NCBI GenBank assembly: GCA_024280015.1
Contig: JAJRQY010000149.1
Location: 1 to 36,219, forward strand
Reading direction: 5' to 3'
DNA: 36,219 nucleotides
Source: Actinomycetes bacterium
Lineage (GTDB): Bacteria > Actinomycetota > Acidimicrobiia > Acidimicrobiales > SZUA-35
The position numbers and the translations under genes are program-made. A model generated the notes under the pieces. That model did not search any database. It saw only the letters and a program-made list of their open reading frames with translations, and had not been told where the DNA came from. Positions 1 to 36,219 of this stretch are shown piece by piece (the first letter of the stretch is position 1; each line of letters begins with the position of its first letter).

Positions 1-1
1 G

Positions 2-109
2 AACACGTCGAGGATTCATAGTTACTGTGGTGACAGATCTCCCGACGAGTTCGAACGGGCCTATAATGCTGTCCAGGCCGCTTTACCAGCGGAAACTATT
101 AGCACGTAA
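2..109 (+). CDS. IS3-family transposase OrfB, C-terminal end (partial)
   Basis: An open frame entering from the window edge encodes 35 residues ending in TAA at 107-109. The stretch SRIHSYCGDRSPDEFERAY matches the usual end of IS3-family integrase-core transposases, where a short Asn/Arg-rich segment and His-Ser precede a [S/T]-P-x-E-[F/Y] motif. The DDE catalytic residues would lie upstream, outside the window, so activity cannot be judged. The frame is too short to be found by ordinary gene calling, but its position just inside the inferred IS end supports it. Confidence 0.7.
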   Translation, partial: NTSRIHSYCGDRSPDEFERAYNAVQAALPAETIST

Positions 110-141
110 CGGACGGCCTCCAACAGACCCAGGTTGCTTCA
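110..141 (+). repeat. Probable right terminal inverted repeat of the IS
   Basis: These 32 bases lie between the transposase stop and the resumption of permease coding sequence. They end in CA on the plus strand, the usual terminal dinucleotide for IS3-family right ends. The matching left repeat is not in the window, so exact length cannot be fixed. Confidence 0.5.
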
Positions 142-569
142 CCCAGACCAATAACGATCGCGGTACCTGAAGCAATTCCGAAGGAAGCAGCGCTCATGGC
201 GTGACGCCCGATGACGGTGGCACGAAGTAGTTCGAGGCGATCAGTTTCTTCTTCTGCCCGAGTGTGGCGAGGGACTGCCAGCAGGGTCATGACTGCCAGC
301 ATGATGCCGGTATTCCAAAGTTCATACGCCAGGCGGCCCCCGATGACCTCGGTGCCGTGAGTCGGCCCAGACAGCGCGGCCAGTGACCGGTTTCCTTCGA
401 TGGTTGCAGCGAATTCCTGTAGTGACTGCTCCGTGGGATACAGACGTTGGATACTGCCAGCGGTGAGATAGGTCAGGCTGACGATGGCCAGAATCCAGAC
501 CCCAATTCGAATACGGTCGCGGCGAATGATGAGTCGCATCAGGTTGCCGGTCCCGGCAAGTGCTGTCAT
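142..569 (-). pseudogene. ABC-2 exporter permease, truncated by IS insertion
   Basis: This is the N-terminal part of a membrane permease resembling the actinobacterial 'exporter of polyketide antibiotics' type, normally around 500 residues or more. About 143 native residues remain: a basic N-terminus, a hydrophobic segment near residues 22-40, a soluble loop with the conserved-looking Leu-Ser-Gly-Pro stretch near 66-69, a second membrane segment near 85-100 and a third beginning near 128. The reading frame runs on for 13 residues into the IS and stops at 99. The ATG at 569 overlaps the upstream ATPase stop as ATGA, showing the two were one operon. The protein is unlikely to work in export. 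Confidence 0.75.
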
Positions 570-1498
570 CGGCCGGTTCCGGTCGGGCCAGCAGATGCTG
601 ATCTGGCCTGACCCGGATCAGGCTGATAGTGGCGCATGAACAGCTTGTCCAGGGTGGGCGGCGCACTGACCAGGGAAACAATTTCGGCGGCCGATAGTCG
701 GGTCATGACTTGGGCAAGAGCCGAACGATCGATGGCAAAGGAAAGCTCTAGACCCTCAGCGACGACATCGTGGACTCCGGACATGTTCGCAAGTCCGGCA
801 ACTTCTTTCACGGTTTTCACCGTGATCGCTATTCTTCGGAGATGGCACATGTCCGACAGGGAGCCGCTCTCCACGGTTCGGCCTTCTCGAATGATGGTTA
901 CTCGGTCGCAGAGGCTTTCAATCTCGGCCAAGATGTGGCTGGACAAGAGAACTGTTCGACCCTCGTTGCGAACCTCTTGCATACAGTCTTGGAAGACTTT
1001 CTCCATTAGTGGATCAAGCCCCGAGGTTGGTTCATCCAGAATGAGAAGCTCAGCCCGGGAGGCTAATGCCGGTACCAGTGCAACCTTCTGCCGATTTCCT
1101 TTGGAGTAGGTTCGTCCCTTCTTCGTTGGGTCAAGGCCAAATCGCTCAAGCATCTCTGAGCGGCGAGCAGGTTCGAGTCCTCCCCGGAGACGGCCGAGTA
1201 GGTCGATGACTTCACCGCCGCTGAGATTGGGCCACAGTGAGACGTCGCCGGGAACATAGACCAACCGCTTATGAAGTTCGACCGCGTCAGCCCAAGGGTC
1301 TCCACCCAACAGGTTGATCGAGCCCGAATCGGCTCGCAACATGCCAAGCAAGACCCGAATAGTCGTCGACTTGCCGGAGCCATTTGGTCCAAGGAAACCG
1401 TGAATCTCGCCTACATCTACCTCGAGATCCAGTTCGTCAAGCGCCCGAAACTTCCCGAATGTCTTGACCAACCCTGTTACCGAGATTGCCTGAGCCAT
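566..1498 (-). CDS. ABC transporter ATP-binding protein (exporter type)
   Basis: This 310-residue nucleotide-binding subunit would energise drug or lipid export together with the permease encoded just downstream. Walker A is GPNGSGKST at about 37-45, a degenerate signature YSKGNRQK is at 131-138, and Walker B LLILDEP is at 151-157, followed by SGLDP. The C-terminal 90 residues are the usual accessory region of exporter ATPases. The start at 1498 (MAQAISVTG) was chosen because it sits one strand ahead of the ABC core; an upstream extension of the frame to 1744 has no family-like sequence. With its permease truncated by the IS, this ATPase is probably an orphan unless it pairs with another permease. 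Confidence 0.9.
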
Positions 1499-1600
1499 AC
1501 GCCACAATCTAATCGCGCCGCATCCGGCATCGAATACCCACAACAAGTGTATTTTTGTGTCCGTGTCTGATGCCTCGAAACAAGCACTACCAACAACGGC

Positions 1601-3052
1601 GTGAGTAACCCAGTGAAACGTTTGAATCTCAGCGGTACCAAGATCGGATTGGGTGCCGCCCTGATCTGGTTCTTCGGTGTCCTTGCCTATTCTGAAACGT
1701 TGGTCGGGGGTGATGTCGCCAGCGGAGGGTTGGCCAGCGGTCACCTATCCCAAGAAGCCGCCCGGATGCTGGCAATCTTTGGCGCGGCTGTCGCTCTCTG
1801 GATCAGCGAAGCCATTCCTTTGGCCGCTACCGCGGTCGGCATCATCTTGGCGGAGATCCTTCTGGTGTCAGACCAAGCCGTACTCGCGTTGGCGCCCCAA
1901 TTCGAGCCGAATACGTACCAAAGTTTCTATGCCTCCTTGGCCCACCCGGTGCTCATGCTGTTCCTCGGGGGTTTTGTGCTGGCCGACAGCGCCGCCAAAT
2001 ACCAGTTGGATCGGAACTTGGCGGGGGTGATGCTTCGACCCTTCGGATCATCGCCGCGTTCTCTGCTTGGTGGGCTCATGGTGATCACGGCCCTGCTGTC
2101 GATGTTCATGTCCAATACCGCGACTACCGCCGCCATGATTGCCGTGATCATCCCGGTCACGGCCAGCTTGGACCCCAGCGACCGGCTTCGGGTTTCACTT
2201 ACCCTGGCGGTTCCGGTTGCGGCCAACGTTGGAGGCCTTGGAACCCCGGTTGGCACGCCGCCAAACGCCATTGCCTTAGGTCGCCTCGCCGATGAGGGAA
2301 TCCGGGTTGACTTTCTTACCTGGATGGTGGCGGCGGTTCCGCTTATGGTCGTCGTTCTGGTCTTTGCTTGGTTGGTATTGACCTGGCGCTATCCGGCCAC
2401 TACGAAGGCAGTCGACCTCACCATTGGCGGTGCCTTTGACCGCAGTCGACCCGCCATCATTCTCTACGCCACATTCTTCCTCACGATCATTGCCTGGTTG
2501 AGTGAGCCGATCCACGGTGTGCCTGCATCCATTGTTGGTTTTGTGCCCGTTGTTGTTCTCCTGAGTTCGGGAGTCTTCACTGTTGATGATTTGCGTAAAC
2601 TCAACTGGCACGTTCTGTGGCTGGTGGGGGGTGGTATCGCCCTCGGCAGTGGGGTGGCCTCGACCGGTCTGGACGCCTGGATGGTTGGCCTGCTTGATTG
2701 GGAGTCGATGCCCAATATCGTCCTGCTGGCAGCCCTCGGCTTGTTGGCGATTGTGCTGAGTACGGTGATCTCTAACTCGGCCACGGCCAACCTTTTGATT
2801 CCAATTGGCATCACGCTGGCAACGTCGGGAGCAACCGACCTTGATCCGCTACTGGCTGGGCTCCTGATCGCCATTGCCTGTTCCTTAGCCATGGCGCTCC
2901 CGGTCAGCACGCCGCCCAACGCAGTGGCCTATGCCACTGGGACGGTTGCTACGAAGGACCTGGCCTCTGTTGGAGTATTGGTCGGTGGTTTTGGGTTGCT
3001 CCTGGCGGTCTTTGTGGCCCCGGTCCTTTGGAAAGGGATGGGATTAATGTGA
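1601..3052 (+). CDS. DASS/SLC13-family sodium:anion symporter
   Basis: A 483-residue polytopic membrane protein of the divalent anion:sodium symporter family, which imports di- and tricarboxylates or sulfate with Na+. Two inverted structural halves are visible from the repeated family motifs: SNT at 171-173 with TPPNA at 219-223, and SNS at 391-393 with TPPN at 437-440. These form the two substrate/sodium sites in known members. The start is GTG; no strong ribosome site is seen. Its last codons overlap the following histidine kinase (GTG at 3049 within the TGA context at 3050-3052), so the transporter, kinase and response regulator form one operon. The exact substrate cannot be read from the sequence. 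Confidence 0.9.
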
Positions 3053-5052
3053 ACCTTCCCGCACCGAGTTCTTCACTCATCCTGGTCGTAAACACCGACC
3101 CGGTGGTTGGTGAAGCCCTAGTGGCAGACTTGGAATCGATCCTGGAAGGATGTTCGTTACCGGACGCGCCTTCCCCCGCGATTGTCCGTTTGGTGGATGG
3201 AGCCGAGCAGACCCTCCGATTGGCGAAGGCGACGATTGCCGCTGGTGGCATTGTGCCGGTGGTCTTTGTTGAACGAACCTTGTCGTCTGGACGCGGTGTC
3301 GATGTGCTCCTGGATCTGCATGAAGACCCCGACCTCATCGCGGTACGCAAGATATTGGTGACCAGCAAGGCCTCGTTGCTTGACGTTGATGAGGCCCTTA
3401 ATCGTGGCGCCGTACACGGCATGATCACCCGACCTTGGACCCGCTTCGGACTGGGAGAGCAGCTGGAGGCCCAACTGGCAACCTACCTGGTGGAACACGC
3501 CCCCGAACGCGTCGAGGACTTCGTCGGATTGTTGGATGGAGAAGATCTTTCAAAGGCGGCGGCACGGGTTGAGGAACGGAAGCTGGCTCCTTCAGGCGAA
3601 AGCGAATCCACTCATCTGATTCTGGATCATGAGATTACCAACCAGGAGTTGGAAGATCGACTGGTTGCTGCCCTTGACCGGGCTCTTGGTCATCCACCCC
3701 GCCTCCGAGTTGGCCCCGGGACGATCCTCATTGAAGAGGGTGACGATGTTGGCGGGATCTATGTCGTACTGGACGGAACAGTTCGTCTGAGTTCCAAAAC
3801 AACAACGGGGACCCGCGTCCTTCACGAGCGCTCGACCGGCTCCATTGTCGGCTTGTTGTCCCTGGCCAGCCACCGTCGAGCCATGCTGCGCTGTCGGGCC
3901 ATGACCGAGGTGCGGGCCATACCAATCACCCTGCACCAGTTGGCCAAGGCCATGGATAGTGATCCAGAAGTCTTGGAGCTGTTGACCCGGGTCCTGATCG
4001 GCTCACTTGCTCGGCGACTGCGACGCTCCGATGAACTTCAGGTCGAGTTGGATCAGAGCCTGGCGGCCTTGTCCGAAGCAAGAGCGTCCCTGGTAGCGAG
4101 TGCTCGACGAGCAACCCTGGGTGACATGGCAGCGGGGATGGCTCACGAACTCAACAATCCGGTAGCCGCTCTCAGTCGGGCGGTCGAACACCTCCAAGAA
4201 GACATGATTGAGGTGATCGAGAGTCCGTCGACCAAGATGCACGTCAACCGGGCGATCATGGCTGAGCCTCCTTCGGCGGCAGAAGCGCGTCGGGCCAAGG
4301 CCACCATTAGCAAACGGCTGGGCGACCGATCGTTGGCCGATACCCTGGTCGAGGCCGGGATCCTGGATGTGGATGCTGCGGTGGAGTTGGTAGGACATGG
4401 ACGTGAGGGGATCCGCCAAGTTCGGGCCGCCTCTCGTCTTGGTCGCTCTCTTCGTAATGCCACCAGTGCGGCGGAGCGAATTGGATCCCTGGTGAAGAGC
4501 CTGGGCGGCTACGTCCGGGGAGGCGATGGGCAAAGGCCAATGATCCCCGATCTCGATGTCACCGAAGGCGTCGAGAATGCTCTGCGATTGGTTGCCCACC
4601 GGATCGGGGGAGTGAGCATCGAACGCAACTATGAGCCGGTTCCCCTCATCACCGCCCGGCCCGGAGCCCTCCAGCAGGTATGGACCAATTTCTTGATCAA
4701 CGCACTGGACGCCATGGGTGATGGTGAGGCACCAATCGATGGCGTGATCGGTGTCGAAGTGATGCGGCTGGATCAGAACACCATCAGGGTTGCGGTCACC
4801 GATTCTGGTCCGGGAATCCCCGAGGCGCTGCAGTCCAAGATATTCGAGCCGAAGTTCACCACGAAGGATGGGCGAGTCAAGTTTGGGCTTGGACTGGGCC
4901 TATCGATCGCGGCCCAGATTGTTGATGAGCATCACGGACAAATTGCGCTCAGCAGTCGTCCGGGTCATACCGTATTCTCAGTTGAGCTGCCGATCGGTAG
5001 GAGCCCCGATGTTGGACAGATCCAGGATAGTCAAGAAGAGAGGCTGCGATGA
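3049..5052 (+). CDS. Soluble hybrid-like histidine kinase: pseudo-receiver, CNB-like domain, kinase core
   Basis: This 667-residue kinase has no membrane segment. Residues about 8-150 resemble a receiver domain, but the acceptor position is Glu75 (VVFVERTL) instead of Asp and the conserved Lys is Arg128 (ITRPW). Residues about 205-330 resemble a cyclic-nucleotide/CRP-type sensor barrel (GTILIEEGDDVGGIYVVLDG). The dimerisation helix holds the phospho-His at 366 (MAHELNNP). An insert of roughly 70 residues separates it from the second helix. The ATPase domain has Asn547/Asn551, DSGPG at 585-589, FEPKFTT at 599-605 and GLGLGL at 613-618. A TTG at 3028 is an alternative start; GTG at 3049 gives the usual 4-base overlap with the transporter stop. 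The response regulator follows with an ATGA overlap. Confidence 0.88.
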   Translation: MNLPAPSSSLILVVNTDPVVGEALVADLESILEGCSLPDAPSPAIVRLVDGAEQTLRLAKATIAAGGIVPVVFVERTLSSGRGVDVLLDLHEDPDLIAVRKILVTSKASLLDVDEALNRGAVHGMITRPWTRFGLGEQLEAQLATYLVEHAPERVEDFVGLLDGEDLSKAAARVEERKLAPSGESESTHLILDHEITNQELEDRLVAALDRALGHPPRLRVGPGTILIEEGDDVGGIYVVLDGTVRLSSKTTTGTRVLHERSTGSIVGLLSLASHRRAMLRCRAMTEVRAIPITLHQLAKAMDSDPEVLELLTRVLIGSLARRLRRSDELQVELDQSLAALSEARASLVASARRATLGDMAAGMAHELNNPVAALSRAVEHLQEDMIEVIESPSTKMHVNRAIMAEPPSAAEARRAKATISKRLGDRSLADTLVEAGILDVDAAVELVGHGREGIRQVRAASRLGRSLRNATSAAERIGSLVKSLGGYVRGGDGQRPMIPDLDVTEGVENALRLVAHRIGGVSIERNYEPVPLITARPGALQQVWTNFLINALDAMGDGEAPIDGVIGVEVMRLDQNTIRVAVTDSGPGIPEALQSKIFEPKFTTKDGRVKFGLGLGLSIAAQIVDEHHGQIALSSRPGHTVFSVELPIGRSPDVGQIQDSQEERLR

Positions 5053-5540
5053 GTGAGCTTGTGGTTTTGGTGGTGGAAGATGAGCCGGAGGTTCGTGATG
5101 CCATCATCCGGGATCTTGACACCTACGGTGACACCATTCGATTAGTGGAGGCCGAAAGCTTTGAGGACGCCCTAGTGGCCATTCGGGAGATTGAGTCCGA
5201 GGGAGATTTCCTTGGGTTGGTGTTGGCCGATCACCGATTGCCAGGCCGCACTGGTGTCGACTTGCTGGTCACGCTCAACGATGACCCGACTTCTCGCAGA
5301 ATCCGCAAGGTTTTGATAACCGGGCAAGCCGGGCAGGAAGACACCATTCGGGCTATCAACGACGCTGCTTTGAATCGCTACATCGCCAAACCCTGGGATG
5401 CCGGAAAGCTTCGGCACGTGGTAACAGAACAGCTGACAGACTTCGTGATCGAGGCGGGATTGGATCCATTGCCGTTCGTTCGTGATCTGGACGGGCCAAG
5501 GCTCCTGGAGGCCTTTCCCCGGCGGGGTTTGACCGAGTAG
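5049..5540 (+). CDS. Single-domain response regulator
   Basis: A 163-residue protein made of a receiver domain and a short C-terminal tail, with no DNA-binding or enzymatic output domain. Acidic residues Glu10-Asp11 start the acidic pocket, the phospho-acceptor is Asp61 (LADHRLPG), and the conserved Lys is 114 (YIAKPW). It starts within the kinase stop (ATGA, 5049-5052) and is almost certainly the kinase's partner. Receiver residues around the acceptor and the final Pro-Trp resemble the kinase's own pseudo-receiver, as if both came from one duplication. Signalling may be by protein-protein contact, perhaps with the transporter, since there is no transcription output. Confidence 0.9.
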   Translation: MSELVVLVVEDEPEVRDAIIRDLDTYGDTIRLVEAESFEDALVAIREIESEGDFLGLVLADHRLPGRTGVDLLVTLNDDPTSRRIRKVLITGQAGQEDTIRAINDAALNRYIAKPWDAGKLRHVVTEQLTDFVIEAGLDPLPFVRDLDGPRLLEAFPRRGLTE

Positions 5541-5645
5541 CAGCGACTGACCAGGTTGGGGTTGAACGGAGGCGTTCTCGAGGAAGGAATCGAGTGCTTT
5601 GCTCCGCACGGTTGGTCAGATGAAGTAAGGCCTCAGGTTTCAGAA

Positions 5646-7103
5646 TCAGAGAATCGAGCCGTGGGCTCCCCGATTGGGGTTGAATAAGCCATCGGGATCG
5701 ATGGCTTGTTTGACCTTGGCCAGCAGCTCCAACTCGACCGTCGACTTCTGCCCTGCCATGCGGTCTCGCAGTTCTTGACCTACCCCGTGCTCGGCGCTGA
5801 TGGTTCCACCAAACTTCCAGGTGCAGGCGTCGACTCCGTCAACGATGGCCTGCTTGAGCACAGTGTTCATTGGTTCAGGATCCATGGCCGTGCCTACGGA
5901 GGCAAGATCAGACGCGGGTTGGGTGTTCGTGTCTGGATCCAGCATCATATAGAGATGAAGGTTGCCGTCGCCAAGGTGGCCAAAGGCGTAGACGATCAGA
6001 TCTGGGTCGAGCCTGCTGGCTAGAGCAACAATCTCGCGGTGGTAGGCCGGGACTTGACTCGTTGGTACGGCAATATCGAACTTGACGCCTATCTGATCGA
6101 AGACTCGATCCGGCGGCAGCTCATCCCGCAGGCTCCAAAGGTTTGCTTCCTGCGCCCCGGTTTGGGCAACAACTCCATCACTGATCAGGCCAAGCTCGGC
6201 TGCAGAGGTCAGGAACTCTCCCATCGGTTCCACCAAGGGCCCGTTAGCCGCCAGCTGGCCAAGCACATACCAGTTAGCGATCGTCGACATCGGTCGGGAC
6301 ACGGAAGGGTACTTCTTACACACCAGGCGAATACCAAGCTCGGGGATGAGTTCGAAAGCGGCCAGTGATTGTTGGAAATGCGCTTGGGCCAGCGAGTACA
6401 GCTCGGGTACACGATCGAAATCGGCAATCGCAGCCAGAAACGACTGCCGCTCGGAGCGTAGCGGTTCGAGTTTCAGCACGACCTTGGTCACCAGACCGAG
6501 GGTTCCTTCTGCTCCAACGAAGAGGTGCTTGAGCCCATAGCCGCTGGCGTCTTTTCGCAGTGAGCGCAAGCCATCCCAAACCTGACCGTCAGGCAAGACA
6601 ACCTCAAGACCAAGCACTTGGTCGCGCATTGTGCCTGACCGAAGCACATTAATTCCACCTGCATCGGTGGACACGGCTCCACCAACAGTCGCCGTGCCCC
6701 GGGCGCCCCAATCAACCCCAAACTCTCGATCCACAGCCATCGCTGCCTCTTGAATTTCCTGGATGGTCACACCAGCTTCAGCGGTAATAGAGAACGAATC
6801 TGGACTCACATCAAGGATGGCCCGCATCCTGGTAGTCGACACGATGATGTTTGGACGATCGGTGTAAGGAGCAGCACCACCGGACAAGCCGGTGTTGCCG
6901 CCTTGGGAAACAATGGCGATGCCGGCCCGTCGACAGATGTTGACAATGGCGACTACCTCAGCAACGTTCGCCGGACGTGTGACCAACAGAGGCACACCCG
7001 AATAGGTTGCGCGCCAATCAATGGAGTACGAGGCCATGTCGGTTCCTGCGACCCAACCTTGTTCACCCAAGAGCCCCTTCAGCTCGCTGATGGCAGACTC
7101 CAC
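5646..7103 (-). CDS. GlcD-like FAD-binding dehydrogenase (D-lactate / D-2-hydroxyacid type)
   Basis: A 485-residue FAD-dependent oxidoreductase of the PCMH/VAO fold. Near residues 66-76 SQGGNTGLSGG forms the FAD pyrophosphate loop, with a second FAD stretch at GGAVSTDAGG (141-150). The C-terminal half carries GHLGDGNLH near 370 and SAEHGVG near 449, the metal/substrate motifs of D-lactate, D-2-hydroxyglutarate and glycolate dehydrogenases. It begins with GTG at 7103 sharing one base with the TAG of the molybdenum-subunit gene, so it is the last gene of that operon. This family oxidises 2-hydroxyacids; the actual substrate here is unknown. It might act on a product of the hydroxylase, but that is inference. 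Confidence 0.88.
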   Translation of the reverse strand: MESAISELKGLLGEQGWVAGTDMASYSIDWRATYSGVPLLVTRPANVAEVVAIVNICRRAGIAIVSQGGNTGLSGGAAPYTDRPNIIVSTTRMRAILDVSPDSFSITAEAGVTIQEIQEAAMAVDREFGVDWGARGTATVGGAVSTDAGGINVLRSGTMRDQVLGLEVVLPDGQVWDGLRSLRKDASGYGLKHLFVGAEGTLGLVTKVVLKLEPLRSERQSFLAAIADFDRVPELYSLAQAHFQQSLAAFELIPELGIRLVCKKYPSVSRPMSTIANWYVLGQLAANGPLVEPMGEFLTSAAELGLISDGVVAQTGAQEANLWSLRDELPPDRVFDQIGVKFDIAVPTSQVPAYHREIVALASRLDPDLIVYAFGHLGDGNLHLYMMLDPDTNTQPASDLASVGTAMDPEPMNTVLKQAIVDGVDACTWKFGGTISAEHGVGQELRDRMAGQKSTVELELLAKVKQAIDPDGLFNPNRGAHGSIL

Positions 7104-9703
7104 TATTCGGCTTCGATCACGCCTGCTAGTTCCAGAATTCGAGTCGGCGGCAGATGCTGCTCGGTGATGCGAACACCCAGGTGAGCTAGCGCATTCTCCA
7201 CCGCGTTATTGATGGCTGGGGGTGAGCCGATCATGCCGCCTTCGCCAACACCACGGAAGTCAGCTTCGACCGAGGCCGGCGTCTCGAGGTGGAAGATCTC
7301 GATCTCAGGGATCTCCATTGCGGTGGGGATCAGGTAGTCCATGAAGGTGCTGGATTGGAAATTGGCTGACTCGTCGTACACGGTTTTCTCGTAGAAGACT
7401 GCACCGATTCCTTGAGCAACCCCACCCCGGATCTGGCCTTCGACGATCGCCGGATTGATCATCTGGCCGCAGTCTTCCACCACGACATAGCGGGGGATGG
7501 TGACAAACCCGGTCTCGAGGTCAACATCCACCCAACAAACATGGGTCGAACAAGCCCAGCCGCCATTGCCGGCATTGCTGTACACCACATGGGTCTCGAT
7601 GGCGTTAGCTGTGCTTGCTGCCTGGCCCCTACTGGTTACAGCCCTGGCCACGTCAGCAAACGTTTTGGACAATGCCGGTACTCCTCGAACATGGATCTTG
7701 CCGTCGATAATGTCCAGGTCATCGACCGATGCTTCCATCAGGTCGGCGGCCTCGTCCAAGATCAACCGCCGTAGTTGGCGGCTGGAGAAGGTCACGCCGC
7801 CACCACCAACCGGTCCGCCGCGGCTGCCGCCAGTACCCAGCAAGCCAAACGGCGTGTTGTCGGTATCGCCATAAACCAGGGTCACGTCTTTGATGGCGAT
7901 ACCAAGCTCGTCGGCTGCTAGCTGGGAGTAGGTGGTCTCGTGGCTTTGGCCGTGCGGAAGCTGTTGAGTCTTGATCGATACTGAGCCGTCACGGCCAAGA
8001 ACCGCGTCGACTCGTTCGGGCAGGAAGGCGTCCGATCCCGGATTGACGGATTCCCAGAAATTGTCGGGGCCGGGAGCGGCCTCATGGTAGGTGGCGAAGC
8101 CGATGCCCAGGTGCCGTCCAATGGTTAATGCTTCAGCCTGGGCCACTTCGAATGCAGGTAGGTCAGCAACCTCGATTGCCTTGGCCAGGGTTGCTGCTGC
8201 GGTCATGTCCTCATCGAGGTCGGGCCCGGTCACCATCTTGCCTGGAAGGTGCTCGGGGCCGAACATGTTCTTCTGACGCAGTTCAGTTGGTGAGATTGCC
8301 AGCTCGCGGGCCACGATGTCCAGCATTCGTTCTCTCACCCAGGTCTCGTTGGCCCACGGGCCGCGATACTGGAGGTAGCGACCCTTGTTGGAGGCGACAA
8401 CCTTCATCTTCATTTCGAACGCTTCGAGCCGGTAGGGACCCGGCAGCATGGCCTTGATCATGTTGGAAAAGAGGCCGCAATTGAAGGGAACCGCGGGGTA
8501 GGCACCCTGGTCCATCACCAGCTCGACTCGGAAGCCGAGGATGGTTCCGTCGTCCTTGGCGGCAACCGAGATTGTCATGTCTTCTTCGCGAGCCTGGCCT
8601 CCGTCGGCCAAGTTCTCCGACCGGTCTTCGATCCATTTGACCGATCGGTTCAGATCAAGGGCCGCAGCTAGCAATACGACGTCCTCGCGGTTGACGGCAC
8701 CCTTTGACCCGAACGCACCACCGACATCCTTGGCTACCACTCGCGGATAGCGACGTGAACCCAGAGTGTTGAAGAAGGTACGACCAAGGTGGGCCAGGGT
8801 TGAAGGATCCTTCTTGATCTGGTTGGTGCTGGCGGTGCTGTCATTCTTGGCCAGGTCGTCCTTCTTCTCGGTGAGGAAAGCTTTGGCCCCGGCGCCAAAC
8901 TTCTTCAGGCGGTCGCGATTCGTCGCCAGGTATTTCAGTGACTCAACAACCGATTCACGCTCGGTTGAGATGGCCAGGATCCATCTCAGAAGGTGAGGTG
9001 ACTGGGTTGCGGCGTGGTAAGTGATCTCACCACTGTCTGGATCAATCTCGGCTACGGCTCCGCGAGTCTCCATTGGCTGGTTGGAGACTCGATGGCAAGA
9101 GAACGTTTCGGTGAACACATGATCTGCTCGGGCGAAAACTCGTTCGATTTCGCCGTAGATCTTCTCGTCCTCATAGAGGACGTTGCTGTCGTTCTTGGGC
9201 CAGATTGCGGGGATGGTCGGGTCGTTGGCTTCACGATGATTGGTGACGGTGGCCAGGGGTTTGTAGTCGACGTCGATGAGTTCAGCTGCGTCTTCGGCAA
9301 TACAGCGCGAGGTAGCGATGATGATGGCAATGGGATCACCAACGTGTCGTACCCGATCGGTGGCCAGTCCATAGAAAACAGGTGTGTACTGGTTGGCCAA
9401 TGAAGCCAGGGGAGCGAACGGGTTGGTCAGGCGTTCGATGTCCTTGCCGGTATAGATGGCGATGACGCCGTCCAACGCGAGCCCAGCAGCCAGGTCGATG
9501 GAGAGGATCTCGGCGTGGGCGTAGGGCGAGCGGAAGAAGGAGGCATGCACAACTTCTTCTGGATTGACGTCGGCAACGTAGGTGCCGTTACCGGTGAGCA
9601 GGCGCTGGTCTTCTACCCGTTTCACGCTCTGCCCAACGAATCTGCCCATCGCAGGCGCATTGGTGTCTGCATTCAGGGCCTGTTTGGCCAGCGATTTACG
9701 CAT
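7103..9703 (-). CDS. Molybdenum hydroxylase large subunit (xanthine/CO dehydrogenase family)
   Basis: An 866-residue molybdopterin-binding subunit of the xanthine oxidase family. The aldehyde-oxidase-like N-terminal domain (RFVGQSVKRVED from 21) is followed by the cofactor domain, with DVGGAFGSKG at 326-335 and the base Glu821 in GVGEGG. The active-site loop reads QYRGPW (445-450). It is neither the AYRCSFR of CO dehydrogenase form I nor the AYRGAGR of form II, so CO oxidation is not supported. About 70 charged, family-atypical residues lie between the TQSPH motif (233-237) and DVGGAFG. The start at 9703 was chosen because a GGAGG lies about 8 bases upstream and the overlap with the 2Fe-2S subunit stop is 8 nt; the frame is open to 9790. 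Confidence 0.9.
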   Translation of the reverse strand: MRKSLAKQALNADTNAPAMGRFVGQSVKRVEDQRLLTGNGTYVADVNPEEVVHASFFRSPYAHAEILSIDLAAGLALDGVIAIYTGKDIERLTNPFAPLASLANQYTPVFYGLATDRVRHVGDPIAIIIATSRCIAEDAAELIDVDYKPLATVTNHREANDPTIPAIWPKNDSNVLYEDEKIYGEIERVFARADHVFTETFSCHRVSNQPMETRGAVAEIDPDSGEITYHAATQSPHLLRWILAISTERESVVESLKYLATNRDRLKKFGAGAKAFLTEKKDDLAKNDSTASTNQIKKDPSTLAHLGRTFFNTLGSRRYPRVVAKDVGGAFGSKGAVNREDVVLLAAALDLNRSVKWIEDRSENLADGGQAREEDMTISVAAKDDGTILGFRVELVMDQGAYPAVPFNCGLFSNMIKAMLPGPYRLEAFEMKMKVVASNKGRYLQYRGPWANETWVRERMLDIVARELAISPTELRQKNMFGPEHLPGKMVTGPDLDEDMTAAATLAKAIEVADLPAFEVAQAEALTIGRHLGIGFATYHEAAPGPDNFWESVNPGSDAFLPERVDAVLGRDGSVSIKTQQLPHGQSHETTYSQLAADELGIAIKDVTLVYGDTDNTPFGLLGTGGSRGGPVGGGGVTFSSRQLRRLILDEAADLMEASVDDLDIIDGKIHVRGVPALSKTFADVARAVTSRGQAASTANAIETHVVYSNAGNGGWACSTHVCWVDVDLETGFVTIPRYVVVEDCGQMINPAIVEGQIRGGVAQGIGAVFYEKTVYDESANFQSSTFMDYLIPTAMEIPEIEIFHLETPASVEADFRGVGEGGMIGSPPAINNAVENALAHLGVRITEQHLPPTRILELAGVIEAE

Positions 9704-10295
9704 TGGCGGTGCCTCCGTCTTGCCGGTTCGTATCGGTGGTTTCGCTTGCGTCACGCCGACCTGACCCATAGAGCTGGACTGCGGTCTCAACTCCCTTGAG
9801 GATGGTGTGATAGCCGGTACAGCGGCACAGATTGCCCGACAGTTCCTCGCGAATTTGTTCCTTGGTGGGATTGGGATTGCTGTTAAGCAAGGCCATTGTT
9901 GTCATCACGAATCCCGGAGCGCAGAAGGCGCATTGGAAGCCGTGGCTTTCGTGGAAGGCTTGCTGGATCGGATGGAGAGTTCCGTCAGGCTCGGCCAGTC
10001 CCTCAATGGTGGTGATTGTGGTTTCATCGGCGTGAACAGCCAGCATGAGGCAGGAACGAACTGCCTGACCATCCAACAGGATGGTGCATGCGCCGCAAAC
10101 ACCATGTTCGCAGCCCAGGTGGGTGCCGGTGAGCCCGAGGTCTTCGCGGATGAAATCAGACAAGGATTGACGGACAGCTATGTCGTGGTTCGCCGTTGTG
10201 TCGTTGACCGTTACCGTGATCCGGCGTGTCGTCTGGCCTGCTGGTGCTTGAGCTGCTGGTGTCTGAGATGCTGACCGGTCGGTTGGATTGCTCAC
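9696..10295 (-). CDS. Molybdenum hydroxylase [2Fe-2S] small subunit
   Basis: A 199-residue iron-sulfur subunit that passes electrons from the Mo site to FAD. The plant-ferredoxin-type cluster is bound by Cys62, Cys67, Cys70 and Cys82 (GCEHGVCGAC). The second cluster is bound by Cys122, Cys125, Cys157 and Cys159 (CAFCAPG and CRC). An N-terminal Ala/Pro/Thr-rich extension of about 22 residues makes it longer than typical CoxS-type subunits (about 160-170). The GTG start at 10295 lies inside the FAD-subunit stop as GTGA. All eight cluster cysteines are intact. Confidence 0.93.
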   Translation of the reverse strand: MSNPTDRSASQTPAAQAPAGQTTRRITVTVNDTTANHDIAVRQSLSDFIREDLGLTGTHLGCEHGVCGACTILLDGQAVRSCLMLAVHADETTITTIEGLAEPDGTLHPIQQAFHESHGFQCAFCAPGFVMTTMALLNSNPNPTKEQIREELSGNLCRCTGYHTILKGVETAVQLYGSGRRDASETTDTNRQDGGTANA

Positions 10296-11167
10296 GTGAG
10301 GACTCCGGTCTGGCTCATGCAGTCAGCCAATGCTCGTTTGGTCAACACCCCGGCGGCATGTTTCCGATAATTGGCTGAAGCGTGCGTATCGCTTGGCGGA
10401 TCCAGCTCGTTGCTCACCATGTTGGCAATCTCCTCGAACAGCTCCGTCGTTGGACGGGAACCAACGAGCGACTGCTCCGCCTGTGTGGCCCGTGACGGCG
10501 TTGAAGCGACACCGAAGAATGACAAGGCCGCACTGTCTACTAGTCCGTCGCTAGACAGTTGCAACACACAAGTCAGCCCGACGAGAGCAAAATCTCCGTG
10601 CCTGCGGCTGAGTTCTTGGACCGAGGTCAGCATCCCAGCAGGGGCTTGGTGGAAGCGGACGCCAACCAATAATTCGTTCTGTTGCAGAGTGGTTGACAAG
10701 AAGCCGGAGAAGAAGTCTTCGGCGGCGATGAAGCGAGCCCCGTCCGTCGAGGCGGCGATGAGCTCGGCGTCAAGAGCCAAGGCAACGGCTGGTAATTCCG
10801 CCGCGGGATCGGCGTGAGCAAGACTTCCGCACAAGGTGCCTCGGTTGCGGATCGCCCGATGGCCGATGTAAGGCATGGCCTTGTGGAGCAGGGGGACACT
10901 GTCTCTCGTCACTGGTGAGGCTTCGGCCTGGCTGTGAGTAACTAGGGCTCCAAACATGACGATGTCTGATTCGGTCTCGATTGAATCCAGACCACGAATC
11001 TGACTGATGTCGATAATGTTCTCCGGCTGGCCTAGCCGGATGGCCATGACAGGCAGAAGGCTTTGACCACCAGACATGATCTTGGCTTCTTCGCCAATTT
11101 GCGCCAGAAGCAGTAAGGCCTCATCCAGCGTTTCCGGTCGGTGGTAGGCAAACGGCGGATTCTTCAC
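10292..11167 (-). CDS. Molybdenum hydroxylase FAD-binding medium subunit
   Basis: A 291-residue flavoprotein of the CoxM type, first gene of the operon. Both FAD motifs are present: MSGGQSLLP at 31-39 and TLCGSLAHAD at 111-120 (the usual second Gly is Cys here). The C-terminal CO-dehydrogenase flavoprotein domain follows. The start is GTG at 11167, because the sequence from there (NPPFAYHRP) begins like the family, the length fits, and AAAGG sits 7 bases upstream. An ATG at 11266 in the same frame would add 33 atypical residues and overlap the divergent YigZ gene. The gene order FAD, 2Fe-2S, Mo subunit is that of cox clusters; no maturation genes (coxDEF, xdhC-like) are in the window. Confidence 0.88.
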   Translation of the reverse strand: MKNPPFAYHRPETLDEALLLLAQIGEEAKIMSGGQSLLPVMAIRLGQPENIIDISQIRGLDSIETESDIVMFGALVTHSQAEASPVTRDSVPLLHKAMPYIGHRAIRNRGTLCGSLAHADPAAELPAVALALDAELIAASTDGARFIAAEDFFSGFLSTTLQQNELLVGVRFHQAPAGMLTSVQELSRRHGDFALVGLTCVLQLSSDGLVDSAALSFFGVASTPSRATQAEQSLVGSRPTTELFEEIANMVSNELDPPSDTHASANYRKHAAGVLTKRALADCMSQTGVLT

Positions 11168-11233
11168 CCCCAGACCTTTGCATATCTTTGCGGCCTGGTC
11201 ACGTCCACCGGGCTTGTTCGCTAGGTTCTCGGC

Positions 11234-11839
11234 GTGGCCTGCACGCTGAGTGACACTATTCGCCATGAGGGACAGGCGGTGAAGGGGTCTCGATTTCTCG
11301 TTGCTCTTGCGCCGGTTTCGACCGAGGAAGCAGCGAAGGAATTCTTACAACAGACTCGGAGTGAGATTCCTGGCGCAAGCCATCACTGTTGGGCGTGGCG
11401 GTTGGCAAGCCCAGCTATTGAACGGGCCGGGGACGACGGTGAGCCAAGCGGATCCGCCGGCCGTCCCATCTTGGCTCAGCTGGCTGGCAACGATGTGGTG
11501 GATGTGATTGCCGTTGTCACCCGATTCTTTGGTGGTACCAAGCTCGGTGTTGGGGGCCTGGTCCGGGCTTATGGAGGAGCAGTTGGCGAGGCTTTGGCGA
11601 CAACGAATCTTGTCCCGTATCGAAACATGGAAACACTTAGTGTGCGCTACCACCACTCAGCTGATCGCTCTGTCGAAGATCTGGTTGACGAGCTTGCAGG
11701 CACAACCCTTGATGTTGTCTACACAGCCGATGTCACCCGAATCGTGTCGATTGCTGGGGAGGATCATGAACGCTTCGCCGCTCGGCTCGGGGATCTGACA
11801 TCGGGTCAGGCCACGATCGAGGAGCAATCCTGTGCCTAG
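11234..11839 (+). CDS. yigZ: YigZ/IMPACT (UPF0029) family protein
   Basis: A 201-residue protein of the YigZ/IMPACT family, whose bacterial members have no agreed biochemical role. N-terminal residues 17-26 (KGSRFLVALA) and the signature RFFGGTKLGVGGLVRAYGGA at 98-117 are diagnostic. A smaller C-terminal domain follows from about 130. The start is GTG at 11234. It is transcribed divergently from the molybdenum hydroxylase operon across about 66 bp, and its stop overlaps the convergent PPK2 gene by 4 bases. Confidence 0.9.
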   Translation: MACTLSDTIRHEGQAVKGSRFLVALAPVSTEEAAKEFLQQTRSEIPGASHHCWAWRLASPAIERAGDDGEPSGSAGRPILAQLAGNDVVDVIAVVTRFFGGTKLGVGGLVRAYGGAVGEALATTNLVPYRNMETLSVRYHHSADRSVEDLVDELAGTTLDVVYTADVTRIVSIAGEDHERFAARLGDLTSGQATIEEQSCA

Positions 11840-12753
11840 TGGCTGAAGGTCCCTTGACGCAACCGCTCTGCTTCCATCAGCTCGGTCTCGTGAGCCCCGG
11901 AAACAACAACATCAGGATCGGGGACGTAGTCAAGATCGAGATTCCGGTCCTTGTACGGGACTGCCTTCAGCATCACCCGCATAGCGTTGAGTCGGGCCCT
12001 GTGCTTGTCGCCGGAACGAATGACCGTCCAAGGAGCAACATTGGTGTGGGTCTTGCGCAACATCTCATACTTGCGTGAGGTGAACTCTCCCCAAAACTCC
12101 TGGGCTTGCATGTCGACTTCGCTGAGTTTCCAGCTACGGAGTGGGTCATCGTGGCGGCTGTTGAAGCGACGTTGCTGTTCTTCCTTGGTGACCGAGAAAT
12201 ACAGCTTCACCAGAGTCGTTCCTTGGCGAACAAGATCCTTTTCGAAACCAACGACGCCTCGCAGAAAGTTCTTGTGCTCTTCGGGAGTGCAGAACCCAAA
12301 GACGGGCTCCACCATGGCCCGGTTGTACCAGCTGCGATCGAACAGCACCATCTCCCCACCGGAGGGAAACTCGCGCACGTAGCGCTGGTAATACCACTGG
12401 GTCCGCTGCTCTTCGGTTGGCTTGCCAAGGGCAACGACCCGGTAATGCTTCTCGTTCATGAAGCGGGTGACTCGACGGATTGTCCCGCCCTTCCCCGCGG
12501 CATCACGGCCTTCGAATAGCACGATCATCCGTTTGGAGTGCTCCTCAAGATGACGTTGCATCTTGAGCAACTCCACCTGGTACGGGGCGATCTCTTGGTC
12601 GCGCTGATCGCGACGGATCAAGCGCTGCAAGTCAAGGTCGGTGTTGTCTGCTGTGTTGGCTACTTCTTCGAACACGAGGGTGTCCTTGGGGTGGTTGGGA
12701 TGTCTGCTGTTCTCAATCGGCCGGATCTGCCTGGCGATGAGGGAGGCATCCAC
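11836..12753 (-). CDS. ppk2: Polyphosphate kinase 2 (PPK2 family)
   Basis: A 305-residue cytoplasmic kinase that uses polyphosphate to phosphorylate nucleotides, or the reverse. Walker A is GRDAAGKGG at 82-90, the lid-region pattern EEQRTQWYYQRY follows at about 114-125, and Walker B DRSWYNRA is at 139-146. About 65 residues precede the core. The GTG at 12753 lies 1 nt after the anti-sigma stop, which suggests translational coupling. A GTG at codon 27 with AAGGA upstream is an alternative start. The family includes AMP- and ADP/GDP-acting classes; the class was not resolved. Its place behind a sigma/anti-sigma pair suggests stress control of polyphosphate use. Confidence 0.92.
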   Translation of the reverse strand: MDASLIARQIRPIENSRHPNHPKDTLVFEEVANTADNTDLDLQRLIRRDQRDQEIAPYQVELLKMQRHLEEHSKRMIVLFEGRDAAGKGGTIRRVTRFMNEKHYRVVALGKPTEEQRTQWYYQRYVREFPSGGEMVLFDRSWYNRAMVEPVFGFCTPEEHKNFLRGVVGFEKDLVRQGTTLVKLYFSVTKEEQQRRFNSRHDDPLRSWKLSEVDMQAQEFWGEFTSRKYEMLRKTHTNVAPWTVIRSGDKHRARLNAMRVMLKAVPYKDRNLDLDYVPDPDVVVSGAHETELMEAERLRQGTFSH

Positions 12754-12754
12754 G

Positions 12755-13519
12755 CTAATCTAGGCGACCCTTGAGCACTACCTTCCCTGATGATTCCGCT
12801 CCATCACCCTCTTGTTGCAAGGTGACCGTGATGAGTGGGTAGTCATCGGTAGAAACCCCGGCCCAGAGTTCGATCGCACCGTCTCCGCCCCGTAGATGGA
12901 AGGTGCCAGCGCTGATACCGATTTCGGGGCTTTTTCGAACCCAGGCCTGATAATACGTGTCCTGAGGGGATGGCGGAAGCCCAGACACGTCCAGGGTGAT
13001 TCGAACTCCCAAAGGCCCAGGGTCGATCAGGGCTTCGGCTGACGCACCGGGAGCAAGGTCGGTTCCGACCAGAGCCAACTGAACTCCGTCTTCTCGTGAC
13101 CTGAGGGCTAGTGCGGAAACCGCCAGTAGCAAGCCTGCAGCAATTCCGGCGGCAAATGGGATGATGGAGCCAACGAGCCGAGAGCGGCTGGAGATTGCAA
13201 CAACACTGGCTTTGGTTGGAGTTGTTTCGGTCGGCGTTGTTTCGGTTTTGTTCTGGTCTTGAAGGGTTGGGGCCATGTTGGCCTCAGCAATAATTTCTTC
13301 AACGATGAGATCTTCGAGACCAGGGTCTGACTCGGCCCAAATAGCTGGGTCTGCCAGCAAGGTGTTGAGTTCTGCAAGTTCCGTGCTGCTTAGTTCGGCA
13401 CCGCTCAGTTCGGTGTCACCGGTGGCAACATCGTCAAGCTCATCGCTCACCATGTCGGCCTCGCTCAGATTCACAATGCTCGGATCGATGGGGGGATCAG
13501 TGTTTTCTGGATCGGACAC
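12755..13519 (-). CDS. Membrane-anchored anti-sigma factor, RskA-like
   Basis: A 254-residue protein with a very acidic, Ser/Thr-rich cytoplasmic part (1-110), one membrane helix at about 115-139 and an extracytoplasmic domain of about 115 residues. That domain (LDVSGLPPSPQDTYYQAWV) looks like the anti-sigma-K C-terminal family. It should hold the ECF sigma encoded just upstream until an external signal triggers release by proteolysis. No HxxxCxxC zinc motif is present in the N-terminal region, so it belongs to the zinc-free group. The short repeat ETTPTETTPTK lies just before the membrane helix. The GTG start follows the sigma stop by 1 nt, and a strong GGAGGAG site sits inside the end of the sigma gene. 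Confidence 0.82.
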   Translation of the reverse strand: MSDPENTDPPIDPSIVNLSEADMVSDELDDVATGDTELSGAELSSTELAELNTLLADPAIWAESDPGLEDLIVEEIIAEANMAPTLQDQNKTETTPTETTPTKASVVAISSRSRLVGSIIPFAAGIAAGLLLAVSALALRSREDGVQLALVGTDLAPGASAEALIDPGPLGVRITLDVSGLPPSPQDTYYQAWVRKSPEIGISAGTFHLRGGDGAIELWAGVSTDDYPLITVTLQQEGDGAESSGKVVLKGRLD

Positions 13520-13520
13520 G

Positions 13521-14120
13521 TTACTCCTCCTCTCCCTGTACGTCTGCCGCTGCTGTTTGGTTCGCGACTCTTGCCAGGTGCTGCAATGCGAGTGAAAGTC
13601 TCTTCAGTCCCCGGGCGGAGCGTGACTTAACTGTTCCGATCGGGACTTCCAGCTTGGTGGAGATCTCCGGATGAGACAGGCCAGCAAGGTGAGAGAGCCT
13701 GATTACCTCACGTTCAACTACCGGCAGGGCGTCAATGGCGCGACGTATCTCAAAGACTTCCCAGGTGCGCTCGAAGGTCATTGCTGCCGAATCCGGCAGG
13801 GTCTCGACCAGATTGATCGAAGGGTCTGAGCCCCCAGATGCTGCCTGTGGTGATCGTTGTTCGCGACGTAGAACATCGATAGCCGTCCGTCGAGCAATGG
13901 CATAGAGCCACGGGGAGAACTCGCGATTCTGATCAAATGTCGAAGATGAGCGCCAGGCTTTGAGGAAGGTCTGTTGCACGATCTCTTTGGACAACTCCGG
14001 ATCACTAACCATCGAGCGGGCAATGGTGAGAACGGCACCACCATATTCCTGATAGATGGAGCGGACGGCTTCTTCATCACCGGCTTGGAAATGGTGAATT
14101 GTTTCCGCCGTCACCCTCAT
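13521..14120 (-). CDS. ECF-type RNA polymerase sigma factor
   Basis: A 199-residue sigma-70 family factor. Region 2 spans about 8-90 (QTFLKAWRSSSTFDQN, then WLYAIARRTAIDVLRRE), and region 4 spans about 128-182 with the helix-turn-helix SHPEISTKLEVPIGTVKSR. It would recruit polymerase to a stress regulon and is paired with the membrane anti-sigma encoded downstream. The ATG at 14120 is chosen because region 2 starts right after it and GAGGCG lies about 6-7 bases upstream; the frame is open to 14249. It is divergent from the cupredoxin gene, with 152 bp between them. That interval may hold the autoregulated promoter, but I cannot assign it. Confidence 0.92.
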   Translation of the reverse strand: MRVTAETIHHFQAGDEEAVRSIYQEYGGAVLTIARSMVSDPELSKEIVQQTFLKAWRSSSTFDQNREFSPWLYAIARRTAIDVLRREQRSPQAASGGSDPSINLVETLPDSAAMTFERTWEVFEIRRAIDALPVVEREVIRLSHLAGLSHPEISTKLEVPIGTVKSRSARGLKRLSLALQHLARVANQTAAADVQGEEE

Positions 14121-14272
14121 AGGCGCCTCATGGTACGGCGCAAAAAGAAATCCAGCTATTAGCGAACTATCCCGACCAGATCGACGTACTGATCCAATGA
14201 AGGTGATGTGCTGGGTGGTGATTCTGCCCGCCGTCACCTGATGGTCCAAGTAACGATTGAGAGGAACGAGTG

Positions 14273-14665
14273 ATGACGAAACGTGTGACTGCCACTGTTG
14301 TGATCTGTGTGATGGGGGCGATAATCGCTGGGATTGCCCTTGCCCGACCTGGATCGAACGATCCGGCTCCAGCCACAGCTCAACCTACAGACACAGCTCA
14401 ATCTGGAACTGCATCTGAGGGCATTGTGATCGACCAATTCGCCTTCGCCGGAACTATGACTGTTGCTCCGGGGGAGACCGTTGTGGTCAACAATTTTGAT
14501 GGAGCCCAGCACACCCTGACCTCATCGGATGGCCTATTCGATACCGGAACCCTCGACGCCACCACTGGCACCGGAAGTTTTGTCGCTCCTACCGAGCCGG
14601 GGACCTATGCCTTCTTCTGCTCCATTCATCCGAGCATGACGGGCACAATCACCGTCACGGGCTGA
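14273..14665 (+). CDS. Exported cupredoxin-like copper protein
   Basis: A 130-residue plastocyanin/amicyanin-like protein. An N-terminal hydrophobic segment (6-24) acts as signal peptide or anchor, followed by a Pro/Thr/Ala linker to about 48 and a beta-barrel domain. The type-1 copper ligands are His80 (AQHTL), Cys116, His119 and Met122 (FFCSIHPSM), all in the expected order and spacing. It probably carries electrons outside the membrane. ATG at 14273 is preceded by GAGAGGA; a GTG lies one codon earlier. It is divergent from the ECF sigma gene, so it may be in its regulon, but that is a guess from position. Confidence 0.88.
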   Translation: MTKRVTATVVICVMGAIIAGIALARPGSNDPAPATAQPTDTAQSGTASEGIVIDQFAFAGTMTVAPGETVVVNNFDGAQHTLTSSDGLFDTGTLDATTGTGSFVAPTEPGTYAFFCSIHPSMTGTITVTG

Positions 14666-14751
14666 CCAGTAGCACAGACTCCTCCGACGCGGTAGTGATC
14701 GTAAGCTCCTTGTCTAGCCACAACGTCCCAAGGACCCGAAAGAAGAAGGAC

Positions 14752-15327
14752 ATGTACAAACCATCAACGAAGACCCGACGTGTGACCAGCAAGATTGGGG
14801 AAGTTCCAACTCTGGCACCAACCACGAGAAGTAATCCGGCCAAGCCTGCCCGACTAGTGGGGTTCGCCATGGCGGCGGGCTTGCTGTTTGCGGCTTGTGG
14901 ATCCGACTCCGGACAGGCCGAGGACGCAGGGGCTGACAGCTCGTCGGAGAGCGTCGCCGATGACACTGCCGCTGCGGTGGGCCCAGCAGTGATCAAGACC
15001 GCGTCCTCTGACCTTGGCGACATCCTGGTTGGCTCAATTGGAATCACGGTTTATGGCTTTACCGATGACTCCAAGGGGACATCCACCTGTGAAGGCAGCT
15101 GCGCCCAGAGCTGGCCGCCGGTACTGTCGGCTTCAAGCGAACTACCGGAGGGGCTTGATGCATCGGTTTTCTCGGTCCTTGAGCGCCCGGACGGCTCGCA
15201 TCAACTGCAAGCTGGTGACTGGCCACTGTATTTCTTCGCCGGTGACTCGGCCCCTGGTGACACCAATGGTCAGGGAACCGGTGGTGTTTGGTTTGTGATC
15301 GACCCAACTGGATCACTGATCAAATAG
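14752..15327 (+). CDS. Secreted lipoprotein with the COG4315 'secreted repeat' domain
   Basis: A 191-residue lipoprotein. The hydrophobic segment RLVGFAMAAGLLFAAC ends in a lipobox with acceptor Cys49, followed by a Ser/Asp/Ala-rich linker. Two copies of the secreted-repeat motif follow: one around residues 93-125 (GITVYGF, CEGSCAQSWPP) and one around 150-185 (WPLYFFAGDSAPGD, GVWFVIDP). Members are common in actinobacteria and their role is unknown. The two Cys in CEGSC could form a disulfide. A GTG start at 14695 is also possible in the same frame. The 3' end overlaps the convergent histidine kinase gene by 8 bases. Confidence 0.83.
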   Translation: MYKPSTKTRRVTSKIGEVPTLAPTTRSNPAKPARLVGFAMAAGLLFAACGSDSGQAEDAGADSSSESVADDTAAAVGPAVIKTASSDLGDILVGSIGITVYGFTDDSKGTSTCEGSCAQSWPPVLSASSELPEGLDASVFSVLERPDGSHQLQAGDWPLYFFAGDSAPGDTNGQGTGGVWFVIDPTGSLIK

Positions 15328-16966
15328 GTGTTTCTGAGCGAGCGGGCAGCTTGACAATGAAGCAGCTGCCTTCGCCGATTCTGGAGGTAACGCTGATTGT
15401 TCCACCGTGAGCCTCAACCAGCTTCTGGCAAATAGCGAGACCGACCCCGCTCCCTCCCGTTCCTCGGGTGCGAGAGGGGTCGGCTCGGCTGAAGCGGTCA
15501 AACACTTGGGGCAAGAAATGCTCGTCGATGCCCTCGCCGGTATCACGAACCAAGATCTGAACGAGCCTTTGTTTGCCCTTGTTCACGAGTTCAGTCTCCA
15601 GACTGATGGTGTCTCCGCTGGTTGAGTGTCGCAAGGCGTTGTCAACGAGGTTGCTGAAGACTTGCCGCAGTCGCATCTGGTCGCCGATCACAAGCGAGTC
15701 TTCCGCCCGCTCCGAGGCATCGTTGTTCGACAATTGGATCCCCGCTTCGGCAGCACGATCAGAATGGCTTCGAACAACCGATTCGAGCAGGTCGCGTATG
15801 GAAACCGACTCCTTATCCATATGGAGGGCTGCGGCGTCGGCCAGGGCGAGTACCTGCAGATCATCAACAAGATGTTGGAGCAGTAGGGCTTCTTCGTGGA
15901 CTGATTCGACGAGATCCAGGTTGAGCTCACGAACTCCATCTTGTGCCGCCTCCAAGGTTCCTCGAATATTTTGGAGAGGTGAGCGGAGTTCGTGGGCAAT
16001 GTCGGTGGTCAGTCGACGTCGAGCCTCTTCTTCGTTGCGAAGGGTTGAGCCCATCGAATTGAAAGCAACGGCGAGCGCGGAGAGCTCGCTATCGCCGACG
16101 ACTTCTACTGGTTCTGGCCGCCCTCCGTCGGCTACTTCCTGGGCCGCTCGGGTGAGAGCAGAAATGGGTGCCAGGATCCGGCGAGAAAGAAGATAAGCCG
16201 ACATGGTGGCGACGGTGCCGATGGCCAGAAGGCTTAGCACCATTCGATAGTCGATACTGCTATCAAGCACCCCACCAGGTTCTCCGGACTCTCCAAGAAA
16301 GAGGAGTGCAGGCTCAAGCATGGCAGCACTCGGCCCAAACCCTGGTTCGCCGTCTAGAAACGATTCATCGACGCCTGATTCTTCGATGAAGAGACCGCCA
16401 TCTGCTTCTTGCCAGCAAAAGTCGGCGACGGCTGCCAAGCGGTCGATTTCATCAGAGGAGAGGTTGTCAGCGATTTTTTCAAAGAATGCGAGGTCATCAA
16501 TAAACCAGGCTGGATCGACCCCTTGGCTCAACAGACACTGCTCGAATTCTTCTTCGACCAGCCACTGAGCCTCAACTTCTTCAGGTATTTCGATACCAAA
16601 GGCGTCAATGGATGGATCAATAAACCCGGACTCGAAGGCGGGCAGAGGGCGGTCTTCTCCCTCAAGGATCTGGGCACTGTCGACCAGGATGTTGCCGTCC
16701 AGATCAACGACAGCGACTCTGGTTCCGTACTGTTTGGAAAGTAAAGCAACAATCTCGTTGGCCTCTGCCCAGGTCGTTGCTGTCAAGGCGAACTCATTGA
16801 GCGCGATATTGATGGAGTCAACCGTGAGGCGGTTCTCAGACACCTGGGTAGATAGCTGATCGCTGGTTACCCGTCGCACCACGATGGCGGTGAGCACGAC
16901 CGACAGAGCAGCGATGGCTAAGACCAATAGGAGCAGGCGACCGCGGATTCCCATTCTCAAGCTCAC
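15320..16966 (-). CDS. Membrane sensor histidine kinase with large acidic extracytoplasmic domain
   Basis: A 548-residue kinase. Membrane helix 1 is at about 9-30 and helix 2 at about 242-260, with an extracytoplasmic domain of about 210 residues between them. That domain is very acidic, with many Asp/Glu clusters near 125-235, and has one Cys pair (144, 184) that could form a disulfide. HAMP follows (about 262-312), then the phospho-His at 325 (AHELRSP), N-box Asn443, DTGEG at 475-479 and GVGLAI at 507-512. It starts at GTG 16966 in a GTGA overlap with the response regulator stop. The acidic loop recalls cation-sensing kinases such as PhoQ, by analogy only. Confidence 0.9.
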   Translation of the reverse strand: MSLRMGIRGRLLLLVLAIAALSVVLTAIVVRRVTSDQLSTQVSENRLTVDSINIALNEFALTATTWAEANEIVALLSKQYGTRVAVVDLDGNILVDSAQILEGEDRPLPAFESGFIDPSIDAFGIEIPEEVEAQWLVEEEFEQCLLSQGVDPAWFIDDLAFFEKIADNLSSDEIDRLAAVADFCWQEADGGLFIEESGVDESFLDGEPGFGPSAAMLEPALLFLGESGEPGGVLDSSIDYRMVLSLLAIGTVATMSAYLLSRRILAPISALTRAAQEVADGGRPEPVEVVGDSELSALAVAFNSMGSTLRNEEEARRRLTTDIAHELRSPLQNIRGTLEAAQDGVRELNLDLVESVHEEALLLQHLVDDLQVLALADAAALHMDKESVSIRDLLESVVRSHSDRAAEAGIQLSNNDASERAEDSLVIGDQMRLRQVFSNLVDNALRHSTSGDTISLETELVNKGKQRLVQILVRDTGEGIDEHFLPQVFDRFSRADPSRTRGTGGSGVGLAICQKLVEAHGGTISVTSRIGEGSCFIVKLPARSETPI

Positions 16967-17652
16967 GAGATTTCCTCGGTAATCTTGTAGCCGACCCCGT
17001 AGACGGTGAGAAGGATCTGGGGGGCAGTCGGGTCGATCTCAATCTTCTTGCGAAGATTGAGAATGTGGACGTCGATCGTGCGTTCCAGCCCGTCGTAATC
17101 CCATCCAAAGGCTGCTTCCAGTAGCTGTTGGCGGCTGTACGCCTTGCCCGGCTCACGGATGAGGGTGACCAGCACATCAAACTCGCGTGGGGTGCACTCG
17201 ATCTCGTTTCCATCGACAAGCACCTTGTGTCGTCGGGTGTCAACACACAAGGACCCGGCGGTGAATTCGGTTGATTCCTCCTGGGCAGTGCCACCACGGC
17301 GAAGAACGGTTCGGACTCTGGCCACCAACTCTCTCGGACTGTATGGCTTGGTGATGTAATCATCGGCACCGAGGTCGAGGCCGAGCAGCATGTCTTCCTC
17401 GGTTGATCGACCGGTAACCATGATGACTGGGATATCCATTTCATAACGCAGCACCCGCAGCACATCGAGACCGTCTAGCCCGGGCATCATCACATCCAGG
17501 ATGAGGAGGTCTGGCTTGCGTTGTCGAACCTGTTCGAGTGCCTGCTGGCCATTGCTGGCTAAGACAATGTGATGCCCCTCTCGTTCCAGGTACAGCCTGA
17601 GCACATCGGCCTGTTTCTTATCGTCTTCAGCGATCACGATGCGGGCAGTCAT
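16963..17652 (-). CDS. OmpR/PhoB-family response regulator
   Basis: A 229-residue DNA-binding regulator. The receiver has the acidic pair Glu9-Asp10, acceptor Asp53 (LILDVMMPG) and Lys102 (ITKPY). A winged helix follows from about 130, with recognition-helix region LERTIDVHILNLRKKIE and the terminal hairpin TVYGVGYKI. It is co-transcribed with the downstream kinase (GTGA overlap). The chosen start is ATG 17652; an ATG four codons earlier (17664) is equally open. The 28-bp box at 17675-17702 ends only 11 bases before 17664, which points to autoregulation. The same box precedes the acidic repeat protein gene upstream. Confidence 0.92.
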   Translation of the reverse strand: MTARIVIAEDDKKQADVLRLYLEREGHHIVLASNGQQALEQVRQRKPDLLILDVMMPGLDGLDVLRVLRYEMDIPVIMVTGRSTEEDMLLGLDLGADDYITKPYSPRELVARVRTVLRRGGTAQEESTEFTAGSLCVDTRRHKVLVDGNEIECTPREFDVLVTLIREPGKAYSRQQLLEAAFGWDYDGLERTIDVHILNLRKKIEIDPTAPQILLTVYGVGYKITEEIS

Positions 17653-17674
17653 GGACAAGATCATGCCTGATTCA

Positions 17675-17702
17675 TGTCAAGAAGTGATGAAGGTTCAGTC
17701 AG
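17675..17702 (-). promoter_or_regulatory. 28-bp repeated box upstream of the response regulator gene (copy A)
   Basis: Positions 17675-17692 read TGTCAAGAAGTGATGAAG on the plus strand and are identical to 18766-18783. After five unrelated bases both copies have the same five bases (17698-17702, CTGAC on the minus strand). On the minus strand the core contains two adjacent similar octamers, TTCATCAC and TTCTTGAC (6 of 8 identical), as expected for a regulator that binds direct repeats. The box is so close to the start codon that it would suit negative autoregulation. Confidence 0.6.
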
Positions 17703-17735
17703 ATCCTGTCTCGAGTGTTGGAAAGCTACGCGCCG

Positions 17736-17765
17736 ACTGGGCGGACGCTTGTGCGTCCACCCAGT
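17736..17765 (-). terminator. Hairpin between the acidic repeat protein gene and the response regulator gene
   Basis: A 13-bp stem (17736-17748 with 17753-17765) with a 4-base loop; the single imperfect pair is a G-U wobble when transcribed on the minus strand. It lies 31 bp after the stop of the acidic repeat protein gene. On the plus strand four T follow the stem; on the minus strand no T tract follows, so it may act as a weak terminator, a stabilising 3' structure or a partial block before the downstream operon. Confidence 0.6.
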
Positions 17766-17795
17766 TTTGTGGCGGGGATTGGGGAGAAAAGTTAG

Positions 17796-18695
17796 CTATT
17801 CGCCAGCAGCATCTCCGTCGAGCAGTTCGAACTCATCGTCCCAGAGGGTTCCCAGGGCGTCCCAGGCCGCATCGTCGTCGGATTGGTCCCACATCGGGAA
17901 TTCGAAGCCGAATTCGTCGGTCTCAAGGGTGAATGAGACGCCAGCATCGGTGAGAGCCTTGATTTCGGACTTGATCAGCTCGTTGATCTCAACAATGTCC
18001 TCAGCGGTTGGCTTCCAGTCAGCGTCGTTGAAGTCAGCGTCGTTGAAGTCAATGTTGCCGAAACCTTCGGTCGGTCCGTACAGCTCGTCAAAGACGGCCA
18101 TCGCAGCCTCGTTGTCACCTTCGTCCCACGTGGGGAGGCTGATACCGAACTCATCGGTCTCCATGATGGTGGAGATGCCAGCGGCTTCCAGGGCTTGGAC
18201 TTCCTTGGCGATCTCGGCATTGATTTCTGCTATGTCCTCCGCCGTTGGCTGCCAATCAAAGTCCGCGTCGTCAGCGATGAGCGTGTCAGCAAAGACCTCG
18301 TCGAGAATCTCCCAAGCCTGCTCGTCGTCCGCTTCGTCCCATTCCAGGTATTGCAGGCCAGATTCATCGGTTTCAAGGGTGAAGGCGATGCCAGCTGTGG
18401 TAAATGCTTCGCTTAGCTTGGCGACCTCCGCATTGAACTCTGCGATCTCTTCTTGGGTCGGCTCCCACTCTGCGAAATCGTCTTCGTCGATGGTCAGTGT
18501 TTCGGACTCCACCGGCGAGGAGCCGCTACCGGAGTTCTCATCCGAGAGCGAAGAGGTCACAGTTGTCGGGGTTGTAGGCAAGGTTGGTGCGGGCTCGGTC
18601 GCACCGGCGATTCCGGCGGAGAAGATTGAGGCGCAAAGAACTCCAAGACTCAGGATCGTTGCCGCCTTTCGCTTCGGGTTTGAGGGGTTGTTCAT
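17796..18695 (-). CDS. Exported, extremely acidic protein with three repeats; unknown function
   Basis: I do not recognise a family. The 299-residue product has a clear signal peptide (basic start, hydrophobic 11-30, likely cut near 32) and a Thr/Ser/Pro linker to about 65. Three similar units start at Trp77, Trp148 and Trp227. Each unit runs W-x-P-T-x-E-[D/E]-I-x-E-[F/I]-N, then A-G-[I/V], ETDE-x-G and W-D-x-x-D. By hand count the mature part has about 76 Asp/Glu against five Lys and no Arg. Between units 2 and 3 the peptide FNDAD is duplicated by a perfect 15-bp DNA repeat. AAGGAG lies about 7 bases before the ATG. It sits next to a two-component system, and the 28-bp box found at the regulator gene also lies about 70 bp upstream here. 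Cation binding is plausible but unproven. Confidence 0.85.
   Translation of the reverse strand: MNNPSNPKRKAATILSLGVLCASIFSAGIAGATEPAPTLPTTPTTVTSSLSDENSGSGSSPVESETLTIDEDDFAEWEPTQEEIAEFNAEVAKLSEAFTTAGIAFTLETDESGLQYLEWDEADDEQAWEILDEVFADTLIADDADFDWQPTAEDIAEINAEIAKEVQALEAAGISTIMETDEFGISLPTWDEGDNEAAMAVFDELYGPTEGFGNIDFNDADFNDADWKPTAEDIVEINELIKSEIKALTDAGVSFTLETDEFGFEFPMWDQSDDDAAWDALGTLWDDEFELLDGDAAGE
18018..18047 (-). repeat. 15-bp perfect tandem duplication within the acidic repeat protein gene
   Basis: Two identical 15-bp units (18018-18032 and 18033-18047), with a degraded third adjoining, encode Phe-Asn-Asp-Ala-Asp twice. The repeat keeps the reading frame and looks like recent slippage in the linker before the third protein repeat. 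Confidence 0.85.
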
Positions 18696-18765
18696 GACTG
18701 CTCCTTGGTTATCCAGAACTCCGTTGTTGATGTCCTGGGGATGAGGACAATCTTGTAGGAACGGT

Positions 18766-18793
18766 TGTCAAGAAGTGATGAAGAACAGGTCAG
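18766..18793 (-). promoter_or_regulatory. 28-bp repeated box upstream of the acidic repeat protein gene (copy B)
   Basis: The core 18766-18783 matches copy A at all 18 positions, and the outer CTGAC block (18789-18793 on the minus strand) is kept at the same five-base spacing. The box lies 71-98 bp before the ATG of the acidic protein gene, a position suited to activation by an OmpR-type regulator if transcription starts about 35-40 bp upstream of the gene. TTGACA at its inner edge has no good -10 partner at 16-18 bases, so it is read as part of the operator rather than a -35. Confidence 0.6.
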
Positions 18794-18887
18794 GTTGCGA
18801 TGGGTTTAGGGGTTCCTTCTGGAATTGCTGTTCACCCGCGAGGTATCACCGGTAAAGGTCACTCATCTTCGTGTCGATGCATGTTGT

Positions 18888-19508
18888 ATGATCTTGATTG
18901 ATGAGGCGGTAGAACAATATGCCGACTCGGTTGGTCGGTATGGGGCTCGACCCAAACTGAATCGCCAACCGGGGCACATTGCCACCCTCATTGATGAGAT
19001 TGATCAGCGACTCCCTGGCGACCTTCGAATTCCTGGCGATTTGCGAGACTTTTGGACCGACTGGAACCCCTCCACCTTCGGCATGTTCCTTGGAGATGGT
19101 CTACCGACGGTGGAACGCTCGGTCACCGAATGGCAAGGCTCGGAGCTGCCGAGCATCCTCATCCTTGTCTGTTCCATGGGGCATCAAGCGATCTATCTCG
19201 AACTTCAGAGCGATCTTCATCCGGGAACACGCCTCTACTTCTCCGATGCCGGCGACCGGGTGTTGCGCCTGTGGGGACTTGGAATTGTTGACCTGCTCAA
19301 TCTCGTTGGCGCGGCCTATGACGAAACCAACGCCGATCCTTCCGGCCCGTACAACAGCTGGGTCGAAGCCGACATATTGCATCGTCTAGCAGCGAGACTA
19401 CGGGCAGGAATTGGCTCCAACCAGACCGATCATCGTATTGACCTAGATCGTCCGATGACCTGGCCATCGCACTGGCAGCTGGCAAACGACATCACAACCT
19501 GTCGCTAG
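18888..19508 (+). CDS. Hypothetical protein, possibly SUKH (SMI1/KNR4-like)
   Basis: A 206-residue soluble protein. The segment RIPGDLRDFWTDWNPSTFGMF (about 48-68) recalls the start of SMI1/KNR4-like domains, which often read [I/L]P-x-D-L-x-x-F-W/Y and bind or neutralise partners, including toxins in immunity proteins. The rest (LYFSDAGDRVLRLWGLGIVDLL, about 125-146) is compatible but not diagnostic. The ATG at 18888 is chosen over a start at 18825 because the upstream residues look like non-coding read-through; no ribosome site is clear. No toxin gene is adjacent. The family link is tentative. Confidence 0.6.
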   Translation: MILIDEAVEQYADSVGRYGARPKLNRQPGHIATLIDEIDQRLPGDLRIPGDLRDFWTDWNPSTFGMFLGDGLPTVERSVTEWQGSELPSILILVCSMGHQAIYLELQSDLHPGTRLYFSDAGDRVLRLWGLGIVDLLNLVGAAYDETNADPSGPYNSWVEADILHRLAARLRAGIGSNQTDHRIDLDRPMTWPSHWQLANDITTCR

Positions 19509-19546
19509 TGAGAGTACGACAGTCTCGTTGGACAGCTAGAAGCCAG

Positions 19547-21010
19547 CTAGTGCGTGTTGGCGAGAGGCTGACTCCGAGCAGCGCATAACCGGTCCAGAAC
19601 CTGTTGGCCGCGGTCAAGGTCGAAGTGTTCGATCAGCCGTGTGGCATTGGCCGTTTCCTCACCGAACCTTTTGATCTCGGACTCGGCCCCAAGTAGCTGT
19701 GCGGAGATCTCGGCGAACATGTCGGTAAAGCCACGTCGATCGTTGAGGCGGGCAATCTCGATTCGCCCGGCAAGCAACCCAAACTGCAGACGGTCCAGGT
19801 GGAGAAACAGCGATTGGCTATCGGAAGACAAGTCACCGATCTTGCTGGCAGTACCCGCAGAGAGGTCGAAGACAATCTTGATGCTGTCGACCAAGCTGTC
19901 GACCAGGGTCGAAATCCGTTGATCGGCTTCAATGGCCTCGGCTCTCCAGCGCGAGTTCTGCTCAGGTTGCTTTGCTTGGTTCAGCGGTGCTGCTTGGTCC
20001 AGCGCTACTGCTTGGTCAGAAGGTGGTTGGGTCTCGAACTCAACCATCTCCGACTGAAGAGTTGCGATCGAGATCATGAAGCCGACCTCTCGGATGAGCT
20101 CGATCGCTCGATCAACTTGTGAGGTCGAGCGTTCGATGGTGCGAACAATCTCCTTTGAGGTTGACTGAAGTTCCTTGGTCACCGCGGCCAGGGCGTTGCC
20201 CTCAGCTCCCAGCATTGAAGATGACAGTCCTGCATTGAGGGCAAAGATGTGAATATTGCGAGCGAGCTCAAGAAGGAATTGGGAGCGAGTGGCCATGGCC
20301 TCGTTGGCCGAGACCAAACTGTCGAGGTTCTCGAACAGATTCGAGATCCAGCTCAGAACCTCGCGGTTGGCCAATGCAAGTTCAGATATCTCCTCATCGT
20401 GCAACCCGGCCCCGGGATTGGCTGTGTCCTGGGTCTTTCCCAGGGTGTTTCGGCGGGAGGCGATTTCTGTTGGTAGGGCGACATGCTGGAAGGCGTCATA
20501 GCCGCTGAAACCGTGTTTGGCTAAGCCGTCCAGGAGGGCAGGTACTGACTGTTCTAGGACCTTGCTCCGGCTCAGCCCGTCTGCTTCTAGTGAGCGTTCT
20601 AGCTCAAGTACGCACCGATACTCGGCTTCAACCACTGCCTGGATGGCCGTTGTTGGCTTGAGGCGGATGGACAGATAGCCACCCTTGACCGGAATGGCTA
20701 CAGCCATCACCCAGTAGTAGCGACCATCAGCGGCAAGGTTCTTGACATAGGCGGCCAGAGGCTTTTTGGCCTTGAGCGTGTCCCACAGAACCTTGAATAC
20801 GGCCCGTGGCATGTCGGGGTGACGAACAATGGAGTGGGGTGCTCCGAGCAGCTGGTCGACCTGGTAGTCGCTAACCCGGACGAAGACCTGGTTGCACGAC
20901 GTGATGAAGCCGCGCATGTTGGTGGTGGAGTAGAAGAGTTTGTTGAGCGCAAAAGCTCGTTCCTCATCCAACAACGTAATTGCTGGTCTCACATCGGCAA
21001 CGGTGGACAT
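19547..21010 (-). CDS. Aer-like PAS protein with degenerate chemoreceptor signalling region
   Basis: A 487-residue protein without membrane segments. Residues about 25-118 form an Aer-type PAS domain (GFITSCNQVFVRVSDY, then SIVRHPDMPRAVFKVLWDTL and YYWVMAVAIPV). Such domains usually bind FAD or haem and sense redox state. Helical regions follow. Near 255-282 the sequence FALNAGLSSSMLGAEGN lines up with a chemoreceptor tip but lacks its conserved E-A-A-R-A-G core. A linker near 330-350 is encoded by 18-bp imperfect repeats (19973-20020) giving Asp/Asn-Gln units. No che genes are nearby, so it may signal to a different partner. The ATG at 21010 is the only reasonable start. Confidence 0.8.
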   Translation of the reverse strand: MSTVADVRPAITLLDEERAFALNKLFYSTTNMRGFITSCNQVFVRVSDYQVDQLLGAPHSIVRHPDMPRAVFKVLWDTLKAKKPLAAYVKNLAADGRYYWVMAVAIPVKGGYLSIRLKPTTAIQAVVEAEYRCVLELERSLEADGLSRSKVLEQSVPALLDGLAKHGFSGYDAFQHVALPTEIASRRNTLGKTQDTANPGAGLHDEEISELALANREVLSWISNLFENLDSLVSANEAMATRSQFLLELARNIHIFALNAGLSSSMLGAEGNALAAVTKELQSTSKEIVRTIERSTSQVDRAIELIREVGFMISIATLQSEMVEFETQPPSDQAVALDQAAPLNQAKQPEQNSRWRAEAIEADQRISTLVDSLVDSIKIVFDLSAGTASKIGDLSSDSQSLFLHLDRLQFGLLAGRIEIARLNDRRGFTDMFAEISAQLLGAESEIKRFGEETANATRLIEHFDLDRGQQVLDRLCAARSQPLANTH

Positions 21011-21106
21011 CTTGCCAGCTTCGGCCGCGTTCCGGTTGGTGTTAGTGAAGCTCTGAATCGATGGCGGAAGCCTGTGGGGTATTGCGGCAGCTTCCTCATT
21101 TTGGGT

Positions 21107-21130
21107 CCACTGTGACCGATATGACAGTGG
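21107..21130. promoter_or_regulatory. Inverted repeat upstream of the SulP gene
   Basis: Perfect 7-bp arms CCACTGT (21107-21113) and ACAGTGG (21124-21130) separated by 10 bases, in the 277-bp region between two divergently transcribed genes. A dyad of this size and spacing suits a dimeric repressor site; no regulator gene is adjacent. Confidence 0.4.
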
Positions 21131-21183
21131 TAAGCGCTGGCACCTGCCCTAGCCTCGACAGCTTTGCTGCATTCGCGGCGGAG

Positions 21184-21212
21184 GTGCTCTCGGACCGAAG
21201 CGCCGAGAGTAC
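21184..21212 (+). other. Hairpin in the leader region of the SulP gene
   Basis: Ten-base arms 21184-21193 and 21203-21212 pair with one G-T wobble around a 9-base loop. No T tract follows, so it is not a standard terminator. It sits about 75 bases before the SulP start codon and could be a leader RNA structure or a second operator. The remainder of 21011-21287 shows no supported gene; a 54-codon frame from 21121 was not accepted. Confidence 0.4.
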
Positions 21213-21287
21213 ATATCGAGTCACAGACCCGCCGATAGACACACCGCCGAGTGCGTCGCTTCGAACGCAGAGCGCTCAGAGGTAAGA

Positions 21288-22817
21288 ATGTCCCAGAAAA
21301 CTACGAAACTTGCCGGGGCTACAAGGCCGGCCCCGGTTGACGGCGATGATTGGTTTGCCAACCCCAAAGTTGATCTGCTTTCGGGCCTTGTTGTTGCCCT
21401 CGCCCTCATTCCGGAAGCAATCTCGTTCTCGATCATTGCTGGCGTCGATCCCAAGGTTGGCCTCTATGCCTCGTTCTCGATTGCCATCATCATTGCCTTT
21501 GCTGGCGGCCGCTCGGGCATGATCTCGGCCGCCACGGGCGCCATGGCCCTGGTTATTGTTCCTCTGGTCGAAGAATATGGGGTCGGCTACTTGTTTGCAG
21601 CAACGGTCTTGGCCGGACTGCTTCAAATCGGTTTTGGCTACTTGGGTGTCGGAAGCCTGATGCGTTTCGTTCCTCGCACCGTCATGGTCGGTTTCGTCAA
21701 TGCGTTAGCGATTCTGATTTTCATGGCCCAGATTCCTCACATCCTGCTTTCGGAGGGTGAGCACGCGTCAGGTGTCCTTGCTACCAACTTACTTTTCATC
21801 GGACTTGGGCTTGGCATCATCTATGGCCTGCCTCGCATCAGCAAGGCGGTTCCTTCGCCCTTGGCTGCCATTGTCGTTCTTGGCGTTGCCGCCGCGTCCT
21901 TTGGACTTGACCTCCCCACCGTGGGGGATATGGGTGAACTGCCCTCAGCCTTGCCATTCCCGCACTTCCCCGACGTTCCGGTCAGCCTGGAGACGCTCAA
22001 GATCATCCTGCCTTTCTCGATCACCTTGGCTCTTGTCGGATTGTTGGAATCACTGTTGACTGCTCAGCTACTTGATGACTTGACCGACACCAACTCGGAC
22101 AAGAACCGCGAGTCTCGTGGCCAGGGAATTGCCAATATCGCTACTGGATTCTTGGGTGGCATGGCGGGTTGCGCCATGATTGGTCAGTCCATGATCAACC
22201 ACCGTTCTGGGGGCCGCACTCGCCTGTCGACCCTGGCATCGGGCGTCTTCTTGTTACTCCTGATCATGGTCCTGGGTGACCTGGTTGCCCAGATCCCGAT
22301 GGCGGCTCGGGTGGCTGTCATGATCATGGTTTCGATCGGAACCTTCAACTGGGCCAGCATCAAGCCGCAAATGATCAAGGACCTGCCGGGGCCAGAGACG
22401 ATTGTCATGGTGGCAACGGTCGGCATTGTCGTGCTGACCCACAACCTGGCATACGGCGTTGGTGTTGGAGTGTTGTTGTCTGCTGTCTTCTTTGTCCGCC
22501 ACGTTGCCCACGTTGTGAAGGTGACCAGTGTCTTGGATCCTGACAATGTCGAACGACTCTACGCGGTGACCGGTGAACTGTTCTTTGCCTCAACCAATGA
22601 TCTTGTTCATTCCTTTGACTATGACGCGGTGCGAGTGAAGCGGGTCGAGATCGACCTGAGTAATGCTCGAATCTGGGACACATCAGCGGTTGTTGCCTTG
22701 GACGCTGTTGTTGCCAAGTTCGCGGAGCGGGGTATTGATGCTCACCTTGTCGGCCTTAACCGACACGCCGAGGACTTGCACAGCAAAACGACAGGCAAGG
22801 TGGCCACAGGTCACTAG
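21288..22817 (+). CDS. SulP-family anion transporter with STAS domain
   Basis: A 509-residue membrane protein of the SulP/SLC26 family, which imports sulfate or bicarbonate or exchanges anions. The N-terminal transport domain begins with the typical [19 protein letters not shown] (about 29-47), continues with SAATGAMAL and [19 protein letters not shown], and is followed by about ten further membrane segments. The STAS domain occupies about 420-505, with [14 protein letters not shown] carrying the usual Asp-x-Ser motif. AGAGGT lies about 6 bases before the ATG. The C-terminal codons form one copy of a direct repeat with the start of the intergenic region. Bicarbonate is a reasonable guess given similarity to the BicA group, but substrate is not determinable here. 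Confidence 0.92.
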
Positions 22818-22838
22818 GTGGCAGTGGCCACAGGTCAC
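22800..22838. repeat. 15-bp direct repeat spanning two convergent gene ends
   Basis: GTGGCCACAGGTCAC occurs at 22800-22814 and 22824-22838. The first copy encodes the last five residues of the SulP protein, immediately before its TAG. The second contains the TGA of the convergent oxygenase gene. The units are 24 bp apart. Confidence 0.85.
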
Positions 22839-23875
22839 GGGGAACTTGTGCCTTGGGTGCTCCGAAACTTCTCCATCAGGTGCCGCCCAGCAGTGATTGG
22901 GGCGAAGCGGGGTTCCTCTCCTGGTGCCAGGCAGGACGGCAAGCACTCGATGGTCGCATCCCAGTTGGCGTTATGGAAGAAGGCCATCGAGAAGCGATCA
23001 GCGGGAGCGGCTTCAGTCGGCGGGAGTGCAACGCGGTGAACGGTGCTCTGCCAACGTCCGTTGGTCCAGCGGGCCAAGGCGTCGCCGACGTTGACAACAT
23101 AGGCATTGCTGATTACCTCTACTGGGTACCAAATACCGTCAACGCCTTTGACCTCGAGCCCATCGACCTGTTTCGTCTGGCTCATTGGGAAGTGGACTTG
23201 GTCCGTGCTCAAGACGCTGGGCTGTTGTCGTAGCAAGGTGAGTGTGCCGTAGTCGGTGTGGGCACCGGCACGAAGCTGACCAGGCTTGGGACTGATCTGC
23301 CCTTGAGCTGGGTAGTGGAGACACCGCAAGGCCGATGGGTGTTGGTCAATTAGGGGAACGAAGTAGTGCTCGTCCAGACCAAGGCCAACGGCCATGGCCG
23401 CCATGATTCGTTCGGTCAATGAGGCCAGTTGCTGATAGTGATCTTCCAGGGTTGGTTGGAGGTCCGGGAGCGAAGATGGCCAGCGATTGTCCGAGAAAAT
23501 GAAGGCAGCGGTTTCATCGTCATTCCAATTGCTTGGGCGGAGACCTGGCCCGACCGAGAACGTTTCTTTCAGGTCTGGCGGAGTGACCTCACCCACGCTT
23601 GCCGCCAGCCGCTCAGCTTGAAATGGGCCATAACCGTAGGCTTCGCCGGTGGCAATTGAGCACCGTTCTTTTTCGTGCTCGGGCAGGGCGAAGAACTCTT
23701 GCGCCAGGGTCCAAGCTGATGCTTCGAGTTTCGGATCCAAACCGTGCCCGACGATCTGGCAGAAGCCAATACTGGAATACGCCGCGTCCAGGGCTGATCC
23801 AACGGTGCCCAGATCGTCGGAGAGATTGACAATGGGAATCTCGATGGCCGGGGACGGTGTGTCTTGGTCCTGCAT
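22835..23875 (-). CDS. 2-oxoglutarate/Fe(II) dioxygenase, isopenicillin N synthase-like
   Basis: A 346-residue soluble oxygenase of the 2OG-Fe(II) family. The N-terminal DIOX_N region (IPIVNLSD, SSIGFCQIVGHG) spans about 12-120. The double-stranded beta-helix core has iron ligands His206, Asp208 (AHTDYGTLTLL) and His280 (STVHRV), and the 2-oxoglutarate/Ser anchor Arg294-x-Ser296 (RFSMAFF). Between the HxD strand and the next core strand there are about 17 extra residues (near 219-236). Such enzymes hydroxylate or desaturate small molecules; the substrate is unknown. The ATG at 23875 is the first in frame. It converges with the SulP gene, with 17 bp between stops. Confidence 0.88.
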   Translation of the reverse strand: MQDQDTPSPAIEIPIVNLSDDLGTVGSALDAAYSSIGFCQIVGHGLDPKLEASAWTLAQEFFALPEHEKERCSIATGEAYGYGPFQAERLAASVGEVTPPDLKETFSVGPGLRPSNWNDDETAAFIFSDNRWPSSLPDLQPTLEDHYQQLASLTERIMAAMAVGLGLDEHYFVPLIDQHPSALRCLHYPAQGQISPKPGQLRAGAHTDYGTLTLLRQQPSVLSTDQVHFPMSQTKQVDGLEVKGVDGIWYPVEVISNAYVVNVGDALARWTNGRWQSTVHRVALPPTEAAPADRFSMAFFHNANWDATIECLPSCLAPGEEPRFAPITAGRHLMEKFRSTQGTSSP

Positions 23876-24029
23876 CAGTGTCGCCTGCCTTGTTGCTCAC
23901 TTGAGATCACCAGATGACCCTAGGTCACCGGCCGAGTTCGGGTCGATTCCCGGGCCGCCTTCGTGGATAGGCCGAGTCTGCTTCGACGTCTTGACTGTGG
24001 GTCGGGGGGAGGGATGGGAGGTAACGGTC

Positions 24030-24059
24030 TTGACAACCAACTGTGCTGGGCCCTGTACT
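24030..24059 (+). promoter_or_regulatory. Sigma-70-like promoter for the fatty-acid-hydroxylase-like gene
   Basis: TTGACA (24030-24035), an 18-base spacer and TGTACT (24054-24059) form a good housekeeping promoter. Transcription would begin near 24065-24067, about 6 bases before the ATG at 24072, giving a near-leaderless mRNA. That agrees with the absence of a ribosome site and supports that start codon. The rest of 23876-24029 shows nothing else. Confidence 0.55.
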
Positions 24060-24071
24060 AGTTCAGTGGTC

Positions 24072-24746
24072 ATGATTGAGTCCGGTCCCCGATCTGATGA
24101 GTTGGGATGCAAACGTGAAGTCGTGATGACCTATTTCTCGGCCGGTTCGCCCCGCATCCTGGTGGTGGTTGCCGTTGTGCTGATGGTTTGGCGCCTCAGT
24201 CTTGGCCGGTGGGGGTTGGGTGATGGTCTGATGGTGCTTTGCACCTTGTTCCTCACGGGATCGGTGGAGTGGGTCATCCACCGATTCTTGCTGCATGCTC
24301 CAGAAGAGTCCTTTCGCATGCGCAGGCTCAAGACCGGAGTTGGCCATCACAAGCATCACCTTGACCCGCCTGATCTGGACTGGATCCTGCTCGATCCAGT
24401 CGATGCCGCGGTGTTCTTGGTCATGTTCTCTGGATTCACTGCGGCCTGGTCGGTTCCGCTCTTGTCGGTGTTGGGGCTTCCGCTCCTTCCTGGGTTTGCT
24501 TCGGCCTTCACCTTGGCAGCGTTGGGCTTGGCTCACTATGAATGGGTGCACCTCCTGGTCCACACCAGGTACCGGCCAGCATCTCGCTACTACTCTCGGT
24601 TGGCCCGCAATCACCGTCTCCATCACTATCGAAATGAGCACTATTGGCTCGGCGTCACGTCGAACTCCGGTGATCGGATTCTACGCACCTTGCCTGCGAG
24701 TAAGTCTGATGTTCCCCAGTCGGCTACAGCCCGCTCCCTCACTTGA
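24072..24746 (+). CDS. Fatty acid hydroxylase / sterol desaturase-like membrane protein
   Basis: A 224-residue membrane protein of the fatty acid hydroxylase superfamily (sterol desaturase, beta-carotene hydroxylase). Four hydrophobic stretches alternate with histidine clusters that bind a di-iron centre: HRFLLH (70-75), HHKHH (92-96), H155/H160/H164 (AHYEWVHLLVH) and HRLHH (181-185). These follow the H-x(3-4)-H and H-x(2-3)-HH patterns of the family. The enzyme would hydroxylate a lipid or carotenoid using O2. The start at 24072 is supported by the promoter just upstream; ATG 24126 would also give a working protein lacking 18 residues. No carotenoid genes are in the window. Confidence 0.85.
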   Translation: MIESGPRSDELGCKREVVMTYFSAGSPRILVVVAVVLMVWRLSLGRWGLGDGLMVLCTLFLTGSVEWVIHRFLLHAPEESFRMRRLKTGVGHHKHHLDPPDLDWILLDPVDAAVFLVMFSGFTAAWSVPLLSVLGLPLLPGFASAFTLAALGLAHYEWVHLLVHTRYRPASRYYSRLARNHRLHHYRNEHYWLGVTSNSGDRILRTLPASKSDVPQSATARSLT

Positions 24747-24821
24747 GAGTCGTGGCCCGAGGGTGAGGTTTGGGACTGGCTCTGCAACAGTCCTTCCTTC
24801 GTGTGTCAGGCAAGGTGCCTG

Positions 24822-25601
24822 ATGCTGGATGAAACCGTGCGCTTTGGTGAAACCGTGCTTCGGACCAAGACCTGGGGAGCAGGTGCGCCCGAGATCATTC
24901 TGCTCCACGATGGCTTGGGGTCGATCAGCCAATGGCGAGATCTGCCAGAAGAGATTGCGACCCAGACGGGCAAGACTGTGCTGGCCTATGACCGTCCTGG
25001 CCATGGGACATCCAGACCAGCACCAGATGGGGCGTGGCCAGCGGACTGGATGGCAGAACAGGCGGTAGTACTCGATCGGCTGCTGGCCGCTTTGAGCATC
25101 GAACGGCCAGTTCTGATCGGCCATTCCGATGGTGGCTCGATCGCATTGCTGCTTGCGGCCAAGGAACCGAAGCGAGTTGGGTCAGTGATTGCGCTCGCCG
25201 CACACAGCTTTGTCGAGCCGACATGCACCGATGCCATTTCCACTCTGCGTCAGGACCCACATCTATTGTTGGCGGCCCTGGCTCGACACCATGATGACGC
25301 AGCAGCAGTTTTTGAAGCCTGGAGCAATGGTGGGCTTCGATCGGAGTTTCAGAGCTGGGACATTCGCCCGCTCCTGGCCGAGGTCCAGTGTCCGGTCCTG
25401 GTTGTTCAGGGCGGTGAGGACGAATTCGCAACAGAAGCCATGTATGAACAGACTCTGGCTGCCCTCGGATCAAGCGCTCTGCTTCAAGGGAAACTCTTGC
25501 CCGGTGTACGCCATGGATTGCCCCGAGAGAAGCCGGACCTTGTGCTCAAGCTTGTTGTTGATTTCCTCTCGATGGTGAGTCCTACTTCTCCATCTTCCTA
25601 A
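24822..25601 (+). CDS. Alpha/beta hydrolase
   Basis: A 259-residue alpha/beta hydrolase. The oxyanion region is LLHDGLGS (27-34), the nucleophile is Ser102 in GHSDGGS, the acid is Asp200 (GGED) and the base is His231 (VRHGLP). DRPGHGTSRP (57-66) is the conserved loop after strand 4. It probably cleaves an ester, lactone or C-C bond, but the substrate is not clear. AAGG about 6 bases before the ATG at 24822 favours this start over a GTG at 24801. The 3' end overlaps the convergent ABC permease gene by 20 bases. Confidence 0.9.
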   Translation: MLDETVRFGETVLRTKTWGAGAPEIILLHDGLGSISQWRDLPEEIATQTGKTVLAYDRPGHGTSRPAPDGAWPADWMAEQAVVLDRLLAALSIERPVLIGHSDGGSIALLLAAKEPKRVGSVIALAAHSFVEPTCTDAISTLRQDPHLLLAALARHHDDAAAVFEAWSNGGLRSEFQSWDIRPLLAEVQCPVLVVQGGEDEFATEAMYEQTLAALGSSALLQGKLLPGVRHGLPREKPDLVLKLVVDFLSMVSPTSPSS

Positions 25602-26409
25602 ACCCGCTGACAGCGAAAAGGCCTAACCCGGAGACGACCAGAATTGCGGCAACCAGCCCAGGCCAGGTCAGTTCCCAAGTCACCCCACCAAGGAATCCTT
25701 GACGGGCCATTCGCAGCAGGTTGGTCGTCGGGTTCACCCGAGCGGCCCCATGGAGCCAGCCCCTCATGACCGCCAACGGAACCTGGCCAATGGAGAGGAA
25801 AAGGGTAGCGAAGATTCCAACCTGAACCAGTCCGAGCGAGCGTTGGGTTTGCATACGAAAGACCACACCCAAGGCCCATAAACCACTCATGATTGAAACC
25901 GTTGCACTAGTGAATGCCAGTATCAATAGCCCGAGCACCCCGGGAAAATCGGCTCCGAGTAGTAGCCCGAGGGGTAGGACGGTGAGGAAGGGAAAGCTGG
26001 AGCGAACAATTGATGTTCCCACTGGCCCTAAAATGAGCGACGCTCGGCTACTTGGCGCCAAGAGGAGTCGGTCATAGAACCCGGTTTCGATGTCACGTGC
26101 AGTGCTGAACCCGGTTCCAATTCCGGCGAATGCCGCTCCTTGCACACAGGCGTAGGGCACAAACCAATTGAAAATGTTGTCGGTTGGAAAGCCTGGAATG
26201 TTGGTGATGGCTGAGTATGAGCCGGTGAAGGCGATCATGAAGAAGACTGGCATCAGGAGGATGGGTACGAGGGCTGAAGGGACGCGGGTGATCGCGACCA
26301 GGCTGCGACGAACCAGTGCGCGGGCAACGGGACCGACCCGAACATGGAGTTCGGGACCAAGAGCTGTTTGCTGAACGTTTGTCGTTCTGGTTGGGGTCGA
26401 AGCGCTCAT
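25582..26409 (-). CDS. ABC-2 type exporter permease (second of two)
   Basis: A 275-residue permease with about six membrane helices (near 45-63, 85-105, 122-145, 155-180, 192-210, 247-268) and the ABC-2 signature region RDIETGFYDRLLLAPSSR (about 105-122). It lies last in a three-gene ABC exporter operon and overlaps the preceding permease by ATGA (26406-26409). It and its partner likely form a heterodimer driven by the ATPase at 27261-28202. The family (DrrB-like) exports drugs or lipids; the cargo is unknown. Confidence 0.9.
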   Translation of the reverse strand: MSASTPTRTTNVQQTALGPELHVRVGPVARALVRRSLVAITRVPSALVPILLMPVFFMIAFTGSYSAITNIPGFPTDNIFNWFVPYACVQGAAFAGIGTGFSTARDIETGFYDRLLLAPSSRASLILGPVGTSIVRSSFPFLTVLPLGLLLGADFPGVLGLLILAFTSATVSIMSGLWALGVVFRMQTQRSLGLVQVGIFATLFLSIGQVPLAVMRGWLHGAARVNPTTNLLRMARQGFLGGVTWELTWPGLVAAILVVSGLGLFAVSGFRKMEK

Positions 26410-27254
26410 GATGCGTCGGCCAGTCGACTTCGAAGTTGGCTCAAGGCCAAGCCAATCATGATGCTGGCAAAGGCGATGGCAATCACGAACCCCTTCGTTG
26501 CCTCGCCCAGGTCGAAACCTTGCAGGACCTGGTGGCGTGAAGCATCAATGACAAGACTGATCGGGTTGTACTGAGCAATAGTCTTGTAGGTTCCGGACAT
26601 GGTTTCGACCGGGAAGAACGCACTGGACATGAACAAGAGAATGAAGATGAGTGGGAAAGAGTTTCCAACGGCTTCGGCTGAGCCAGTTTTGAGACCGATA
26701 GCTGCTCCGTAACCTCCGACACCAATGGCCATGATGGTTGAGAGCAGGACCATGACAAGCATGCCCGCTAGCCCACCATTGACCTTGGCTCCAAAGAGCG
26801 TGAATACCGCGATGTACAGGACTGTGATTCCGGCTCCGAACGTTGCGGCGCCAGCCAGACGCGACACCAGGATTGAAACCCGGGAAACTGGCGAGGCTAG
26901 GAGTCGGTCCATGAATCCGTTTTCGATGTCAAGGGCGAGGTCGGTTGAGGCGGTGATTGACCCAAACAAGGTGCCTTGCAGGATGGTCCCGGCCATGAGG
27001 AACTGGAGGAAGCTGTCGGCGTCGGGGAAACCGGGCAACGAGGTGGAACGGCTGAATGCAGAAGCAGAAACGGCGGTGATCAGCAAGGGGAAGGCGGCTC
27101 CAACAACCCAGTTGGAGGGTTGTCGATAGAAGCCGACGATGGCCCGCCTGGACATGGCAAGGAAGGCGCCGATGCCTGCTTGGCCCGAATCATGCCCGGA
27201 CACGATGGCTTTCTTGGGAATTGTTGATGAGGGGTCGATTGGGAGATCAGTCAT
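26406..27254 (-). CDS. ABC-2 type exporter permease (first of two)
   Basis: A 282-residue permease paralogous to its downstream neighbour, with the matching LDIENGFMDRLLASPVSR segment (about 107-124) and six predicted membrane helices. The first 30 residues are a soluble, non-conserved tail. ATG at 27254 lies 6 bases after the ATPase stop. Two different permeases with one ATPase gene suggest a heterodimeric membrane channel. Confidence 0.9.
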   Translation of the reverse strand: MTDLPIDPSSTIPKKAIVSGHDSGQAGIGAFLAMSRRAIVGFYRQPSNWVVGAAFPLLITAVSASAFSRSTSLPGFPDADSFLQFLMAGTILQGTLFGSITASTDLALDIENGFMDRLLASPVSRVSILVSRLAGAATFGAGITVLYIAVFTLFGAKVNGGLAGMLVMVLLSTIMAIGVGGYGAAIGLKTGSAEAVGNSFPLIFILLFMSSAFFPVETMSGTYKTIAQYNPISLVIDASRHQVLQGFDLGEATKGFVIAIAFASIMIGLALSQLRSRLADAS

Positions 27255-27260
27255 GGGGGA

Positions 27261-28202
27261 CTACTCCGCCTGGCCTTCGAGGCGACGGCCTGTCGCTTCG
27301 GCGAACACATCATCAAGGCTTGGTGCATCCAGTTCCATATGGAGCACGCTGACGTTGGCTTCATCCAGAGCTCGCACCACATCAGTGAGGCGGCTGGCGC
27401 CTTTGTCGAGCCCGATTGCTAGGCGCCCTTCGCGGGCAGGTCGTTGCTCGCCGAATCGTCCGAGAACCTCATTGGCAGTGCCGAACTGATCGGGTGAGAC
27501 GTCGATCCGCAGGGTTGGTGAGCCAACGGCAGCTTTCAACTCAGCCGGGGTTCCTTCTCGGACAATGAGACCGCCATCGATGATGCCGACCCGGTGGGCA
27601 AGCTCGTCTGCTTCTTCCAGATACTGGGTGGTGAGGAAGACGGTCGTTCCTTCGGTGTTGAGCCGGCGCACTTCTTCCCACAGGTTGAGGCGACTGCTGG
27701 GGTCCAACCCCGTGGTTGGCTCGTCCAGAAATAGAACTGCCGGTTGATGCAAGAGCGACATTGCAAGATCGAGACGCCGTCGCATACCGCCGGAATAGGT
27801 TTGTACTCGGCGATCACCGGCGTCGGTGAGGCCGACTCGGTCCAGCAGTTCGCGTCCGCGTTCTTTGCCTTCCTTACGACCAAGGCCGTGCAGGGTTGCC
27901 TGCAGGTGGAGCAACTCATTGCCCGTCATGAGCGGATCGATAGCAGCATCTTGGAGGGCAACCCCGATGCGTCGCCGGACCTCGTCCGCCTCGGTTGCAA
28001 CATCGAAGCCAGCAACCCTTGCCCGGCCGGCCGATGGCTTCAAGAGGGTTGTCAACATCCGAACCATGGTTGACTTACCGGCCCCGTTTGGACCGAGGAA
28101 GCCGTAGATCTCGCCTTGCGAAACGGAGAGATCCACCCCGCAAACGGCTTCGATATCGCCAAAGCTTCGACGGAGTCCGTTGGCTTCGATAGGTGATTCC
28201 AT
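27261..28202 (-). CDS. ABC exporter ATP-binding protein, DrrA-like
   Basis: A 313-residue ATPase, first gene of the exporter operon. Walker A is GPNGAGKST (37-45), the signature is YSGGMRRRLDLA (136-147), and Walker B VLFLDEP (156-162) is followed by TTGLDPSSR. The C-terminal 80 residues match the DrrA-type domain of daunorubicin-resistance exporters. Unlike the ATPase at 566-1498, its signature is canonical. An ATP-driven efflux role is well supported; the exported compound is not known. Confidence 0.93.
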   Translation of the reverse strand: MESPIEANGLRRSFGDIEAVCGVDLSVSQGEIYGFLGPNGAGKSTMVRMLTTLLKPSAGRARVAGFDVATEADEVRRRIGVALQDAAIDPLMTGNELLHLQATLHGLGRKEGKERGRELLDRVGLTDAGDRRVQTYSGGMRRRLDLAMSLLHQPAVLFLDEPTTGLDPSSRLNLWEEVRRLNTEGTTVFLTTQYLEEADELAHRVGIIDGGLIVREGTPAELKAAVGSPTLRIDVSPDQFGTANEVLGRFGEQRPAREGRLAIGLDKGASRLTDVVRALDEANVSVLHMELDAPSLDDVFAEATGRRLEGQAE

Positions 28203-28286
28203 CGGCTTGGTCTACCAGCGGTTCAGCGCTTCGCCAAAGCTTCTGATAATTCGGACCCGATGGAGGACGGTTGTGAGGGAGGTGTG

Positions 28287-30101
28287 CTATTGCTTGCCGA
28301 CGCTGACGAGGCGGTCAAGCTGGTGAGCAACTGCTCCAAGTTCGGTTGACGCTGAGGCGACTCGGACGGAAGTATCTGAGGTTTGGCGGGTGGCTTCGGC
28401 AACATTGCCAATGGCATCAGCAATGCTGGTTGTGCTCTGGGAGGCTTCGGCCATGCTGCGAACAACTTCGCTGGTTGTTGCCGACTGTTCTTCGACCGCG
28501 GAGGCAATGGTGATCTGTAGCTCGGCGATGCGGTCGATGACTTCAGTAATGCCACCAATGGCGGCGACCGCGGTCTCCGAGTCACCTTGGATCTGAGCGA
28601 TCTTGGCGGAAATGTCCTCGGTGGCAGTTGAAGTCTGTTTGGCCAGCTCCTTGACCTCGTTGGCCACAACAGCGAATCCCTTGCCGGCTTCCCCAGCACG
28701 AGCGGCTTCGATGGTGGCGTTGAGGGCAAGCAGATTGGTTTGTTCAGCAATGGATGAAATGACCTCGACAACTTCGCCAATCTCGACGCTGGATGCGCCA
28801 AGCTTCTCGATCTGATCGTTGGTGGTACTGGCGGTGACGACAGCCTCGCGTGCTACCTCGGTGGCGTGAGCTGCCGAGTCAGCAATCTCTCGGACCGCCT
28901 CGGACATTTGTTCCATGGCGATGCTCACCGAGTCAACACCGTGGGCCAGGTCTCCAGCCTCTCGGGCTAGTGACTCTGCTTCGGCGGAGGCGCCAGCAGA
29001 TATGGACGCCATGTCGTAGCTGAGCTTGCCAAGGACATCAGAAGATGTGTACACCGACTCGACCGAAGGCTCCATCTGGACAGCTATTCGTCCGGAGATG
29101 AATCGGGCGAACCCGGCGATGAGCAGGGCAGTAAGTCCGGTGGCCAGCAGGATCTGGTTTCGTAGGGTGCCAGCGGTGGCATAGGCCTCGGCTTTGTCTT
29201 CTTGAACCAACATCCACCAGCCATATGCCTCGAAGTTATAGGCACCGCCAGAGTGGGAGAAGGCCGTGACGTTTTCGCCTTCGTCGTTGTATCCCTCTTC
29301 GCCGTCATGAGGAATTGCCTGGTCGCCGGAGAACATATTGGTGGTCAGAATTTCGCTGCGATCTGAGGAGTATAGAACAAGTCCGTCCTGGTCCAGAAGG
29401 TGCAGGGCGATGCTGTCGGCGCCAACGTCATGCAGGGTGTTCTTGGCTTCTTCAACAATGTCGCCAAGGACGCGGTCAAAGCTGGCCAGGTTCAGCCAGA
29501 CCCGCTGGGCTTGACCATTGCTTCCATACACCGGAGCGGAGAAGGGGAGGACGAGACCGCTTCCGCCAACACTGCTGGACACGTCGTTTCGTTCAAGGTC
29601 GGAGTAGAACGATTGCGCTTCGCCAATGGATCCGTCGGCTACTGCGTCAAACCAGTCCTGGCCACGAACGCTGGTGCCGACCAGGTCATTGAGAGCACTG
29701 GTTTCGGTTCCGGAAAAATCGACGGTGGTTACGGCAACAATCTCGCCCGAATCGATGTCGGCCAGGATCATGGCGTCATAGATGCCGTAGGTGACCATGT
29801 AGAAGTTCATGGCTTCGGTGGCTTCGGCTGCAGAACCACTAGCGCTCGGATTGAAAGCGAAGGCTTGCACATCGCCGTAGCGTTCGAACAGGTTTCGGTC
29901 GATCTTGTGGTTGGTGTCGATGGCAGCGGCTTCTAGCCGTTGTCCGGACGCTTCGGCCAACGAAGCCTTGCTTAGCTGGTAGGCGAGCAGACCCAAGGCC
30001 AGCATTGGAACAAGACCGGCGACGAGAAGGGCGCGAGTCAGGGTCGTCCCAATCTTCTTCTGGCTTGAGTACACAGATTTTGAGGTCTTGGCGAAACGCA
30101 T
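28287..30101 (-). CDS. Methyl-accepting chemotaxis protein with extracytoplasmic Cache-type sensor
   Basis: A 604-residue transmembrane chemoreceptor. The first membrane helix is at about 24-43, an extracytoplasmic dCache-like sensor spans about 45-308 ([47 protein letters not shown]), and the second helix is at about 316-336. The signalling coiled coil follows without an obvious HAMP motif. The hairpin tip is intact, with [20 protein letters not shown] near 455-475, so it should bind CheA/CheW. There is no C-terminal CheR-binding pentapeptide. ATG at 30101 was chosen; a TTG at 30125 is an alternative. No other chemotaxis gene is in the window. Confidence 0.92.
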
Positions 30102-30213
30102 GATCGGAGTCTCGGTTCGATTCAAGGTTTAATGAGGGTTGGAACCGACTTGCTCTGTCGGAGAAGAGTTGAGCCTCACGACAACGTCGCTGATTGATGT
30201 CTAGGCTTGCCGG

Positions 30214-31101
30214 ATGTTCAGCAACTCTCCGCGCCGGTTCGATTTCGGCAATAGTCAAGAGCCGTGGTTCCGAATTGGCACGCTTGACATTGGCTCAGCG
30301 GGGGTCGTGAGCCTGCTCGTAATTGTTGGAATGTTCCTCCTGGCCCTCGGTGGACCGAGCGATGTTGTAACCAATGTGCTGGAGTTCTCAGGAACCGAGG
30401 TTGGCCGCGGTCAGGTCTGGCGGCTGGTGACCTGGTTCATTCCTAATAGCATCAGCCTTTGGACGATCATTTCGGCCGTGATGATCTTCTTCCTCGGATC
30501 AAGAATCGAGGGTACGTTGGGGCGAGTGAGGATGGCCAAGTTCCTTCTTGTTCTTATCCTGATTCCTTCGATCCTTGCCTCGCTGTTGCACGCAGTTGGC
30601 CTTGGCTTCCGCTACGACGTAATTTTTGGGGCTCAACTCGTCAGCTCAGCCCTTTTTTATACCTTCGTGGCCTACATGCCCGGCGTTCGATTCTTTTTCG
30701 GCATCCCAGGCTGGGTTTTTGCTCTTGTCTTCTTCACCCTTGAAGCCTTGTCCTACCTCAGCACTCGCGACGTCGAGCCGTTGTTGTTTTTGGTCTTGCG
30801 AGTCGGAGGGACGTTAATGGCAGCAAAGGCGTTCGGCCTGGCCAACTCGGTCGAGTGGATTCCTGATCTTCGAAAGGTCGGAATCTCCGGCGAGGAACGA
30901 CCTGCTTCGCCCCGAAAACGGCGGGGGCGGCACTCGAAGAAGGGTGTTTCTCGCCCCATGGTTGCTGTCGACTCCAGCTTTGAGGAGATGGGCATTGATG
31001 AGATCCTCGATCAGATCTCGGCCTTTGGCATGGATAGTCTCAACTCGGCCCAGCGCAAGAAACTTGATGCATATTCAAAGGGACGAAAGAAGGGCTCCTA
31101 G
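30214..31101 (+). CDS. Rhomboid-family membrane protein, probably catalytically inactive
   Basis: A 295-residue protein with six predicted membrane helices in the rhomboid arrangement: WRLVTWFIP (69-77), GSRIEG (95-100) at the L1 region and a glycine-rich last helix. The catalytic GxSG is replaced by GAQL (139-142), and the His of the last helix is missing (RVGGTLMAAKAFG). It therefore cannot be a serine protease in the usual way and is better called a pseudo-rhomboid. The cytoplasmic C-terminal tail is basic and ends with a short helical domain (DEILDQISAFGMDSLN, about 261-276) like that seen in many actinobacterial rhomboids. It may bind or route membrane proteins. Confidence 0.8.
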   Translation: MFSNSPRRFDFGNSQEPWFRIGTLDIGSAGVVSLLVIVGMFLLALGGPSDVVTNVLEFSGTEVGRGQVWRLVTWFIPNSISLWTIISAVMIFFLGSRIEGTLGRVRMAKFLLVLILIPSILASLLHAVGLGFRYDVIFGAQLVSSALFYTFVAYMPGVRFFFGIPGWVFALVFFTLEALSYLSTRDVEPLLFLVLRVGGTLMAAKAFGLANSVEWIPDLRKVGISGEERPASPRKRRGRHSKKGVSRPMVAVDSSFEEMGIDEILDQISAFGMDSLNSAQRKKLDAYSKGRKKGS

Positions 31102-31928
31102 CCCTGGTTATTCGTGATGCTGGTTTCCGCAGGCCTTTTCCCGTCGGACCAGAGGACCGGAAACAGTTCGTGGTCCATGGGTGCTCCAACTTCTAAATGG
31201 TCTTGCAGGCCGGCGAAAGGGGGCGATGTGAGCCACGGCCTTGGAGCGTGAACCATGTCATCGCCCAGGTACCGGATCGACAGGACTCGGCGGCGGTTCA
31301 AGCCATCGACTCCGCCTGCCCCATGGACCGTCAACATGTTGAAGAAGACGGCATCCCCTGGCTCCAGCTCCCACCCAGTGACTGGCCATTGCTCTGGATC
31401 GGCGGCGAAGTCTGGCATTTCGGCCAAGGATCCTTCTGGAAACCATGAGGCGTGCCCGTCAAGGAAGGTCCTAGGCATGAACCAGGGCCCCCGATGCGTG
31501 CCAGCAATGAATTCCAGGGTGGATGAGCGAGGCACCGGGTCGACGGGCAGCCACATCGATGTGTTCTGGAAACCATCGACGTTGTAGTAGGGCTGGTCTT
31601 GATGCCAAGGGGTTCGCTGTTTTGTGCCGGGTTCCTTGACCAAAACATGGTCGTGGTAGAGCCGGATGGTGTTCGACTGGGTGAGCTCGGCGGCTATGGC
31701 GGCGGCCGGTGATTGGCGGACAAAGCGCTCCATGGCGGGAATTCGCTGCCAGGAGCAAAAGTCCTCGATGAAGGCACCGTCGCTTTCGCTGCTTGCTCGC
31801 TTGGCCAACGATGAAAGATCAGCGAGGTTGGCCTCAATGGCATTGCTGGCCAACTCGATGTCCCCAGCGGAGAAGAGACGCCGAATGCAGACTGCCCCAT
31901 CACGTTCGTAGTCACCTTCAATGAACAT
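31098..31928 (-). CDS. Phytanoyl-CoA dioxygenase (PhyH) family oxygenase
   Basis: A 276-residue Fe(II)/2-oxoglutarate oxygenase of the PhyH family. The iron site is HQD in TPWHQDQPYYN (about 115-125) together with the distal His in VHGAGG near 201. The 2OG-binding Arg is expected in RRRVLSIRYLG nearby. Typical N-terminal phrasing (YERDGAVCIRRLF) starts just after the ATG at 31928; a longer GTG start at 31997 has no ribosome site. PhyH enzymes hydroxylate fatty acyl groups or small metabolites. The gene is divergent from the flavin oxidoreductase, with 92 bp between them, and its stop overlaps the rhomboid gene by 4 bases. Confidence 0.88.
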   Translation of the reverse strand: MFIEGDYERDGAVCIRRLFSAGDIELASNAIEANLADLSSLAKRASSESDGAFIEDFCSWQRIPAMERFVRQSPAAAIAAELTQSNTIRLYHDHVLVKEPGTKQRTPWHQDQPYYNVDGFQNTSMWLPVDPVPRSSTLEFIAGTHRGPWFMPRTFLDGHASWFPEGSLAEMPDFAADPEQWPVTGWELEPGDAVFFNMLTVHGAGGVDGLNRRRVLSIRYLGDDMVHAPRPWLTSPPFAGLQDHLEVGAPMDHELFPVLWSDGKRPAETSITNNQG

Positions 31929-32020
31929 GAACTGATGATAGGGATGAACACTGGCAAGTGACCAGAATTGGACAGGTAGCAGAATCGACGGCGTCACGGT
32001 TCTTGGTGGACAATGGTCTG

Positions 32021-33061
32021 ATGCAAGACTCCTCGACCCCAGCTACTTCGCATGACCCCGTGACGCGCCCCCTGCGCCTTAGCGTGTTGGACCAGTCGCC
32101 GATACCTGCGGGATCAAATGCTGCTGATGCGCTAGCGAACTCAGTCGACCTGGCCAAGAAGACTGAGGTCATGGGCTATCACCGCTATTGGGTAGCCGAG
32201 CACCACAACTCGACCGGGTTGGCCGGTGCGGCGCCCGAGATCTTGATTGGACAGATCGCCGCTTCCACCTCGTCAATCCGAGTGGGCTCAGGCGGCGTGA
32301 TGCTGTCCCATTATTCTGCCTACAAGGTGGCCGAGACGTTCAAAACCTTAGCCACTCTGCATCCCGGAAGAATCGACCTGGGTGTCGGCCGGGCTCCAGG
32401 GTCAGATCAGATAACCATGTACGCCCTGGCACCGGGAGGCACCCCTCAATCCGTTGATTCCTATCCCAACGCACTTCGTGATCTGGATGGCTGGCTTCAC
32501 GACGAGCTGTCTTCCGACAGCCCATTCGCTGGACAGGTACATGTCCTTCCAGCGTCGGACTGTGAGCCGCCCGAACTTTGGGTGTTGGCGTCCAGCGCCG
32601 GTAGCGCCAGTTTTGCTGCCCATTTTGGGCTTCCCTTGTCCTTTGCCGACTTCATTGCTGTTGGCGATGGGCCAGCTATCTGTGCTGCATACCGCGACCA
32701 GTATCAGCCCTCGGCCCGACACCCCCAACCGCGAGTCAACGTTGGAGTTGGAGCCATCTGCGCGCCGACCGATGCAGAGGCTGAGCGGTTGGCCAGCAGT
32801 GTTCGGCTCTGGCGCCAACTTGGACTGCGTGGCCCAATCCCTTCCCCTGATGAAGTTGATGCTTCCCCGGTTAATCCGCTGGCGGTGCAGCCGGGCAGAA
32901 AGCCAATGATTGTTGGTGGACCCACGAAGGTGAAGCAGCAGCTGGAAGATCTTGCTCGGAGCTACGAAGCAGAGGAGTTGGTCATCGTCTCCATCACTTG
33001 GGACCATCAAGCCAGGGTGCAGAGCTATCAGCTGATTGCTGATGCTTTTCGGGGGGCGTAA
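32021..33061 (+). CDS. LLM-class (luciferase-like) flavin-dependent oxidoreductase
   Basis: A 346-residue TIM-barrel monooxygenase or reductase of the bacterial luciferase-like group. LSVLDQSPIPAG (20-31) and YHRYWVAEHHNS (54-65) are hallmarks of the MsnO8/YhbW-type subfamily, followed by GSGGVMLSHYS (about 90-100) and LGVGRAPGSD (about 121-130). These proteins use FMN, often with an NADH-linked reductase, which is not in the window. The start at 32021 was chosen over 31958 because the family begins at RLSVLDQSP. It is divergent from the PhyH gene. Confidence 0.9.
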   Translation: MQDSSTPATSHDPVTRPLRLSVLDQSPIPAGSNAADALANSVDLAKKTEVMGYHRYWVAEHHNSTGLAGAAPEILIGQIAASTSSIRVGSGGVMLSHYSAYKVAETFKTLATLHPGRIDLGVGRAPGSDQITMYALAPGGTPQSVDSYPNALRDLDGWLHDELSSDSPFAGQVHVLPASDCEPPELWVLASSAGSASFAAHFGLPLSFADFIAVGDGPAICAAYRDQYQPSARHPQPRVNVGVGAICAPTDAEAERLASSVRLWRQLGLRGPIPSPDEVDASPVNPLAVQPGRKPMIVGGPTKVKQQLEDLARSYEAEELVIVSITWDHQARVQSYQLIADAFRGA

Positions 33062-33160
33062 GGGGCGGGTAGTGCGTGGGTAGGCGGTGCGTTTGCGTGT
33101 GTCGAAGGTCTGCAGGTTCAGTATTTCTGGATCGAGTTGGCCGGGACTATGGTCTCGGCC

Positions 33161-33940
33161 ATGACTGAGACTCTCACGAACAATTCGCCAGCTACCGGAA
33201 CGTCCGCTGAGTTTGAGGGCAAGGTGGCCCTGGTCACCGGGTCGACCAGTGGTATCGGCGAGCAAACCGCCAGACGTCTTGCCGACCTCGGCTGCAAGAT
33301 CGTGGTCAACTCATCGTCTTCGGTTGAAGCGGGCCAGGCCCTGTCGGCAGAATTGCCGACCGATTCCATCTATGTGCAGGCCGATATCTCTGACCAGGCC
33401 CAGGGCCAAGCAATGTTGGATGCCACGATGGAGGAGTTTGGGCAACTGGACTTCCTCATCAATAATGCTGGCTGGACCTCCTTGGTCGCCCATCACGACC
33501 TTGATGGTCTGACGGATGAGATCTTCCGCAAAACCTTTGAGGTCAATGTGTTCGGCACCTGGTGGCTGACCAAGGCAGCCATTCCCTTGCTGGCCAAGTC
33601 TGGCAATCCCAATGTCGTGACCATCACTTCCATTGCCGGAGTTCGGCCCGTTGGAAGTTCGATGGCCTATTCAATGGCCAAAGCCACCCTCAATCAGATG
33701 ACGGCATTGCTGGCAAAGTCATACGGTCCAATCCGATTCAATGCCGTCGCTCCTGGGCTCGTTGCCACTCCGTGGACTGAGTCGTGGGATGACCAGCATG
33801 CAGCCGTTGCTGCTATGGCTCCGGTGCCACGCTCAGCAACCGCAGACGACTGTGCCGAGGCGATTCTTGCCTTCTTGCGTAATGGCTATATCAGCGGCCA
33901 GGTGCTTGTCGTTGACGGGGGACTGACCCAGCTGATGTAG
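33161..33940 (+). CDS. Short-chain dehydrogenase/reductase (SDR)
   Basis: A 259-residue Rossmann-fold oxidoreductase. The NAD(P)-binding motif is TGSTSGIGE (26-34), the structural NNAG is at 101-104, and the catalytic residues are Ser157 (TITSIAG), Tyr170 and Lys174 (YSMAK). C-terminal GQVLVVDGGLTQL is typical of the classical FabG-like SDRs. Starts at 33149 and 33161 are both possible; neither has a clear ribosome site. The substrate is unknown. Its 3' end lies 7 bases from the convergent YchJ-like gene. Confidence 0.92.
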   Translation: MTETLTNNSPATGTSAEFEGKVALVTGSTSGIGEQTARRLADLGCKIVVNSSSSVEAGQALSAELPTDSIYVQADISDQAQGQAMLDATMEEFGQLDFLINNAGWTSLVAHHDLDGLTDEIFRKTFEVNVFGTWWLTKAAIPLLAKSGNPNVVTITSIAGVRPVGSSMAYSMAKATLNQMTALLAKSYGPIRFNAVAPGLVATPWTESWDDQHAAVAAMAPVPRSATADDCAEAILAFLRNGYISGQVLVVDGGLTQLM

Positions 33941-33947
33941 TCATCGT

Positions 33948-34400
33948 TCAGCAATCTGGGTTGTGCACACCGTCGACGTACACCCAGCGACCTTCATGCC
34001 GCTCAAAACTGCTCAATTCGTGGATGGCTGCTTCTGACCGAGACCCGGACTCAGATGCCGCCATCTCAAAGCTGGCAATGAACTCGACGCTGCCTGTCTG
34101 GTCCAGGAGCCCGCCCCGGAAGGTCGAGCGGATTTCTAAGTCTAGCCATTTCTGGGTTTTGGAGAACGAAACCTGGGAGGGTCTGGTTGATGGGGCCCAG
34201 GAGCGAAGCAGATGAGCCTCGTTCTTGATGCAGTAGGCACTAAATCGTGACCGCATGAGTGTTTCGGCCGTCGGCGCATCTCGCTGCTGGTCAATTATTG
34301 GCCAACAGCACTGCCCGAATGGGGCGGCTGAACCGCAATAGCACCGCCGCTGGAGTTCCTGGACCGGGCGGATCGATGTGTTGGCCGACGGTGGAGTCAT
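33948..34400 (-). CDS. YchJ-like protein with SEC-C zinc motif
   Basis: A 150-residue protein of the YchJ/UPF0225 type. A SEC-C zinc-binding motif is near the N-terminus (CYCGSAAPFGQCC, Cys20, Cys22, Cys31, Cys32). The NTF2-like YchJ domain follows (ETLMRSRFSAYC, WLDLEIRST, VEFIASF, HELSSFERHEGRWVYVDG). The role is unknown; the zinc motif suggests protein or nucleic-acid contact. ATG at 34400. Confidence 0.9.
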   Translation of the reverse strand: MTPPSANTSIRPVQELQRRCYCGSAAPFGQCCWPIIDQQRDAPTAETLMRSRFSAYCIKNEAHLLRSWAPSTRPSQVSFSKTQKWLDLEIRSTFRGGLLDQTGSVEFIASFEMAASESGSRSEAAIHELSSFERHEGRWVYVDGVHNPDC

Positions 34401-34513
34401 ACCGCCCTGTCTAGCAGCTCAGTTTCCTGCGGGTTTCCTGGTGCGTGTTATACCTCGTTCGAGTGACGCGAAGTCGCTCATTCAGAAGTCATTCACCTAG
34501 ACGAGGGAAGATT

Positions 34514-34996
34514 ATGGTTGATTGGAACAAGAAGGTGGCCAAGCATTGCGGAGACGCGCTTCAGCCTGGTGAGGAGTTTGTCGCTGCGACCTACGCCGAA
34601 CCTCCAGGCGTGGTCGGACGAGCCGTGGCCCTGGGTGCGGTTGGCGGAGCCGTAGGACTTGCGCTTGGTGCCCGCGCCTCGAAGAAGAAATCCGAAGAAG
34701 CCGAGTCTCTTGGCTTGAAACAGGGGATAGCAGACACCATCCCGAGCGCCAAGGGTGTGCTGGCCCTGACCAATAGCCGCTTCCTCATTTTTGGCCATAG
34801 CGCTCTTTCTGGCCGGCCAAAGGACCTGGTGTTCGAGCTACCCCGACAGAATCTGGCAGCAGCCACCTATGAGAAGGGCAAGCTGCTTGGCAAGATACAG
34901 CTGACGTTCAGCGATGGATCTGCTGTGCAATTTGAGGCAGCAAAAGCGGGGAAGCCGCAACTCTTTGCCGAGAAGCTTGGTGCCACCATCGACTAG
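34514..34996 (+). CDS. Protein of unknown function with glycine/alanine-rich segment
   Basis: A 160-residue protein with no recognised family. Residues 33-54 (GVVGRAVALGAVGGAVGLAL) are hydrophobic and glycine-rich and may insert into or cross the membrane, followed by a basic patch (KKK). Residues about 82-145 (ALTNSRFLIFGHSAL, LPRQNLAAATYEKGKL, QLTFSDGSAVQFEA) look like the beta strands of a small PH-like domain, which is a weak guess. GAGGGAAG lies about 5 bases before the ATG. A 30-bp tandem repeat begins within its last codons and stop. Confidence 0.7.
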   Translation: MVDWNKKVAKHCGDALQPGEEFVAATYAEPPGVVGRAVALGAVGGAVGLALGARASKKKSEEAESLGLKQGIADTIPSAKGVLALTNSRFLIFGHSALSGRPKDLVFELPRQNLAAATYEKGKLLGKIQLTFSDGSAVQFEAAKAGKPQLFAEKLGATID

Positions 34997-35040
34997 GAGA
35001 CGATCGACGGTGCGACCATCGGCTAGGAGACAATCAACGA
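34981..35040. repeat. 30-bp imperfect tandem repeat across the stop codon
   Basis: Units 34981-35010 and 35011-35040 match at 25 of 30 positions. The first includes the last codons and TAG of the unknown gene; the second repeats the same codons and TAG after it. An 8-bp repeat (ACGAGGTG) follows directly. The unit is ten codons, so the duplication would preserve the frame if the first stop were lost. Confidence 0.85.
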
Positions 35041-35069
35041 GGTGACGAGGTGACGCTGCTCGTTACCGG

Positions 35070-35858
35070 TCAACGGAGCTTGGGATAGCCAAGATCGATG
35101 GTGTGCTGCGCCCGGTGGGCCAACACGTCATAGTCGATGGACGATCGCGGGCGGAACCCAAGAAGATGGAGGCTACGAGTGCTCTCCTCATCCAGTCGAT
35201 CAATGGCCCCAGCAATAGAGCGACGTAATGCAGGAACCTTGTCCTTGTTGTGCTGTCGGGTCACCAGGGGGAGGCCCGGACTGGTTGGCGTGGTCAAAAG
35301 AACATGAAGGTTCTTGGCTGCAGGCTCGTGATCTAGAGCAAGCGACCAGGACACCGCATCGACGCAGCAGAAGTCAGCTCGACCCCCAGCAACGGCGCAA
35401 ATCGAGTCGCGGTGACTGCCTGTGGGTATGGCATCGGCGAGGAACCGCTTGCCGTTTGCAAGCGGCGCGATGAGCTGACGAAGTGCAGCATCTCCGGACT
35501 GTGACCCGACATGATTGAAGGCAACAACAGAACCCCGCAGAGCAGACACGTCACTGGTCAGGGCGTCAGCTCGTCCAACGATGACCGAGTAGTAGTCGCC
35601 GGGGTCGCACTTCAGATCGAAGTGGAACGACCCTAGGAGGCTGAGATGGTGGAATTGATGGCTGATGTAGGGCAGCCCGCAAGTTTGGCCCAGCAGCAGA
35701 TGCTCGGATCTGTTGGAGGTGGCGTCGGGTGCGGAGCGGTCCAGCTGCTCCGGTGCGGCAATTTCTTCATCCAGTAGGGCCGAACGAATCTCGGTCCACA
35801 ACGCGTCAGTGGCGTCTCGAACCTCGGGCCAGTCATACATTGCTAGGGAGGCGATCAT
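35070..35858 (-). CDS. PhnD-like substrate-binding-protein homologue without signal peptide
   Basis: A 262-residue protein resembling the phosphate/phosphonate binding-protein fold (PF12974-type). Hallmarks are the N-terminal ASLAMYDWPEVRDATDALW, LLGQTCGLPY (about 54-63), DVSALRGSVVAFNHVGSQSG (about 104-123) and GGRADFCCVDAVSW (about 157-170). It lacks a signal peptide or lipobox, so it appears to act in the cytoplasm, unlike transport receptors. No permease or ATPase partner is adjacent. The ligand is unknown. Confidence 0.8.
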   Translation of the reverse strand: MIASLAMYDWPEVRDATDALWTEIRSALLDEEIAAPEQLDRSAPDATSNRSEHLLLGQTCGLPYISHQFHHLSLLGSFHFDLKCDPGDYYSVIVGRADALTSDVSALRGSVVAFNHVGSQSGDAALRQLIAPLANGKRFLADAIPTGSHRDSICAVAGGRADFCCVDAVSWSLALDHEPAAKNLHVLLTTPTSPGLPLVTRQHNKDKVPALRRSIAGAIDRLDEESTRSLHLLGFRPRSSIDYDVLAHRAQHTIDLGYPKLR

Positions 35859-35895
35859 CGGTTGCTACTCAATAGGTAACCGTGTGGCTGAACTC

Positions 35896-36219
35896 TCACG
35901 GCGCCGAAGGCCGTTCGGGTGGGTACAGGGGATGGTCCTGGGGATGGATTGAGAACTTCTTCAGGACGTCGCGGTAGCCCTGGTAGAGGCCAGCTCCCTG
36001 AGCGGATGCAGAATCGGAGTCGAGCACTTCCGCTGCCTGGCGAAGGTTGTACCAGGCGAGGTTGGGTCTGGCGTGGTGGGCATGGTGCAGGTTGTTGTTG
36101 AGAAACAACAGACTAAAGAAGCGCCCGGCGCGCACGGTCGCCGAGCGGGTTTCGCCGGGAAGAGTCCAGCAGTGCTCGGCGAAAGAGCGGACAAGGCCCA
36201 ACGAATGCCCCAAGTAGCC
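35896..36219 (-). CDS. Fatty acid desaturase, C-terminal part (runs off the window)
   Basis: The frame is open to the window edge, so only the last 107 residues or so are seen. The third histidine box NNLHHAHHARPNLAWYNL is the di-iron-binding end of membrane fatty acid desaturases; the usual downstream Pro and Tyr are present. The remaining tail (about 55 residues) is soluble. The first two histidine boxes would lie beyond 36219. Confidence 0.85.
   Translation of the reverse strand, partial: GYLGHSLGLVRSFAEHCWTLPGETRSATVRAGRFFSLLFLNNNLHHAHHARPNLAWYNLRQAAEVLDSDSASAQGAGLYQGYRDVLKKFSIHPQDHPLYPPERPSAP

What the first reader, a model, noticed from the sequence alone, without database searches (positions are those of the whole stretch)
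3049..5540. Kinase with a Glu-substituted pseudo-receiver feeding a receiver-only regulator, co-operonic with a DASS transporter
The kinase N-terminal domain aligns with its partner regulator, including the closing Pro-Trp, but the phospho-acceptor Asp61 of the regulator corresponds to Glu75 and Lys114 to Arg128. Asp-to-Glu can mimic phosphorylation, so the domain may be locked 'on' or serve as a docking decoy. A cyclic-nucleotide-like barrel follows, and the regulator has no output domain. Overlapping genes tie all this to an anion transporter, hinting at post-translational control of transport or uptake sensing.
Basis: partly seen in the sequence, partly recalled or inferred. Interest (0 to 1): 0.55.

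Follow-up and report, generated by a model that had tools for sequence, protein, structure and literature searches.

The report
Transporter with its own phospho-switch module
Three overlapping genes make an anion transporter, a soluble signalling kinase carrying a dead copy of its partner, and that partner, a bare phospho-switch with no DNA-binding part; the trio recurs in distant bacteria and may switch the transporter on or off directly.

Summary
Kinase residues 9-150 form a receiver fold (AlphaFold pLDDT 90; Z 17.8), with Glu75 and Arg128 where the partner regulator has Asp61 and Lys114. The Mg-binding acidic pair is lost too: a pseudo-receiver, missed by Pfam.

The Glu 'locked on' reading is not supported. 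Among 20 kinases with this N-terminal region, only the window and one relative have Glu and Arg; elsewhere the site is Ser, His, Asp, Ala, Arg or Cys. No copy keeps both Asp and Lys, and 12 of 32 kinases lack the region. The 20 copies form one clade inside the regulator family (support 0.88), suggesting one old duplication.

The stronger finding is the module. 25 of 35 regulator loci have a DASS transporter of one subfamily next door (23 with the kinase, 2 without). Kinase and this subfamily occur in the same 8 of 296 genomes of the window's phylum; regulator and subfamily in 12 each of 398 Pseudomonadota, 11 shared, even where unlinked. Two Bacteroidota relatives of the transporter lack the regulator nearby.

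Best reading: the kinase sets phosphorylation of the bare regulator, which acts on the transporter protein. That last step is inferred.

The parts
1601..3052 (+). DASS/SLC13-family transporter, 483 aa; member of the DASS subfamily that co-occurs with the kinase and regulator
   Evidence: TIGR00785 254.6 bits, cut-off 198.6; subfamily split support 0.99 in a tree of 34 linked or paired and 12 other DASS proteins; with two Bacteroidota sequences added, these regulator-less proteins join the clade
3049..5052 (+). soluble histidine kinase, 667 aa: pseudo-receiver, cNMP-like barrel, long helical DHp with insert, HATPase; GTG start overlapping the transporter stop by 4 bases
   Evidence: highest 19-residue Kyte-Doolittle mean 1.68
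3073..3498 (+). pseudo-receiver domain, kinase residues 9-150
   Evidence: model pLDDT 90.4; Z 17.8 to a receiver; active-site table; no Pfam match in the window copy, receiver model matched 2 of 17 copies
3271..3273 (+). Glu75, at the phospho-acceptor Asp position
   Evidence: Glu in 2 of 20 copies
3430..3432 (+). Arg128, at the conserved Lys position
   Evidence: Arg in 2 of 20 copies, Lys in 7 of 20 (all in the Pseudomonadota sample)
3499..3588 (+). tail helices of the pseudo-receiver (residues 151-180), matching the regulator's C-terminal tail
   Evidence: match of kinase 6-173 to the regulator; helices 152-158 and 164-179
3706..3960 (+). cNMP-binding-like barrel, residues 220-304, without the cassette Glu
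   Evidence: PF00027 E 1e-10; Glu 0 of 32 in this family, 3 of 4 in the kinases beside REC-oxidoreductase proteins
4117..4218 (+). HisKA segment with phospho-acceptor His366 (HELNN)
   Evidence: PF00512 25.6 bits, under the 26.9 cut-off; HELNN in 32 of 32 kinases
4663..4995 (+). HATPase_c domain, residues 539-649
   Evidence: PF02518 E 2e-21
5049..5540 (+). single-domain response regulator, 163 aa, with a C-terminal tail; all catalytic residues intact
   Evidence: Response_reg E 2e-13; Asp and Lys in 35 of 35 family members
5229..5231 (+). Asp61, phospho-acceptor of the regulator
5388..5390 (+). Lys114 of the regulator

Best explanation
This is a transporter-control module. The soluble kinase phosphorylates (and, from its HExxN motif, whose meaning is recalled, probably also dephosphorylates) the bare receiver protein. 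Having no output domain, the receiver must act by binding another protein, and the most likely target is the DASS transporter encoded with it, whose activity it would switch according to a cytoplasmic signal. The kinase's N-terminal domain is an old, catalytically dead duplicate of that same receiver, now an internal regulatory domain of the kinase that senses or docks rather than accepts phosphate. Shown by sequence: gene order, co-occurrence, intact kinase motifs and regulator, dead receiver copy, single origin of that copy (modest support). Inferred: phosphotransfer, receiver-transporter binding, the signal, and the role of the pseudo-receiver.
For: (a) Gene order DASS-kinase-regulator in 23 of 35 regulator loci and DASS-regulator without a kinase in 2 more. 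All 16 loci of the window's phylum have the trio; seven of these were found by the regulator profile alone, 7 of 7 trios. Taking the start codon nearest the upstream stop, 13 of 16 have a 4-base transporter/kinase overlap. (b) Co-occurrence: kinase profile in 8 of 296 genomes of the phylum and this DASS subfamily in the same 8 of 296 (449 bits or more; the two other DASS hits have 144 and 140), Fisher 8e-16; in 398 Pseudomonadota, regulator in 12 (E 1e-28), DASS subfamily in 12 (E 1e-55), both in 11, Fisher 2e-19, or 5e-18 without the query genome. (c) In those 11 genomes the number of regulators equals the number of subfamily DASS genes, 2/2 or 1/1 in 11 of 11, although nine kinase-regulator pairs have no DASS gene within the 12 kb fetched. 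(d) Motilimonas has a channel-like gene, DASS, kinase and regulator in a row with an epmA-like gene about 4 kb on; G719 has channel-like gene, DASS and epmA-like gene in a row and the kinase-regulator pair elsewhere, as if relocated (gene names recalled). (e) Two transporter loci keep the regulator without a kinase beside it (L099, L102). (f) Regulator Asp, Lys and both acidic residues in 35 of 35. (g) Pseudo-receivers form one clade, 20 of 20, support 0.88, inside the regulator tree (0.72) rooted on receivers of REC-oxidoreductase proteins. (h) Precedent: EpsW, a single-domain regulator, acts post-translationally on the membrane enzyme EpsZ (PMC12802240, abstract).
Against: No binding or transport data. 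Two Bacteroidota DASS proteins fall in the same clade with no kinase or regulator within about 5 kb; in the two plasmid-collection records that hold them (not the whole genomes) the regulator profile found nothing but a 36-bit receiver in one, so this transporter can probably work without the switch. G496 has the regulator but no DASS match at E 1e-10; G640 has a looser DASS (237 bits) but no regulator at E 1e-28. In nine Pseudomonadota genomes kinase and regulator are not next to the transporter, and of the 19 Pseudomonadota regulators only 9 have DASS next door. The co-occurrence counts ignore shared ancestry. 12 of 32 kinases do without the N-terminal domain, so it is not essential to the module. 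The full-length kinase model has pTM 0.40, so its domain arrangement says nothing. The L011 and L091 N-termini are very divergent and only weakly receiver-like.
Confidence: 0.5

Rival explanations
1. Uptake sensing: the transporter is the sensor. Substrate flux through DASS is relayed to the kinase, and the regulator carries the message to some other target such as another enzyme or motility.
For: Transporters serve as co-sensors in E. coli DctA/DcuS (PMC4280142, abstract) and in the CbrA transporter-kinase (listing only). Nine kinase-regulator pairs are unlinked from DASS but occur in genomes that have it.
Against: The known co-sensor kinase DcuS is membrane-bound, whereas this kinase has no clear membrane segment. 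Two transporter loci keep the regulator but no kinase beside it, the reverse of what a transporter-to-kinase relay predicts.
Confidence: 0.25
2. Glu75 mimics a phosphorylated Asp and holds the pseudo-receiver permanently active.
For: Glu is the most frequent residue at this site in Asp-less receivers and can partly mimic phosphorylation in many regulators (PMC12632262 section 18). Both window and G025 pair Glu with Arg at the Lys site.
Against: Glu in 2 of 20 copies only; the others are Ser 8, His 3, Asp 3, Ala 2, Arg 1, Cys 1. The acidic pair is Asn/Thr here. The review suggests that a mimic works through contacts with the conserved Thr and Lys; the Lys is Arg here.
Confidence: 0.06
3. The pseudo-receiver is a docking decoy that occupies the kinase's regulator-binding surface and so gates phosphotransfer.
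For: It looks like a duplicate of the cognate regulator; the loop after strand 5 is better kept than the rest (0.55 and 0.50 identity to the regulator against 0.23 and 0.25 overall); pseudo-receivers inhibit kinase autophosphorylation in ShkA and CikA (PMC12632262 section 20).
Against: Helix 1 shows no excess similarity to the regulator (0.23 in the ten copies of the window's phylum, 0.19 in the ten others), and in the window's phylum a copy is no closer to its own regulator than to others, 0.232 against 0.229.
Confidence: 0.15
4. The three genes are only co-expressed; the regulator acts on an unrelated partner and the link reflects a shared carbon-use regulon.
For: Bacteroidota members of the DASS clade lack the regulator nearby; one genome has the regulator without a DASS match.
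Against: Genome-level pairing and equal copy numbers in unlinked genomes and two DASS-regulator pairs without a kinase.
Confidence: 0.2

Closest known systems
EpsW/EpsZ of Myxococcus xanthus (PMC12802240, abstract)
   Same: A single-domain response regulator thought to control a membrane protein by direct contact, post-translationally.
   Different: The target there is a phosphoglycosyl transferase and the phosphate comes from a chemosensory system; here the suspected target is a secondary transporter and the kinase is soluble and co-encoded. Binding is not shown here.
Receivers fused to FAD-dependent oxidoreductases (thioredoxin-reductase-like, recalled) with neighbouring cNMP-HK kinases
   Same: Best plasmid-collection matches of the window's regulator (40-44% identity over 61-72% of it; neighbours); in the window's class the cNMP kinase lies next door in 4 of 4 loci opened.
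   Different: The receiver there is fused to a larger protein, the cNMP cassette Glu is kept in 3 of 4 kinases, the kinases lack the long N-terminal region, and no DASS gene was matched in the four stretches.
ShkA and CikA pseudo-receivers (PMC12632262 section 20)
   Same: A dead receiver inside a kinase that controls it.
   Different: Those are hybrid kinases; ligands are c-di-GMP and quinones. Here the domain is N-terminal, apparently duplicated from the separate partner regulator, and no ligand is known.
DctA/DcuSR (PMC4280142, abstract) and SLC5-STAC kinases such as CbrA (listing)
   Same: Two-component system tied to a nutrient transporter.
   Different: DcuS is a membrane kinase and CbrA is fused to its transporter; here kinase and transporter are separate, the kinase is soluble and the regulator lacks any output domain.
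LvrB of Leptospira (PDB 8vc9)
   Same: Among the top fold matches of the whole kinase model; a hybrid protein with receiver and kinase parts.
   Different: The PDB title says its receiver is phosphorylated; here the receiver-like domain is dead and a barrel lies between it and the kinase core.

Membership tests
Bacterial pseudo-receiver domain | receiver fold | tested here: met
   pLDDT 90.4, pTM 0.87; Z 17.8, rmsd 1.6, 126 aligned; only the window's copy was modelled
Bacterial pseudo-receiver domain | lacks key residues for phosphotransfer | tested here: met
   window: N15, T16, E75, T105, R128 at the DD, D, T, K sites; no copy of 20 has the full set
Bacterial pseudo-receiver domain | identified as a receiver by family models | tested here: not met
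   PF00072 matches 2 of 17 copies at E 0.01, not the window's; found through the partner regulator and the fold instead
DASS (TIGR00785) | score above the curated cut-off | tested here: met
   254.6 bits against 198.6
DASS (TIGR00785) | sodium-coupled divalent anion transport | not testable with these tools
   substrate and coupling ion unknown
Histidine kinase (HisKA/HATPase_c) | H, N, G1, F and G2 motifs | tested here: met
   His366, Asn547/Asn551, Asp585, F603/T604/T605 and G613/G615/G617 invariant in 10 kinases; PF02518 E 2e-21, but PF00512 25.6 bits is under its 26.9 cut-off
Histidine kinase (HisKA/HATPase_c) | autophosphorylation | not testable with these tools
   -
Single-domain response regulator | receiver only, full catalytic set | tested here: met
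   Pfam; Asp, Lys and both acids in 35 of 35, Thr in 34 with one Ser
cNMP-binding domain | Pfam model above cut-off | tested here: met
   PF00027 41.9 bits against 27.5
cNMP-binding domain | cassette Glu that binds the ribose (motif recalled from CRP) | tested here: not met
   Leu269 in the window; Glu in 0 of 32
cNMP-binding domain | cassette Arg that binds the phosphate (recalled) | tested here: inconclusive
   Arg277 is one residue off in the alignment; Pro or another residue stands there in the Pseudomonadota copies
DctA/DcuS-type transporter co-sensing | membrane-bound kinase | tested here: not met
   highest 19-residue hydropathy 1.68 in the window and at most 1.9 in 32 kinases
SLC5-STAC-type transporter kinase | transporter fused to kinase | tested here: not met
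   separate reading frames, each with its own stop
EpsW-type regulator of a membrane protein | direct binding of the membrane protein | not testable with these tools

The most novel reading that the evidence does not exclude
A two-component system that controls a secondary transporter directly: the phosphorylated single-domain regulator binds a dedicated DASS subfamily and switches its transport cycle, with the kinase carrying a dead duplicate of the same regulator as its input domain. Kinase, regulator and pseudo-receiver would descend from a receiver-oxidoreductase system re-aimed at a transporter.
Probability: 0.4. Interest if true: 0.75.

Novelty: new variant of a known kind. Interest (0 to 1): 0.55.

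Why it matters
Two-component systems are thought of mainly as gene switches. A conserved trio of transporter, soluble kinase and bare receiver, kept in step genome by genome in two phyla, gives a testable case of phospho-signalling acting straight on a secondary transporter of the family that includes VcINDY and human SLC13. It also offers a natural series for the open question of what pseudo-receivers do: apparently one duplication, twenty dead copies with the acceptor site drifting, and sister kinases that have none.

Tried and rejected
Glu75 as a conserved phospho-mimic: rejected on 20 copies. Pseudo-receiver as a decaying relic: not supported. In four Pseudomonadota pairs it is about as conserved as the rest of the kinase (identity 0.90, 0.80, 0.75, 0.75 against 0.91, 0.75, 0.76, 0.68; dN/dS 0.05 in the one pair where synonymous change was not saturated); in four pairs of the window's phylum it changes faster (0.66, 0.49, 0.37, 0.33 against 0.75, 0.69, 0.48, 0.56; dN/dS 0.12-0.61 against 0.09-0.31). 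Co-adaptation of pseudo-receiver and own regulator: no signal. DASS positions specific to the linked subfamily: 30 of 111 conserved positions, for example Pro147-Phe148, scattered; no docking loop could be named. The transporter tree with L139 rooted badly; L139 was dropped and the tree repeated. Of 16 non-linked DASS loci held, 13 went into the first tree (L164, L165 and L171 left out) and 12 after L139 was dropped. Adding two Bacteroidota sequences broke the clean split and is reported. Named-organism mapping: plasmid-collection searches (30 of 35, 12 of 59 and 12 of 97 records listed, ranked by coverage and identity) showed no clear member of the regulator family, the rows seen being 26-44% identical; an Aeromonas caviae hit lies in a longer frame and scores 56 bits. 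Vibrio cholerae VC1155/VC1156-7 are, from memory, possible members near serC; passages report that VC1156-7 deletion raises vpsL transcription (PMC10237652, passages) and that VC1155 insertions reduced colonisation (PMC4441509, passages), but I could not test that they are homologues. Literature: searches (open-access library only) showed no paper on a DASS-kinase-receiver module among the papers listed; several searches had more hits than were listed and subscription journals are missing. The genome-contig scan with the kinase gave 3 loci, of which only Motilimonas pumila is a full-length relative. The organism of the window is not told by the tools; Actinomycetota is my inference.


Full report
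What was claimed and what is there. The window holds a DASS transporter gene (1601-3052), a kinase gene (3049-5052) and a bare response regulator gene (5049-5540), joined by 4-base overlaps. The kinase N-terminus aligns with the regulator (28% identity, E 4e-16) with Glu75 at the Asp61 position and Arg128 at the Lys114 position. The acidic pair is also gone (Asn15, Thr16). Pfam sees no receiver in the window's kinase and in only 2 of 17 N-termini scanned (17 of the 20 copies held were given), yet the predicted structure of the window's copy is a clear receiver: pLDDT 90.4, pTM 0.87, 318 Foldseek matches at E 0.001 or better with receivers filling nearly all of the 50 rows shown, and Z 17.8 to the XynC receiver. 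Between it and the kinase core lies a cNMP-type barrel.

Relatives. I collected 35 loci of the regulator family: the window; nine found through the kinase; 18 in Pseudomonadota found with the regulator profile (19 regulator matches, one of them the Motilimonas locus already held; four further matches are kinase N-termini); and seven in the window's class found with the same profile (nine matches above 220 bits, two already held; the other 12 matches, at 101-105 bits, lie in open frames of 554-1161 residues; four of those were opened and had a cNMP kinase beside them). Gene content: DASS-kinase-regulator 23, DASS-regulator 2, kinase-regulator without DASS in the fetched stretch 9, regulator alone 1. 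All 16 loci in the window's phylum are trios; nine of those 16 are the window or came from searches by kinase, so the seven found by regulator alone are the unbiased test, and they are 7 of 7. In Pseudomonadota 9 of 19 regulators have DASS next door.

The acceptor site. Twelve of 32 kinases lack the N-terminal region. In the 20 that have it (by length over 600 residues), the acceptor position is Ser 8, His 3, Asp 3, Glu 2, Ala 2, Arg 1, Cys 1; the Lys position is Lys 7 and Arg 2; none has both Asp and Lys, and only one has an acid at the second acidic-pair site (the alignment of L053, L091 and L011 is uncertain). The partner regulators keep Asp, Lys and both acids in 35 of 35. So the domain is a pseudo-receiver as a rule, but Glu is a local feature of the window and G025. 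In a FastTree tree rooted on receivers of REC-oxidoreductase proteins, the 20 pseudo-receivers form one clade (0.88) inside the regulator clade (0.72). Branches are long, so this is a moderate result. Pseudo-receivers share 25% identity with each other against 55% among regulators in ten loci of the window's phylum; what persists best is strand 4 and the Pro-Trp loop after strand 5. In Pseudomonadota pairs the domain is about as constrained as the rest of the kinase, so there at least it does something.

The barrel. The Glu of the cyclic-nucleotide cassette (motif recalled from CRP) is absent in 32 of 32 of these kinases but present in 3 of 4 kinases next to REC-oxidoreductase proteins. Canonical cAMP binding is therefore unlikely; another ligand or a purely structural role is open.

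The transporter link. In 296 genomes of the window's phylum the kinase profile hits 8 and the window's DASS subfamily hits the same 8 at 449 bits or more; two others have only distant DASS proteins at 140-144 bits. In 398 Pseudomonadota genomes the regulator is in 12 and the DASS subfamily in 12, 11 shared. In these 11 the counts of regulators and subfamily DASS genes are equal. Nine of them carry a kinase-regulator pair away from its DASS gene, and each of those nine has one subfamily DASS gene elsewhere with no kinase or regulator in the 10-12 kb fetched around it. Shared ancestry was not corrected for. Against this, two Bacteroidota transporters sit in the same DASS clade with no regulator beside them (only the records that hold them were searched), G496 has a regulator and no DASS match, and G640 a looser DASS and no regulator match.

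How it most likely works. A soluble kinase with intact catalytic motifs and an HExxN motif (phosphatase role recalled for such motifs) sets the phosphorylation of a receiver that has no output domain. Such receivers act by binding; EpsW/EpsZ is a recent precedent for a membrane target (PMC12802240, abstract). The steadiest partner of the regulator is the DASS protein, including two loci without a kinase, so direct control of the transporter is the best reading (about 0.5). Co-sensing by the transporter is the main rival (0.25): the known co-sensor DcuS is membrane-bound (PMC4280142, abstract) while this kinase has no clear membrane segment. The pseudo-receiver is best seen as an optional internal regulator of the kinase. 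The kinase pseudo-receivers of ShkA and CikA inhibit autophosphorylation and answer to ligands or proteins (PMC12632262, abstract and sections 7 and 18-20 read).

Known or new. Each part is of a known kind. The combination, with a dedicated transporter subfamily and a dead duplicate of the partner in the kinase, was not described in the papers listed by searches of an open-access library; that is weak evidence of absence. I rate it a new variant of a known kind.

Noticed in passing
L094-L098, L101 (short Pseudomonadota kinases of DASS-kinase-regulator loci): The G1 box Asp is Asn (NNGPEI or NNGSEI) and the H box reads HELNNA in 6 of 6, so these kinases may bind ATP poorly.
   Followed up: no
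L099 7867-9766 (minus) and L102 4236-6129 (plus): DASS gene followed at once by the regulator with no kinase beside it; L099 is a second copy in Motilimonas.
   Followed up: partly
L112-L123; L132-L135: Twelve matches at 101-105 bits in 296 genomes of the window's class are receivers in long frames; four were opened and lie next to a cNMP-HK kinase. No study of such a pair was among the 12 of 22 papers listed.
   Followed up: partly
L176 and L091 (G719) against L011 (Motilimonas): Similar neighbours of the DASS gene, but the kinase-regulator pair has moved, in G719 to between an argH-like gene and ribosomal protein genes (names recalled).
   Followed up: partly
L182, L183 (Bacteroidota): Members of the same DASS clade with no kinase or regulator nearby.
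   Followed up: partly
window 7103-11266, minus strand: Molybdenum hydroxylase-like genes (large subunit by match, small and medium subunits by eye) beside an FAD-linked oxidase-like gene (5646-7103, by eye), not in the trio's operon.
   Followed up: no
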